Below are positions 1-54,675 of a DNA stretch of 54,675 nucleotides, piece after piece (position 1 is the stretch's first letter; each line of letters starts with the position of its first letter). The notes beneath the pieces are model-generated. The model was given only the letters and a program-made list of their open reading frames with translations. It was not told the origin of the DNA and did not search any database. Made by a program: the position numbers and the translations under genes. Source of the DNA: an uncultured Clostridium sp. (GTDB lineage Bacteria; Bacillota; Clostridia; Clostridiales; Clostridiaceae); assembly GCF_947039605.1 (NCBI RefSeq), contig NZ_CAMQZG010000024.1, forward strand, positions 1-54,675. The letters run 5' to 3'.

Positions 1-661
1 CTCTTACTACTAAATTATCACCATTTATAGCTTGATTCGTAGTTGGCGTATCTATTCCACTTCTAGCTGGTTTCTTACTATTTGAATAAGAAAGCAGACT
101 ATTATATAAATTTCCAATTTCTACTCCATATGACTGACTTGGAGCCCATGCTCCACCTAATTCTCTGACCGTTTTAGCTTTACCTAAAATTGATGGAAAA
201 TGCCTTGGATCAAAAGTCTCTGTTCTAGGATATCCTGTTGCACCAGCATATAATGCTAAATGATCTAAATGTGCTTGTACTCCATCATTCCAACTTTTAA
301 ATCTCATATGTGCATCTGGGTCACTATCATCCCCGCCTGCTGTTGTTTTTAATCCACATGGATTATTATAAGTTTCATTAATAATTCCACCAAATTTCCC
401 ATAACCAGTTTCCTTTGCTGCTTGAACATATGCAACTCCAGGATTCACACCACCATTAGCATCAAAATATTTCCAATATAAATCTGCTAAATTAATGAAT
501 GTTTGTGTAGCCCCTCTACTTTTTGCCCATTCTTTTGCATCTTGACCTGTTATACTTGTCTTAGAAATTATGTATATATCACTTTCTGCCTTTACATAAA
601 CTGTTGGAATAAAATTAAATATAAAAACAATTAAACAAACCATAGATATTCTTTTTTTCAT
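1..661 (-). CDS. Secreted glucosaminidase-domain protein (C-terminus beyond window)
   Basis: Reading leftward from an ATG at 659-661, the frame stays open for 220 codons to the window edge, so the C-terminus is missing. Residues 1-25 form a signal peptide: a basic start, a hydrophobic core, and a plausible cleavage site after VKA. The rest matches the GH73-like glucosaminidase fold, with AAKETGYG around residue 84 (Glu84 is the likely catalytic acid), YNNPCGLK, then RFKSWNDGVQAHLDHLALY and GGAWAPS. Proteins of this family cleave N-acetylglucosaminyl bonds in peptidoglycan outside the cell. A strong ribosome binding site (GGGGGGAG) lies just upstream. It follows tagD on the same strand but is separated by a terminator, so it probably has its own promoter. 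The family call is firm; the exact bond cleaved is inferred. Confidence 0.85.
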   Translation of the reverse strand, partial: MKKRISMVCLIVFIFNFIPTVYVKAESDIYIISKTSITGQDAKEWAKSRGATQTFINLADLYWKYFDANGGVNPGVAYVQAAKETGYGKFGGIINETYNNPCGLKTTAGGDDSDPDAHMRFKSWNDGVQAHLDHLALYAGATGYPRTETFDPRHFPSILGKAKTVRELGGAWAPSQSYGVEIGNLYNSLLSYSNSKKPARSGIDTPTTNQAINGDNLVVR

Positions 662-693
662 AATCTCCCCCCTTCCACAATATAATATAATAC

Positions 694-730
694 AAAAAAT
701 GCCAAATTGATATATCAATTTGGCATTTTT
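694..730 (-). terminator. Intrinsic terminator of the polysaccharide operon
   Basis: An inverted repeat with arms around TGCCAAATTGA and TCAATTTGGCA is followed on the minus strand by a run of U. The stem includes the last codons and stop of tagD, so the coding sequence runs into its own terminator. Confidence 0.85.
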
Positions 731-1137
731 AACATATTATTCAATTTATTTACACAACTTAAATCATCTTTAATCTTACTTGTCGATATTCCCTCTGTAC
801 GTTCTAAATATACTACCTCACAATATTCTTTTAAATAATCAAATTTTCCAATCCAATCATTCCCTATTACAAAAGTATCTATTTTCTCATCTACAATATC
901 ACTTAATTTCTGTTCCCACGAATTTTCAGGAATTATTTCATCTACATATCTTATTGACTCAAGTATTAATTTTCTTTGTTCATATGTAAAATGTGACTTT
1001 TTATCTTTTAATAAATTAAAATCATCTGTAGATAACCCTACTATTAAATAATCCCCTTCTGCCTTCGCTCTTTTAAGTATATTAATATGCCCATAATGCA
1101 ACAAGTCAAAAGTTCCATACGTTATAATTTTTTTCAT
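715..1137 (-). CDS. tagD: Glycerol-3-phosphate cytidylyltransferase
   Basis: A 140-aa nucleotidyltransferase, the usual length for TagD/TarD. It makes CDP-glycerol from CTP and glycerol 3-phosphate in the cytosol. The first 20 residues carry the cytidylyltransferase signature GTFDLLHYGH, with the HxGH motif at 14-17. GNDW is at about 92-95 and the second signature RTEGISTSKIK at 113-123. It is the last gene of the leftward polysaccharide operon, one base after the flippase gene. Its product is the donor for the CDP-glycerol glycerophosphotransferase two genes upstream, so glycerol phosphate is probably part of the surface polymer. The family call is very secure. Confidence 0.95.
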   Translation of the reverse strand: MKKIITYGTFDLLHYGHINILKRAKAEGDYLIVGLSTDDFNLLKDKKSHFTYEQRKLILESIRYVDEIIPENSWEQKLSDIVDEKIDTFVIGNDWIGKFDYLKEYCEVVYLERTEGISTSKIKDDLSCVNKLNNMLKMPN

Positions 1138-1138
1138 T

Positions 1139-2536
1139 TTACCATCTCCCTACTTTTATCTTTTTTATATAACTTAAAATCATTTCTCTATCAGAATTTA
1201 TAGGTGATTTTATAAAACTCATTACATAAAACCCTATTACAACTATAATATTTACAACTATCCATATCCAAAAATTAGAAATCATTGCTATACTACACAA
1301 TATTATTCCTTCCACAACTGTAAGCATTAAAATATATACAAAGCTTTTTTGTTCATATGGCCAAATATTTATATACTTTTTAACTTGAAGAGTTTTTATT
1401 ATATTAACAAAAATTTCTGAAGCTAATATTGAAAATGCAATTGTCCAAGTATATTGCGATCCTATCAATGTCATAATCACTACTGATACCAATAATTTCA
1501 ATATTCCATTTATAATTTCATTTTTAGTAAAATCCGCCATAACTAATAATGTTCCATTTGGGCCTGTAAAAGAATTGATAAATTGTGATAACATTATTAA
1601 TGAAAATATTGTCCCTCCCCCTAAATAGCCTTTTCCTAGCACGCCTAAAATCCGTTCACTATTGATCAACAATAAAAGAGCTATTGGTAAAACCAAATAA
1701 CAATTAAGTCTTGTTATTTGCTTATAAGTACTTTTTAACATAACAAAATCTTTTTCTTTCCACGCTTTTGCAAATATTGGCATACTTATTTTAGCAAATA
1801 TATCCCCCAACATTGCTACTATAGCTCCTAAAGTTAGTGAAATTGATAATACAGCTACCGTTTCAAATGTTCCAAAATCTTTTTGTAATATTTTTGAATA
1901 CCCTAAATAAATTCCATATATTATTTGTATCAAATAATAACTTGAACTTTCTTTTAATATTCTAAATTTATAAGATCCACCTTTTAAATTCTTAATTAAA
2001 AAGGGTGTTGTTGTTAATAAATAAGAAAAAATCATAACTATGATATAAATATAATACTCTTTTGATATACAGAAAAATGTAATTAAAAATAATATTAAAT
2101 TTAAAAGACTATATAAAAACTTTCTAAAAAACATCCCTTTTGATGCATTACCTGTCGATATATTATAAATTAATATCAACTCTGAAATTATCGTCAAATA
2201 AGCTAATAATATAATACAAATTTTTATATATGTAAGTCCCCCACCAATAACTCCAAATATACAACTTATCCCTAAAAAAACAACTGTATATGTACAAACA
2301 ACATCTGAAAAAAACTTTTTTTTATCTGGATATTCTTCAATTTTTTTAGGTATATACGTTTGTAATCCAAAACACATAATTATTGTTAATGTTGAAACGT
2401 ATCCTAAATAATAATTGGCTTGTCCATATTTATCCGCCCCTAAAACTTTTGCTGATATCATCTGAAATAAAAAACCTAAAATTGCTCCACTTATATTCCA
2501 AAAAAAACTTTTAAATGAACTATTTATAATCCCCAT
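1139..2536 (-). CDS. Wzx-like polysaccharide flippase (MOP superfamily)
   Basis: A 465-aa protein with about 12-14 hydrophobic segments over its whole length and an N-terminus typical of the RfbX/Wzx polysaccharide-transport group (FFWNISGAILGFLFQMISAKVLG). Such proteins move undecaprenyl-linked repeat units across the membrane. It sits in a leftward operon that also has a priming transferase, glycosyltransferases and a Wzy-like polymerase, so a Wzy-dependent polymer is the simplest reading. It begins one base after the glycerophosphotransferase gene and ends one base before tagD. Substrate specificity cannot be read from the sequence. Confidence 0.88.
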   Translation of the reverse strand: MGIINSSFKSFFWNISGAILGFLFQMISAKVLGADKYGQANYYLGYVSTLTIIMCFGLQTYIPKKIEEYPDKKKFFSDVVCTYTVVFLGISCIFGVIGGGLTYIKICIILLAYLTIISELILIYNISTGNASKGMFFRKFLYSLLNLILFLITFFCISKEYYIYIIVMIFSYLLTTTPFLIKNLKGGSYKFRILKESSSYYLIQIIYGIYLGYSKILQKDFGTFETVAVLSISLTLGAIVAMLGDIFAKISMPIFAKAWKEKDFVMLKSTYKQITRLNCYLVLPIALLLLINSERILGVLGKGYLGGGTIFSLIMLSQFINSFTGPNGTLLVMADFTKNEIINGILKLLVSVVIMTLIGSQYTWTIAFSILASEIFVNIIKTLQVKKYINIWPYEQKSFVYILMLTVVEGIILCSIAMISNFWIWIVVNIIVVIGFYVMSFIKSPINSDREMILSYIKKIKVGRW

Positions 2537-2537
2537 A

Positions 2538-3680
2538 TTAAATCCATCTTTCCTCTGCTATTTTTTTTATAAAATCATAAACTCTTTCAGAACTACAATT
2601 ATCTGAATTTTCATGAAAAATACTTTTCATTTTTGCTCTTTCTTCTGCAAAATATTCTTTATTGTTTAATAAGTGTACTATTTCTTTTTCTATATCACTT
2701 TGTATTGTAACTTTAGGTCCTGGCGTCCATACATCGTATGGTTCTAATAAAAACCCTCTTTTTTCTCTATATTCTTCTTCATCTGGATTTATAAATAATA
2801 TTGGTTTATTGGTAATTAAATAATCTAAATATATGCTTGAATAATCTGTTATCAAAATATCTGACTCACTTAAAAATTCATATAAATCACTATCATTTTC
2901 CTTTAAAATTTCACTGCTCATGAAATAAACATTTGGGATTTTCATGTTCATATATATTTTTTTATATAATTGTTCCTCAAATGGATGCATTTTTAAAATA
3001 AAATTTAATTTATTTTTAGATAAAAATGCAGAAAACTCCATAATACTAAAGCTATCTATCCCAAAAAAATTTTGTTCTTTACTATTTCCCTCATTCCTAT
3101 TTTTATACCCATTTTTAAATGTTGGAATATAAAAAATATTTTTATTGGTTATATCAAACCCTTCAAATAATCCCTCTAATTTCACAGCACTCACAGTCAT
3201 CATAAAATCATTCCTAGGATATCCTAAAATTTTATACTTATCAGCTATTTGTCCAAGCGTAGCATTTAAGATAGTATTATAAAACTTTGATGTTGAAATA
3301 AAATAGTCACAACTATCAAATATTTTTTTATCTTTGTCATTCCATTTACTACAATAATTGATATCTAATAACCCCATGCTTTTCAAAGGAATTCCGTGCC
3401 ATAATTGTATTACTTTTTGTTGCTTTTTATATCTAATCACAGAGTGTGTTGTTAGTATAATATTACTAGTTCCTATAAATATATGTTTTTTTATTTTTTC
3501 AAATATCTTATATCCTTCTTTATTATTAAAAACTCTTACTTCAAATTCAGATTTTTTTTCAAAAACTTTCCTCATTGCAGTAGAATTAGATCCTGAGAAT
3601 TCAGTTTCATCTAAAATCGTTATTCTATTTTTTTTAATCTTCATAAAAAATAAAGCCATATTCAAAATTTTATTTTTCAT
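2538..3680 (-). CDS. CDP-glycerol:poly(glycerophosphate) glycerophosphotransferase family protein
   Basis: A protein of about 380 aa related to TagB/TagF. Family marks are HGIPLKSMG, an HPFE motif in the C-terminal half, and SDILITDYSSIYLDYL near the C-terminus. It should transfer glycerol phosphate from CDP-glycerol to a membrane-linked glycan at the cytoplasmic face. An earlier in-frame ATG exists at 3713, but I chose the ATG at 3680 because GGGGGG lies 4-5 bases upstream of it; this overlaps the end of the upstream GT4 gene by 11 bases, which is normal in this operon. TagD, two genes on, supplies its donor. Whether it adds one residue or a chain is unknown; at this length a primase or decorating enzyme is more likely than a long-chain polymerase. 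Confidence 0.87.
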   Translation of the reverse strand: MKNKILNMALFFMKIKKNRITILDETEFSGSNSTAMRKVFEKKSEFEVRVFNNKEGYKIFEKIKKHIFIGTSNIILTTHSVIRYKKQQKVIQLWHGIPLKSMGLLDINYCSKWNDKDKKIFDSCDYFISTSKFYNTILNATLGQIADKYKILGYPRNDFMMTVSAVKLEGLFEGFDITNKNIFYIPTFKNGYKNRNEGNSKEQNFFGIDSFSIMEFSAFLSKNKLNFILKMHPFEEQLYKKIYMNMKIPNVYFMSSEILKENDSDLYEFLSESDILITDYSSIYLDYLITNKPILFINPDEEEYREKRGFLLEPYDVWTPGPKVTIQSDIEKEIVHLLNNKEYFAEERAKMKSIFHENSDNCSSERVYDFIKKIAEERWI

Positions 3681-4737
3681 AATTCCCCCCTGCAATATTT
3701 TCATATATCTCATTTGTTATTTTCGCTGCATTTTCCCATGTGAAATTTTCCCTAATTTCTTTTGCTAAATCCCATTTCCCCTCACTATCCCATGCTTCTT
3801 TTATTGTTTTTTCCATCTTTGTATATTCATTAGGATTACAATAAAAAGCTCTTTCTAAAAAATATTCATGTGCACACCCTATTTCAGTTGAAACAATTTT
3901 ACATCCCATTGCACCAGCTTCTAAACTTACTAACCCTGGTGTCTCTCGCTCACTCGGCAAAATGTGTAATTTACTTTTGTTATAAATATCAACTAACTCC
4001 TTTTGAGTTTTCACTCCTAAAAATTCAATTTCACTACCTTCTATCTCATCTAAACATTCATTATAGTAATCTTTGTCAATTATTCTACCAACAAGTTTCA
4101 ATGCTATTCCATTTTTTTTACACGCTTTAATCGTCAATAATGTATTTTTGCTTGGCTCTATCCTACCTACTTGGAGAGCAAAATTACGTGCACCATTAAC
4201 CTGAATACTTTCATCTTGATATATTTTTGAAATTCCATTATAAACAACATGCATTTTCCCATTTGAAATTCCAAATTTTTCATTTATTAATTTTATTTCA
4301 GAATTTGAATTTGGTAAAATAACATCTACCTTATTAAGAATTTTTTTCATCCTTTTATATCTCATCATTAAATTTTTTATTTTTAATATTTTAATATTTT
4401 CTATTCCAATTATCTTACTTGCCAATATTGCTTTTTTACTATACCCTTTTTCATTTTTTATATTTTCTTCTTCAAAATCCCACCAGATAGGTGATAAAAC
4501 TAATTTTGCTTTTGTTTTTTTAATTTTTTCAACTTCCTTTAATGTAAACTTATCAGTTTGCATATTAAAAAAATGAATAACATCAAATTTTTTATAATAG
4601 CTAATACTATTTTCCCCTAATGAAACTTGAATATCATTACCGAGTAATTTTAATTCCTTCATAGTATTTTCCATTTGCATAGTATCTCCACCATTTAATG
4701 TATACGCATTTTTTCTATTTACAAATAAAATTTTCAT
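3670..4737 (-). CDS. Glycosyltransferase family 4 (GT-B fold)
   Basis: A 355-aa glycosyltransferase of the GT4/RfaB type. The N-terminal half has the loop LNGGDTMQMENTMKELKLLG. The C-terminal domain begins with ALQVGRIEPSKN and contains the conserved stretch LPSERETPGLVSLEAGAMGC, in which the glutamates bind the nucleotide-sugar. It is cytosolic or membrane-associated and should add one sugar of the repeat unit. The start overlaps the polymerase stop by one base (ATG/TAA), showing tight translational coupling. Donor and acceptor cannot be told from the sequence. Confidence 0.88.
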   Translation of the reverse strand: MKILFVNRKNAYTLNGGDTMQMENTMKELKLLGNDIQVSLGENSISYYKKFDVIHFFNMQTDKFTLKEVEKIKKTKAKLVLSPIWWDFEEENIKNEKGYSKKAILASKIIGIENIKILKIKNLMMRYKRMKKILNKVDVILPNSNSEIKLINEKFGISNGKMHVVYNGISKIYQDESIQVNGARNFALQVGRIEPSKNTLLTIKACKKNGIALKLVGRIIDKDYYNECLDEIEGSEIEFLGVKTQKELVDIYNKSKLHILPSERETPGLVSLEAGAMGCKIVSTEIGCAHEYFLERAFYCNPNEYTKMEKTIKEAWDSEGKWDLAKEIRENFTWENAAKITNEIYENIAGGNYEK

Positions 4738-5915
4738 TAGTTCTCACTCTTACTCCTTTTTACCTTTAAATATATTTCTAATAATATTGGAAATATTAAT
4801 TGAAATGACATTCCTGAAAAATTAACCATATTTGAAAATGCACATAATGCTACTAGATTACATAACATTGCAATAGCAATAACTCTTAGTGGATTATCAT
4901 CTGATATAAAATTCATATACAGGTATGATCCACCTATTAATATTGCAAACATTAACCAAACACCTAGCCAGCCTAAATAATAATATGCCCCCGTATAAAC
5001 TGTAGATACTGTTAAATGTGGTGTTATTAACGGAATTTTTTTTTCTGATTTATTTTTCTCATAATTTTTAAATACTCTTTTTGCTATAAAATCAATAGTA
5101 ACTTCATTAGATAAAAATTTATAGAAATTTCCACCATTTATTTTAGGCTTATGTTCTATTATCGTATTTTGCAAATTAGCAAGTGGTGATGATATATATA
5201 GATATCCCCAAAAATATTCTTTTGGAATTATAGATTTTTTAAATTCCTCTCGTGCTCCACCAACACTCATAATATATGAACTATCTAATTTGTTATTTGC
5301 TCCGTTAATTGAATTATTTCGTATATTTCCATAAACTCCAAACCCAAATAACCCTACTAAACATACAATAATTAATTTTATAAAATTCTTTTTATAAAAC
5401 TCCCACTTTCCATATTTAAGAATAAATATTATACCTGAACCTATTACTATATTCATAATCATACCTCTAGAAACTAGTAGAAAAGCTGGTAAAAAAGTTA
5501 TTGTATATTTAAGAAAGTTTTTAATTGTTTTCTCTGAAATAAATATGTGGAATAAATATATTCCTAAAAATATATTAAATGTATATATAAAAACATGCAC
5601 CATAGGTATTCCAGAAAACTCTAAATATTTCTTCATATCAAACATAGGAATATATCCTGCATAGATAAAATCTGCTACAAAAAGTAATGAATTAATAGCT
5701 AATGCTATATCTCCTATTCTATTTTTTTTTATATCTTTATACTCAAATTTATTTTCTTTCGACATCTTTAATGATATGTATCCACAAATTAAGGAACTTA
5801 CACCTAAAAAAAAGACCAAAGAAAATGTTAATTCCGGATATAAATTAGACCAATTAAATATATAAAGTCCTAATGCAGATCCAAAAGCTAAAATATATAT
5901 TATAAAAGGATTCAT
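4737..5915 (-). CDS. Wzy-like O-antigen/capsule polymerase (oligosaccharide repeat unit polymerase)
   Basis: A 392-aa polytopic membrane protein with about 10 hydrophobic segments and a larger polar loop between roughly residues 195 and 300. That is the pattern of Wzy/EpsG-type polymerases, which join lipid-linked repeat units on the outer face of the membrane. Sequence conservation is low in this family, so position counts: it lies between two glycosyltransferase genes in an operon that also has a flippase and a priming transferase, and the operon has no other polymerase. It starts 13 bases after the upstream GT2. The call rests on topology and context. Confidence 0.75.
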   Translation of the reverse strand: MNPFIIYILAFGSALGLYIFNWSNLYPELTFSLVFFLGVSSLICGYISLKMSKENKFEYKDIKKNRIGDIALAINSLLFVADFIYAGYIPMFDMKKYLEFSGIPMVHVFIYTFNIFLGIYLFHIFISEKTIKNFLKYTITFLPAFLLVSRGMIMNIVIGSGIIFILKYGKWEFYKKNFIKLIIVCLVGLFGFGVYGNIRNNSINGANNKLDSSYIMSVGGAREEFKKSIIPKEYFWGYLYISSPLANLQNTIIEHKPKINGGNFYKFLSNEVTIDFIAKRVFKNYEKNKSEKKIPLITPHLTVSTVYTGAYYYLGWLGVWLMFAILIGGSYLYMNFISDDNPLRVIAIAMLCNLVALCAFSNMVNFSGMSFQLIFPILLEIYLKVKRSKSEN

Positions 5916-5928
5916 ATAATTAAACCTC

Positions 5929-6927
5929 CTATTTTATTAAATGTCTTATAGACTTTATTTTATTTTTTTCTTTTAAATTATTACTTTTTTGATTCATCAA
6001 TTTAAATTTTAATTTTGCTTCTTTTCTAAATTTAAATATAAATTGCTCAAATATTAATGAATATATCAGAAGCATTAATTGTCTTTTATTGATTTTAAAT
6101 TTATTTTCAATAATAAAATCCGAATTTTTATTTTTCTCTAACATCATTAAATGATTTCTATAAGAAATTCCCCTTAAAAATTCTGATTGTTTTTTTCTAT
6201 GTTTTATAAACTTAAATATACCTTTTTCACTTCGACCTAAAGCACGTCCATGATATGCAATTGCTTCTGGATAATAAATGTTTTTTTGTCCTATAAGATT
6301 TAATCTCCATGATAAATCTACATCTTCTTTATATGCAAAAAAATCTTCATCAAAATATTCATCTTTATATTTAACTAAATCTAAGGCATTTCTTCTATAC
6401 ATTGGTGCTGCACCACAAACGCCAAATACTTCTTCTGTTTTATTATATTGACCTTCATCTAACTCATTTTGACCTCGATCAATACACCTTGTACTTTTAT
6501 ACATTTCTATTCCAGCACTATCAATATAATTAAGTTTTTTATTATTACTAAAATCATACTTCAAAAGTTTTCCTGTTATTGCTCCAACTTCTAAATTATT
6601 GCTCATATAAAATGCTAATTTTTCTACAAAATCCTTTTCCATTACTATGTCTGGATTTATTATCATTATGAATTCACCTGTAGATAACTTTATACCTTGA
6701 TTTGCAGCCCCTGCATATCCATTATTTATATCATTTTTAATTAGAAGAATATTCTTATTAGAATATTCTTCTTCCATATACTTAAATGAACCATCTTTTG
6801 ATTCATTATCAATAAAAATTATTTCTAGTTCCTCATATGTTTGCTCAAATATAGAATTTAAACATCTTGATAAATAATCCTTGTTATTATAATTAATTAT
6901 TATTAAACTCACTAATTTTTTTTTCAT
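5929..6927 (-). CDS. Glycosyltransferase family 2 (rhamnosyltransferase-like)
   Basis: A 332-aa GT2 of the WbbL/RfbF type. The start is SLIIINYNNKDYL, the DXD-equivalent appears as INPDI near residue 95, and a typical EDVDLSWR motif occurs in the C-terminal half (the ED pair contains the likely catalytic base). The C-terminal tail is basic and hydrophobic, fitting membrane association. Its ATG directly abuts the rfbB stop, so the pair is translationally linked. Next to a complete dTDP-rhamnose set, rhamnosyl transfer is the most likely activity, though this is inferred from context. Confidence 0.88.
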   Translation of the reverse strand: MKKKLVSLIIINYNNKDYLSRCLNSIFEQTYEELEIIFIDNESKDGSFKYMEEEYSNKNILLIKNDINNGYAGAANQGIKLSTGEFIMIINPDIVMEKDFVEKLAFYMSNNLEVGAITGKLLKYDFSNNKKLNYIDSAGIEMYKSTRCIDRGQNELDEGQYNKTEEVFGVCGAAPMYRRNALDLVKYKDEYFDEDFFAYKEDVDLSWRLNLIGQKNIYYPEAIAYHGRALGRSEKGIFKFIKHRKKQSEFLRGISYRNHLMMLEKNKNSDFIIENKFKINKRQLMLLIYSLIFEQFIFKFRKEAKLKFKLMNQKSNNLKEKNKIKSIRHLIK

Positions 6928-7977
6928 CTATTTATACATCTCTTCATAATATTTTTGATAGTTACCTGAAGTTATATTTTCCATCCATTTCTTATTATCT
7001 AGATACCATTTAATAGTCTTTTTAATTCCAACTTCAAATGTTGTTTCTGGATACCATCCAAGTTCTTCTTTTATTTTTGTTGGATCTATCCCATATCTTC
7101 TATCATGACCTTTTCTATCTTCAACATATTTAATTAAAGTTTCTGTTATCTCTTCATTTACATTTTCATTTAAATACCCTATAACAGTTTTAACTATCTG
7201 AATATTTGTTCTTTCATTATGACCACCAACATTGTAAACTTCACCTAGTCTACCATTATTAATTACCATATCTATTGCTTTTGCATGATCTTCTACATAT
7301 AACCAATCTCTTATATTAAGTCCATCACCGTATACTGGTAAATTTTTTAACTCTAAGCAATTATTAATTAAAAGTGGTATTAATTTTTCTGGGAATTGGA
7401 ATGGTCCATAGTTATTTGAACATCTTGTTATATTCACTGGCATTTTATAAGTATCTGCATAAGCTTGTACTAATAAATCTGACCCTGCTTTACTTGCTGA
7501 GTATGGGCTATGTGGGTCTATTGGTGTAGTTTCCATAAAGAACCCTTCATCCCCAAGTGAACCATATACTTCGTCAGTTGAAACATGCAAGAACTTAACT
7601 CCTTCTTTCCATCCTTCAATAGTTTCCCAAGACTTTTTAGCACAGTTTAATAAATTATTAGTTCCCATTACATTTGTTTGTACAAATACTTCTGGATTTT
7701 CTATACTTCTATCAACATGTGACTCTGCTGCAAAGTGTGCTACATAATCAATATCATATTTTTCAAATAAACTTGCTACAAGTTCTTTATCACAGATATC
7801 TCCTTGAACAAAGATATGTCTTTCATCACTTTCTATTGATTTAAGATTTTCTAAGTTCCCTGCATATGTTAATTTATCTAAATTTATTATTTTTATATCC
7901 TCATACTTGTTAAGCATATATAAAACAAAGTTTGATCCTATAAATCCTGCACCACCTGTTACTAAATATGTTTTCAT
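6928..7977 (-). CDS. rfbB: dTDP-glucose 4,6-dehydratase (RmlB)
   Basis: A 349-aa extended short-chain dehydrogenase, the standard RmlB length. The NAD-binding loop is TGGAGFIGSN at 7-16, the active-site region reads STDEVYGSLG, and the catalytic pair is in PYSASKAGSD (YxxxK). It converts dTDP-glucose to dTDP-4-keto-6-deoxyglucose, the second step to dTDP-L-rhamnose. In this operon the order of transcription is rfbA, rfbC, rfbD, rfbB. No odd features were seen. Confidence 0.97.
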   Translation of the reverse strand: MKTYLVTGGAGFIGSNFVLYMLNKYEDIKIINLDKLTYAGNLENLKSIESDERHIFVQGDICDKELVASLFEKYDIDYVAHFAAESHVDRSIENPEVFVQTNVMGTNNLLNCAKKSWETIEGWKEGVKFLHVSTDEVYGSLGDEGFFMETTPIDPHSPYSASKAGSDLLVQAYADTYKMPVNITRCSNNYGPFQFPEKLIPLLINNCLELKNLPVYGDGLNIRDWLYVEDHAKAIDMVINNGRLGEVYNVGGHNERTNIQIVKTVIGYLNENVNEEITETLIKYVEDRKGHDRRYGIDPTKIKEELGWYPETTFEVGIKKTIKWYLDNKKWMENITSGNYQKYYEEMYK

Positions 7978-7990
7978 AAATTACTTCCCC

Positions 7991-8872
7991 CTACTTACTA
8001 GCCTTATTTATAAATGATTTTAATGCTTCTTTCCAATCCCTCATATCATCACCAATAGTTTCTCTAAGCATTTTATTATCTAATGATGAATATTCTGGTC
8101 TTTTTGCTGGTCTTGGAAACTCTTCTGTTGTGCATGGACTAACTTTACAATTTAATTTTGATAATTTCATTATTTCACTTGCAAAGTCATACCATGAACA
8201 TTCTCCTTTACCAGTACAATGATATACTCCATAATTTTCAGTTTCTATCATTCTAAGTATGTGATAAGCTAAGTCATTTGCATGTGTTGGATTTCCTCTT
8301 TGGTCATCAACAACCATCAAACTTTCTTTTGTAGCTCCAAGATTTCTCATTGTATAAACAAAGTTATTTCCAACATATCCGTAAAGCCATGCTGTTCTTA
8401 CTATAAAGTGCTTACTACAAAATTCACTTGTGAATTTCTCTCCATCAAGTTTTGATCTTCCATATTCACTTTGAGGATTCAAATTAGAATCTTCTGTAAA
8501 TGGTACATTTCCTATACCTTCAAATACATAATCAGTTGAAACCTGAACAAACTTTGCTCCTACAACTTCACATGCTTGTGCTAAGTGTCTAGGTCCTACA
8601 GCATTAATTTCATATGCTATATTCTTACACTCTTCACACTTATCAACATTTGTATATGCGGCACAATTTATTACTACATCTGGTTTTTCTTCTATAATAA
8701 ATTCTTTAATTTGTAATTCATTTGTTATATTAAGCTTATCCACATCTACAGCTATAACTTCTGCATTTACTATCTTTTCTGAAACTTCTCTGATTTCTGA
8801 ATAACCTTTTCTTATAATATCTTGAAGTTCATTTCCTAATTGTCCATTTGAACCAGTTATCAATATTTTCAT
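7991..8872 (-). CDS. rfbD: dTDP-4-dehydrorhamnose reductase (RmlD)
   Basis: A 293-aa short-chain reductase. The nucleotide-binding motif is GSNGQLG at residues 7-13, with INCAAYTNVDKCE and the catalytic YGRSK. VSTDYVFEG is the family mark. It reduces dTDP-4-keto-L-rhamnose to dTDP-L-rhamnose, the last step of the pathway, using NAD(P)H in the cytosol. It is separated by 13 bases from rfbB downstream and by 34 bases from rfbC upstream. Confidence 0.96.
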   Translation of the reverse strand: MKILITGSNGQLGNELQDIIRKGYSEIREVSEKIVNAEVIAVDVDKLNITNELQIKEFIIEEKPDVVINCAAYTNVDKCEECKNIAYEINAVGPRHLAQACEVVGAKFVQVSTDYVFEGIGNVPFTEDSNLNPQSEYGRSKLDGEKFTSEFCSKHFIVRTAWLYGYVGNNFVYTMRNLGATKESLMVVDDQRGNPTHANDLAYHILRMIETENYGVYHCTGKGECSWYDFASEIMKLSKLNCKVSPCTTEEFPRPAKRPEYSSLDNKMLRETIGDDMRDWKEALKSFINKASK

Positions 8873-8906
8873 AATTTTATCCCCTAAAACACTAATTTAA
8901 TTTCAC

Positions 8907-9476
8907 CTATTTATTATAAAGAAATGGTACTTCCAATTCTTTTAAAGATTTTTGTTTTTTATCTTTTTCAGATAATAAAATTTCTTCTATTCCATCAAGT
9001 GGCCATTCTATATTAACGTCACTATCATTCCAAATTAATCCACTATCATACTCTGGAGCATAAAAATCTGTACACTTATAATTAAAAGTTGCATACTCTG
9101 ATAAAACTAAAAATCCATGTGCAAATCCTTCTGGAACATAAAATTGCTTTTTGTTTTGAGCTGTTAAAACAATTCCTTCCCACATTCCATATGTAGGTGA
9201 ACCATTTCTTAAATCAACAGCTACATCAAAAACTTCTCCCTCAGTAACTCTTACAAGTTTCCCCTGCGTATGTTTAGTTTGAAAATGTAACCCTCTTAAA
9301 ACACCTTTTTTAGATTTTGATTCATTATCCTGAACAAATTTCATAGTAAGACCTGCTTCATTAAAGCTACTCTCATTATATGATTCCATAAAGTATCCTC
9401 TTTCATCTCCAAATACTTTAGGCTCTATAATATATAAATCTTTTATTTTAGTTTCTATAAAATTAAAATTACTCAA
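8907..9476 (-). CDS. rfbC: dTDP-4-dehydrorhamnose 3,5-epimerase (RmlC)
   Basis: A 189-aa cupin-fold epimerase of the usual length. The signature GVLRGLHFQ (catalytic His) is near residue 60, followed by KLVRVTEGEVFDVAVDLR and FAHGFLVLSE. It epimerises C3 and C5 of dTDP-4-keto-6-deoxyglucose. It lies between rfbA and rfbD, completing the four-gene dTDP-L-rhamnose pathway. Confidence 0.97.
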   Translation of the reverse strand: MSNFNFIETKIKDLYIIEPKVFGDERGYFMESYNESSFNEAGLTMKFVQDNESKSKKGVLRGLHFQTKHTQGKLVRVTEGEVFDVAVDLRNGSPTYGMWEGIVLTAQNKKQFYVPEGFAHGFLVLSEYATFNYKCTDFYAPEYDSGLIWNDSDVNIEWPLDGIEEILLSEKDKKQKSLKELEVPFLYNK

Positions 9477-9489
9477 CTTTAATCCCCCT

Positions 9490-10383
9490 CTAAACAGTTA
9501 CTATTTTTTTAGCTTCTATTTCTTCAACTATTTCTACTAAATACTTTCCATATCCAGTTTTCATTAATGGTTTTGCAAGTTCTAGAACATCTTTATCTGA
9601 TATCCAGCCTTTTCTATATGCAATCTCTTCAAGACATGCTATATATGTACCTTGTGTATTCTGAACTGCTTCTACAAAATTTGATGCTTGAAGCATTGAT
9701 GCATGTGTTCCTGTATCAAGCCATGCCATCCCTCTACCAAGTAAATCAACTCTTAAAGTTTGTTCTTCCATATAAATTCTATTTAAATCTGTAATCTCAA
9801 GCTCACCTCTAACAGATGGTTTAAGTCCTTTAGCTTTTTCTACAACACTATTATCATAGAAGTATAAACCTGGAACTGCATATTTTGATTTTGGATTTTC
9901 TGGTTTTTCTTCTAATGAAGTAACTTGTCCATTTTCACTAAACCCAACAACTCCAAATGCCCTAGGATCTTGAACATAATATCCAAATACCATAGCACCT
10001 TTCTCAAGTTCTGCTGCTTCTTTTAAATGAGAACTGAAATTCTGACCATAAAATATGTTATCTCCAAGTATTAATGCAACATTATCATCACCGATAAATT
10101 CATCTCCAATAATAAAAGCCTCTGCTAAACCATTCGGTTGTTCTTGTACCTTATATTCTATTTTAAGTCCTAATTCTGAACCTGTTCCAAACAATTCCTT
10201 AAAATTTGGTAAATCTCTCTCTGTTGAAATTATTAAAATATCTTTTATCCCAGCAAGCATTAAAACTGACATTGGATAGTAAATCATCGGTTTGTCATAA
10301 ATTGCTGTCATCTGCTTTGACATTGCCTTTGTTACGGGATAAAGTCTTGTACCTGATCCACCTGCTAATATAATACCTTTCAT
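9490..10383 (-). CDS. rfbA: Glucose-1-phosphate thymidylyltransferase (RmlA)
   Basis: A protein of about 297 aa. It opens with [16 protein letters not shown], the nucleotide-binding signature, and contains the conserved region [11 protein letters not shown] and [11 protein letters not shown]. It makes dTDP-glucose from dTTP and glucose 1-phosphate, the first and usually feedback-controlled step. An in-frame ATG nine codons upstream (10410) lacks a ribosome binding site and adds a non-family extension, whereas GAAGGAGG lies 9 bases before the ATG at 10383, so I use the latter. The upstream GT2 ends 16 bases earlier. Confidence 0.96.
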
Positions 10384-10399
10384 ATTCAATATCCTCCTT

Positions 10400-11314
10400 C
10401 TATTCTCCATATACTTTTTTACTTAATGATGATTTATTCACAATTATTTTTGATAAGTTATTATAACGTTTGCCTAACTGACTACCAATTAATCTTGCTG
10501 CAAAGTTAGGCATAATATTTATTGTTACTTTATAATTCTTTTCTTCTATAGATCTTTTCAAAGCATGTTTAGCCATCGCTAGCCCACTTTCACTACTTTT
10601 ATATTTTAAAAACTGTGAATTCTGCTTAAAAAATACTCCAGTATCAAAATATCTCTTATAAAGTTCTTTTAATGTAAATGTATGTGAGTGATATACTTCT
10701 GAATCTGAACAATATTTTATTTTATATCCAGATGTTATAAGCTTTTCTGCTAAATACATATCCTCATTTATCAAAAGTCTTTTATTATCATAACCTTTAA
10801 CTTTTCTATATACATCATCTCTAACCGCTGATGATGCATCTGAATAGAAAAATGTTAATAATCCCATCTTAGCTATATCAGCTTTTGAGACAACTCGCGA
10901 AGTTGCTGGATAATTTTTTTCTCTTATATATTTCTCTATTGTCTCATTTTCAGGAAGTTGTCTGCTAAATGAAGCTTCACACTCCCCTTCAATAATGGGA
11001 TTCACTAAATTCTCTAACCATTTATCATCTTTTATTTTTATATCCTGAGAAATAAAAACTATAATATTATTATTTTCTAATTCCATTGCTGCTTTTTCTC
11101 TAGTTTGACTATGTGAAAATTCTTTCGCTGTTATTTTTTTATAATTTGACTCTAATTCTTTTAAAATATTCTCGGTGTTATCTTTTGATTCTGTCAAAAT
11201 ATACTTTATAAAAATCTTATATTCTTTATCTACTTTTTGGTCTAATAACTTTTCATTTAAATCTCTTATGTATCCACTAGCATTGTAAAGTGGACAAATA
11301 ATTGTTATATTCAC
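10400..11314 (-). CDS. Glycosyltransferase family 2
   Basis: A 304-aa GT2 with an N-terminal nucleotide-sugar fold ([16 protein letters not shown]), a DXD-like SQD in VFISQDIK near residue 95, and [12 protein letters not shown] as the likely acceptor/base region. The C-terminal 70 residues are basic, fitting membrane contact. It is the second gene of the polysaccharide operon, two bases after the priming transferase, so it probably adds the second sugar of the repeat unit. Closeness to rfbA suggests a rhamnosyltransferase; the sequence alone does not decide the donor. Confidence 0.86.
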
Positions 11315-11316
11315 CT

Positions 11317-11976
11317 TTACATTGCTCCTTCTTTTTTAATAACAGATACTACAGTTTGTAATATTATTTTTATATCCATCATGAAACTTCTGTTATCAAT
11401 ATAATACATATCCATTTGCACCCTTTCTTCATAAGTAGTATCACTTCTTCCATTTGCTTGCCAATGACCAGTTAATCCAGGCATTACCGAAAAAAATTTA
11501 TCTGCAAATTGACCATATTTTTCAACTTCAGCTTGTACTATTGGTCTTGGACCTACTACTGACATATCACCTTTTAATATGTTTACTAGTTGTGGTAATT
11601 CATCTAAACTAGTCTTTCTTAAAAAACTACCTATCTTAGTTATTCTAGGATCATTCTCTAACTTAAAATTCTTTTCAAATTCTGCTTTTTGCTCTGGAGT
11701 AAAGTTTTCTAAAACTTCTTGTGCATTTATTACCATAGTTCTAAATTTATAAACACTAATTTCTTTTCCATTCTTCCCCATTCTTTTATGACCAAATAAT
11801 GCCGCTCCCTTTGAATCTAATCTTATTAAAATAATTAATAAGATAAATATTGGCGTAAACATTATAATAGCTATCCCTGATGAAATAACATCAAAAGTTC
11901 TTTTTAAAAATAAATACCCTTTACGTTCATTTACCTTACACACATTCATATTTCCCTTAACATTTAAATTTTGCAT
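11317..11976 (-). CDS. Priming undecaprenyl-phosphate sugar-1-phosphate transferase (WcaJ/RfbP type)
   Basis: A 219-aa short-form polyisoprenyl-phosphate hexose-1-phosphate transferase. It has a single membrane hairpin at about residues 28-50 (FDVISSGIAIIMFTPIFILL), then the catalytic domain with YKFRTM, LRKTSLDELPQLVNILKGDM and VGPRP, ending PGLTGHWQANGRS. It loads the first sugar phosphate onto undecaprenyl phosphate, starting each repeat unit at the cytoplasmic face. It is the first gene of the operon; GGGGGAG lies 4 bases before the ATG. An alternative ATG at 11949 also has a plausible site, but the longer form is preferred. Galactose or glucose phosphate is a typical substrate; which one cannot be told. 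Confidence 0.92.
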   Translation of the reverse strand: MQNLNVKGNMNVCKVNERKGYLFLKRTFDVISSGIAIIMFTPIFILLIILIRLDSKGAALFGHKRMGKNGKEISVYKFRTMVINAQEVLENFTPEQKAEFEKNFKLENDPRITKIGSFLRKTSLDELPQLVNILKGDMSVVGPRPIVQAEVEKYGQFADKFFSVMPGLTGHWQANGRSDTTYEERVQMDMYYIDNRSFMMDIKIILQTVVSVIKKEGAM

Positions 11977-12067
11977 TTTACTCCCCCAAAAGTTAAATAA
12001 TCAATAATTATATTTTACTTTTTTTTCAAATTATAGATAATTTTGTGCCCTTTTCTTTTCTAAAAAT

Positions 12068-12075
12068 ATTATATC
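12068..12075 (-). promoter_or_regulatory. Extended -10 promoter of the polysaccharide operon
   Basis: On the minus strand the sequence reads TGATATAAT, an extended -10, leaving a leader of about 85 bases before the priming transferase start. The -35 region is poor. A second TATAAT at 12030-12035 lacks the TG element. Confidence 0.5.
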
Positions 12076-12282
12076 ATAACCTTACAAATACTTAAGTTAT
12101 TTAGATAATCTTTTACGCCTTATTAATACTTTTTATTACTAAATTCATCAATGTATTATCATATTAATAATTTGTTAATCTATTTTTACATTTTTTGGTA
12201 TTAATAATTTTTATTGTATTATACTTTTTATATGCTTTACAAAATATAATTATTAACTATAAATTTTCTCGCAACCTATATG

Positions 12283-12311
12283 ATGACAATCTATTTAGAA
12301 ATTGTTATAAT
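12283..12311 (+). promoter_or_regulatory. SigA-type promoter for the P-loop protein
   Basis: ATGACA (one mismatch to TTGACA), a 17-base spacer and a perfect TATAAT at 12306-12311, about 60 bases before the start codon at 12372. Confidence 0.7.
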
Positions 12312-12371
12312 CATAGTGTATTTAATTTAAAATAAACACGAAAATATTCGTATTACCTGGGGGTTTAATTT

Positions 12372-12989
12372 ATGCCAATTAGAATAGCTATTCTTGGAGG
12401 TCCAAGATGTGGTAAGACAACTTTAATACAACAAATTTATGTTGATATGAAAGTTAGAGGACTTAATGTAGGTGCTGAGACTGAATATAGTACAGAATAT
12501 TTAAAAGAAAAAGGAATGATTGAAACTATATCTGAACAATATGGTATCTATCTTGGTCAGGCTAGACTTGAATCAAATCTTAATAATTTTGATTATGCTT
12601 TAACAGACTATGCAACATTTGTACCATATATATATGGTAGATTTATGCTTGGGGATAAAAAAAGAACTCAAAAAGAAATTGAAATTCTTAATGATTTATA
12701 TAAAATAGCATTAAATGATGTAAATAAGTATGATCATATATTCTATGTTCCAAGAGAATTTGGATATGAAAAAGATGGTGTTAGATGGCAGGATGAAGAT
12801 ATTGCTATCGCGATAGATGAAGCTATCAGAATATTCCTTGATTCAGAAAACATCAAATATACTGTTTTAACTGGTTCAACAAGAGCTAGATCAGAATCAA
12901 TCCTTAAGCATGTTGGTTTAGATAAACTTGAAGTAATTCCAACAATTACTGATACTATGAAATCTAAAAACCAAACAGAAGCTAAATAA
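12372..12989 (+). CDS. P-loop ATPase/kinase-like protein of unknown role
   Basis: A 205-aa soluble protein. Walker A is GGPRCGKTT at residues 9-17; the second strand (AETEYSTEYL) and YDHIFYVPREF resemble the AAA_28/NadR-kinase-like group of nucleotide kinases. No classic Walker B with DE is obvious, and the LTGSTRARSESIL segment near residue 168 is typical of the end of such kinase folds. A good promoter precedes it and a terminator follows, so it is a single-gene unit between the polysaccharide operon and prfC. I cannot name a substrate. A small-molecule kinase or a regulatory NTPase are both possible. Confidence 0.6.
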   Translation: MPIRIAILGGPRCGKTTLIQQIYVDMKVRGLNVGAETEYSTEYLKEKGMIETISEQYGIYLGQARLESNLNNFDYALTDYATFVPYIYGRFMLGDKKRTQKEIEILNDLYKIALNDVNKYDHIFYVPREFGYEKDGVRWQDEDIAIAIDEAIRIFLDSENIKYTVLTGSTRARSESILKHVGLDKLEVIPTITDTMKSKNQTEAK

Positions 12990-13005
12990 TCTTTAAACTC
13001 TATAT

Positions 13006-13040
13006 AAAACTAGGCTAAGTTGAACTAAGCCTAGTTTTAT
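13006..13040 (+). terminator. Intrinsic terminator after the P-loop gene
   Basis: Arms AAAACTAGGCT and AGCCTAGTTTT surround a short loop and are followed by TATTTTAT, 17 bases after the stop codon. Confidence 0.8.
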
Positions 13041-13148
13041 TTTATGCCAATATGTTATAATGTTTAAGTTAATAATGAAATAAAATGTTGAAAACACCTT
13101 ATATAGATTATTTAAATAGCCTATATAATTTTAAGGAGGAAAATAGAT

Positions 13149-14741
13149 TTGTCTAATTTAATTAATGAAATTGAAAAAAGAAGAACCTTTGCTATCATCT
13201 CTCACCCAGATGCTGGTAAAACAACATTAACAGAGAAATTCCTTTTATATGGAGGCGCTATTAGAATGGCTGGTTCTGTTAAAGCTAGAAAGGCATCTAC
13301 TCATGCAGTATCTGACTGGATGGAAATAGAAAAACAAAGGGGTATTTCTGTATCATCATCAGTTATGCAATTTAACTATGATGGTTACTGTATCAACATC
13401 CTTGATACACCTGGTCACCAAGATTTCTCAGAAGATACATATAGAACACTTATTGCAGCAGACTCTGCTGTTATGGTTGTTGATGGAGCTAAAGGAATTG
13501 AGCCTCAAACAAGAAAGCTTTTCCAAGTTGCATCACTTAGAGAAATCCCAATATTCACTTTTATAAATAAAATGGATAGAGAAACTAGAGACCCATTTGA
13601 GCTTTTAGATGATATAGAAGCTGAACTTGGAATCAAAACTTACCCTGTAAACTGGCCTATAGGTTGTGGAAACAATTTTAAAGGGGTATATAATAGAAGT
13701 AACGAAACAATTATAGCTTTCTCAGGTGGAAATCATGGGCAAACTGAAGTTATTGAAACAATTATTTCAGTTCATGATGAATCTGCTAGAGAACTTCTTG
13801 GAGATATCTTATATGATAAACTTATGGAAGATATTGAACTTCTAGATATAGCTGGAGATGATTTTGATGATGAAGCTGTTCAACTTGGTGAATTATCACC
13901 AGTATTCTTTGGATCAGCTCTTACAAACTTTGGTATAGCTCCATTCCTTGGTGAGTTCTTAAAGCTTACAACTGGACCTTTATCAAGAAATTCAAGTAAA
14001 GGAACAATAGTTCCAACTCAAGAGCCCTTCTCTGCTTTTGTATTTAAGATACAAGCTAACATGAATAAAGCTCATAGAGATAGACTTGCTTTCATGAGAA
14101 TTTGCTCTGGTGAATTCAAAAAAGGTATGGAAGTTTATCATATGCAAGGTGGTAAAAAACTTAAACTTGCACAACCTCAACAATTCCTTGCACAAGATAG
14201 AGCAGTTATTGAAGAAGCTTATGCAGGAGATATCATTGGTGTATTTGATCCAGGCATATTCTCAATAGGTGATACACTTTGTGCTAGTGCTGAGAAATTC
14301 AAATTCGAAGGAATCCCTGTATTTGCACCTGAACACTTTGCAAGAGTTAGACCTGTTGATACTATGAAGAGAAAACAATTCATAAAGGGTATCACTCAAA
14401 TAGCTCAAGAAGGAGCTATCCAAGCTTATAAAGAGCTACACATTGGTATGGAAGAAATCATAATAGGTGTTGTTGGAGTACTTCAATTTGAAGTTCTTGA
14501 ATATAGACTTAAAAATGAATATAACGTTGATATCAAAATGGATAGACTTGCTTATAAATTTGTAAGATGGATTGAAACTGATGTAGACCCATTAACATTA
14601 AACCTTACATCTGATACTAGAAAAGTTAAAGATATGAAAGATAGAAATCTTCTTATATTCCAAAATGATTGGGGTATTAGTTGGGCTCTTGACCATAATG
14701 CTGGACTTATACTTTCAGATATCGGTAAATCAGACGACTAA
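13149..14741 (+). CDS. prfC: Peptide chain release factor 3
   Basis: A 530-aa translational GTPase of standard RF3 length. It recycles RF1/RF2 from the ribosome after termination. G1 is SHPDAGKTT at 18-26, followed by the switch region with EKQRGISVSSSV, G3 DTPGHQDFSEDT and G4 NKMD. The C-terminal half contains the RF3-specific VGVLQFEVLEYRL. The start codon is TTG at 13149-13151: AAGGAGG at 13133-13139 is well placed for it, and no ATG or GTG lies nearby. A possible -10 (TATAAT at 13056-13061) lies upstream. It is a single-gene unit, closed by a bidirectional terminator shared with the facing phosphatase gene. Confidence 0.96.
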   Translation: MSNLINEIEKRRTFAIISHPDAGKTTLTEKFLLYGGAIRMAGSVKARKASTHAVSDWMEIEKQRGISVSSSVMQFNYDGYCINILDTPGHQDFSEDTYRTLIAADSAVMVVDGAKGIEPQTRKLFQVASLREIPIFTFINKMDRETRDPFELLDDIEAELGIKTYPVNWPIGCGNNFKGVYNRSNETIIAFSGGNHGQTEVIETIISVHDESARELLGDILYDKLMEDIELLDIAGDDFDDEAVQLGELSPVFFGSALTNFGIAPFLGEFLKLTTGPLSRNSSKGTIVPTQEPFSAFVFKIQANMNKAHRDRLAFMRICSGEFKKGMEVYHMQGGKKLKLAQPQQFLAQDRAVIEEAYAGDIIGVFDPGIFSIGDTLCASAEKFKFEGIPVFAPEHFARVRPVDTMKRKQFIKGITQIAQEGAIQAYKELHIGMEEIIIGVVGVLQFEVLEYRLKNEYNVDIKMDRLAYKFVRWIETDVDPLTLNLTSDTRKVKDMKDRNLLIFQNDWGISWALDHNAGLILSDIGKSDD

Positions 14742-14756
14742 TTTTGATTTTTATAT

Positions 14757-14798
14757 AAAAAGACCTAGATTTCAAATTTTGAAATCTAGGTCTTTTAT
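14757..14798. terminator. Bidirectional terminator between prfC and the Cof-type phosphatase
   Basis: A near-perfect inverted repeat, AAAGACCTAGATTTCAAA and its complement, with A/T runs on both sides, between two converging genes. Confidence 0.9.
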
Positions 14799-14802
14799 TA
14801 TT

Positions 14803-15642
14803 TTAAACTTCCTCTTCTAATATAAACTTCGCAATCATCTTACCAACCCCACAGTTTGAATTAGTATCTGTAATATAATCTGCATTTTCCTTAACTATGT
14901 CAATTGCATTTCCCATAGCTACTCCAAGACCAGCATATTTAATCATGCTTAAATCATTTTCACTATCACCTATGCAAATAACCTCTTCTCTTTTAAACCC
15001 AAGTATCTGTGCAAGTTTTTTTACAGCACTTCCCTTTGACGTCCCTGCTGGCATAATCTCAAAATTATTCTCCCATGAACTTACAACTTCTAAATCCTCA
15101 AACTTTGAAAGTTCAGCCTTAGCTCTCATAAGTTCACTTCTATCATTCCCCTCTTCAATGCAAATAAACTTTAAAATATCATTGCTTTTTTCTTTGTACA
15201 CTTCCTCAAAACTTCTTCCCTCTATGAACTGTATTTTCCAAGCATCATCAAGTTCATTATTAACAAGTTTATAAGCATGATTTTCTGGAACTACTTCTTC
15301 TGAAATAACAGTATCTGATGTATTCATATATACTCTAAAATTATATTTTCTAATAACACTTATTACTCTCTCAAATTGTTCCTTTGATAAATTTGACTCA
15401 TAAATAACTTCTTCACTATTCTGTTCTCTGATATAAGCCCCATTTGAAGAAATTATAGGAGCATCAACACCTATAACTTGTGAATACTTTCTAGCTGATG
15501 CAAAAAGTCTACCTGTAGTAATTGCTATTTTAACACCTTTTTCAGTCGCTTTTTTTATCATTTCCTTGTTAAACTCTGGAACCTCATGCTTATTACTAAG
15601 CAAAGTCCCATCCATATCAATCGCTATTAATTTATACTTCAT
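14803..15642 (-). CDS. Cof-type HAD-IIB phosphatase
   Basis: A 279-aa haloacid-dehalogenase of subclass IIB. Motif I is DMDGT at 9-13, motif II is ITTGR, and motif IV reads GDSENDLSMIKYAGLGVAMGNA near residue 230. Such enzymes dephosphorylate sugar phosphates, pyridoxal phosphate or flavin precursors; the substrate is not predictable. I set the start at the ATG at 15642, preceded by GAGGTG six bases upstream, rather than at an earlier in-frame ATG at 15666 that adds eight unrelated residues. It is a single-gene unit. Confidence 0.9.
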   Translation of the reverse strand: MKYKLIAIDMDGTLLSNKHEVPEFNKEMIKKATEKGVKIAITTGRLFASARKYSQVIGVDAPIISSNGAYIREQNSEEVIYESNLSKEQFERVISVIRKYNFRVYMNTSDTVISEEVVPENHAYKLVNNELDDAWKIQFIEGRSFEEVYKEKSNDILKFICIEEGNDRSELMRAKAELSKFEDLEVVSSWENNFEIMPAGTSKGSAVKKLAQILGFKREEVICIGDSENDLSMIKYAGLGVAMGNAIDIVKENADYITDTNSNCGVGKMIAKFILEEEV

Positions 15643-15744
15643 AATTATCACCTCGACCCTTTCCACTTAACAAAATATTACATTTTTCACCATAATTCAT
15701 TATATCATATCTTAATTATTATTTACTTAATAAATTTAAATATC

Positions 15745-15780
15745 AAAAAAGCCTAGAAATAAATTAATTACCTCTAGACT
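15745..15780 (-). terminator. Terminator of the LCP gene
   Basis: On the minus strand AGTCTAGA pairs with TCTAGGCT (one wobble), followed by a U run. It starts 7 bases after the stop codon. Confidence 0.7.
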
Positions 15781-15786
15781 TTAATA

Positions 15787-16767
15787 TTACTCTTTTATAT
15801 CTTCAAAAATCCACTTATGAATTTTATCTGTTGTAACTGCTTTATCAAATGTTAAACAAGACATTCCATTAATCATTTCACCTTTTAAATCATCATCTGT
15901 TGGGAATCTATTTTGCTCAAGATTATTACCTATGCTAAGAACATCTGTACCCATTTCCATAATTGCCCCAGTCGATAAACTTGTCTTAACCATTGGGAAC
16001 ACTTCATTTAATAATCCTGGATACTTAGTTGGTGACATACTAAATATTTTCTTTAATATCCCATCAATTACTTCTCTTTGCCTATCTGTTCTTGCAAAAT
16101 CATCACCTACCCCATATCTAATTCTACAATATGCTAATGCTTGTACGCCATCTAAATTAGTAAGTCCAGCATTATATATATTTCCTGAATTTCTATTTAA
16201 TCTCCTATTATTATCACCAATATATCTATTTAATTCATTTAATACATTAGCTTCTATATTTATTTCAATCCCACCAATTTCATCTATAACCTTAGGCAAA
16301 CTTGAAAAATCAACAGTAACAAAATCTTCTATATTTAAATCAAAGTTTTTATTTATAGTTTGAATCGCAAGTTCCTCTGAACCAAAAGCATAAGCTGCAT
16401 TAAGTTTATTAGAACCATTGCCTGGAATCTCAACATATGAATCTCTCATTAAAGATGTAAGCTTAATCTTATCATTTTTAGTATCGATAGTTGCAACCAT
16501 CATAGAATCACTTCTACCACCTTCACCATCAGCTTGATCTACTCCAAAGAATGCAATATTTTTTATATGTGAATATTCATCATTAAGCTCTACATTTGAT
16601 CCTAAATTTTCTTTATCTAAATCTACCTTATCCATTTTTCCAAATAGTGCCCATACATATCCACCAATACCACCAACAACGGCAAGTATAGCAATCAATG
16701 CACCTATTAATATTTTACTTTTTACAGAACCTTTTTTTTTAGCTCTTTTTGTTCTATTTAAACGCAT
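15787..16767 (-). CDS. LytR-CpsA-Psr (LCP) family glycopolymer ligase
   Basis: A 326-aa protein with a short basic cytoplasmic tail, one membrane segment at about 18-42, and an extracellular LCP domain. Domain marks are FGVDQADGEGGRSDSMMVA (residues 74-92), LTSLMRDSYVEIPG and YCRIRYGVGDDFARTDRQRE with the pyrophosphate-binding arginines. LCP proteins move polymers such as wall teichoic acid or capsule from undecaprenyl pyrophosphate to peptidoglycan. The polysaccharide operon lies only 4 kb away, so its product is a plausible substrate; this link is inferred. It has its own terminator and a divergent neighbour. Confidence 0.92.
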   Translation of the reverse strand: MRLNRTKRAKKKGSVKSKILIGALIAILAVVGGIGGYVWALFGKMDKVDLDKENLGSNVELNDEYSHIKNIAFFGVDQADGEGGRSDSMMVATIDTKNDKIKLTSLMRDSYVEIPGNGSNKLNAAYAFGSEELAIQTINKNFDLNIEDFVTVDFSSLPKVIDEIGGIEINIEANVLNELNRYIGDNNRRLNRNSGNIYNAGLTNLDGVQALAYCRIRYGVGDDFARTDRQREVIDGILKKIFSMSPTKYPGLLNEVFPMVKTSLSTGAIMEMGTDVLSIGNNLEQNRFPTDDDLKGEMINGMSCLTFDKAVTTDKIHKWIFEDIKE

Positions 16768-16974
16768 ATTATGAATCCCCCTTAAAAAATTAATTCTACT
16801 ACTTCTTAATTATTCTTCCCTTTACAGAAATATTCCCCCTAAAACACAATTCTACATTTTCATATTATATAATGTAAATTTTTTACTATCAACAATTTTA
16901 AATAAGATTTAATTCTATTAATACATAGTTTACAAAGAGGTGGGTAAAATACATTTATAAAGGAGGGTTCGCCT

Positions 16975-17184
16975 ATGAATGATAATAAGAATCCAAAATC
17001 AGTTTACCCACCAAAAATGAGGAGTTTTTCAACAACATCTAATGATGAAAAGTTATTTTCATGTAATACTAATACTTTTTCTAACATATCAGAATTTGAA
17101 GAAGACCCAATAGTTGTTAACAATATTGCCTGTCCTGAATTTGACTACACAGAAAATCTAGCTGATGAAGAAACAACTAAGTAA
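16975..17184 (+). CDS. Small acidic protein of unknown function (69 aa)
   Basis: I do not recognise this protein. It has no signal peptide or membrane segment. It is acidic and rich in Asn, Thr, Ser and Glu, with two cysteines (residues 30 and 53 approximately). AAAGGAGG lies about 8 bases before the ATG and a strong terminator starts directly after the stop, so the frame is very likely translated as a single-gene unit. It is divergent from the LCP gene and faces the MATE gene. Low complexity and small size suggest a disordered protein, for example one made at sporulation, but no motif supports this. Confidence 0.65.
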   Translation: MNDNKNPKSVYPPKMRSFSTTSNDEKLFSCNTNTFSNISEFEEDPIVVNNIACPEFDYTENLADEETTK

Positions 17185-17223
17185 AAAAAGGGACTCTCTC
17201 ATCCTATGAGAAAGTCCCTTTTT
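17185..17223. terminator. Bidirectional terminator between the 69-aa gene and the MATE gene
   Basis: AAAAAGGGACT and AGTCCCTTTTT arms with an inner CTCAT/ATGAG pairing; A and T runs on both sides suit both converging genes. Confidence 0.9.
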
Positions 17224-17234
17224 GCTATATTTAT

Positions 17235-18602
17235 TTAAACAAAAACTTTATTTTCTATTTTATCTTTAAGCTTTTTATTTCTTCTACTTCTATATATATC
17301 TATAATCATAAGAGTCCCTATAGTAGCAAATTCAACTATTGGGATAGTTAACCATAGCCCAGTCATTCCAAACGTTTTTGATAGCACTCCAAGAACTATT
17401 AATATATAAACAAAACCTCTTAGCATAGATAAAGTTGTTGATAACTTAACTTTTTCTACTGATTGAAGTGCTGCTATATTTAAAATATTAACCCCCGCAA
17501 GAATAAAGGATGCAAAGTAGATAATTATCCCCTCTTTAGCAACTTCTAAAAATGACCCATGAGCATTGGTAAATATATTTATAAGCTGTACTGGGAAGGT
17601 TGCACCTATCATAAAGAATACAATTCCTGTTACAAACATTATAATTCTACCTTTTCTAATAAAGTGATTTACCCTTGCCTCTTTTTTCGCACCATAATTA
17701 GTACTTACAAGCGGTTGAATACCTTGAGCTACCCCATTAAATATAGCTACAAAAATCAATGCAATATTATTTACTACTCCATAAGCTGAAAGCCCTGCAT
17801 TACCCATTAATTTAAAGCTTACAATATTAAATATCATTATTACTATTCCAGCTGTTATCCCTGAGATAAAACTTGGAATTCCTGTTCTAACTATTCTTCC
17901 CATGAATCTAAAATCATTATTTTTAAAATCAAATTTAAAACTATTTTTCTTTTGAATAAAATGAAATGCAAGTACTACTATTCCAGCAAATTGCCCTATT
18001 GATGTTGCAAGTGCTGCCCCACCAATCCCCATATCCAAAGTAAACATAAATACATAATCTAAAATTATATTTACAATATTAGTTGCTATAACTGCTATCA
18101 TAGCAAGTTTTGGATTTCCATCATTTCTTATAAAAACATTTAAAGCATTAAGAAGCATATAAGCACCACTAAAAATGATTAAAATATCTAGATAACTTTT
18201 AACCATATTAAAAGTTTGTGGTGAAGCCCCTAGTGCCCAAACAAGATCATCTATAAAGAATACTTTCACAATTAAAAATCCTATATATATAATTCCTATC
18301 CCAATCATTGATGTTGTAAAAATCTTATTTACAGACTCAAACTTTTTCTTCCCTATATATATACTCAAAACAGTCGCACCACCAACCCCTAAAGTTAGCC
18401 CAAGTGCACTCATTAGACTATATATTGGAAGAGTTATATTTAACGCACCAATCCCAATAGCTCCAAGCTTTTTACCTATAAACATAGTATCAAATAAAAT
18501 ACATAATGATAGACCCATCATTCCACCTACAGAAGGTAAAATATACTTCATTAGTAATGTACTTTCTTTATCATTTAATAAATCATCTTTTCTCTTTGTC
18601 AT
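17235..18602 (-). CDS. MATE family efflux transporter
   Basis: A 455-aa membrane protein with 12 predicted segments in two similar halves. The first half has PSVGGMMGLSLCILFDTMFIGKKLG, the second half repeats the fold from about residue 230 (IPSFISGITAGIVIMIFNIVSFKLMG) with GVAQGIQPLVSTNYGA. This is the layout of Na+ or H+ driven multidrug/metabolite exporters of the MATE/NorM-DinF group. It is a single-gene unit. The cargo cannot be told from the sequence. There is no adjacent regulator of the MarR or MerR type. Confidence 0.9.
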   Translation of the reverse strand: MTKRKDDLLNDKESTLLMKYILPSVGGMMGLSLCILFDTMFIGKKLGAIGIGALNITLPIYSLMSALGLTLGVGGATVLSIYIGKKKFESVNKIFTTSMIGIGIIYIGFLIVKVFFIDDLVWALGASPQTFNMVKSYLDILIIFSGAYMLLNALNVFIRNDGNPKLAMIAVIATNIVNIILDYVFMFTLDMGIGGAALATSIGQFAGIVVLAFHFIQKKNSFKFDFKNNDFRFMGRIVRTGIPSFISGITAGIVIMIFNIVSFKLMGNAGLSAYGVVNNIALIFVAIFNGVAQGIQPLVSTNYGAKKEARVNHFIRKGRIIMFVTGIVFFMIGATFPVQLINIFTNAHGSFLEVAKEGIIIYFASFILAGVNILNIAALQSVEKVKLSTTLSMLRGFVYILIVLGVLSKTFGMTGLWLTIPIVEFATIGTLMIIDIYRSRRNKKLKDKIENKVFV

Positions 18603-18742
18603 ACCCTTTCTCTCCTACCTAATTACAAATTTAACTAGATTATTGTAGCACTTTTTACAACGAAAAAAAAGATGGTTTTACAAGAAATTTTTGTTAAATT
18701 TATTAACACATAGCGTGCATCATTCCCCTACTTTTTTATAAG

Positions 18743-18784
18743 AAAAAACTCCCATTGAATTATTAAAATTCAACAGGAGTTTTA
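18743..18784 (-). terminator. Terminator after threonine aldolase
   Basis: AAAACTCC..TTGAATT and AATTCAA..GGAGTTTT arms with a U run on the minus strand, 6 bases past the stop. Confidence 0.85.
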
Positions 18785-18790
18785 TTAATA

Positions 18791-19834
18791 TTATCTATTT
18801 AAAATCTTATTAAAATCACTTAAAAATTCATTAACCATATCTTCTCTAGTTGCCCATGAAGTACAAAGTCTTATACAGCTTTTTTCTTCATCAACTTTGC
18901 TCCAAAAAGTATAATCATAACTTTCTTTTAAGATGTCTAAATCTTTATTTGCTACTACTGGGAAAATTTGATTTGTAGGTGAATCTGTTAAGAATTCAAC
19001 CCCAAGTTCTCCAAGGCCTCTTTTAAGTTGCATTGCTCTATCATTAGCATTTTTTCCAAGTTCAAAGAATAAGTCATTTTTAAATAACTCTACAAATTGA
19101 ATTCCAAGAAGTCTACCTTTTGCAAGTAATGCTCCTCTTTGCTTTATGTGATATCTAAAATCCTTACCTAAAGCAGAATTATTTATTATAAGTGCTTCTC
19201 CAATAAGTGCTCCATTTTTAGTAGCTCCTATATAAAAAGCATCACTTAAATGTGCTAAATCTTCTAAAGTCATATCATTTTCATAACTAGTTAATGCTGA
19301 GCCAAGTCTTGCCCCATCAACAAATAATGATAGCTCATTACTTTGACAGAAATCGTACATTTCTTTAAGTTCTGCCTTTGTATAAACCGTTCCAACCTCT
19401 GTTGATTGTGAAATATATACCATTCTTGGCATAACCATATGCTCGTCAACATGTTCATCTAATATAGCTTGTACATCTTGTACTCGAAGCTTTCCATCTT
19501 TTCTAAAAGGCGCACTACAAACTTTATGTCCTGTTGCTTCAATAGCTCCAGTTTCATGTACATTTATATGCCCTGTATTTGCTGCAATAACAGCTTCAAA
19601 TGGTCTTAATGCTGAAGATATCATTATTAAATTAGTTTGAGTTCCCCCAACTATAAAATGAATATCTGAATCATCATTATTTAATCTTTCTTTGATTAAT
19701 TCCTTTGCCTTTGCACAATAAGGATCATAGCCATATCCATCTGTTTGTTCTAAATTACTACTAACTAATGCTTGAATAATATTTGGATGTGCCCCTTCGC
19801 TATAATCGTTTTTAAAACTATACTTTAATGTCAT
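18791..19834 (-). CDS. ltaE: Low-specificity L-threonine aldolase
   Basis: A 347-aa PLP enzyme of the beta-eliminating lyase/threonine aldolase family. It cleaves threonine or allo-threonine to glycine and acetaldehyde. Substrate- and PLP-site marks are NDYSEGAHPNI near the N-terminus, VGGTQTNL at 62-69, FVDGARLGSAL near 171-181, and the PLP lysine in GATKNG (Lys206). Length is standard. It is a single-gene unit with its own terminator. It is close in sequence style to clostridial members; stereospecificity cannot be read off. Confidence 0.93.
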   Translation of the reverse strand: MTLKYSFKNDYSEGAHPNIIQALVSSNLEQTDGYGYDPYCAKAKELIKERLNNDDSDIHFIVGGTQTNLIMISSALRPFEAVIAANTGHINVHETGAIEATGHKVCSAPFRKDGKLRVQDVQAILDEHVDEHMVMPRMVYISQSTEVGTVYTKAELKEMYDFCQSNELSLFVDGARLGSALTSYENDMTLEDLAHLSDAFYIGATKNGALIGEALIINNSALGKDFRYHIKQRGALLAKGRLLGIQFVELFKNDLFFELGKNANDRAMQLKRGLGELGVEFLTDSPTNQIFPVVANKDLDILKESYDYTFWSKVDEEKSCIRLCTSWATREDMVNEFLSDFNKILNR

Positions 19835-19974
19835 TTTAAATCGCCCTCCATTTTATCTGCGTAAGCTCTATCTTTTTATTCCCCAATAAAAGAGCTTACT
19901 AAAAATTTATATTTAATTAATTATACACTCTAACGAATCATTTTACACTATTAATTTTAATTATTCGTTTTCAT

Positions 19975-20006
19975 AAAAAAAGTCATGCTACTTTCATAGC
20001 ATGACT
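19975..20006 (-). terminator. Terminator at the far end of the BMP/ABC operon 3' region
   Basis: AGTCATGCTA and TAGCATGACT form a perfect 10-bp stem followed by a seven-U run on the minus strand. It lies about 200 bases beyond the last permease stop, after the tandem repeats, so the repeats are probably transcribed. Confidence 0.85.
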
Positions 20007-20016
20007 AGATTTAAAT

Positions 20017-20207
20017 AGGAAACTTTACTCACATTCGTTCGCTGAGTAAATTCCACCAACCAAATTAAAATTTTTGGTGCGGGAAACTCGACTCGCTTTG
20101 CTCGCTGAGTAAGTTCCACTAGCCAAATTAAAATTTGGGGTGCGGGAAACTCGACTCACATTCGTTCGCTGAGTAAGTTCCACCAGCCAAATTAAAATTT
20201 GGGGTGT
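20017..20207. repeat. Three tandem ~64-nt repeats with two hairpins each
   Basis: Units lie at 20017-20080, 20081-20143 and 20144-20207. Each reads roughly GGGAAACTCGACTCAC, a TTCG-containing loop, TGAGTAAGTTCC, then CCAAATTAAAATTTGG and GGTGC. Within a unit ACTCA pairs with TGAGT (outer GGAA/TTCC), and CCAAATT pairs with AATTTGG. GC content is much higher than in the flanks. A frame of 61 codons beginning with GTG at 20210 runs through it but is built only of repeat units, so I do not call it a gene. Confidence 0.85.
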
Positions 20208-20210
20208 CAC

Positions 20211-21167
20211 TTAACGCTTTCCTGCATCAAATGGCTCTCCTGCCGCTTTTGGTGCTTGTGATGATTTAGAGAATATTATAAGTGCTATTAATGTTACTAC
20301 ATAAGGGAACACTTTTAATATAACTGGTGGAATTGTTGCAAGTTCTGGTATAGCTTGTGATATGTTTGCTATTGTTATTGCAAATCCAAAAAACATTGTT
20401 GACCCAAGTATGCCAAGAGGCTTCCATTGTCCAAAAATTAATCCTGCAAGTGCTAAGAATCCAAGTCCTGCTACACTTCCATTAAATTCTCCAGCATAAG
20501 TTACTATTATTATAGCTCCTCCAAGAGATGCAAGTCCTCCTGAAATCATAACTCCTATATATCTCATCTTTAATACATTTACCCCTGCTGCTGATGCCGC
20601 TTGAGGGTGTTCTCCACATGCTCTTAGTCTCATACCAAAGCTTGTTTTATAAAGAATAAATGCACTTAATAATATAATTCCTAAAACTAACCAAGTTGTT
20701 GGGTAAGTCTTTGTAAATAATAGTGGTCCTATAACTGGAATATCTGATAATATTGGAATATCTCTACTTATGAATCCCATTTGAATTCCTATATTTCCAC
20801 TTCCTGTGATTGCTCTTGCAAGGAATATTGTTAGAGCACCAGCTATCATATTTATAGCTGTTCCACTAATTACCTGATTTGCACTAAGATTAATACTTGC
20901 AAATGCATGTAATAATGAGAATAATGCTCCTATTATAACTGCTACAAGCAGTCCAATCCAAAGATGATACGAACTTCCTGCCGGAACTTTATCTTGTAAT
21001 TCTGATATTGTAAAAGCCCCTGCAAATGATCCAACAATCATAAATCCTTCAAGACCTATATTAACAATTCCACTTCTTTCGCAATATAAAGCTCCAAGTG
21101 CTGTTATTAATAAAGGTACCATATATGCCATAGCATATGGAAAAATCTGCTCAATTATATCCCACAT
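20211..21167 (-). CDS. ABC transporter permease, nucleoside/BMP type (second permease)
   Basis: A 318-aa membrane protein of the branched-chain/RbsC-like permease group, with about 8-10 segments. Family marks are LLITALGALYCERSGIVNIGLEGFM at the N-terminus and RACGEHPQAASAAGVNVLKMRY in the middle. It corresponds to the second permease of B. subtilis NupNOPQ/YufNOPQ-type guanosine uptake systems. It is the last gene of the operon, one base after the first permease. The nucleoside substrate is inferred from the family. Confidence 0.9.
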   Translation of the reverse strand: MWDIIEQIFPYAMAYMVPLLITALGALYCERSGIVNIGLEGFMIVGSFAGAFTISELQDKVPAGSSYHLWIGLLVAVIIGALFSLLHAFASINLSANQVISGTAINMIAGALTIFLARAITGSGNIGIQMGFISRDIPILSDIPVIGPLLFTKTYPTTWLVLGIILLSAFILYKTSFGMRLRACGEHPQAASAAGVNVLKMRYIGVMISGGLASLGGAIIIVTYAGEFNGSVAGLGFLALAGLIFGQWKPLGILGSTMFFGFAITIANISQAIPELATIPPVILKVFPYVVTLIALIIFSKSSQAPKAAGEPFDAGKR

Positions 21168-21168
21168 A

Positions 21169-22248
21169 TTAAGACTCCCCCTTTGATGAACTATTACTTA
21201 ACTCTTTTTTTAATTTTCTCTTTTTCTCTATCTTATCTATAAGTTTACTAATAACTACGCTTGTAGCTGCAAAGTAAATTATTATTGATATTATTGTATC
21301 TGCTATCTCAGGTGGAATTCCTGTCATAGCGCTCATAAAGCCTCTTCCTGTATATAAAAGACCAAAGAATAAAGCTGAGAATACAACCCCTATAGGTGAA
21401 TTTGCCGCAAGAAGTGCAACCGCTATTCCATCAAAACCTTGAGTTGGCATAACACCAATCTGCATAGCTGTTGAATTCCCTGTGTACTGAACAACTCCTG
21501 CAAGCCCTGCAAGTGCCCCAGCTATCATCATTGATAAAATAATATTTCTATTAACTGGCATCCCAGCATACTCTGCTCCATCTTTATTAAAACCAACTGC
21601 TTTAAGTTCATAACCTAAAACTGTCTTATCTAAAATAATTGCAATTATAGTAACTGCTATTAAAGCAATTACAATTCCAAGATTTATAAATGACCCATCA
21701 AACATTTCTGTAAGAGATTTAATGTGTAAAGTTGCAAACTCTGGAAGTGCTCTTGATTCAGTTTCCATAAACTCACCCTTAAAGTAAGCTGGCACTGCAT
21801 AAAATACTATCCAATAAGCAATCCAGTTCATCATAATTGTAGCAACAACCTCATGAACATTAAATTTAGCTTTTAAAATTCCTGGGACAATAGCCCATAA
21901 AGCTCCACCAACAATACCAGCTAAAGCCATAAGAATAATCATAGCCCCTTGAGGTAATTCTAAAGTAAGCCCTGTAGCTAAAGCACAGAATCCACCAAAT
22001 AACATTTGCCCTGGAGCCCCTATATTAAATAGCCCTGTCTTAAAAGCAAAGGCTACTGAAAGACCTGTTAAAATAAGGGGGACTGATGTAGCAATAGTAT
22101 TACCTATTCTCTCCATACTTTGAGTACCACCCTTAAATAAGAATGTATATCCTTCCATTGGGTCATATCCCATTACAAGCATAAGCACACCACCTGCAAA
22201 AAGACCTAGCACCATAGCAAGTAAAGATAAAAATGTCTTCTTATTCAT
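21169..22248 (-). CDS. ABC transporter permease, nucleoside/BMP type (first permease)
   Basis: A 359-aa membrane permease with an extra N-terminal segment relative to its partner. Marks are PLILTGLSVAFAFKTGLFNIGAPGQ and ELKAVGFNKDGAEYAGMPVNR, both typical for the YufP/NupP type. The C-terminus ends in a basic, serine-rich tail. Its start overlaps the ATPase gene by 8 bases, so the two are translated together. It forms the membrane channel with the next gene. Confidence 0.9.
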   Translation of the reverse strand: MNKKTFLSLLAMVLGLFAGGVLMLVMGYDPMEGYTFLFKGGTQSMERIGNTIATSVPLILTGLSVAFAFKTGLFNIGAPGQMLFGGFCALATGLTLELPQGAMIILMALAGIVGGALWAIVPGILKAKFNVHEVVATIMMNWIAYWIVFYAVPAYFKGEFMETESRALPEFATLHIKSLTEMFDGSFINLGIVIALIAVTIIAIILDKTVLGYELKAVGFNKDGAEYAGMPVNRNIILSMMIAGALAGLAGVVQYTGNSTAMQIGVMPTQGFDGIAVALLAANSPIGVVFSALFFGLLYTGRGFMSAMTGIPPEIADTIISIIIYFAATSVVISKLIDKIEKKRKLKKELSNSSSKGES

Positions 22249-23806
22249 TGTCCATACCTCCTTTAGCTGTACCTACTTTTGTAAGTTCTTCATTTTTTTT
22301 AATTCCAGCCATCATTAACCCTACTTCATTCTCATCAGTAGTCCTAGCATCAACTATACCTATAAGCTCTCCACCATTCACAACTGCAATTCTATCAGCC
22401 ACATTTAAAACTTCATCAAGTTCTAAAGATATTAATAATACTGCCTTCCCCCTATCTCTCTCCTGAATTAATCTTGTGTGAATATATTCAATAGACCCAA
22501 CATCAAGCCCTCTTGTAGGTTGAACTGCAACTAAAACTTCTGGGTTCATCTCAATTTCTCTACCTATAATAGCTTTTTGTTGATTTCCACCAGACATAGA
22601 CCTAGCACTACTTTTAGCACCTTGTCCTGATCTAACATCAAAAGCTTTAATAATCTTTTCTGCATGTTCTCTTATTGCTTTTCTATTAATAAATCCTTTA
22701 TTTGAAAAAGGTTTTGTTTTATAACATTTAAGAACCATATTATCCTCTAAGTTATAATCAAGAACTAACCCTCTTTTATGTCTATCCTCTGGAATATGAG
22801 CAATTCCCTTATCAATTCTATTTCTTATTGATAAAGTAGTGATATTTTCACCCTTATAATCAATAGTTCCAGAAATAACTTTTCTCATTCCTGTAATAGC
22901 CTCAACAAGTTCACTTTGTCCATTTCCTTCAACTCCTGCTATTGCAAGGATTTCTCCTGCTTTAACATCAATTGAAAAATCTTTAAGACCTAAAACTTTC
23001 TTATTATTATTAACAGAAAGATTCTTTATTTTAAGCACGACATCACCTGGAGTCGCATCCTTTTTTTCTACTTTAAATGTTACTTCTCTACCAACCATCA
23101 TCTTAGCCATTTCTGCTTCGCTAGTATCCTTAACATCAACAGTTCCTATGTACTTACCTCTTCTAATAACAGTACATCTATTTGCAACTGCTTTAATCTC
23201 TCTAAGCTTATGAGTGATTATTATAACTGACTTACCCTCTTTGATAAGGTCTCTTATAATATTCATAAGTTCATCTATTTCATTTGGAGTTAAAACGGCT
23301 GTAGGCTCATCAAAAATAAGCACATTTGCATTTCTATAAAGCATCTTTAAAATCTCAACTCTTTGCTGCATTCCAACTGAAATATCTTCAATTTTTGCAT
23401 AAGGGTCTACATTTAAATTATACTTTTTTGAAATAGCTTCAATTTTTTTTGCAGCACTTGTCTTATCTACAACAATTCCAAACTTCTTTGGCTCACATCC
23501 AAGTATTATATTCTCTGTAACAGTAAAATTCTCAACAAGTTTAAAATGCTGATGAACCATACCAATACCAAATTCATTAGCTTTATTTGGGTTAGTAATT
23601 TTAACCTCTTTACCATTAATTTTTATCTGTCCCCTCTCAGGCTTGTACATACCAAAAAGAACACTCATTAAAGTGGATTTACCAGCTCCATTTTCTCCTA
23701 AAAGAGCATGAACTTCACCTTTTTTCAACGTTAAAGTTATATTGTCATTGGCAACTATTCCAGCAAACTCTTTACGGATATTAAGCATCTCTACTACATA
23801 TTCCAT
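22241..23806 (-). CDS. ABC transporter ATPase with two nucleotide-binding domains, nucleoside/BMP type
   Basis: A 521-aa tandem ABC ATPase. The first domain has Walker A GENGAGKST at 37-45, signature IEDISVGMQQRVEI and Walker B VLIFDEPTA. The second domain has the degenerate P-loop GVEGNGQSE usual for the RbsA/XylG/YufO group, with signature SMSGGNQQK. I chose the ATG at 23806, which has GGAGG 7 bases upstream, over an in-frame start nine codons earlier. It powers uptake through the two permeases that follow and is fed by the BMP lipoprotein encoded upstream. Confidence 0.93.
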   Translation of the reverse strand: MEYVVEMLNIRKEFAGIVANDNITLTLKKGEVHALLGENGAGKSTLMSVLFGMYKPERGQIKINGKEVKITNPNKANEFGIGMVHQHFKLVENFTVTENIILGCEPKKFGIVVDKTSAAKKIEAISKKYNLNVDPYAKIEDISVGMQQRVEILKMLYRNANVLIFDEPTAVLTPNEIDELMNIIRDLIKEGKSVIIITHKLREIKAVANRCTVIRRGKYIGTVDVKDTSEAEMAKMMVGREVTFKVEKKDATPGDVVLKIKNLSVNNNKKVLGLKDFSIDVKAGEILAIAGVEGNGQSELVEAITGMRKVISGTIDYKGENITTLSIRNRIDKGIAHIPEDRHKRGLVLDYNLEDNMVLKCYKTKPFSNKGFINRKAIREHAEKIIKAFDVRSGQGAKSSARSMSGGNQQKAIIGREIEMNPEVLVAVQPTRGLDVGSIEYIHTRLIQERDRGKAVLLISLELDEVLNVADRIAVVNGGELIGIVDARTTDENEVGLMMAGIKKNEELTKVGTAKGGMDNE

Positions 23807-23870
23807 CACTATTCCTCCTAATAACAAGCTCATTGCAAGTTATGTATTTTAAAATAAACTATCTCTAGTT

Positions 23871-23903
23871 AAAAAAATAGGCGGAATTAAAATCCCGCCT
23901 ATA
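23871..23903 (-). terminator. Intercistronic terminator between the BMP lipoprotein and the ABC ATPase genes
   Basis: ATAGGCGG and CCGCCTAT arms with a 10-base loop and a seven-U run on the minus strand. It lies between the binding-protein gene and the transporter genes, so only part of the transcription would continue. Confidence 0.85.
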
Positions 23904-23914
23904 TAATAATTAAA

Positions 23915-25021
23915 TTACTTGATTAAATCACCTTTTTCACCAGAAACTTTGATTTCTCCTGACTTTACTAATTCAACTGTTTCATTGACCTTAGCCATAG
24001 TTTCAGCTGATAAATTAGGATTTTCTGCTGGAAGTCCAACATCATCAGTTTTAATATCAACTATGAAAGTTTCTCCACCTGGGAATTCACCTTTAAGCTC
24101 ATTATTAATCATGTCATAAGCTGACTTACCAATCTTCTTAGTCGCTGATGTAAGAACTACTGATTTGCCTTCTTCATATATTCCATCTTCATATTGATCA
24201 ACATCAACTCCAACAACCCAAACTTCTTCGCCTTTAGCTGCTCTTGTCTTAGCTTCTGTGATAACACCAACTCCAACTTTTCCAGCTGAAGCAAATATAG
24301 CTTTAACGCCTCTATCATACATAGTAGCTGCTATTTGTGTCCCTTTAGCATGATCTTCAAATGATTCTGCATAAATTACATTTTCTTCTTTAATTGTTAC
24401 TTTTGTTCCAAGCTTCTCATTAGCATAAGCTATACCTTGTTGGAATCCCCAGTTAAACTTTTGAACTGGAGGTATTTCAAGACCACCTATAAATCCAACA
24501 TCACCTTCTTTAACTTCTAAAGCTGTAGCAACTCCTGCAAGGAATCCTGATTCATGCTCTGCATAGAATATTGAAACTGTGTTTTCTCCTACAGTTGGCT
24601 CCATTGTATTAGCATCTTTTTTAGGTGCTCCATCTATTAATACAAACTTAGCATCTTTATATTTTTCTTGTGCTTTGTATATAGCTGTTTCAAACTTAAA
24701 CCCTGGAGTTATAATTAACTTATTACCAGCATCGTATATGTTAGTAATTTCGTTTAAATAATCTGCCTCTGTTTGTCCTTTTGGTTGTAAGTACTTCTCC
24801 TTAATTCCAAGCTCTTCTTTAGCTTTAAGAATCCCTTCCCAAGTACCTTGATTGAATGATTTATCATCAATCGTTCCTGCATCTGTAATCATTCCTACTT
24901 GTAATGTAGCTTTTCCACTATCTGTAGCTGTATCTCCACCCTCTGATGAGCTACCACAGCCTGCTAAAACACCTGTTGCCATTAAAGCTGTTACTGCCAT
25001 TGCAATTACTCTTTTTTTCAT
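23915..25021 (-). CDS. BMP family lipoprotein, nucleoside-binding type
   Basis: A 368-aa lipoprotein. The signal peptide ends in the lipobox LAGC with lipidated Cys22, followed by a Ser/Gly linker. The mature part opens with the family signature MITDAGTIDDKSFNQGTWEG and has the hinge region DVGFIGGLEIPPVQKFNWGFQQG. BMP (PnrA/MED) proteins bind purine nucleosides outside the membrane and deliver them to the ABC permeases encoded just downstream. The gene is first in the operon and is followed by a terminator that should make it the most abundant product. Confidence 0.94.
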   Translation of the reverse strand: MKKRVIAMAVTALMATGVLAGCGSSSEGGDTATDSGKATLQVGMITDAGTIDDKSFNQGTWEGILKAKEELGIKEKYLQPKGQTEADYLNEITNIYDAGNKLIITPGFKFETAIYKAQEKYKDAKFVLIDGAPKKDANTMEPTVGENTVSIFYAEHESGFLAGVATALEVKEGDVGFIGGLEIPPVQKFNWGFQQGIAYANEKLGTKVTIKEENVIYAESFEDHAKGTQIAATMYDRGVKAIFASAGKVGVGVITEAKTRAAKGEEVWVVGVDVDQYEDGIYEEGKSVVLTSATKKIGKSAYDMINNELKGEFPGGETFIVDIKTDDVGLPAENPNLSAETMAKVNETVELVKSGEIKVSGEKGDLIK

Positions 25022-25156
25022 GTAATCGTCCCCCTAAAAATTTAAATATTTATAATACAAAATCAACATTAACCAAATTAGCAATTTATTATCATTAAAC
25101 ATATTCTAATAATCACTTTTCTAATATTTATTGATTTTATTATCACTTCGTTAGTT

Positions 25157-25165
25157 ATTATAGCA
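25157..25165 (-). promoter_or_regulatory. Extended -10 promoter of the BMP/ABC operon
   Basis: The minus strand reads TGCTATAAT, a perfect extended -10, about 135 bases before the lipoprotein start. No good -35 is present, as is common with this class. Confidence 0.6.
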
Positions 25166-25230
25166 TATCTTTATCACAAAAATATTTATATCATTTTAAA
25201 TTCTCTATATATTAACGGTTATTTAATATT

Positions 25231-25250
25231 TTTTCCGAACTATCATTCGT
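25231..25250. promoter_or_regulatory. PurBox-like sequence upstream of the BMP/ABC operon
   Basis: TTTTCCGAACTAT matches the firmicute PurR box (AWWWCCGAACWWT) at all but the first base. An inverted half with TTCGTAAA follows, but the spacing between CGAA and TTCG centres is about 10 bases, shorter than in classic tandem PurBoxes. It lies about 70-90 bases upstream of the promoter -10. Purine control of a nucleoside importer would make sense. Confidence 0.4.
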
Positions 25251-25440
25251 AAAGAAATTTTTCATCTTTTTTTATAATTATATTAATCAAACTTGCTATT
25301 AATTCAGAAAAAACACATCTAAAATTTTTGAAACAAGTTTCTTTTATTAACATTTTTTACCACAATTCTAATCTACCATTAAATGTAAAAGATTACAATA
25401 TTATTTTCAAGGAATTTTACTCTTCCATTATTTTAAATAC

Positions 25441-25479
25441 AAAAAAGGCCAAGATAATACATAAATTATCTTGACCTTT
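25441..25479 (-). terminator. Terminator of helD
   Basis: AAGGCCAAGATAAT and ATTATCTTGACCTT arms (one wobble) with a U run on the minus strand, about 10 bases after the stop. Confidence 0.85.
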
Positions 25480-25489
25480 AGATACAATT

Positions 25490-27622
25490 TTATTTTTTTA
25501 ATACAACATCACTTAAACTATGAAGTGCTCTTGTACTCATTATATACTTAATTAAGTCTTCTTCTCTTAAGTCCTCTTCAAAATCTGCCATTATAACACC
25601 ATCAAATTCTAACCCTTTTGCAAAGTAAGTAGGTATTATAAGATTTCCACCTTTATAGAAAATATCCTCATTATCAAACTTAACAAGATGTATGTCCTCT
25701 TTTAAAAGATTCCATACTTCTTTTAATCTAGTTGCATTTCTAGTTATTATTGCAACACTCTCTAAACCTTGTGCATTAAGCTTTTTAATTTGAGATACTA
25801 TCTTTTCTTTATACTCTTGAACATCTGAAGTACGTAAAACTTCAACTTTTTCGCCTTCTCTAACAAGAGGAACTATTTTATCTTCTTTTAAGAATTTATT
25901 TGCATAGTTCATAATCTCTGATGTACTTCTATAACTATTATTTAAATTATAAACTTCTGTTTCTACATCATTAAATATATCAGCAAGTTCAATCATTGCT
26001 GCTTTTTCTGAATACTTAATAAGTCTTTGGTTAACATCACCAACAACTGTAAAGTACTTGCTTCCGATAAGCGCTCGTATAACTTTAAACTGTAATGGAG
26101 AATAATCTTGTGCTTCATCAATTACAACATGTCTAAAATCTTTACTAGCTTTTTTACCTTCAAACTTAATCATAAGATATAAAATTGGAGCTAAATCATT
26201 TACTGTTATAACTCTATTTTTATTAAACTTATTATAAAGTGATACACAACTCTCTGTTTGTATCCACTCATCAAGTGTTTTTCTAATATCCATAACTTCT
26301 TGAACAAGTTCTCTTACCTTAATCTTTCTTTTAAACTCAATATCAGTTTCTTGGATTACAAGTTCTTCTTCACTTAATGATTCTTTTAAATCTTTAATTT
26401 CTTTTATAAGGTCTCTAAACTTTTCATCTCTTTTATCTTTTATCTTCATTGTAAGAATTCTTTTGATTTTTTCAGCTCTTCTAAATAGAGGCATATAAGC
26501 ATAATGTTTATCGAATAATTCTCTAATTTCATCAACTGAAACTATTATATCTCCATAACCTTCAACTGGCTTTATATCAAAATATCCTTGTGATAACTCT
26601 TCTGTAAACTTATCTAATTCTTCAATAAACTCATGAGAGTTTTTAAAAGCTTCTCGCTCTACAGTTTCACCATCTTTTTGAACTATCTTCTCTAAGTACT
26701 CTTCATATGGCATTATTGATATCTCTTCATCAATTTCAGACATTGCAAATCCAAGGAAAGTTTCTTGCTTAACCCCTACTTCTCCAAGACTTGGTAGTAC
26801 TTGTGATATGTAATCCATAAAGATACTATTAGGTCCAAGTATTAATACTTTCCCCTCTAGTTCTTCTCTATTATTATAAAGAAGATAAGCTACTCTATGA
26901 AGTGCAATTGTAGTTTTTCCACTACCAGCAACTCCATTAACAACTATATTTTTAGTTCTTGGAAGTCTTATTATTTTATCTTGCTCTGCCTGAAGAGTCA
27001 TAATAACATCTTTAAGTTTCTCTGATGTATTATTACTTAAAACCATTTGTAAAATTTCATCTTTTACATCTACCTCTGAATCAAATAATCCCTCAAGCAT
27101 AGCCTTTTTAATAATTAATTGTCTTCTAGCAGTTATATCAACATCTATATCCCCACTTGGTGCTACATATGATGCTTCTCCTAAACTACCATGATAGAAA
27201 AGTGATGCAATTGGTGCTCTCCAATCTACTACTACTGGCTCAAAAGTTCCCTCCGGTGTAACTCCAAATCTTCCTACATATAAAGTTCCAATTTCATCAA
27301 ACTCTTTATCTGTATATCCAATTCTTCCAAAGTAAGGTGAATCTTTTAAAATAGTAAGCTCTTTGAGTTTTCTATCTATCATTTTGAAAGATTCTTCTCT
27401 AACATAAGATTCATGATCAAAATACTCTATAAGTTTATCTTCATCATCTCTATATTCTTCAATTGCTGCTTTTCTTTGAGTTACAATATATTCTGTAAGA
27501 AATTTTCTTTTATTTACATAAGATAGCATTTCTTCTGCTATTATTTTTGATGTTTCCTCAAGTTTTCTTTCTTCAACTAAAAACTCGACATTTTTTGTTC
27601 TATCTATATCATGCTTTGACAT
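25490..27622 (-). CDS. helD: HelD-type RNA polymerase-recycling helicase
   Basis: A 710-aa superfamily-1 helicase-like ATPase. The N-terminal ~130 residues form a charged helical arm, then VVDWRAPIASLFYHG, typical of HelD. Walker A is VAGSGKTT (231-238), followed by IALHRVAYLLY; Walker B is VIDEAQDYS. The fingerprint of motif IV-VI (LNNSYRSTSEIMNYA, IPTYFAKGLEFDGV) is complete. HelD removes stalled RNA polymerase from DNA and recycles it. It is a single-gene unit with its own terminator. UvrD/Rep DNA helicases share the ATPase motifs, but the N-terminal arm and DWRAP signature favour HelD. Confidence 0.88.
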   Translation of the reverse strand: MSKHDIDRTKNVEFLVEERKLEETSKIIAEEMLSYVNKRKFLTEYIVTQRKAAIEEYRDDEDKLIEYFDHESYVREESFKMIDRKLKELTILKDSPYFGRIGYTDKEFDEIGTLYVGRFGVTPEGTFEPVVVDWRAPIASLFYHGSLGEASYVAPSGDIDVDITARRQLIIKKAMLEGLFDSEVDVKDEILQMVLSNNTSEKLKDVIMTLQAEQDKIIRLPRTKNIVVNGVAGSGKTTIALHRVAYLLYNNREELEGKVLILGPNSIFMDYISQVLPSLGEVGVKQETFLGFAMSEIDEEISIMPYEEYLEKIVQKDGETVEREAFKNSHEFIEELDKFTEELSQGYFDIKPVEGYGDIIVSVDEIRELFDKHYAYMPLFRRAEKIKRILTMKIKDKRDEKFRDLIKEIKDLKESLSEEELVIQETDIEFKRKIKVRELVQEVMDIRKTLDEWIQTESCVSLYNKFNKNRVITVNDLAPILYLMIKFEGKKASKDFRHVVIDEAQDYSPLQFKVIRALIGSKYFTVVGDVNQRLIKYSEKAAMIELADIFNDVETEVYNLNNSYRSTSEIMNYANKFLKEDKIVPLVREGEKVEVLRTSDVQEYKEKIVSQIKKLNAQGLESVAIITRNATRLKEVWNLLKEDIHLVKFDNEDIFYKGGNLIIPTYFAKGLEFDGVIMADFEEDLREEDLIKYIMSTRALHSLSDVVLKK

Positions 27623-27713
27623 TTAATCAAATCCTTTCACACTCTATATTTTAAGTATATCCATTATACCATGAATTCTAACACTTTATTTTTTAATACT
27701 TACTTCTATAAGC

Positions 27714-27750
27714 GAAAAAAGAGCTGTCTTATAAAAGACAGCCTTTTTTA
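27714..27750 (-). terminator. Terminator after ftsH
   Basis: AAAAAAGAGCTGTCTT and AAGACAGCCTTTTTT arms with an ATAA loop and a U run, 11 bases after the ftsH stop. Confidence 0.85.
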
Positions 27751-27761
27751 CTAGCTTAAAA

Positions 27762-29933
27762 TTATTCTAATTCATCATCTTTCTTTTCAGTGATGACTTC
27801 ATCATTTTTCTCTTCTAAAGCTAATTTTTTCTTTTCTTCAAGAAGTAGCTTTTCCTCAACTTTTTTATCTGCATCAAAGATTATCTCTTCTTTGTCAGTA
27901 GCTGGTCCTGCAATCATATCTAATTCATCTTTAGCAGCTTCAAGTTTTGCAAGTCTTTCTTCTCGCTCTAATGCTTCAAGTGCTACAGCTTCCTCTTCAA
28001 TTCTCTCTCTTCTCTCTTCTTCTCTTGCCTGTGCAAGTTTAGCTTTTTCTGCTCTTCTTATCTTAGATCTTTCTTTTAAGAATTCTTTTTCTTTCTTAAG
28101 TTCATCATATTTTTCTTTTTTCTCTGGATACTTAGCATAAACTATTTCTAAGAATTCATCACCCATGATAGTTTCTTTATCAAGAAGTACACTTGATATT
28201 TCATCAAGTAAATCTTTATTTTCTGTAAGAATATCAACAGCTTTTTTATGAGCTGCTTTAATAATTTTCAGAACTTCTTCATCAACTATTGTAGCTGTTG
28301 CAGCAGAACAATTCATAACATTTCTACCATCCATATATCTACTTGAAGCAGACTCAAGACCCATCATGTCAAATCTATCACTCATACCATAAACAGTTAC
28401 CATATTTCTAGCTGTTTGAGTAGCTCTTTCAATATCATTTGAAGCTCCTGTTGTAATTCTTCCGAATTCAACTTCTTCAGCAGATCTACCACCAAACATA
28501 ACAGAAATTTGATCTATCATTTCATCTTTACTAAGAAGATATTTTTCTTCTTCTGGAAGTTGCATTGTATAACCAAGCGCTCCCATAGTTCTTGGAACTA
28601 TTGTTATCTTATGAACTGGATCTGTATTATTAAGCATTGCTGCTACAAGTGCGTGACCAACTTCATGATACGCTACAGTTCTAAGTTCTTTATCATTCAT
28701 TATTGTATCTTTTTTCTCTTTACCTGCAATTACCATTTCAGCAGCATCTTCTAAATCTTCTTGTATAACAAGTTTTCTACCATGTTTAACAGCTCTTAAT
28801 GCAGCTTCATTTACTATATTAGCAAGGTCTGCTCCTACTGCTCCTGGAGTTGATTTAGCGATTGCCTCAAGTGATACTTCTTTTGAAATTTTAACCTCTT
28901 TAGTATGAACTCTAAGAATAGCTTCTCTACCAATAAAGTCTGGTTTATCAACTATAACTCTTCTATCAAATCTTCCTGCTCTTAATAAAGCTTTATCAAG
29001 AACTTCTGGTCTGTTAGTAGCTGCAAGAATTACAACTCCTTTTGAACCATCAAATCCGTCCATCTCTGTAAGTAATTGATTAAGAGTTTGTTCTCTCTCA
29101 TCATTTCCTTGGATTGAACCTTCTCTACTTTTACCAATTGCATCAATCTCATCTATAAAGATAATACATGGTGCTTTTTGTGCTGCTTGTTTGAATAAAT
29201 CTCTTACTCTAGAAGCTCCCATACCAACAAACATCTCAACAAAATCTGAACCTGCAAGTGAGAAGAAAGGAACTTTTGCTTCCCCTGCAACTGCCTTAGC
29301 AAGTAAAGTTTTACCAGTCCCTGGAGGACCTACAAGTAATGCACCTTTAGGAAGCTTTGCCCCTATTGAAACATATTTGTCAGTATCATGTAAGAATTCA
29401 ACAATTTCTTTTAATGATTCTTTAGCCTCTTCTTGACCTGCTACATCATCAAAAGTTTTACCTGTTTCATCCTCTGCATATAATTTAGCATTATTTTTTC
29501 CGAATGACATAACTCCGCCACCCATTTTCTTATCCATTTTACCAAACATAAGTTTTCCAATGATTAAGAAGAATACTAATGGACCTACCCAGTAAAGTAA
29601 TAATTCAAATATTGGGAATGCTTGTGGAAGCGCTGCACCAAATTTAACATCTTTAGCCTCTAATTGATTTATTAATTGAGGACCTTCTCCAACATTTACT
29701 GCGTATAGAGTTTTTCCATACTCTGGAGTATCTTTTTTAGGAGTTATTTTAATCTCTCCATTTACAAACTCAACGGCTTGTATTTGATTTGCATTTAACA
29801 TTGTCTTAAACTGACTGTACGGTACTTTTTGAGTAGACATTTCTACCTTCGCATAGTTGAAACTTATAATTAAACCAGCAACTATTGCACCATAAATCAG
29901 AATATACTTAAGTTTTTTATTACCCTTAAACAT
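27762..29933 (-). CDS. ftsH: ATP-dependent zinc metalloprotease FtsH with a long charged tail
   Basis: A 723-aa membrane protease, longer than the roughly 610-650 aa usual for the family. Membrane segments are at about 9-27 and 108-130 with a small outside domain between. The AAA+ domain has Walker A GPPGTGKT (202-209), Walker [11 protein letters not shown] and an SRH with RAGRFDR. The zinc site is HEVGH near residue 435. From about residue 600 a tail of over 100 residues is made almost only of Lys, Glu, Arg, Ala and Leu and should form helix or coiled coil. FtsH degrades misassembled membrane proteins and regulators. It lies 37 bases after lepB and is probably co-transcribed with it. Confidence 0.94.
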
Positions 29934-29970
29934 CTTCTCGCTTCCTTTCTACAGTCTTTCTTCAAATAGT

Positions 29971-30507
29971 TTAATTGTTATCCTTCAAGAACCCAATTTT
30001 ATCAAAAGGATATACTCTTAGCCACGCTTTGGCTATTATATTACCTCCTGGTATATATGGATCTTTCCAATACCTAGAGTCTCTACTATTTGCCCTATTA
30101 TCACCTAGCATAAAATATTCACCCTCTGGAACATGGAATGTCCCGCCTAATGGATCAGAATACTTAACATAGGGCTCATTTAAAAGCTCTCCGTTTATGT
30201 AAACTTTTCCGCCATCTTTTATTTGTATAGTATCTCCTGGGAGACCTATTACTCTTTTAAGAAGTAATTCTTTTTCGCCTTCTTTTTTAAAGACTACTAT
30301 TTGCCCTCTTTTTATTTTAGATGGATTGTAAATTTTTACAGCAAAAATTTGATTACCTGGCATTACCGTTGGTTCCATAGAACCTGTTGGTACCACAACC
30401 TTAAAAATAAGAAACTTATTAATCAAAGTTGCAAGTATAATAGCACACACTATAGGTATTATCCAATCTTTGATAATTTTTATAAACACATTGTTATTCG
30501 TGTTCAT
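29971..30507 (-). CDS. lepB: Signal peptidase I
   Basis: A 178-aa Gram-positive-type signal peptidase I with one N-terminal membrane segment (about 12-36). The catalytic serine is Ser43 in PTGSMEPT, and the catalytic lysine is Lys84 in LLLKRVIGLPGD. The C-terminal motif is MLGDNRANSRDSRYW. It removes signal peptides on the outer face of the membrane. Thr replaces Ser in the usual SGSM box, a tolerated change. It precedes ftsH closely, and a long leader of about 150 bases with a palindrome precedes it. Confidence 0.94.
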   Translation of the reverse strand: MNTNNNVFIKIIKDWIIPIVCAIILATLINKFLIFKVVVPTGSMEPTVMPGNQIFAVKIYNPSKIKRGQIVVFKKEGEKELLLKRVIGLPGDTIQIKDGGKVYINGELLNEPYVKYSDPLGGTFHVPEGEYFMLGDNRANSRDSRYWKDPYIPGGNIIAKAWLRVYPFDKIGFLKDNN

Positions 30508-30587
30508 TACACCAATCCCTTTCTATTAAAAGTCTAGTTACTCCAAACTTCCTCAGAAACATTGATAAATTTCTCTCAAATCGGGTG

Positions 30588-30604
30588 GGTATTACATTAA
30601 TACC
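30588..30604. promoter_or_regulatory. 17-bp perfect palindrome in the lepB leader
   Basis: GGTATTA-CAT-TAATACC, arms of 7 bp with a 3-base spacer. It lies downstream of the predicted start of transcription. The 14 bases GTGGGTATTACATT covering its left half (30585-30598) occur again at 31541-31554 beside the promoter of the second lepB. This looks like a regulator-binding site. Confidence 0.5.
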
Positions 30605-30666
30605 TAACCATAACTTTATTGTTTTATTGATGTACAATTCTACTCTTTAATATATGTCGTAATACT

Positions 30667-30695
30667 ACCATATTTTTATAACAACTATATGTCAA
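30667..30695 (-). promoter_or_regulatory. Promoter of the lepB-ftsH unit
   Basis: On the minus strand a perfect TTGACA (30690-30695), a 17-base spacer, then TATGGT (30667-30672). The leader would be about 150 bases. Confidence 0.65.
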
Positions 30696-30909
30696 ACATC
30701 CCTTAATGCATTGAGTTCACAGTAATTTCACCAATATAAAAAAATCAAGTTTTATCTCCCTCTCAAGATTTCTGATTGATTTTTTGTTAATAATAAGTAT
30801 ATCATATTTTAGATATATTTTCTCTTACATATTTATTATTTTTCCTATAAATATTATACTATATACTAATTAAATCACAATTTTTTTTGAATAATTTTGA
30901 AACATTTCT

Positions 30910-30963
30910 AAAAAAAATTAGCATTTGACTATATTTACTTAAAACAATATAGTCAAACGCTAA
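30910..30963 (-). terminator. Terminator of the second lepB
   Basis: TTAGCATTTGACTATATT and AATATAGTCAAACGCTAA, 17 of 18 bases paired, followed by at least seven U on the minus strand. Confidence 0.9.
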
Positions 30964-30984
30964 ATTAACCCTTTATTAATGATA

Positions 30985-31488
30985 TTATTCTAAAAATCCG
31001 ATACTATTAAATGGATAAATTCTAAGACCAGCTTTTGCTATAATATTTTTTTCTGAAATATATGGTTCCTTCCACATTCTTGCATCCTCACTATTTTTTC
31101 TATTATCCCCCATCATTAAATAACTATCCATTGGAACTGTAAATATACCTGTCAATGCATCTGGATTTTCCACATAAGGTTCATCTAAAAATACTCCATT
31201 AATATAAACGTTACCACCATCCTTAACCTCAACATTTTCACCAGGAAGTCCTATAACTCTTTTAAGAAGTAATTCTTTCTTACCATCTTTTTTAAAAACT
31301 ACAATATCCCCACGCTCAATTTTAGATGTATTATAAACTTTTCTCACAAATATCTGATCACCTATCATAACCGTTGGTATCATAGACCCAGATGGTACTT
31401 CTACCTTAAAGATTAAAAACTTATTAATCAAAAAAGCAATCACCACAGCACAAACTACCGGTACTATCCAATCTTTAAAAAACTTCAT
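30985..31488 (-). CDS. lepB: Signal peptidase I (second copy)
   Basis: A 167-aa signal peptidase I closely similar to the neighbouring copy over its whole length, so the two probably arose by tandem duplication. The catalytic serine is Ser35 in VPSGSMIPT and the lysine is Lys76 in LLLKRVIGLPGE; MMGDNRKNSEDARMW is the C-terminal box. The start at 31488 is chosen because AGGGGG lies 7 bases upstream; an in-frame ATG at 31524 has no binding site. It is transcribed alone, with its own promoter and terminator. Substrate preferences of the two enzymes may differ. Confidence 0.93.
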   Translation of the reverse strand: MKFFKDWIVPVVCAVVIAFLINKFLIFKVEVPSGSMIPTVMIGDQIFVRKVYNTSKIERGDIVVFKKDGKKELLLKRVIGLPGENVEVKDGGNVYINGVFLDEPYVENPDALTGIFTVPMDSYLMMGDNRKNSEDARMWKEPYISEKNIIAKAGLRIYPFNSIGFLE

Positions 31489-31528
31489 AATAATCCCCCT
31501 TTTTCTTTTACCATTTTTATCCATAATT

Positions 31529-31554
31529 ATTATAACATATGTGGGTATTACATT
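31529..31554 (-). promoter_or_regulatory. Promoter and operator-like half site of the second lepB
   Basis: The minus strand has TGTTATAAT (31529-31537), an extended -10, about 40 bases before the ATG. The spacer and -35 region contain the 14-base motif shared with the first lepB leader (31541-31554). Confidence 0.5.
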
Positions 31555-31576
31555 TTTTTAATATTTTACTACAAAA

Positions 31577-31616
31577 CAAAAAAACTCTACTTAAATTAAT
31601 ATTTAAGCAAAGTTTT
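31577..31616 (-). terminator. Terminator of lysA
   Basis: AAAACTCTACTTAAAT and ATTTAAGCAAAGTTTT pair with two wobbles in the minus-strand RNA, followed by a U-rich run. Confidence 0.75.
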
Positions 31617-31662
31617 TCTAAATCTATATTGAGTTATATATATTTCAAATTATTTTTAGTTT

Positions 31663-32955
31663 TTAAATACACTCATTTTTAATCATGTCATCAAAACTTT
31701 CTTTTTTGCATACTACTCTTGATAAGCCATTTTGAACCATAACTACTGCTGGTCTTGGCATTCTATTATAATTACTAGCCATTGAATATCCATAAGCCCC
31801 TGTTGTCATCATAGCAAGAATATCTCCTGTTTCAAGTTTCGTTATATTAGCATCATTTACTAAGACATCACCTGACTCACAGCATTTTCCTGCAATTGTT
31901 ACAACTTGATTTTCACCTTCCATTCTGCTAGCTGTACAGCATTCATACTTTGCACCATATAAAGCAGTTCTAATATTATCACTCATTCCCCCATCAGTTG
32001 AAGCATAAGTTCTAACACCTTCTATAGTTTTAACAGCACCAATTTCATATAAACTTGTACCAGCATTAGCAACTAAACTTCTACCTGGCTCTATGCTTAA
32101 TAGGGGTAATGGATAACTAAGTCTTTCACATACTTCCTCAACTTTATTTAATATAGCCTCGCAATATTCTTTAGTAGTTCTTGGATTATCTTCGCTTGTA
32201 TAATAAACTCCAAATCCACCGCCAAGATCTAACTCATGTATCCTAATTCCACACTCTCTATAAATGTTATCCATAAGATTAAGCATAACTTCTGCTGCAT
32301 CCTCAAATGGCTCTAAATCAAATATTTGTGAACCTATGTGACAATGAAGTCCAACTAACTCAACATTTTTAAGTTCTTTCACTTCATTCATAAGTGTAAT
32401 TATATCATCACCGATAACTGGGAATCCAAATTTTGAATCAAGTTGTCCTGTTTTAATATAATCATGTGTATGTGCCTCAATTCCAGGTGTGATTCTTATA
32501 TATATTTTTTGAACCATCCCTTTATCTCTAGCAATTCTATCTATATTATATAATTCATTATGATTATCAACCATAAATCTACCTATTCCATATTCAAGCC
32601 CCATGTTTATCTCTTCTACTGTTTTATTATTTCCATGAAAATAAATTTTTTCCATAGGGAATCCACTTTTATAAGCTGTATAAAGTTCTCCTCCTGATAC
32701 TACATCAAGACATAAACCTTCTTCTTCTGCTATTTTACACATAGCCATAGTCATACAAGCTTTTCCTGCATATACTACTCTATTATTTCTAGCCTCACAC
32801 TTAAAATTATTAAAGAAATCTCTACAATTATTTCTTACAAGTTCCTCATCCATAACATATAATGGTGTTCCATGAGTTTTTGCAAGCTCTGTGCAGCTTA
32901 CCCCTCCAATATAAAGTTCATTGTTTTCTACTTTCATTGCCCCAAACATTTTCAT
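31663..32955 (-). CDS. lysA: Diaminopimelate decarboxylase
   Basis: A 430-aa fold-III PLP decarboxylase. The PLP lysine is Lys65 in VYAGKA, with HCHIGSQ, LDLGGGFG, EPGRS and the C-terminal CCESGD and YGYSMASNYN of the family. It converts meso-diaminopimelate to lysine in the cytosol. GGAGGT lies 8 bases before the ATG. A lysine riboswitch with terminator in the leader controls it, so expression should fall when lysine is plentiful. It is a single-gene unit. Confidence 0.97.
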   Translation of the reverse strand: MKMFGAMKVENNELYIGGVSCTELAKTHGTPLYVMDEELVRNNCRDFFNNFKCEARNNRVVYAGKACMTMAMCKIAEEEGLCLDVVSGGELYTAYKSGFPMEKIYFHGNNKTVEEINMGLEYGIGRFMVDNHNELYNIDRIARDKGMVQKIYIRITPGIEAHTHDYIKTGQLDSKFGFPVIGDDIITLMNEVKELKNVELVGLHCHIGSQIFDLEPFEDAAEVMLNLMDNIYRECGIRIHELDLGGGFGVYYTSEDNPRTTKEYCEAILNKVEEVCERLSYPLPLLSIEPGRSLVANAGTSLYEIGAVKTIEGVRTYASTDGGMSDNIRTALYGAKYECCTASRMEGENQVVTIAGKCCESGDVLVNDANITKLETGDILAMMTTGAYGYSMASNYNRMPRPAVVMVQNGLSRVVCKKESFDDMIKNECI

Positions 32956-33043
32956 CTTAAATTACCTCCATATATTTTTTAAAATTAGTCTAGTCTTAAA
33001 ACTCAACTGATAATAGCCCCCACAAAATATAAAATTAAAATAA

Positions 33044-33306
33044 AAACCCACTGTTTTCACAGTGGGTACAAATTACAAATGTTACAATAAAAATCTATAC
33101 TAGCCCAGCACAAACCTTATTTAAATTAACACTTAGTAGCACTCCACTTTATTATTACAATTATTTTGCAATTAATGTGACAGCCATATACATGTTATGC
33201 ATATGTCCAGAATGATATTTTGCACTATCAATCTTCGGCCAATTTTCCTTTTAGTATTAATCAAAGCTTGCGACTCCTAATACTTACTCTTAATTTTGGC
33301 ACCTCT
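33044..33306 (-). promoter_or_regulatory. Lysine riboswitch (L-box) with terminator upstream of lysA
   Basis: On the minus strand the aptamer starts with AGAGGTGC (33299-33306), then AGAGTAAGTA, GGAGTCGCAAGCTTTGA, AAGGAAAATTGGCCGAAG, CTGTCAC and ends with AGTGGAGTGCTACT (33135-33148), which are the conserved L-box elements in order. About 65 bases on, ACCCACTGT and ACAGTGGGT form a terminator with a U run (33044-33068), about 90 bases before the lysA start. Lysine binding should favour termination. Confidence 0.93.
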
Positions 33307-33337
33307 ACAAAAGTTTACTTTATTAAGTTTTCTATAT

Positions 33338-33366
33338 ATTATATTAATATTTGATTATAATGTTAC
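33338..33366 (-). promoter_or_regulatory. Promoter of the lysA leader
   Basis: GTAACA, a 17-base spacer and TATAAT on the minus strand, placing the RNA start about 25 bases before the L-box aptamer. A second TATAAT at 33354-33359 is an alternative. Confidence 0.5.
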
Positions 33367-33424
33367 CACAATAAGAAATAAAAGCAATACTTTTTTCCTG
33401 AAAATTATCTTTTTTTTGGAAATT

Positions 33425-33964
33425 TTAAACTTCCTCTATAAACTCAACTTGTTTAAATGGATAAATTACTCCATCACCTTTATTCTCTAAAATCTTTTTA
33501 ATTACTCTTTGTCCAATAGTATCTTCCTTCATTTCATCAAGAGCATCACAAAGATTAACCCAGTCGATAAATTCAACCTCTGCTGACTGATTAATTTCTC
33601 CACTTTCGTACTGTGCAACATATGTAAGCATTGAAAGTTCTTTTCCTTCTACATAATCACTACCTATATATTCTATATTTTTAACTAAAATCCCAGCTTC
33701 CTCTTTTACTTCTCTATAAACAGTCTCTTCAACTGTTTCATCTATCCCAACATAACCTGATAATAATACTTTGCTTTCTTTAAAAATATAACTTTGTTTC
33801 AATAATAAAACCTTATCACCCTTTAAAACAGCTACAACCATACATGACTTTGGTAAATCAAAATATAATGTCTTATCTTCTTTACAATATGGGACCAATC
33901 CCTCATCGTAATTATCTCTAAGTTCTAACTCTGAACCACATTGTGGACAAAATTTAAATTTCAT
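33425..33964 (-). CDS. Nudix hydrolase with zinc-ribbon (NudC-like)
   Basis: A 179-aa protein. An N-terminal zinc ribbon begins with CPQC (Cys6, Cys9), has a third Cys at 27, but the expected fourth ligand is replaced (YCKED), so metal binding may use Asp or be weak. The Nudix box GYVGIDETVEETVYREVKEEAG is complete, with REVKEEAG as catalytic core. Family members cleave NADH or other nucleoside diphosphate derivatives. It is a single-gene unit just upstream of the lysA leader; no functional link to lysine synthesis is seen. NADH pyrophosphatase is likely but not certain. Confidence 0.85.
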   Translation of the reverse strand: MKFKFCPQCGSELELRDNYDEGLVPYCKEDKTLYFDLPKSCMVVAVLKGDKVLLLKQSYIFKESKVLLSGYVGIDETVEETVYREVKEEAGILVKNIEYIGSDYVEGKELSMLTYVAQYESGEINQSAEVEFIDWVNLCDALDEMKEDTIGQRVIKKILENKGDGVIYPFKQVEFIEEV

Positions 33965-34121
33965 TTTATCACCCTCATCCCTTTTCTTTTGTTTTCATCT
34001 CTTTATTTTATATATTATCATAACTTTTTTTAGTTTATATTTCAAATTTTATATTTATTATGTATGGATTTTCTTCAAATTACGCTATAATTATACTAAT
34101 TACATTTTTTAGGAGGTTTTA

Positions 34122-35411
34122 ATGAACAAAAAAAAATTTATTATTATATCATTTGATGCTGTAGATGGAAACGACCTTGCTTTTTTATCAAAACTTCCAC
34201 ACTTTGGTAAACTTTTAAAAAGGTCTTCTTACTCAACGGAAGTCGAAAGTGTTTATCCATCTTTAACATACCCAGTTCATACAAGTATTATAACTGGTAT
34301 GCTACCCAAAAATCATAATGTTATAAATAATATAAAAATCCAAGTAAGCAACTGTTTAAACCCCGATTGGTTTTGGAAGAAGAGCGAAATTAAAGGTGAT
34401 ACACTCTTTGATGTTATAAAAAGAAACAAACTTACTTGTAGCTCTATCCTTTGGCCTGTAACTTGTCAGGCTAATATTAAATATAACATGCCAGAGATAT
34501 TTCCAAACAAAGGATGGCAAAATCAAATAATGGTGTCTGCACTAAACGGAAGTATTAAATATCAGCTTAATTTAAATAATAAATTTGCTTCTATCAGGGA
34601 AGGACTAAGACAACCACAACTTGATAACTTTTCTATGAATTGTTTCTTATATACATTAACTGAATATATGCCTGATGTAGCCTTTCTTCATCTAACAGAT
34701 GTTGATACTAATAGACATAAGCACGGTTATAAGTCAAAAGAAGCTAACTATGCTTTAATGCGTCATGATGCTAGACTTGGCGATGTAATAACAAAACTAC
34801 AAACTATTGACTCACTTGATGATGCTTGTATAATCCTTTTAGGTGATCATAGTATGAAAGAAACCCATAGTGTAATAAAACTCAATAAATTATTTCTTGA
34901 TAAATGCTGGCTTGGACTTGATAAAACAAATAAAAAAATAGACTATCATGAAGTCTTTTGTAATTTTTGTGATGGTTCTGCTTATATTTATTTAAAAGAT
35001 AAAAATAATAAAACTTTACTAGAAAAAGTAACAATGGAAATAAACAAGCTTTCAGAAACAAACTTTGGTTGTATTAAAAGTATATATAATAAGCAAGAAG
35101 CTACAAAGTTTGGTGCTGATCCAAATTGTGATTTAATGATTGAAGCAAATGATGGTTACTATTTTATTAATAACTTTGATGGTGATAAGGTTATTGAAAA
35201 AGTTGGTACTAAATATGATAAATCAACACATGGTTATAAGCCTTCAAATTATGAGAATGGAACATTTTTCATAGTTTGTGATCCAAGAGTTAAAGAAGAT
35301 TTTAACATTGGCCCTATGAGAATAATTGATATAGCTCCAACAATCACAAAGCTTCTAGATGATGCTATGCTTGATACTGATGGAAAGCTTTTAAGATGCA
35401 TATTTAAATAA
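34122..35411 (+). CDS. Alkaline phosphatase-superfamily phosphodiesterase/nucleotide pyrophosphatase
   Basis: A 429-aa protein of the type I phosphodiesterase/nucleotide pyrophosphatase fold. Metal ligands and nucleophile are visible: Asp12 in SFDAVDGND, the threonine nucleophile Thr49 in YPSLTYPVHTSIITG, HLTDVDTNRHKHG, LLGDHSM and THGYKP. No signal peptide is present, so it acts inside the cell. AGGAGG precedes the ATG, and a possible -10 TATAAT lies at 34086-34091. Substrates may be nucleotide diphosphate sugars, glycerophosphodiesters or phosphoglycerol; the sequence does not decide. Confidence 0.85.
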   Translation: MNKKKFIIISFDAVDGNDLAFLSKLPHFGKLLKRSSYSTEVESVYPSLTYPVHTSIITGMLPKNHNVINNIKIQVSNCLNPDWFWKKSEIKGDTLFDVIKRNKLTCSSILWPVTCQANIKYNMPEIFPNKGWQNQIMVSALNGSIKYQLNLNNKFASIREGLRQPQLDNFSMNCFLYTLTEYMPDVAFLHLTDVDTNRHKHGYKSKEANYALMRHDARLGDVITKLQTIDSLDDACIILLGDHSMKETHSVIKLNKLFLDKCWLGLDKTNKKIDYHEVFCNFCDGSAYIYLKDKNNKTLLEKVTMEINKLSETNFGCIKSIYNKQEATKFGADPNCDLMIEANDGYYFINNFDGDKVIEKVGTKYDKSTHGYKPSNYENGTFFIVCDPRVKEDFNIGPMRIIDIAPTITKLLDDAMLDTDGKLLRCIFK

Positions 35412-35421
35412 TATAATACAA

Positions 35422-35459
35422 AGAAGTGGCTCGAATAGTTTCTAGCCACTTCTTTTTTT
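35422..35459. terminator. Bidirectional terminator between the phosphodiesterase and MgtC-like genes
   Basis: AGAAGTGGCT and AGCCACTTCT with a T run on the plus strand; the left side has only a short A run, so the plus direction is the stronger. Confidence 0.8.
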
Positions 35460-36169
35460 CATTTCACTCTTTTTACTTTACTAATATATTCATTCATCAT
35501 AAGTTTATTTTTAAGCATTGATACTTTAATTTTCTTTGGCAATATTATTTTATACTCTAATGTCCCCTCACTATTCTCCTTACTATTATCATTTACTTTA
35601 AAACTTTCTATTTGAATATCATGGGTAAAAAATATGTTTTCAATATGCTCTAGAACTTCTTTTTTATTGGTATATACAACTTCTAATTTACACCTTAAAT
35701 CTTTATTCATAATTTTTTCTTGAACTACTCCAAGCAGTACAAGCGTTGTTAATGCAAGACCCACTCCCAAAAATGCTACCCAAATCTGACCATAACCTAT
35801 TGCTATTCCAAGACAAGCTACAACCCACAATGATGCGGCGGTTGTAAGCCCTTTTATAGAACCTTTATGGACCATAATAGTTCCTGCTCCTAAAAATCCT
35901 ATTCCACTAATAACCTGCGCCGCAAGCCTTCCTCTTGTAACTTGAATTCCAACAGTATCAATCCCATACGCATAATATTCTTTTAAAAACTCTTCTTCCA
36001 TTCTCATTTCAATCAATGATATTATACAAGCACCAACACAGACTAATATATGAGTTCTAAACCCTGCTGCTCTATTATGTTTCTCCCTTTCATATCCTAT
36101 TATTCCTCCAATAAAACAAGCCATTAAGAGTCTTATTATCATAATATCAATTCCAATTTCTATAATCAT
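35459..36169 (-). CDS. MgtC/SapB family membrane protein
   Basis: A 236-aa protein. The first 150 residues hold about five membrane segments with the family signature ACFIGGIIGYEREKHNRAAGFRTHILVCVGA and SGIGFLGAGTIM. The C-terminal 80 residues form a small soluble ACT-like domain. MgtC proteins act in Mg2+ homeostasis or in control of membrane ATP synthase; the direct role is unsettled. GGGGT lies before the start. It is a single-gene unit and its stop lies at the shared terminator. Confidence 0.9.
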   Translation of the reverse strand: MIIEIGIDIMIIRLLMACFIGGIIGYEREKHNRAAGFRTHILVCVGACIISLIEMRMEEEFLKEYYAYGIDTVGIQVTRGRLAAQVISGIGFLGAGTIMVHKGSIKGLTTAASLWVVACLGIAIGYGQIWVAFLGVGLALTTLVLLGVVQEKIMNKDLRCKLEVVYTNKKEVLEHIENIFFTHDIQIESFKVNDNSKENSEGTLEYKIILPKKIKVSMLKNKLMMNEYISKVKRVK

Positions 36170-36225
36170 ATATACCCCTAAACAATAGATTTATATATAA
36201 TATTCAAATTTTTAATTTCTGACAT

Positions 36226-36262
36226 AAAAAAACTCCTTACTTAGAAAATCTAAGTAAGGAGT
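36226..36262 (-). terminator. Terminator of the amino-acid permease gene
   Basis: Perfect 14-bp stem ACTCCTTACTTAGA / TCTAAGTAAGGAGT with a 3-base loop and a U run on the minus strand. Confidence 0.95.
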
Positions 36263-36270
36263 CAAATTTC

Positions 36271-37785
36271 TTATTTTAATTCATCTTTTATAAAATGATG
36301 CTTAGATTTTTGGAATAATATAAGTGCTATTATAGCAAATATAATTGGTCCTGCTATCATCCATAATGTTGATTCCCAATCTCCACTTTGAATTACAGGT
36401 TCAATTACTGTCATTATGTTACCAAGTCCTACAACTATGATAACTGATAAAACTCCAACTAAAGCCATTCCTTTTGATTTATATAATTCAAAAGGTTTTT
36501 CAATAGATTTATTCTTTTTAAATTTATAGAACGCTCCTGCTATAAACATATTTGGAATAGTCATTGCAACGTTAGTCATAAGAACTAACTTTGAGAAGAA
36601 CTCTGAAGCATTTTCGCCTCCAAATGATGTTAAGAAAATCATAACTGCAACTATAGCACATTGAACTGCCATAGCTCCAATAGGCATTCCAGCTTTATTT
36701 TCTTTTGTGATCCATTTTGGCCACATTTCTTTTGGTGTTCCTTCAATTAATTGTTTTACTGGTGAGTAAGTTAATGTGAAGAAAGCTCCTGTTAAAGCTA
36801 TAAACATTGAAAGTCCTACAAATCTAGCAACCCATATTCCAATTGTAGCCGCTGTAGCAGCTGTTGTTCCAAGGGCTAAGCCTAATTGAACTCCAAAGTT
36901 TTTCATTAAAACATATGCAACGTTTGCCATATTAACTGAACCACCAGATAAAGCTGAGTCCCAGTTTGTAAACATACCACAAACAAATATTCCAATTGCA
37001 TAAGCAACCGCAATTATTATAGCTGCAAGAGTTATTGCTTTAGGGAAAGTTTTTGTAGGGTTTTCAGACTCATCAACAAGTCCTCCAACAACTTCTATTC
37101 CACCAAAAGCAAATATTGCAAATACTGCAAATGACATCATAGCAAGTGGACTTCCATAAGCAGGGTTTGGTCCTACTAAGAATTCTTTAGCAGATGTTAT
37201 AGGCTGTGCAAATTGACCCTTATTAAGTATAAATATTAAAATTGCTCCACCAATTAAAACTACATTTAAAAGTGCAACTACTGTCCCTGCTATCCCTGTA
37301 ATTTTTTTAATTTTATCAAGTCCTCTTGATCCAACTATTGTTACAAGAATAATCCAACAAACTCCAAGTAAACCTATAGTTTGAGTTGAACCAAGTCCAA
37401 ATAAACTCCAAGTAGATGTTGTATCTGAACCAAATATTGCATTTGAAAGTGGAATCCAAATACTTGATGAAGTACTAACCATCCAAATTACATATGATGC
37501 AAACCACATGAATGTACCAACAAAAGCATATCTTGGCCCTACTGATTTAGCCATCCATGAGTATATTCCACCTTTTTCATCCTTAAACGCTGCTCCATAT
37601 TCAGAAACCATAAATGCATATGGTATTACAAACGCTATTGCCCCTAATAAATACCAGGGTATTGCTGCATACCCCATTAAATAAAAGGCTCTAGGCATAT
37701 TAGCAAATCCAAATACTGATGTAAATATCATTAGAACTAACGGTATTAAGGTTAACTTCTTCTTCTTCTTACTATTATTGCTCAT
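36271..37785 (-). CDS. yjeM: APC-family amino-acid permease (YjeM/glutamate-GABA antiporter group)
   Basis: A 504-aa transporter with 12-13 membrane segments. Marks of the glutamate:GABA antiporter branch include FTSVFGFANMPRAFYLMGYAA, YGAAFKDEKGGIYSWM and FAIFAFGGIEVVGGLVDE. The Lys-rich N-terminus is cytoplasmic. It imports or exchanges amino acids; the exact pair cannot be told. No decarboxylase gene is adjacent, so an acid-resistance exchange role is not supported by context. A possible leftward -10 TATAAT lies at 37819-37824. The symbol is by family resemblance. Confidence 0.8.
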   Translation of the reverse strand: MSNNSKKKKKLTLIPLVLMIFTSVFGFANMPRAFYLMGYAAIPWYLLGAIAFVIPYAFMVSEYGAAFKDEKGGIYSWMAKSVGPRYAFVGTFMWFASYVIWMVSTSSSIWIPLSNAIFGSDTTSTWSLFGLGSTQTIGLLGVCWIILVTIVGSRGLDKIKKITGIAGTVVALLNVVLIGGAILIFILNKGQFAQPITSAKEFLVGPNPAYGSPLAMMSFAVFAIFAFGGIEVVGGLVDESENPTKTFPKAITLAAIIIAVAYAIGIFVCGMFTNWDSALSGGSVNMANVAYVLMKNFGVQLGLALGTTAATAATIGIWVARFVGLSMFIALTGAFFTLTYSPVKQLIEGTPKEMWPKWITKENKAGMPIGAMAVQCAIVAVMIFLTSFGGENASEFFSKLVLMTNVAMTIPNMFIAGAFYKFKKNKSIEKPFELYKSKGMALVGVLSVIIVVGLGNIMTVIEPVIQSGDWESTLWMIAGPIIFAIIALILFQKSKHHFIKDELK

Positions 37786-38231
37786 TCTTTTCCCACCTTT
37801 TTATTATTACTATCTTTAATTATACTTTAATATATTAATGTGTAAAATTCAACTTAAAACGACATTATTATTAAAATTTAAATATTTAAATTATTTTATC
37901 AATATATTTTCTTATTTTTTATTAATTATTGTATATTAAAAACCTTTTCTTAAAAATAATCATTTTATTTTATTTTTAACAATCTTTTAAAAATATCAAT
38001 TATTTCACCATTTTTATACTCTACTTGCAATTTTTCTTGCAAATTTCATTATTTTTAATATTTATACTATTTTAATATTAAATTTGTCATTTTTTATTAA
38101 AGATTTTTGCTAAATTAAATTAAAAATTTATTATAATTATTTTGAATTATTGTTATAAAACATTTTTTATGTATAATTATAATAAATGAAGATATTTTCC
38201 ATATCTTTTTTTCAAATTTAGGAGGCCTTTA
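37786..38231. other. AT-rich divergent intergenic region
   Basis: 446 bases of very AT-rich sequence between the permease and the AI-2E-type transporter. TATAAT boxes occur for both directions (37819-37824 leftward, 38172-38177 rightward) with weak -35 boxes. I see no coding frame, riboswitch or strong hairpin. Confidence 0.6.
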
Positions 38232-39380
38232 ATGAAACTTTTTAACAATGATAATTCAAAGTATTTCAAAATCTTTGCAGTTGTAATTCTTTCTTACGTA
38301 GTTATAAAACTTATAGATAACTATGCTAGTTTATTTAATGGGATTAACACTATTTACAACTTACTTTTCCCATTTGTAGTAGCCTTTGTCATAGCTTACA
38401 TACTTAATCCTGTTGTTAAACTTTTTAACAAAAAATTTAAACTCTCACATGGATTAAGCATTGCTCTTACTTATATCTTATTTGTAGGAATACTAGCTAT
38501 AGGAGCTTTCTTCTTATTCCCTAAGCTTTATATAAGTATAATAGACCTTGTAGATGCTATACCAACATTGACAACGGAATTCCAAGACAAGCTTACAGTC
38601 ATATTATCTAATGTAGAAAATCAAGCTCACTTATCTCAGCTTAACGCGTTTGATTTTGATGTAAATACAATAATCGAGAAATTCTCAACTGTCTTTACTT
38701 CTATGTTTAATGGAATCTTAAATACAGCAATTTTATTAACAACTTCTATTGTTAATATAGTTTTTGGATTTTTGATATCAATCTATGTATTGACTGATAA
38801 AGATAATTTCTTGGCTTTTGGTAAAAGAATCACACTTACTACTCTTGGTAAAAAAAATGGTACAAGAACTATAACTTTTATTAGTATACTTAATAAAAAA
38901 GTTGGTACTTATATTTCAATAAAAGCATTTGATTCACTTATAATTGGAGTTATCGCTTTTATTGGTTTATACATCATGAATTCAAAGTATTTACTACTAC
39001 TTGCTGTAATAGTTGGTATTACAAATATGATTCCATACTTTGGACCATTTATAGGAATGATAGTTGCATTCTTTGTAAATCTTTTTGCAGCTGATTTTAA
39101 ACTTGGTTTAATGTCACTTATCTTCCTATTTATCTTGCAACAGTTTGATGCTTGGTATCTTGATCCAAAATTAATTGGTAATAAGGTAGGTCTTAGTCCT
39201 TATCTTGTAATTCTTGCCGTCACTATAGGTGCTTTTGTCTATGGACCTATTGGTATGATACTTGCAAGTCCTGTAGCCTCAGTGATTAAAATTTATACAA
39301 CTAAACTTCTTGATAGATATGACTATCGTAGAACTGGTCATAAAAAAGAAGAAATTGAAGTTGAAGAAATTGAAGTTTAA
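38232..39380 (+). CDS. AI-2E family transporter (PerM/YtvI type)
   Basis: A 382-aa membrane protein with about 8 segments and a central soluble part at roughly residues 75-150. Family marks are FAYILNPVV-like (VIAYILNPVVKLF), KKVGTYISIKAFDSLIIGVIAFIG and MIPYFGPFIGMI, then LDPKLIGNKVGLSPYLVILAV. Members export autoinducer-2, act as Na+/H+ antiporters or transport other solutes; the present substrate is unknown. The acidic C-terminal tail ends with a repeated EEIEVEEIEV. AGGAGG precedes the start. A strong terminator follows the stop. Confidence 0.88.
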   Translation: MKLFNNDNSKYFKIFAVVILSYVVIKLIDNYASLFNGINTIYNLLFPFVVAFVIAYILNPVVKLFNKKFKLSHGLSIALTYILFVGILAIGAFFLFPKLYISIIDLVDAIPTLTTEFQDKLTVILSNVENQAHLSQLNAFDFDVNTIIEKFSTVFTSMFNGILNTAILLTTSIVNIVFGFLISIYVLTDKDNFLAFGKRITLTTLGKKNGTRTITFISILNKKVGTYISIKAFDSLIIGVIAFIGLYIMNSKYLLLLAVIVGITNMIPYFGPFIGMIVAFFVNLFAADFKLGLMSLIFLFILQQFDAWYLDPKLIGNKVGLSPYLVILAVTIGAFVYGPIGMILASPVASVIKIYTTKLLDRYDYRRTGHKKEEIEVEEIEV

Positions 39381-39388
39381 CTTTTTTC

Positions 39389-39428
39389 AAAAAAGAACTC
39401 AAGCTAAAAAATAGCTTGAGTTCTTTTT
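39389..39428 (+). terminator. Terminator after the AI-2E-type transporter
   Basis: 16-bp perfect stem AAAAGAACTCAAGCTA / TAGCTTGAGTTCTTTT with a 5-base loop and a T run. Confidence 0.95.
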
Positions 39429-39581
39429 ATATCAACATATGACTCTTTTGCAAGTGATACAAATGCACTTATTATAAGTAGTATAAGTATTATTTACAAC
39501 AACTTCCCTTTGTATAAAAGGAATCATTGCATAACCACCACCAAAGCCAAACATTCCTATTTTTAAAAAAGAAAAAAACAT
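39404..39581 (-). pseudogene. Remnant of a chromate transporter (ChrA family) gene
   Basis: Read leftward from 39581, one frame gives FLKIGMFGFGGGYAMIPFIQ and REVV, the conserved N-terminal motif of chromate transporters. After REVV that frame loses similarity. A second frame then gives a hydrophobic segment with LLIISAFVSLAKESY, which resembles a C-terminal membrane helix, and stops at 39404-39406. I read this as a gene with most of its middle deleted and a frameshift, overlapping the terminator of the neighbour. Only the first part is strongly matched. Confidence 0.65.
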
Positions 39582-39712
39582 TTGAACATATTGTTAAAAT
39601 TTAAAATATACTTTAAATTTTAATTTCTTTTTCTAAAGTATTTTGTATACTTTTTTCCTTCTAGCAAATACTAAAAATGCAACTAAACTATTTTGCTTAG
39701 GAGGGAATCTTT

Positions 39713-39808
39713 ATGGAAAATAATAATTTAGAACAATCTGGAACCATTTGGGGTATTTTCATAGTAATGGCTCTTAGTCTTATTGGCCTTTTAGTACCTG
39801 TATTTTAA
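39713..39808 (+). CDS. 31-aa single-span membrane peptide
   Basis: An ATG at 39713 preceded by AGGAGGG (spacing about 8) opens a 31-codon frame ending TAA. Residues 1-11 are polar (MENNNLEQSGT), and 12-31 form one hydrophobic helix (IWGIFIVMALSLIGLLVPVF). A bidirectional terminator follows 40 bases on. Small proteins with this layout often bind larger membrane complexes. I do not recognise a family. Nearby membrane proteins are the AI-2E-type transporter upstream and the MotA/MotB-like pair on the other strand. Confidence 0.6.
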   Translation: MENNNLEQSGTIWGIFIVMALSLIGLLVPVF

Positions 39809-39848
39809 ATAATTAGTTTTCTTTTATCTTTAATTTTCAAACACAACA

Positions 39849-39890
39849 GAAAAAGCAACCCAATTAATTTATTTGTTGGATTGCTTTTTT
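39849..39890. terminator. Bidirectional terminator between the small peptide and the OmpA/MotB-like gene
   Basis: AAAAAGCAA-CCCAA and TTGG-A-TTGCTTTTT arms with T runs on both strands. Confidence 0.75.
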
Positions 39891-39901
39891 TGTTATTCTT
39901 T

Positions 39902-40609
39902 TTATTTCTCCGCCTCTTCCTTATGTCTTTCTTTTATTGCATCTTCTAAATCTGAATTGCTAAATATCATTTTTATCTCTATTTTTCTATCAACTGTGTG
40001 TTCATTTTTATTATAATTTTCTGTACTTTTATTTCTTTCCTCTGGAGTCGTATTAGTTTCAAACTCTGACATACCTGCTGCTTTAAACTTAGGTCCATAT
40101 TTATTCTCAAGTCCACTATTCATAGGCATTATTTCATTTAAAAAACTTATAGCCCTCATTGTTGATAATTCTCTATTATCAAAAGTTGTACCTGCATAAT
40201 CTGTATGGCCTATTATCTCTATATAATCTATTTCATTATTTATCTCTTCTACATCTAAAAGACTTTCAAATATTTGACCAAATATATTAGCAACTCTCTT
40301 TCCTTCACCTTTAAGCTTTGCTGAATCTGTATCAAAAAATGTTTCTGTTTTTATATCTATTTTACCTTCATCTCTATTAAAACTTATCATACTAGGGTCA
40401 ACATTACTTTCTTTAAGTTCCATTTCAATCCTATCATATAATTTTTCTCTTTTAGTTGATATATCATCTACATATACAGTTAAAAAACCCATAGCAAGTA
40501 TCATTATAAAGAAAAAAACTAAGGCTGTTATAGACATAATATCCACAAAAGATGGCCAGTATGATGGGCTTTCTTCTATTTCCTTATAATTTTTTCTTCT
40601 TAGCTTCAT
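39902..40609 (-). CDS. MotB/ZorB-like OmpA-domain stator protein
   Basis: A 235-aa protein with one membrane segment at about 22-45. The start of that segment, PSFVDIMS, places Asp23 at the proton/ion-binding Asp of MotB and ZorB. The C-terminal half is an OmpA-like peptidoglycan-binding domain: FFDTDSAKLKGEG, IEIIGHTDYAG, NRELSTMRA and DRKIEI. The start overlaps the stop of the MotA-like gene by four bases (ATGA), as expected for a fixed-ratio complex. It is not a flagellar MotB, since no motility gene is near and the length is shorter. Zorya-type or other non-flagellar stator are the alternatives. Confidence 0.82.
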   Translation of the reverse strand: MKLRRKNYKEIEESPSYWPSFVDIMSITALVFFFIMILAMGFLTVYVDDISTKREKLYDRIEMELKESNVDPSMISFNRDEGKIDIKTETFFDTDSAKLKGEGKRVANIFGQIFESLLDVEEINNEIDYIEIIGHTDYAGTTFDNRELSTMRAISFLNEIMPMNSGLENKYGPKFKAAGMSEFETNTTPEERNKSTENYNKNEHTVDRKIEIKMIFSNSDLEDAIKERHKEEAEK

Positions 40610-42213
40610 TCTCTTTTACTCCTATAATTGTTAGTTTCCTTTCTTTTTCTATTAGTACTATTAATTATTTCTCTTGAAGAATCTATAACATTCATTGTTT
40701 CATCAAGAGTCCTACTTGCACCAATAATATCGCTTCGTATAGTTCCCATATTATTATCTATATGTTTAGTTATCTTAATCCCCACATCATCTAAATACTC
40801 TTTTAAAGCATGAGAAAATCTCTCTGCAAGGAATATTGGTATATGCTCTGAACTCTTTGAGAATGTTCTAAGACTATCATCTAATGATTTAGTCTGTTTA
40901 TTAAGAACAACAGTCTGATATGCTACTTCTTTATTACTTACATCATTATTCTTTTTAACTTCTGCTATTAAATCTTTTATATTATTTTGGTTAATTACAA
41001 GATTATCTGTTTCTTCTTTAATCGTAGCTGCAACCTCTAGGGAACTCTCTGCATTTGTTAGAACTGCATTACTTATTCTTATTATGCTATCATCAATACC
41101 ATCTTGCATTTTCCCCATTGAATTTTCAAATTTAACTGATATCCCTGTAAAACATTGCCCTAGATTTGCTGATAAATTATCTAATGATACATCCATAGAC
41201 CTGCTCATAGCTTCAAATGATGTATCTATATTATTTGTTAAATCTACCATAGCTCTATCTAAGTTTTCTGCTGAATATACAAAATCTCTAAATCCTTTTT
41301 CAACACTTCCACTTAAATTCTCTGATGTAATTACAAAACTTGATACCGATTCATTAAATGATTCAACCGGTGCCTCAAAACTATGCACAGTATGAGAGAA
41401 TGTTTCAACAAGCCCTTTGAACTCTTTTGTATACTCTGTAAGCCCATTTGCTGACTCTGTTAGATCAATAGAACTTGCATTAATTTTACTAACTAATTCC
41501 TCAACTCCATTTTTAAATAAATTAGTCATTTCCTCTGTTAAAGTTAGCATTGTAAGTTTAACTGTTTTGCTAAACTCTTCAAATATTGTATTAAATGTTT
41601 TTGCATGATTTGCAAATATCTCATTATCTAAAAAGTCTTCCATTTCATTATAAAATTTACTTTTAGAATGTTTTACTGATTGAGTCATAAAATTTAAAAC
41701 CATTGATGTAAGAACCCCAAATATACTTGTCCAAAAGGCTGTTGCCATACTAGCTATTGGTGCTTGAAGCTTCTGTGTAAAAACATTTATACTTTCAATT
41801 CCTGTTAAAGCTTCTTTTGTTTCAAAAATTGCAAGAGTTAGACCAAGGAATGTACCAAGAAGCCCAAGGGCTATTAATATTGATGGAATAAGCTTTGCAG
41901 TATCCTCAAATTTTGTAAATTTATCATCAAGATTTTTTTCTATAATTACCTGTGTATTTATGTTGTCAGTTCCACACTCTGTACTCTTTTTAAATCTATT
42001 AAATATCTTATTAAGTTCTGGAATCTGAAAGTAAACCTCACCCTCTCTATTTATTCCCGCTAAAATATCCTTATTCAAATCATCATAATATCTTTTTATC
42101 GTAATATTTAATACAATTCCTATTATAAAAGTTATGATAATTATTCCTATAACAAGCCATCCAAGTAAATTTTGTGCTGTTATAGAACTTATTGTTTTTG
42201 ACAAAACATCCAT
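40606..42213 (-). CDS. MotA/TolQ/ExbB-like (ZorA-type) motor protein with long helical tail
   Basis: A 535-aa protein. Membrane segments lie at about 17-38, 108-130 and 153-177. The last two carry the MotA/ExbB/TolQ motif: GLLGTFLGLTLAIF and ATAFWTSIFGVLTSMV. Residues 200-535 are polar and almost wholly helical, with regular heptad-like spacing, and should form a long cytoplasmic stalk. That layout is the one of ZorA, in contrast to flagellar MotA or ExbB, which lack the tail. AGGAGG precedes the ATG. It forms a two-gene unit with the OmpA/MotB-like partner. The upstream rhodanese gene is separated by a terminator. Confidence 0.82.
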   Translation of the reverse strand: MDVLSKTISSITAQNLLGWLVIGIIIITFIIGIVLNITIKRYYDDLNKDILAGINREGEVYFQIPELNKIFNRFKKSTECGTDNINTQVIIEKNLDDKFTKFEDTAKLIPSILIALGLLGTFLGLTLAIFETKEALTGIESINVFTQKLQAPIASMATAFWTSIFGVLTSMVLNFMTQSVKHSKSKFYNEMEDFLDNEIFANHAKTFNTIFEEFSKTVKLTMLTLTEEMTNLFKNGVEELVSKINASSIDLTESANGLTEYTKEFKGLVETFSHTVHSFEAPVESFNESVSSFVITSENLSGSVEKGFRDFVYSAENLDRAMVDLTNNIDTSFEAMSRSMDVSLDNLSANLGQCFTGISVKFENSMGKMQDGIDDSIIRISNAVLTNAESSLEVAATIKEETDNLVINQNNIKDLIAEVKKNNDVSNKEVAYQTVVLNKQTKSLDDSLRTFSKSSEHIPIFLAERFSHALKEYLDDVGIKITKHIDNNMGTIRSDIIGASRTLDETMNVIDSSREIINSTNRKRKETNNYRSKRE

Positions 42214-42353
42214 TTTACCCTCCTATTTTAATAAATTACTACTATATATTTATATGTTAGAAAAGTTATGTAATATGCAATAAGTCATTACTTAATATTT
42301 TTTTAATATGCAAAATCTCTATCTATTTTCTTAAAATAACTCTTGCAACTAAA

Positions 42354-42392
42354 AAAACTATCCTAGTAGATTTTTTCTACTAGGATAGTTTT
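42354..42392. terminator. Terminator between the rhodanese and MotA/ZorA-like genes
   Basis: Perfect 17-bp stem AAAACTATCCTAGTAGA and its complement with a 5-base loop and U run, directly after the rhodanese stop. Confidence 0.95.
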
Positions 42393-42397
42393 TTTAA

Positions 42398-43603
42398 CTA
42401 ATTATTTTCATTTTTTTGATTTGTGCTACTTGTATTTGTACTGCTTGTATCTGTTATAGGATTTTTAATATTATTATTTTGAGATAAGCTATTATCATTG
42501 CTATCTTTATTAGCTTCCTTATCTTTAGCTTTCTCTTTTTTTAATATTTGTGTTGTTATCTGCACAACTTGTTTTAAACTAGCATTATAGCTTTCTATAT
42601 TATTATAATCTGCCATATTAAGCATTAATGTTAGGAATGCTAAATTCCCCTTATCAGTATTATAGAATAATACTATATCTTTTTGGTCAATGCCCTTTGA
42701 ACTAAATAAATCTTGTAATTGACTTACAGGTTTTATAGTTCCATTAGGATTTAACATATCACTTAGCTTTATTTGTATAACACCCTTTACTGGCGGATCA
42801 ATTTTTGTATCTTGCTCATTTGTTTTAAGTTGAACATTTTCTGAATCTGAATTTGTTTTATTACTTACATCAGTTGTATCATTGACTTTATTTTCCTGAG
42901 CTTGTACATTAATTTCACTACCCTTTACATCATTTACAAGTTCTAATATTTTTATCTTAGAAATATTTTTTTGTATATCTTCTTTCTTAATCACTTTAAG
43001 AGGTACAAAAGAATCTATTATCATATTGCTCTTTTCAATACTCGGAATTTCTGTTGTAGTTTTAAAACCTTGCGATTCCCAGTTTTTATAACCACCATTA
43101 AGCATCTTTGATTGAATACCAACCATTCTAAACATCCAAGAAAGTTTACCAAGCTCGCCTAAATCATCTCCATTTGAATCACCATAAATTACAACTGTTG
43201 AATTTTCTGTTACACCAAGACTATCTAACTCTTTTGTTAAAGTATCTTTATTTATAAAATTAGTCCAGTTTGTTGTATAGTTTGAACCCTTGGCTTCCTG
43301 ATTATTTTTTTTAGTTGAATTTTTATCAATAAATTGATTCCATGAAACATCTATTGCCCCTAGGATATGTCCTTGATTATATTCTTTTTCACTTCTTATA
43401 TCTAGTATTACTAATCCCTTTGCACCTAGTGCATTTTCTAAAGATTGAATCCCCATTAAATATTCATTATTTATACTATTACTATCTGAAACTATTTTCT
43501 TTGCTTCAACAACGACCTGCTCTCTTGTAGAGCCAAAAAATGTTGCAAAAAAAACAATTATAGCAACTATTGCAACCACAGCCTTCTGAATTTTATTATT
43601 CAT
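42398..43603 (-). CDS. Membrane-anchored tandem rhodanese-like protein without any cysteine
   Basis: A 401-aa protein with a hydrophobic N-terminal anchor (about 8-24). The first rhodanese domain (about 55-182) has LDIRSEKEYNQGHILGAIDV, and its loop reads VVIYGDSNG. A second domain (about 200-345) has IVLFYNTDKGN where a catalytic sulfurtransferase has a Cys. The whole protein contains no cysteine, so it cannot be a classic thiosulfate or mercaptopyruvate sulfurtransferase. Between and after the domains are low-complexity Asn/Asp/Ser/Thr linkers; the C-terminus is a disordered tail. It probably binds a ligand or partner outside the cell. A long structured leader precedes it. Its ribosome binding site (GCAGG) is weak. 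Confidence 0.78.
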   Translation of the reverse strand: MNNKIQKAVVAIVAIIVFFATFFGSTREQVVVEAKKIVSDSNSINNEYLMGIQSLENALGAKGLVILDIRSEKEYNQGHILGAIDVSWNQFIDKNSTKKNNQEAKGSNYTTNWTNFINKDTLTKELDSLGVTENSTVVIYGDSNGDDLGELGKLSWMFRMVGIQSKMLNGGYKNWESQGFKTTTEIPSIEKSNMIIDSFVPLKVIKKEDIQKNISKIKILELVNDVKGSEINVQAQENKVNDTTDVSNKTNSDSENVQLKTNEQDTKIDPPVKGVIQIKLSDMLNPNGTIKPVSQLQDLFSSKGIDQKDIVLFYNTDKGNLAFLTLMLNMADYNNIESYNASLKQVVQITTQILKKEKAKDKEANKDSNDNSLSQNNNIKNPITDTSSTNTSSTNQKNENN

Positions 43604-43943
43604 GCTAACCTGCTACTTAAAATATAGACAAAAATGTCCATATCAAGAATTTCACTGCGTCTTTGTCCCTTGTTTCGCATACACTACTCCAATTTGATAT
43701 AGAACTATGTGAACAACTAAGTGATTCACATAAAACCAAAGCTTTTTGTTCTCTACTTTTCCACAGTCTTTAGATCCCGACTAGCCATCGGTACTTAAGT
43801 AGCTTTCCCCTTTCTTTATTTTTTTATTCTTTTAGCTAGTTCTATTGCACACTTTCTTGATTCGAAAGTATGTTTAGATACTTTTATATCTATAAATTTG
43901 CTAACTATTTATATTCCCTGTTATATTCCCTGAAAATTCTCTC
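43604..43943 (-). ncRNA. Candidate structured leader RNA (riboswitch-like) upstream of the rhodanese gene
   Basis: A ~340-base leader follows a good promoter. In the minus-strand RNA I can pair CATACTTTC with GAAAGTGTG, CTACTT with AAGTAG, CCGA with TCGG around TGGCTAG, TATGTGAA with TTCACATA around an 11-base loop, ATATCAA with TTGATAT enclosing TGCG/CGCA, and ATGGACA with TGTCTAT just before the start codon. GC content is higher than in the flanks at 43650-43810. I could not match it to the L-box, c-di-GMP-I/II, c-di-AMP, SAM, TPP, cobalamin, T-box, Mg2+ or Mn2+ signatures. A 12-base tandem duplication lies at 43909-43932. Confidence 0.5.
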
Positions 43944-43949
43944 TAAGAA

Positions 43950-43978
43950 ATTTTATCACCTTAAAGTGTCTAATTCAA
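43950..43978 (-). promoter_or_regulatory. Promoter of the rhodanese leader
   Basis: TTGAAT, a 17-base spacer and TAAAAT with an upstream TGA extended element, on the minus strand, giving a start near 43943. Confidence 0.65.
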
Positions 43979-44013
43979 AACAAAATATCTTGAAAACAAT
44001 AATAACACAGCAT

Positions 44014-44069
44014 TTTAATTGATATACTATCAGTAGAAGGCCTACTTAATAGATAGTATATCAATTAAA
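44014..44069. repeat. Long inverted repeat (18-bp perfect arms)
   Basis: Arms TTTAATTGATATACTATC (44014-44031) and GATAGTATATCAATTAAA (44052-44069) are perfect complements, and inside them AGTAG pairs with CTACT around AAGGC. No U run follows on either strand, so it is not a plain intrinsic terminator. It lies between the amidase stop and the rhodanese promoter. Confidence 0.8.
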
Positions 44070-44170
44070 TAGCCTTTCTTTTATCATTAGCCAAAATTTA
44101 TAGCCTTTTTTTTATCAAACATTATTTATTTTAAATTTACTCTAATTAAAACTCTTGAGATTTCTTTATT

Positions 44171-44842
44171 TTATTTTATATTCATTTCTTTTCCCATTAA
44201 TAAATCCAAGTTATTTTTTATTTGAGATACCTTTAACTTCTCTCCTGGGCAAAGTGTTTTTCCATTATCTCTATGTCCCTCAAGTGTTGATATATCATAC
44301 TTTAAAAATAAATATCTTAATAATTCCAATAAGCTTCCATTCTGCTTACTTGTTGGTTCTCCATTCTCAAAATTCCCTTCAAGACAAATACCTAATGTAT
44401 TAATATTATTTTTTTTCACATGAGCCCCAATAATATTCTCTTCTCTACCTTGATATATTTTCCCATCTTTTCCTATAAAATAATGGTATCCTATACCAGC
44501 CCACTCATTTTCCGCATGTTTATTATGAATATCCTCTATAGTCATATTCTCTATAGCTGAATGATGTAATATTACTCTATTAGGCTTATTCCCTTTTTCT
44601 AATTCTCCATCCCACTTAAAATCTGTTTTAATTATATTTAATGAGTTATATATTGTTTTTAATTCTTCCAAACTTATATCAATATTATATGAATTTTTAA
44701 TCTTTGCTACCTTATCACTAACTTTTTTTCCACTTATTCTTCCCATACTTATAATACTAAAAAAGCCTGTAACTAAAATACCTAAGCATAAAATCCTTCT
44801 AACTAAATACTTTGTTTCTATTTTTTTTTTAACTTTTCTCAA
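44171..44842 (-). CDS. Membrane-anchored N-acetylmuramoyl-L-alanine amidase (PGRP/amidase_2)
   Basis: A 223-aa protein with a basic tail, one membrane segment (about 15-33), a 50-residue stalk and a zinc amidase domain. Marks are RVILHHSA (zinc His near 93), GIGYHYFIGKDGKIYQGRE and EGHRDNGKTLCPG, which give the second His and the Cys ligand. It cuts the bond between muramic acid and the stem peptide of peptidoglycan outside the cell. It follows the MBL-fold gene by 17 bases and is probably co-transcribed. The zinc site looks complete. Confidence 0.92.
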   Translation of the reverse strand: MRKVKKKIETKYLVRRILCLGILVTGFFSIISMGRISGKKVSDKVAKIKNSYNIDISLEELKTIYNSLNIIKTDFKWDGELEKGNKPNRVILHHSAIENMTIEDIHNKHAENEWAGIGYHYFIGKDGKIYQGREENIIGAHVKKNNINTLGICLEGNFENGEPTSKQNGSLLELLRYLFLKYDISTLEGHRDNGKTLCPGEKLKVSQIKNNLDLLMGKEMNIK

Positions 44843-44859
44843 AATTCTTACCCCTTACT

Positions 44860-45696
44860 TTATAAAATTATACTCATACCATCCTTTGCAAACTCTATTT
44901 CCCCATTATATGTTTTTTCTAATAATTTATAATCATCATAACTAAGCTTCCACTCTTCTTCTAAATGAGTTATTATAACTCTTTTAATTCCTAAATCTTT
45001 TTTTATCTTAATAATCTCATTTGCTGTATATAAATCACTATACATAACTATATCTGTACCAAATATTTTTTCATCAGTTATAAAATTATCTGGTACAAAA
45101 CAACCTATTATTAGTAAATCAACATTTTCTAAATCCTTAATATAAGGAAATGGTTTTATATCACAAGGTGCATATATAACTTTAACTCTATTTTCTTCAA
45201 ACAAAAAAACTGTAGCTATTATATTACCCCTTACAGGATATAACTTCACAGTCAAATTATTTACTTTAAAATTCTCACTATATTCAAATTTACATAGGTT
45301 TTTGCTTTTATAATACTCAAAATATCCACCAAACTTATTTTGAATATCATTTATATCATTATAGACCTCTCTCAAAGCTCTAATCTGAACTGGATTACCA
45401 CCATCTTTTATCCACGAAGACTCCTGTAGTTGCTCTACAACTCTCATACCAAGTGTGTGATCTGGATCCCAATGTGAATATAATATATAATTCACTTTTT
45501 CTATTCCTTCTCTATTTAACTGGTAAACTATTTCCTCTGGTGTATCTATTAATATATTCTCTCCCTCTATAAATAAAGATGGACCAGTCCTTTTAAAAGG
45601 TTCACCTTTTTTTCTAGCTTCAATACAAACTTTACATCTACAAGTTGGTCTTGGTAGTGCCCTACATCCACCTGACCCTAATATTTTCAGCTTCAT
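44860..45696 (-). CDS. MBL-fold metallo-hydrolase (PhnP-like)
   Basis: A 278-aa metallo-beta-lactamase-fold protein. The N-terminus has the cysteine set CxxxxxxxCxCxxC (Cys11, 19, 21, 24) seen in PhnP-type enzymes, which may bind a structural zinc. The metal motif reads SHWDPDHTLG (75-80), with Asp where many members have the second His. THLEEEW near the C-terminus gives another ligand. PhnP relatives act on cyclic nucleotides or cyclic ribose phosphates. Co-transcription with an amidase is the only context clue; the substrate is unknown. Confidence 0.82.
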   Translation of the reverse strand: MKLKILGSGGCRALPRPTCRCKVCIEARKKGEPFKRTGPSLFIEGENILIDTPEEIVYQLNREGIEKVNYILYSHWDPDHTLGMRVVEQLQESSWIKDGGNPVQIRALREVYNDINDIQNKFGGYFEYYKSKNLCKFEYSENFKVNNLTVKLYPVRGNIIATVFLFEENRVKVIYAPCDIKPFPYIKDLENVDLLIIGCFVPDNFITDEKIFGTDIVMYSDLYTANEIIKIKKDLGIKRVIITHLEEEWKLSYDDYKLLEKTYNGEIEFAKDGMSIIL

Positions 45697-45833
45697 AAAT
45701 ACCCCCTTAACATACTTTTAATACTAATAATACCATATTAATACAATTTTTATATATCCATTTATATTTTATTTTCCTAATATTAACCTGATACAAATAT
45801 AATTTTAAAATAATTTCGATTCTAAAAAAGTAT

Positions 45834-45868
45834 AAAAAAATAGCCTAGAATTAAAATTCTAGACCTTT
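45834..45868 (-). terminator. Terminator downstream of the DUF47 gene
   Basis: GGTCTAGAATT pairs with AATTCTAGGCT (wobble allowed) on the minus strand, followed by a U run, about 50 bases after the stop. Confidence 0.75.
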
Positions 45869-45918
45869 TTAAACATTTGAGTTTAACTATTTTTAATTTT
45901 TAAAATTATTATGATATC

Positions 45919-46554
45919 CTATGCAGTTTTCATAATAATTCCACCTATAATATTTACAACAGCTTCAAAAGAATCTACTGTATTTTCAAATGCCTGATAT
46001 AGGTCTTTCCATTTTATAATTTCTAAGACATCTATTTCTTCTTCTCTAAACATCTTACCAACAGTATCCCTAAAAAGAATATCTGCTTTATGTTCAATTT
46101 TATTTATTTCTATAATTTTATTATGTATGATTTTTTTTTCGTGCTTTTTCTTCATTAGACTCAATATTTTCATTAACTCTAATACCTCTTTTGCACACTC
46201 AACAATATAATCTGCAAAAACCTTTGCTGCATCTGTACACTTACTAACATTATATATTATAAAACTATTCACAATTGAATCTGTATAATCTATACAATCA
46301 TCAAATCTTTTAGTTAATTTATATATATCTTCTCTATCCATTGGTGTTACAAATGTATCATTAAGCTCTGCTATTACTTCATGCACTATCTGATCGCCCT
46401 TGCGCTCTAATGTTTGCATTTTTTGAGTATAAATAGTTTCATTATCCATAGTATTTAGAAAATCCTTAAGTACTATTGTTCCTTCTAATACGTTCTCTGC
46501 TTGTTCAATAAACTTTTTATAGAACTTATCTTCACTTTGGTTTTTATTAAACAT
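45919..46554 (-). CDS. DUF47 (PhoU-like) protein
   Basis: A 211-aa all-helical protein of the YkaA/DUF47 family. The E/DxxxD-type motifs seen in PhoU metal sites appear as QTLERKGDQIVHEV, DREDIYKLTKRFDDCIDYTD and KIEHKADIL. Family members usually sit next to a PiT phosphate transporter; none is present here, so any partner must be elsewhere. It is a single-gene unit. Confidence 0.85.
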   Translation of the reverse strand: MFNKNQSEDKFYKKFIEQAENVLEGTIVLKDFLNTMDNETIYTQKMQTLERKGDQIVHEVIAELNDTFVTPMDREDIYKLTKRFDDCIDYTDSIVNSFIIYNVSKCTDAAKVFADYIVECAKEVLELMKILSLMKKKHEKKIIHNKIIEINKIEHKADILFRDTVGKMFREEEIDVLEIIKWKDLYQAFENTVDSFEAVVNIIGGIIMKTA

Positions 46555-46781
46555 GTCTACAACTCCCTTGAAATAAACTTCAATTTAACCATATATTATT
46601 GTTCATAAAACCATACCCTAAGTCCCCAAATACATATATGATAACTTTAATTGTACTATTTTAAGTATTATTTTTATTGATAACTTAATTCTTAGTAGAT
46701 TACTTTTTGATAAATACTAAATGATATAATTACAAATAACCTACTTTTGTAATGTAAATAAACTAAACTTATTGCTATAAA

Positions 46782-47168
46782 TTAGAATAATACTTTAGCT
46801 ATAAATTGACCTATTATAACTCCAACTAAACTTAATCCTAAGTTTAATATTATGTTTAATGATCCAAGTCCAATATTACCATGTGAGAATATTGTTATTG
46901 TCTCTAATGAGAAAGTTGAGAAAGTTGTTAATCCTCCCATCATTCCTGTTGTTATAAATGTCTTCGCTGTTGGTGAAACTACATTTGTTCTTAAACTCAT
47001 TTCTGTAACAAAACCTATTATGATAGCTCCTAAAATATTTACTATTAAAGTTCCAAATGGGAAGCCTGGTCCTATTCCCTTTGTCGCCCATAATGATATA
47101 AGATATCTTAATGATGCTCCTATAAATCCTCCGCAACCTACTACGAATACTAATAATGATCTTTCCAT
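46782..47168 (-). CDS. crcB: Fluoride ion exporter (Fluc/CrcB)
   Basis: A 128-aa membrane protein with four segments, the size of a dual-topology Fluc subunit. Marks are GCGGFIGASLRYLIS, GTLIVNILGAIIIGF, TTGMMGGLTTFSTFSLE and ILNLGLSLVGVIIG. It exports fluoride as a homodimer. Only one copy is present, so a homodimer rather than a CrcB1/B2 pair is expected. AGGAGG lies before the ATG. A fluoride riboswitch in the leader explains its control. Confidence 0.95.
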   Translation of the reverse strand: MERSLLVFVVGCGGFIGASLRYLISLWATKGIGPGFPFGTLIVNILGAIIIGFVTEMSLRTNVVSPTAKTFITTGMMGGLTTFSTFSLETITIFSHGNIGLGSLNIILNLGLSLVGVIIGQFIAKVLF

Positions 47169-47276
47169 ATTATAGTCCTCCTAAATATTACAAGTTTTTC
47201 TTCGCTAGTAATAAACTAAGAATTAAGTTACTATCCTATCTTTAGCCCTACACTATTTTACAATAAGGATAAATAT

Positions 47277-47322
47277 GTAGGAGTCATTAGCATTTCTGCA
47301 GTTAACGGTTGACTCCATAACC
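47277..47322 (-). promoter_or_regulatory. Fluoride riboswitch upstream of crcB
   Basis: On the minus strand GGTTATGGAGTCAACC, AACTGC, a short loop, then GCTAATGACTCCTAC align base for base with the crcB aptamer (GGNNATGG..AACTGC..GCTRATGRCYYCTAC). GTAGGG about 30 bases further on can pair with the terminal CTCCTAC and may be the switching strand. No clear U run follows, so control may be at translation. Confidence 0.88.
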
Positions 47323-47564
47323 TATAATAAAGCTATATTTTTTCTCTTTTAATATACTATAAGTATAATGATTCTTTATTACAGTTTTGTGTCTACTGTT
47401 CAAATTTTATTAATATATTTTTCAAAATAAAATTACTCTTTAAAAAAAATTTTAAAATTTAAATTTATATATTACATATTTCTCATTTAATTGTATATAT
47501 TATTACTTCTTTCATCTCTAATGTGCAATATATTTAAATTCTATTTTTATCATAGCTAAAAAAT

Positions 47565-47593
47565 TTTTCACACAAAAAATATTATGATATAAT
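47565..47593 (+). promoter_or_regulatory. Promoter of the polyprenyl-phospho-pentose operon
   Basis: TTTTCA, a 17-base spacer and TATAAT with TGA before it (extended -10), about 65 bases before the first start codon. Confidence 0.6.
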
Positions 47594-47656
47594 TAAAAAT
47601 GCAAATTTTCGGTAAATAAATTTACTAGAAAAAATTTAACTTAGGGGAATAAGATT

Positions 47657-48568
47657 ATGAATTTTACCAATGAAGAAGAAAATAGCAATAATATTCAAAA
47701 AAAATCTTTTATTCATAACTTACTTAAACTAATGAGACCAAAACAATGGGTGAAAAATCTCTTTGTTGTCGGACCTCTTATTTTTTCAGTCAGCTTTTTA
47801 GAGCCTAAAAAAATAGGATATAGTCTTTTAGCTTTTGTATTATTTTGTTTAATTTCATCTACAGTATATATAATGAATGATATTGTTGATGTTGATAAAG
47901 ATAGAATACATCCAAAGAAAAGGCTTAGGCCAATAGCTAGTGGTGCAATTAAAGTTCCTGCTGCTATCGTATCTTTCTTAGTTTTACTTACAATCAGTTT
48001 AGTTGGATCTTATCTGATTAATTTTGAATTGTTTATTGTAATAATACTTTACTTTATCAATAATGTACTTTACTCTTTCAAAATAAAACATATAGTTATT
48101 GTTGATGTTATATCAATTGCTATTGGGTTTATTTTAAGAGTTGTCGCTGGTGGAATTGCTATTGATGTAAAACTATCAGGTTGGATTTTACTTTGTACTT
48201 TCTTTATCTCTTTATTCCTTGGCTTTGAAAAAAGAAAGAATGAGATTATAAAATTACAAGGAAATGCAAACGAACATAGAAAAATTCTTGATGATTATTC
48301 TGAGGATTTACTAAATGAAATATCAAATATATCTATACCTTGCACACTTGTAAGTTATGCAATGTATACTTTTATAGGGCATCCAAATCCTTATATGATG
48401 ATAACTAATTTATTTGTAGTTTATGGATTATTTAGATATAAATATCTTGTTATAAAAAAAGGTGAAGGTGGTAGTCCAACTGAAGCACTTATCACTGATA
48501 AACCTCTTATCGCGAATATTATTTTATGGGCCATTACAAGTATGATTATACTTTTATGGTTTAGTTAA
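47657..48568 (+). CDS. UbiA-type polyprenyl-phosphate phosphoribosyltransferase (DPPR synthase-like)
   Basis: A 303-aa UbiA-superfamily membrane protein with about 8-9 segments. The family opening LMRPKQWVKNLFVVGPLIF and the first Asp motif NDIVDVDKDRIHPKKRLRPIASG (74-96) match decaprenyl-phosphate phosphoribosyltransferases, as does DVISIAIGFILRVVAGG. Such enzymes join phosphoribose from PRPP to polyprenyl phosphate in the inner leaflet. It is first in a five-gene operon with a glycosyltransferase, a phosphatase and flippase-like genes. No quinone or heme genes are near, which argues against a ubiquinone/heme role. A DprE epimerase is not seen here. Confidence 0.85.
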   Translation: MNFTNEEENSNNIQKKSFIHNLLKLMRPKQWVKNLFVVGPLIFSVSFLEPKKIGYSLLAFVLFCLISSTVYIMNDIVDVDKDRIHPKKRLRPIASGAIKVPAAIVSFLVLLTISLVGSYLINFELFIVIILYFINNVLYSFKIKHIVIVDVISIAIGFILRVVAGGIAIDVKLSGWILLCTFFISLFLGFEKRKNEIIKLQGNANEHRKILDDYSEDLLNEISNISIPCTLVSYAMYTFIGHPNPYMMITNLFVVYGLFRYKYLVIKKGEGGSPTEALITDKPLIANIILWAITSMIILLWFS

Positions 48569-48580
48569 TAGGAGGCTTCA

Positions 48581-50167
48581 ATGGAAAGATTAAAGGATAA
48601 TAAAATTTCATTTTACTCAATACTTATATCTTTTATGTTTTTAATATACATAGGAAGTATTTTTATAGGTAGTACACTTCTTTTTGCAATACACGTGTCT
48701 ATGACTAGCTTTAACTTTTTTGTTTTCCCTATCATAGCTATGTTTATTTCAAAACTGTTCCTTGATAAGGATAAATCAAATGTTACATGGAAATTTATGA
48801 TTTTCTCACTTATATTCTTTTTTATTAGTGCTGCACTTTTAGCATGGATAAATAATATAATTTGGGACTACTCATACGATTCTATGGCTTACCACCAAGA
48901 GGCTGTTATGGCTATAAAAAATGGATGGAATCCATTTTATCAATCACATATACCAATGAATATTTGGGTAATGCACTATGCAAAAGCATCTTGTGTATTT
49001 GCAGCAAGTATTTTTAAAATTACTAATAGAATTGAAAGTGCAAAAATACTTTCTTCATTCTTACCATTAATACTACTTGTATTAAGTTTTGGTACATTCT
49101 ATTTAATAACAAAGAAAAGAAAAATCTTATCAGCATTTGCTGCTCTATTATTAGTTCTTAACCCAGTTGTACTTGGGCAATCTTTTACTTATTATGTAGA
49201 TTCAATGCTTGGTATTTATGTTATCTTCCTTATAATAAATTTAATATTAATATTATTCTATAAGGATTTAATGTTCTTTAAATATCTAACACTTGTGAAT
49301 GTAGCAATATTCCTTTCAAATATAAAATTTACAGGACTTGCCTATGCAGGAGTAATTCTTTTAGCATTCTTAATTTGTAGTTTCTTCTTTAATTCAAAGA
49401 AATACAATATAAGACTTCTAATATTCCTTATTGCTAGTCTTGCTATAACTGTATGCGTTGTAGGATTCAACCCATACATTACAAATACTATTAATAATGG
49501 AAATCCTCTTTACCCACTTGCTGGCACAGGGAAAATAAATATAATGACTTCTAATACACCATTAGACTATAGATATGATGGACAGTTTGAACAATTTTAT
49601 AAATCTATGATAGCAGTACCTTCAAACACAAATCCAGATGGTAAATCTGCAACATCTCTTAGAGAACTTTTTGAAGTTAACTCTCATGTTCTCACTTTCT
49701 ATTCTGGTGTTGATGCTAGAATAAGAGGATTTGGAGTTTATTCTATCATATTCCTACCTCTATCATTTATAGGTATGCTTTATCTACTTGCATCATGTAG
49801 AAATAAGAAAGCTCTTATTTACAGTGTTCTAACACTTGTATTTACTATTGGAACTTTCCTTGCTGCCGGTGCTTTTTGGTGGGCTAGATATATAAACTTT
49901 GTTTGGCTTATCCCTGTTGGAGTTGGAACTCTGATGATGATAAAAAAATCTAAAATATCTAGAATTATTGGATTATTGCTTTTAATTTTAATTTTTGTAA
50001 ATTCAGCAATGATACTTCCAACAATGATTTATTTTAAAATCAATCAATCAAACAGAGTGAAAAAATATATATTTACAAAACCTTTAGTTATTTATCAAAA
50101 TAACTTTGAACAATCATTCATAAATAAGGCTAAAGAATTTGATTTGAAATATACAATAGTAAAATAA
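48581..50167 (+). CDS. GT-C fold membrane glycosyltransferase (polyprenyl-phosphate-sugar dependent)
   Basis: A 528-aa protein with about 11-13 membrane segments. The first outside loop contains WDYSYDSMAYHQEA (residues 95-108) and IKNGWNPFY, like the acidic metal/lipid-binding loop of ArnT/PMT/GT39-type enzymes. The C-terminal region has an extracellular loop and a terminal soluble tail of about 40 residues. These enzymes use polyprenyl-phosphate sugars on the outer face. It sits between the DPPR synthase-like gene and the phosphatase, so it probably transfers the pentose to a surface polymer or protein. A family number cannot be given by eye. Confidence 0.75.
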   Translation: MERLKDNKISFYSILISFMFLIYIGSIFIGSTLLFAIHVSMTSFNFFVFPIIAMFISKLFLDKDKSNVTWKFMIFSLIFFFISAALLAWINNIIWDYSYDSMAYHQEAVMAIKNGWNPFYQSHIPMNIWVMHYAKASCVFAASIFKITNRIESAKILSSFLPLILLVLSFGTFYLITKKRKILSAFAALLLVLNPVVLGQSFTYYVDSMLGIYVIFLIINLILILFYKDLMFFKYLTLVNVAIFLSNIKFTGLAYAGVILLAFLICSFFFNSKKYNIRLLIFLIASLAITVCVVGFNPYITNTINNGNPLYPLAGTGKINIMTSNTPLDYRYDGQFEQFYKSMIAVPSNTNPDGKSATSLRELFEVNSHVLTFYSGVDARIRGFGVYSIIFLPLSFIGMLYLLASCRNKKALIYSVLTLVFTIGTFLAAGAFWWARYINFVWLIPVGVGTLMMIKKSKISRIIGLLLLILIFVNSAMILPTMIYFKINQSNRVKKYIFTKPLVIYQNNFEQSFINKAKEFDLKYTIVK

Positions 50168-50174
50168 ACTAACT

Positions 50175-50203
50175 AATCACTTGAGTATCTTACTCAAGTG
50201 ATT
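50175..50203 (+). terminator. Hairpin between GT-C and HAD phosphatase genes
   Basis: Perfect 12-bp stem AATCACTTGAGT / ACTCAAGTGATT with a 5-base loop followed by ATATTTATACTTT. Without an unbroken U run it may only attenuate. The phosphatase is 88 bases from the GT-C gene, so readthrough or an own promoter is needed. Confidence 0.5.
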
Positions 50204-50255
50204 ATATTTATACTTTAATATAAAACTACTAAAGACAAAATGGAGGCATTTACTT

Positions 50256-50891
50256 ATGATATCTAAAAAAGTTGCAATATTTGATATTGATAAAACAATA
50301 ATCAGTGGTGATTCAATGTTTCATCTTCTGCAATATACAAAAATAAAATATCCAGCCTCAAAAGCAAAGCTCCCTTCACTTTATATAAAACTTGTTTTAT
50401 ATAAACTAGGGCTTATTAATACACAAAAAGCTAAAGAAGCTATGTTCTATACTTTCAACTATTTAAATAGTGATGATTTGAAATCTTTTTATAATTCTAT
50501 TTTAAAAGAAAAAATCTTTTCAAATGCACTCGATAAAATGAAAGTTCTTAAAAACAATGGATACTTTATTCTTCTTGTTTCAGCTTCTCCTGAAGCTTAT
50601 CTTAAATACTTTGAAGATGAAGAATATGTTAATTTTGTCATTGGTACAAAATTTAAATATGCTCAAAATAAAGTTACTAATCAAATGGATGGTATAAATT
50701 GCAAGGGTGATGAAAAGGTTGTGAGAATAAACACTTATCTAAAATCTCAAAATATATCAATTGATAAAGAAAATTCTGTAGCTTTCTCTGATTCACTATC
50801 TGATACACCTATGTTTAACCTTGTAAAAAAAGCTTATCTTATAAACTTCAAGAAAAATAATGATACTTATGAAGTATTGAAATGGAAATAG
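50256..50891 (+). CDS. HAD-IB (SerB-like) phosphatase
   Basis: A 211-aa HAD hydrolase of subclass IB. Motif I is FDIDKT (nucleophile Asp10, acid Asp12), motif II is LVSASPEAYL, and motif IV reads AFSDSLSDTPMF. The cap is helical. The family includes phosphoserine phosphatase and membrane-lipid-linked phosphatases. Here the neighbours make polyprenyl-phospho-ribose 5-phosphate, so removal of the 5-phosphate is a natural role; in mycobacteria a different phosphatase fold is thought to do this. That role is inferred. Confidence 0.85.
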   Translation: MISKKVAIFDIDKTIISGDSMFHLLQYTKIKYPASKAKLPSLYIKLVLYKLGLINTQKAKEAMFYTFNYLNSDDLKSFYNSILKEKIFSNALDKMKVLKNNGYFILLVSASPEAYLKYFEDEEYVNFVIGTKFKYAQNKVTNQMDGINCKGDEKVVRINTYLKSQNISIDKENSVAFSDSLSDTPMFNLVKKAYLINFKKNNDTYEVLKWK

Positions 50892-50899
50892 GTGATAAT

Positions 50900-51238
50900 A
50901 TGAAAAGTACAAACTTAACAAAAGGAATTATTCTTATAGTACTAGCAGCTCTTTGCACATCTTTTGGACAACTTTTTTGGAAAATGGGGGTAGGTGGTAA
51001 CATACTTTTAATATTGCTTGGCTTTGTCTTATATGGTGTTGGTGCCTTATCTATGATAGTCGCTTTTAAATTCGGAAATTTATCAATACTTCACCCTCTT
51101 ATGTGTGTTGGATATATTTTTGCACTTATAAATGGAACACTATTCCTTAATGAGCAAATAACTACTAATCATACAATTGGAATAGTTATTATAATTATTG
51201 GAGTTATCTTTATAGCAAGGGGTGAAAAAAATGAATAA
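50900..51238 (+). CDS. SMR/EamA-like half-flippase, first subunit
   Basis: A 112-aa protein with four membrane segments, the size of small multidrug resistance proteins and of ArnE/ArnF. The N-terminal segment has AALCTSFGQLFWKMG with the lipid-phosphate flippase-like GQLxWK motif. AGGTGAT before the ATG at 50900 favours this start over an in-frame ATG at 50882. It overlaps the second subunit by 8 bases. The pair probably flips polyprenyl-phosphate-pentose across the membrane, as ArnE/ArnF do for aminoarabinose lipid. Confidence 0.8.
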   Translation: MKSTNLTKGIILIVLAALCTSFGQLFWKMGVGGNILLILLGFVLYGVGALSMIVAFKFGNLSILHPLMCVGYIFALINGTLFLNEQITTNHTIGIVIIIIGVIFIARGEKNE

Positions 51239-51563
51239 AGCATATTTATTGTTCCCTATAATGACATTATTTGGAGCACTCGGTGCCTTTTATTTTAAAA
51301 AAGGCACAGATACTTTAACTGGAATTTTATCTTTATTTACCAATTGGAAAATTTATGTTGGTGGCTTTTTCTATGTAACAGCTGCAATTTTAAATATTAT
51401 TGCATTAAAATATTTACCTTATAGTGTTGTAATTCCACTAACTTCAATAACTTATGTGTGGACTTTAATTATTGCAAGACTTGCACTTGGTGAAAAAATA
51501 ACAATTAAAAAAATTATTGGAATAGTGCTAATATTAATCGGTTCTATCTATGTAGCCATATAA
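51231..51563 (+). CDS. SMR/EamA-like half-flippase, second subunit
   Basis: A 110-aa protein with four membrane segments. Marks are LFGALGAFYFKKGTDTL in segment 1 and PYSVVIPLTSITYVWTLIIARLALGEKI in segments 3-4, the typical SMR end. The start at 51231 is chosen for AAGGGGTG six bases upstream. Overlap with the first subunit points to a heterodimer of antiparallel halves. A terminator with an 18-bp stem follows. Confidence 0.8.
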   Translation: MNKAYLLFPIMTLFGALGAFYFKKGTDTLTGILSLFTNWKIYVGGFFYVTAAILNIIALKYLPYSVVIPLTSITYVWTLIIARLALGEKITIKKIIGIVLILIGSIYVAI

Positions 51564-51580
51564 ATAGTATCAATTCTCCT

Positions 51581-51620
51581 AAAATATACAGAATTATTTA
51601 ACAATAATTCTGTATATTTT
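51581..51620 (+). terminator. Terminator of the polyprenyl-phospho-pentose operon
   Basis: Perfect 18-bp stem AAAATATACAGAATTATT / AATAATTCTGTATATTTT, 4-base loop. Confidence 0.9.
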
Positions 51621-51666
51621 ATTAATTTTATGGTAAAATAAACATATAACTTACTCTTAATAGAGT

Positions 51667-51700
51667 GAGAATTTGTTTTAACAAAAGGAGAATTTGTTTT
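51667..51700 (+). repeat. 13-base direct repeat at the BFD-like gene start
   Basis: GAGAATTTGTTTT occurs at 51667-51679 and 51688-51700, period 21 bases; the second copy contains part of the ribosome binding site and ends at the ATG. Confidence 0.8.
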
Positions 51701-51874
51701 ATGGAAGATAATATAATATGCCACTGCTTAAACATAAGCGAGGCTGACATAGTAAATGCTATCAATGATGGTGCTAAAACATTAGAAGAAGTTCAAGATG
51801 TAACAGGAGCTGGAACAGCTTGTGGATCTTGCATTAATGATATAGAAAATATAATTGTTAAAAATACAAAATAA
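51701..51874 (+). CDS. BFD-like [2Fe-2S]-binding protein
   Basis: A 57-aa protein, the size of a bacterioferritin-associated ferredoxin domain. The cluster ligands are Cys7 and Cys9 (CHC) and Cys41 and Cys44 (CGSC), with the helical pair typical of BFD domains between. In clostridia such small proteins may serve in iron mobilisation or as stand-alone electron or cluster carriers. AAAGGAG lies 10 bases before the ATG. The earlier in-frame ATG at 51665 is not supported. It is a single-gene unit; no ferritin or reductase gene is beside it. Confidence 0.88.
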   Translation: MEDNIICHCLNISEADIVNAINDGAKTLEEVQDVTGAGTACGSCINDIENIIVKNTK

Positions 51875-51880
51875 TTTATA

Positions 51881-51929
51881 AAAAAGGACTACCTCAGAAT
51901 AGAATTTTCTATTCCGAGATAGTCCTTTT
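51881..51929. terminator. Bidirectional terminator between the BFD-like and lipoprotein genes
   Basis: AAAAGGACTA and TAGTCCTTTT arms continue inward as GAATAGAA/TTCTATTC with small bulges; A/T runs on both sides. Confidence 0.85.
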
Positions 51930-51933
51930 CTTT

Positions 51934-52944
51934 TTATTTGTTATATGACTTTAATACTTCCTCTTCATCTTTTATAACTATCTTATCGCTCGTAAAATAG
52001 TAATCCTCTACAGAATCTCTTGAAATTCTTTTCTCTAACTTTATCTTCATACCCTCGCCCATATCTGCCTCTATAAGCTCTCTACTTTCATTTATATAGT
52101 AAAATTTATTTTTATTTTGCTCTGTTTTATTTAAATCACTTTTTAACTCAAATGATTTTCTATCACTTAATTTTTCTATATTCTCATTTGATTTCACAAA
52201 ATATAAACTATTATTGTCATCACTATTTGTAGCTAGTACAAAACCCTTTACCACAGTGAAACTTTCAACTGAAAAATCTGTTAATTTATATCTTTTATTT
52301 TCTAATAAATTTATTGCATATAGATTATATCCATCACTCGCATTTTGATAATATAACACAGAATCAGATACAATAAATTTTGCTCCCCTATCTTGTGTTA
52401 CAGCTTTATCAATACTCCCATCATAACTTACAAAGTATATTTTCTCATTATCATCCTCATTAATATAAAATATTCCATCAGTACTTGCAACAAGGTCTCT
52501 ACTACTACTAATATTTAGAGCTACTGCTTCTATATCTTCATTAAAATCACTTTCATCAAAATAGTATATCTTCCCCTCATCTTGAGTATTAGAATAATAC
52601 ATCTTCCCCTCATTATGTATTAAGTCCTTTCCAGATAACATAGAAACTTCTGACTTTGGATTATTTATATTATCATTTTTAATAACCTCTCTATAAATTC
52701 TATTATTATCTTTTATAGATGAATAAAAGTAATTAATCTTTGTTTCTGCAATCCTTGATGAATATGTTTCTTGTGTTTTTGCATCAACTAAAAAAAGTTC
52801 TTCCTTTATAGTCGCATCCTCTGCTTTAACATAACTATTAACTTTTATATTATTATCTTTTTTCTCTATTTCCTTTGGTTCTTCTCCACAACTAACTAGC
52901 ATCCCACCTAATAATATAGGTACTAAAAGAATTATCTTTTTCAT
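51934..52944 (-). CDS. Lipoprotein with propeller-like repeats (DUF5050-like)
   Basis: A 336-aa secreted lipoprotein. The signal peptide ends in LVSC (Cys19) followed by GEEP. Beyond a short linker, aromatic repeats occur every 40-50 residues (KIYYFDESD, GIFYINEDDNEKIYFVSYDG, VLYYQNASDGYNLYAINL, NSLYFVKSN, NKFYYINES), as in DUF5050 beta-propellers. The ATG at 52944 has GGTGGA upstream; an upstream TTG is less likely. Probably membrane-bound and outward-facing; the ligand is unknown. It is a single-gene unit. Confidence 0.8.
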   Translation of the reverse strand: MKKIILLVPILLGGMLVSCGEEPKEIEKKDNNIKVNSYVKAEDATIKEELFLVDAKTQETYSSRIAETKINYFYSSIKDNNRIYREVIKNDNINNPKSEVSMLSGKDLIHNEGKMYYSNTQDEGKIYYFDESDFNEDIEAVALNISSSRDLVASTDGIFYINEDDNEKIYFVSYDGSIDKAVTQDRGAKFIVSDSVLYYQNASDGYNLYAINLLENKRYKLTDFSVESFTVVKGFVLATNSDDNNSLYFVKSNENIEKLSDRKSFELKSDLNKTEQNKNKFYYINESRELIEADMGEGMKIKLEKRISRDSVEDYYFTSDKIVIKDEEEVLKSYNK

Positions 52945-53045
52945 CTTTCCACCATCCAAGTATATTTTTTATATTATCGTCTGTCCCCTTAATTAACTTT
53001 ATCAAAAAAGATACACTACGTTATAAACATACTGTATCTTTTCTA

Positions 53046-53078
53046 TAAAAAAATAGCTATCAATCAAATTGATAGCTA
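53046..53078 (-). terminator. Terminator of the 138-aa gene
   Basis: Perfect 11-bp stem TAGCTATCAAT / ATTGATAGCTA with a 3-base loop and a U run on the minus strand. Confidence 0.9.
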
Positions 53079-53084
53079 ACTCTT

Positions 53085-53501
53085 TTAGTATACTTGTTTT
53101 AATAATCTTTTCATTACATCATTAAGTTTTAACTCTCCAAGTCTTTCAGGACATGTAGCAACTACTAACTTAACAACATTCTCAAGCTCATATATTGTAT
53201 AAGCTCTAGCATCCATAAATGCATAGTCTGGCATAATATCTGCTAAACCTTCAGCAATTTCTTCTGCCGCATTTAAATATGTATCAAATAAATCATCCTC
53301 AGACATTGCGTCTAAATCCACTTCATTCTCCTCTAAAACAGCTTTTACATCTTTTAATGATATTTCAAGTTCAAAAGCTGCAAAGTCTTCTCTTTTAGTA
53401 GCATTTGCAAGGTCTGCAACTACCTTAAAAGAACTTTCAGTTTCTATCTTTTCTCTTAACTCATCTGTATCTACAACTTCTCTTATAAAATTAACGTACA
53501 T
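53085..53501 (-). CDS. Acidic soluble protein of unknown function (138 aa)
   Basis: I do not recognise the family. The protein is acidic, helical, with no signal peptide or membrane segment and one Cys near residue 117. GGAGG lies 8 bases before the ATG and a terminator follows directly, so it is a real gene. A palindrome, TTGCATA-N5-TATGCAA, lies 23 bases upstream of the start codon and could be an operator. Strand and neighbours give no further clue. Confidence 0.7.
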   Translation of the reverse strand: MYVNFIREVVDTDELREKIETESSFKVVADLANATKREDFAAFELEISLKDVKAVLEENEVDLDAMSEDDLFDTYLNAAEEIAEGLADIMPDYAFMDARAYTIYELENVVKLVVATCPERLGELKLNDVMKRLLKQVY

Positions 53502-53655
53502 TATAAATCCTCCTAATTATATCTTGCATAAACTTTATGCAAAATAAGAATACATTTAATTTTAAAACTTAAAACATTATCTGTCTAGTATTAAATTTAT
53601 CTTCTTAGTACGCAAAATAATATTTATATTCTTTATATTTAAATGTTATTATATA

Positions 53656-53684
53656 TATAATGGATATTTGAATAATTAAGGAGG
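53656..53684 (+). promoter_or_regulatory. Orphan promoter and ribosome binding site
   Basis: TATAAT at 53656-53661 is followed 16 bases later by AAGGAGG (53678-53684), but no start codon lies at the proper distance. The IS607-type genes begin about 70 bases further on with their own binding site. Confidence 0.5.
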
Positions 53685-53754
53685 AAGGTACTAGTTACTA
53701 AAATTATGTATAAATACAGTCATATGTAGAACAATATAATTAGAGGTGATTATA

Positions 53755-53901
53755 TTGAAAAATAATAACTATAAATTTAATGAATTTGCAGGACTTCTAA
53801 ATGTTTCTGTAAGGACTTTGCATCGTTGGGATAATGATGGAATATTAAAAATATTTAGAATGCCAACGGATAGAAGGTATTATACCTACGAACAATGTTA
53901 A
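53755..53901 (+). pseudogene. tnpA: IS607-type TnpA reduced to its N-terminal HTH
   Basis: A 48-codon frame starting with TTG at 53755 (AGAGGTGAT upstream). It encodes the MerR-like HTH of IS607 serine transposases: FNEFAGLLNVSVRTLHRWD, then PTDRRYYTYEQ and a stop. Full-length TnpA continues for about 150 residues with the serine recombinase domain, which is absent here. The stop overlaps the tnpB start codon. The element therefore cannot make its own recombinase from this gene. Confidence 0.75.
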
Positions 53902-54675
53902 AAGCATACAAAACCGAGATAAAACCAACAGAGCAACAGAAACTTAAAATAGAACAAAGTATTGGGGTTTGTAGATATTTATATAACTTTTATATATCAA
54001 AAAATATTGAACTTTATAATCAGTTCAAAGAAGAAAAAATTGATAAAAAAGATGCATTTATTAGTGCAAATAACTTTGATAAATATATTAATAACGAGGT
54101 TAAAGTATTAGATGAGTTTTCCTTTATAAATACTGGTGGCTCTAAAGCTAGAAAAAAAGCTATATGTGATGCAGAAACATCATTTAAAAGATTTTTTAAA
54201 TGTCTTGGTGGATTTCCTAGATTTAAGAAGAAAAAGAATCAAGATATTAGTATTTATTTTCCCAAAAGTAATAAAACAGACTGGGAAATAGATAGACATA
54301 GATTAAATATTCCTACCCTAAAATGGGTAAGATTAAAGGAGTTTGGGTATATTCCGACTAATGGAAAAGTTAGAAGTGGTACGGTTTCTAAAAAAGCTGG
54401 AAGATATTTTGTATCTGTGCTAATAGAAATTAAAGAAATAATTAACGATAAACCTTATTCGTGTGGTATAGGTTGTGATTTAGGAATCAAGGATACCTTA
54501 ATCGCAAGTAATACCATGAGGTTTAAGAATATTAATAAAACCTCAAAAGTAAAAAGATTAGAGCGAAAATTAAAAAAAGAACAAAGAATTCTTTCAAGAA
54601 AATATGAAAGTTTTAAATTCAGAAAAAATAAAGAAAAAGGAGAAGCTACTAGACAAAATATCCAAAAACAAATAG
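53895..54675 (+). CDS. tnpB: TnpB RNA-guided nuclease (IS605/IS607 OrfB), C-terminus beyond window
   Basis: The ATG at 53895 opens a frame that runs 260 codons to the window edge. The N-terminus has the TnpB start AYKTEIKPTEQQKLKIEQS with VCRYLYNFYIS, the linker GGFPRFKKKKNQ, and the first RuvC motif CGIGCDLGIKDTLIA, whose Asp is the first catalytic residue. The second and third RuvC residues and the zinc ribbon lie beyond the window, so activity cannot be judged. TnpB uses a guide RNA from the element end to cut DNA. It overlaps the tnpA remnant by 7 bases. Confidence 0.88.
   Translation, partial: MLKAYKTEIKPTEQQKLKIEQSIGVCRYLYNFYISKNIELYNQFKEEKIDKKDAFISANNFDKYINNEVKVLDEFSFINTGGSKARKKAICDAETSFKRFFKCLGGFPRFKKKKNQDISIYFPKSNKTDWEIDRHRLNIPTLKWVRLKEFGYIPTNGKVRSGTVSKKAGRYFVSVLIEIKEIINDKPYSCGIGCDLGIKDTLIASNTMRFKNINKTSKVKRLERKLKKEQRILSRKYESFKFRKNKEKGEATRQNIQKQI

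Follow-up and report, generated by a model that had tools for sequence, protein, structure and literature searches.

The window analysed here is a stretch of 54,675 nucleotides from an uncultured Clostridium species whose draft genome (G000) is 97.58% complete with 3.65% contamination. It contains a cassette of five co-directional open reading frames, each with a ribosome-binding-site-like stretch ahead of it (table 1). For the two SMR genes the starts set by these stretches appear, from the sequence, more likely than those of the longest open frames. An earlier note on this DNA had read the cassette as one polyprenyl-phospho-pentose glycosylation operon; all five genes do lie on the same strand as described, but because a stable hairpin separates genes 2 and 3 the cassette may be expressed as two transcripts. 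The terminator-like hairpin 3' of the last gene was missing from the list returned by a simple hairpin scan.

Table 1. Features of the window that bear on the cassette (positions are those of the window)
Feature	Position	Strand	Basis
Gene 1, polyprenyl-phosphate 5-phosphoribosyltransferase (DPPR-synthase type UbiA), 303 aa, as predicted	47657..48568	+	NF008977 and NF008978, PDB 8j8j, motifs
Gene 2, 528-aa polytopic membrane protein (probable GT-C glycosyltransferase, family unclassified)	48581..50167	+	
Hairpin of 14 pairs separating gene 3 from gene 2; may act as an attenuator or as a terminator in both directions	50174..50204	.	Folding energy (-18 kcal/mol, z -7.6)
Gene 3, HAD-IB phosphatase of the cassette subtype, predicted lipid-linked ribose-5-P 5'-phosphatase	50256..50891	+	TIGR01490
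Gene 4, SMR/EamA half-flippase 1	about 50900..51238 (longest open frame from 50882)	+	AGGTGAT stretch sets start
Gene 5, SMR/EamA half-flippase 2	about 51231..51563 (longest open frame from GTG 51222)	+	AAGGGGTG stretch sets start
Terminator-like hairpin 3' of last gene	51580..51621	+	-18.6 kcal/mol, z -8.2
Surface-polymer locus, possible acceptor	715..11976	-	Pfam

Gene 1 is, judged by its product's sequence, a polyprenyl-phosphate phosphoribosyltransferase of the DPPR-synthase type, as had been proposed. The protein passes two curated DPPR-synthase models (NF008977, 272.5 against a cut-off of 234, and NF008978, 233.2 against 207) and falls below the cut-off of a third (NF008976, 172.1 against 474); its best solved relative is Rv3806c (PDB 8j8j, E 8e-40), other UbiA enzymes scoring far lower, and the profile scores rule out a place in a quinone, heme or other UbiA clade. 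It carries the motifs NDxxDxxxD at residue 74 and RxxE at residue 193. In an alignment read by hand, nine of the eleven Rv3806c residues compared as contacts of PRPP or the lipid phosphate (after PMC10994848) are identical (R22, K28, Y70, K87, R90, Y138, K143, K191 and K208), and the other two are changed, Q135 to N and Y157 to F. The genome's other UbiA gene is MenA-like, with a score under the menA cut-off (57.1 of 102.15). Among phage records, one unannotated 6.6-kb record contains a relative of the gene 1 synthase.

The gene 3 product is the HAD-IB phosphatase that the earlier note took it for (TIGR01490, 121.2 against a cut-off of 98.3; motifs DIDKT and SDSLSD), with no match to NF006088 at E 1. 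Such proteins are common, 185 of the 206 genomes of the family matching the window HAD at E 1e-6. The motif NCxGxEK was rejected as a mark of a lipid phosphatase, since all 20 non-cassette paralogues examined carry it too; because the common paralogue shares it, the motif does not prove the chemistry of the cassette enzyme. The DxDxTxxxxDS subtype is found in all 22 cassette copies and in none of the 20 others; these 20 come from the 30 loci of a search with the window HAD and do not sample the 185 genomes at random. The products of genes 4 and 5 are both half-size transporters of the EamA family (30.1 and 40.0 against a cut-off of 28.2). They would form the SMR-like half-flippase pair of the earlier note, but its proposed likeness to ArnE/ArnF is far under the curated cut-offs (25.1 and 22.6 of 99, 21.2 and 22.2 of 92).

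We examined the surroundings of 102 DPPR-synthase loci, which cover 58 of the 59 other genomes of the family with a match (G130 was left out) and, outside the family, only matches of at least 170 bits (38 genomes). A HAD gene lies on the same strand no more than four genes away at 22 of these loci, directly downstream in 18, and the HAD-bearing synthase loci belong to two widely separated branches of the tree. Six of the 22 have a related HAD fused to a GtrA flippase; ten have no SMR or GtrA gene within six genes by the profiles used, some of these being cut by contig ends. HAD and SMR genes recur beside the synthase in several lineages; synthase, HAD and SMR pair occur together within six genes at 6 of the 102 loci (the window, G201, the Clostridium sp. 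MAG G199 at L095, G013, G003 and Niameybacter massiliensis). None of HAD, SMR and GtrA is found within six genes at 49 loci, and 38 loci are of a spoVS type in which the synthase has no HAD within four genes. GtrII and GtrA proteins also occur beside relatives of the gene 1 synthase, and the Lactococcus plasmid pLLF27D carries, as annotated, synthase, HAD-IB and GtrA genes in a row within a polysaccharide locus.

These distributions bear on whether the cassette might be two separate units, a UbiA gene with its membrane protein and an unrelated HAD gene with an SMR pair that adjoin by accident. The hairpin between genes 2 and 3, the commonness of the HAD family and the case of G170, where a HAD-SMR-SMR trio and the synthase are on different contigs, could all be read in that way, but the repeated position of HAD directly downstream of the synthase and the HAD-GtrA fusions near it speak against such a reading. 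The cassette-type HADs moreover lie on one side of a tree branch, apart from the common paralogue (with a support of only 80). Among the 13 best HAD matches that were turned into loci (L166-L178), the DS subtype accounts for ten, every one from a genome that also has the synthase (nine of these were neighbours already known), while the other three, from G115, G116 and G117 where no synthase was found, are of the other subtype. Since only two TIGR01490 proteins in the window's own genome score above cut-off, a HAD gene next to the synthase by chance was judged unlikely, and we consider an accidental joining of two units improbable.

Gene 2 is less certain, and no profile match backs the GT-C glycosyltransferase claimed for it. 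The product is a polytopic membrane protein with no match in Pfam, above cut-off in NCBIfam or among PDB sequences; a PDB profile search gave three matches, all at E 0.44 or worse, and hhalign against the PMT_2 group gave a probability of 0.7%. The 12 members of the family share invariant D96, D100, K249, R380 and R436 and, following the early helices, a loop with conserved acidic and aromatic residues. None of 231 pattern matches in viral contigs was confirmed, and the 533-residue gene of the Lactococcus locus has no detectable kinship to it. TgpA_N, a transglutaminase-associated N-terminal domain, matches four of the 12 members (best 3e-7), and no DPPR synthase was detected in five of the nine genomes of the class that hold the family; because of these observations and the lack of GT-C profile support, the family is not tied to pentose. 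The same observations, together with the PMT_2 or GtrII type enzymes that adjoin the synthase in other cassettes, would suit a protein that is a polymerase, another glycosyltransferase or some other membrane protein, with the pentosyltransferase located elsewhere. That is rather unlikely in our view, given that the family adjoins the synthase in five of the ten genomes in which it was found, that the loop is conserved and that one of the 12 members has a sub-cut-off PMT_2 match; the protein is probably a GT-C enzyme of an unclassified family.

As the earlier note had said, no epimerase gene is present in the cassette, nor is there one directly beside it. No DprE1 was found in the draft genome, where MurB (379.2 against a cut-off of 259) is the one FAD_binding_4 protein detected, so ribofuranose is the simplest product of the cassette. 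An epimerase encoded elsewhere could instead turn the lipid-linked ribose into xylofuranose or arabinofuranose before flipping: in Citrobacter O2 an SDR protein alone decides between ribose and xylose (PMC11127046), and SDR proteins, e.g. RmlB- and RmlD-like ones, are present in this genome. Neither the cassette and its direct neighbours nor the sole FAD_binding_4 protein offers such an enzyme, however, and none was seen inside the Niameybacter, G199, G013 and G003 cassettes when gene order, sequence starts and proteins (short of a full SDR scan) were gone through. Conversion by a distant epimerase thus seems unlikely, and ribose remains the simplest sugar to assume.

The neighbourhoods suggest what the acceptor may be. 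The window itself has a surface-polymer locus (table 1) with cytidylyltransferase-like, Wzx-like (under cut-off, 24.9 of 28.2), TagF-like, GT4, two GT2, RmlB/D/C/A-like (names based on Pfam families) and initiating sugar transferase genes; the TagF-like gene is the genome's only PF04464 match. In Niameybacter an ABC-2 permease and an LtaS-like sulfatase-family protein (by Pfam) and rml genes (by sequence starts) lie beside the cassette, in G201 its neighbours include two proteins of the sulfatase family and a GT2, and in G005 the protein before the transferase has PF04464. These clostridial contexts point to teichoic or rhamnose polymers.

Kelly et al. 2024 (PMC11127046) described a three-component pentofuranose pathway made up of a polyprenyl-P-ribose synthase with a HAD phosphatase, a predicted flippase and a GT-C transferase, and named Gram-positive candidates. 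The earlier note knew of no clostridial system of this make-up; as a kind it had thus already been described, although we found no report of a clostridial polyprenyl-P-ribose system in the open-licence literature. The window holds the PPPRS, HAD phosphatase and flippase genes of that set together, and most likely the cassette is a clostridial version of the known pathway, distinguished by its phosphatase, its flippase pair and its transferase. Like Citrobacter youngae O1/O2 it combines a UbiA-type phosphoribosyltransferase acting on polyprenyl phosphate, a HAD phosphatase for the 5-phosphate, a small EmrE/ArnE-like flippase (in Citrobacter predicted only, and called MATE family) and a GT-C transferase, the last only a probable identity in the window, and the O1 system, without an epimerase, adds ribofuranose. 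By their descriptions the two differ in that HAD and UbiA are one protein in Citrobacter whereas the clostridial HAD is a separate protein of a separate subtype, and in that the Citrobacter transferase is a GT136 enzyme with a carbohydrate-binding domain whereas no classification was found for the window's family; in addition, the window's flippase is a pair and the host a clostridium.

The mycobacterial DPA pathway (Rv3806c, Rv3807c, DprE1/DprE2, Rv3789, Emb/Aft) has a first enzyme homologous to gene 1 over nearly its whole length, but the window's genome differs in its apparent lack of DprE1, in having a HAD where mycobacteria dephosphorylate with Rv3807c, which is not of the HAD family (PMC11127046), and in having a gene pair in place of the single proposed exporter Rv3789. 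With the ArnE/ArnF undecaprenyl-P-aminoarabinose flippase, genes 4 and 5 share two overlapping half-size SMR-like genes and weak similarity (at best 25.1 of 99 and 22.2 of 92). The GtrA/GtrB/Gtr and Arn three-component glycosylations likewise use a lipid-linked sugar, a small flippase and an external transferase, but there a GtrB-type enzyme makes the donor out of a nucleotide sugar, while here it would come from PRPP by UbiA.

Thus each step foreseen in the earlier note (load, dephosphorylate, flip, transfer) has a candidate gene in the set, and we believe that the cassette probably makes polyprenyl-phosphate-beta-D-ribofuranose and uses it as a donor outside the membrane. By analogy with Rv3806c and Citrobacter ORF15, the gene 1 enzyme would load phosphoribose on the membrane lipid; the HAD-IB phosphatase, from its family, recurrent adjacency and fusion, would take off the 5-phosphate; the two SMR half-transporters would flip the lipid together, in the manner of ArnE/ArnF; and the 528-residue product of gene 2, probably GT-C, would attach the pentose to a polymer of the surface, for which the context makes a teichoic-acid-like or rhamnose-containing glycan most likely.

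If so, ribofuranose or another pentofuranose derived from lipid-linked ribose is to be expected on clostridial surface polymers, and DPPR synthase, DS-type HAD and SMR pair or HAD-GtrA fusion form a gene signature by which the modification can be found. A wider picture, which we offer only tentatively, is that clostridia carry a modular, epimerase-free ribofuranosylation of teichoic-acid-like or rhamnose polymers, built of two exchangeable blocks (synthase with transferase, and phosphatase with flippase, the latter sometimes fused as HAD-GtrA) and with the window contributing a new GT-C family, alongside a spoVS-linked form without a nearby HAD that recurs as a chromosomal locus across 38 Clostridiaceae genomes. 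That form poses a testable puzzle, the fate of the 5-phosphate; if it is real, it would have a distant or unknown phosphatase, or ribose-5-phosphate would itself be transferred.

The five co-directional open frames that the earlier note had placed at this locus are all present as it stated (see the table; below, G numbers are compared genomes, G000 being that of the window, and L numbers are loci retrieved from them). Gene 1 scores above the cut-offs of the two decaprenyl-phosphate phosphoribosyltransferase models NF008977 and NF008978, and its proposed assignment to the phosphoribosyl type of UbiA protein is upheld; a quinone, heme or chlorophyll type was considered and rejected, since those models score far under their cut-offs. 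Its closest solved relative in a PDB sequence search is Rv3806c (8j8j, E 8e-40), and the next enzyme matched is another UbiA protein (E 7e-6). When this alignment was read by hand against the residues named in the excerpted text of PMC10994848, R22, K28, Y70, K87, R90, Y138, K143, K191 and K208 of Rv3806c were identical in gene 1, and two were altered (Q135 to Asn and Y157 to Phe); according to the same excerpt, Phe at the latter position is known from some mycobacteria. Gene 1 also has the NDxxDxxxD motif, whose residues matter for the activity of Citrobacter ORF15 (PMC11127046, in excerpt).

Features of the cassette, the window and the compared loci
Feature	Position or loci	Basis or content
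UbiA (gene 1)	47657-48568	open frame
Membrane protein (gene 2)	48581-50167	open frame
14-pair hairpin between genes 2 and 3	50174-50204	hairpin scan and folding energy
HAD (gene 3)	50256-50891	open frame
SMR1 (gene 4)	end 51238, start more likely 50900	open frame; start suggested by ribosome-binding-site-like stretch
SMR2 (gene 5)	end 51563, start more likely 51231	open frame; start suggested by ribosome-binding-site-like stretch
Surface-polymer locus	window 715-11976	rhamnose-type, TagF-like, Wzx-like and initiating-transferase proteins (Pfam)
HAD-GtrA fusions near or next to synthase	L085:5965-6948, L088:4156-5121; also L086, L087, L089, L154	
38 spoVS-type loci	L039, L040, L046-L049, L051-L062, L064-L070, L072-L078, L080-L082, L084, L090, L091	

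The 528-residue gene 2 product had been called a GT-C glycosyltransferase, which is a possible assignment. It has no Pfam or PDB-sequence match and a single chance-like NCBIfam match under the cut-off, and a profile of 12 members of its family finds nothing credible in the PDB. One of the 12 has a PMT_2 match under the cut-off (20.7 vs 26.1), and four have TgpA_N matches (best 3e-7), which do not favour GT-C. D96, D100 and H105 in a loop following the early helices, along with KF(T) and WWARY, are conserved in the family alignment, and from these residues we infer that gene 2 looks like a GT-C enzyme. A crude hydropathy scan gave 18 overlapping regions, merged by eye to about 11 helices. This family of proteins occurs in 3 of 206 genomes of the taxonomic family and 9 of 391 of the class. 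It adjoins the synthase in G000, G201, G005, G243 and G270; no synthase was listed by the class-level search in five other holders (G576, G467, G433, G413 and G483), where its donor must therefore be a different one.

Gene 3 encodes a HAD-IB protein (TIGR01490 above cut-off). At E 1e-6 the window HAD is matched in 185 of the 206 family genomes and has no second match in its own. Since most family genomes thus carry a paralogue, the wider HAD family appears to have another, general role. DxDxTxxxxDS is found in all 22 HADs near a synthase vs none of 20 non-cassette copies examined, which show E[ST] in place of DS; L175, L176 and L178-L195 hold paralogues of this kind, with NCxGxEK. A single branch (support 80) splits cassette from non-cassette HADs in a tree that also took in two cassette-type rows from G170 and Lactococcus. 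Six of the 22 synthase-near copies are HAD-GtrA fusions (own profile for all six, Pfam for two of them), which ties phosphatase to flippase; at L088 other genes intervene between fusion and synthase. HAD-UbiA fusions are described in the excerpted PMC11127046; no HAD-GtrA fusion was seen in that excerpt or among the open-licence PMC papers searched. SMR1 and SMR2 are EamA-family half-transporters (Pfam) that weakly resemble ArnF and ArnE (NCBIfam).

The synthase is found in 60 of 206 family genomes (E 1e-20). In the class, 38 of 391 genomes have one above the NF008977 cut-off, a count that takes in members of the family. Among 102 loci (one per genome, the window counted in and one duplicate removed), a HAD lies within four genes of the synthase in 22 and is joined by an SMR pair in 6; 49 have no HAD, SMR or GtrA within six genes (own profiles). 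A spoVS gene (by sequence search) lies at most three genes upstream in 38, of which 27 have an SMR gene and none a HAD; their neighbours ftsK, rimO, pgsA, recA and rny were named from lengths and sequence starts. In many of these the next gene after the synthase encodes a membrane protein some 415-445 amino acids long (without Pfam match in one tested), and at L084 (G176) the synthase copy is broken. The transferase type beside the synthase varies: PMT_2 in G013, G199 and G003, GtrII in Niameybacter, and the window family in five genomes. In G170 the synthase and a transferase-like gene share a contig, while a HAD-SMR-SMR trio is found on a different one. We read the cassette as two exchangeable blocks, a reading that fits the hairpin between genes 2 and 3 (-18 kcal/mol; 0 of 200 shuffles equally good). 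A second hairpin (folding energy) lies 3' of SMR2. By Pfam, the flanking genes encode CrcB, on the minus strand, and BFD-like and DUF5050 proteins. In two other genomes the cassette is adjoined by a protein of the DUF2334 family (PF10096), at L045:6770-8134 and L050:5380-6756; each includes a stretch resembling Cu_amine_oxidN1, above cut-off only in the former. MT837543.1, an unannotated, phage-labelled sequence of 6646 bases, encodes a synthase relative of 37% identity.

DprE1 was not found in the window genome, in which the FAD_binding_4 search turned up MurB and no other protein; an SDR epimerase is possibly encoded elsewhere in this genome. The polymer locus, 36 kb upstream of the cassette, has rhamnose genes, a cytidylyltransferase-like gene and a TagF-like glycerophosphotransferase gene, the sole PF04464 match in the genome. 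Three sulfatase-family genes, which we take to be LtaS-like, lie elsewhere in the genome; these, the polymer locus and the cassette surroundings in the other genomes below are hints to the acceptor. In Niameybacter massiliensis the cassette lies inside an rml/ABC-transporter locus (rml names from sequence starts) with an LtaS-like gene that scores far under the LtaS cut-off (46.8 vs 970). The gene preceding transferase and synthase in G005 has a PF04464 part and, in the longer locus, belongs to an 884-residue frame. At L034, in G201, a PMT_2 protein, a GT2 and a pair of sulfatase-family proteins lie around one cassette, together with two copies of the window-family transferase. On Lactococcus plasmid pLLF27D (L165, NZ_PP589792.1) the annotation places the synthase after an unknown protein and ahead of HAD-IB and GtrA; the polysaccharide locus that contains this row also has genes for a flippase, an O-antigen-ligase-like protein and LCP.

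The set that the earlier note described is real and makes sense functionally. The synthase, phosphatase and transferase steps were shown in Citrobacter, with the flippase predicted only, and the pathway was called widespread, with Gram-positive candidates (PMC11127046, in excerpt). The earlier note knew of no described clostridial system, and none was found among the open-licence PMC papers searched (the string 'clostridi' is absent from the main text of PMC11127046), but the kind itself has been known since 2024. The cassette is a clostridial variant of that known kind, whose parts were not found described together in the literature examined.
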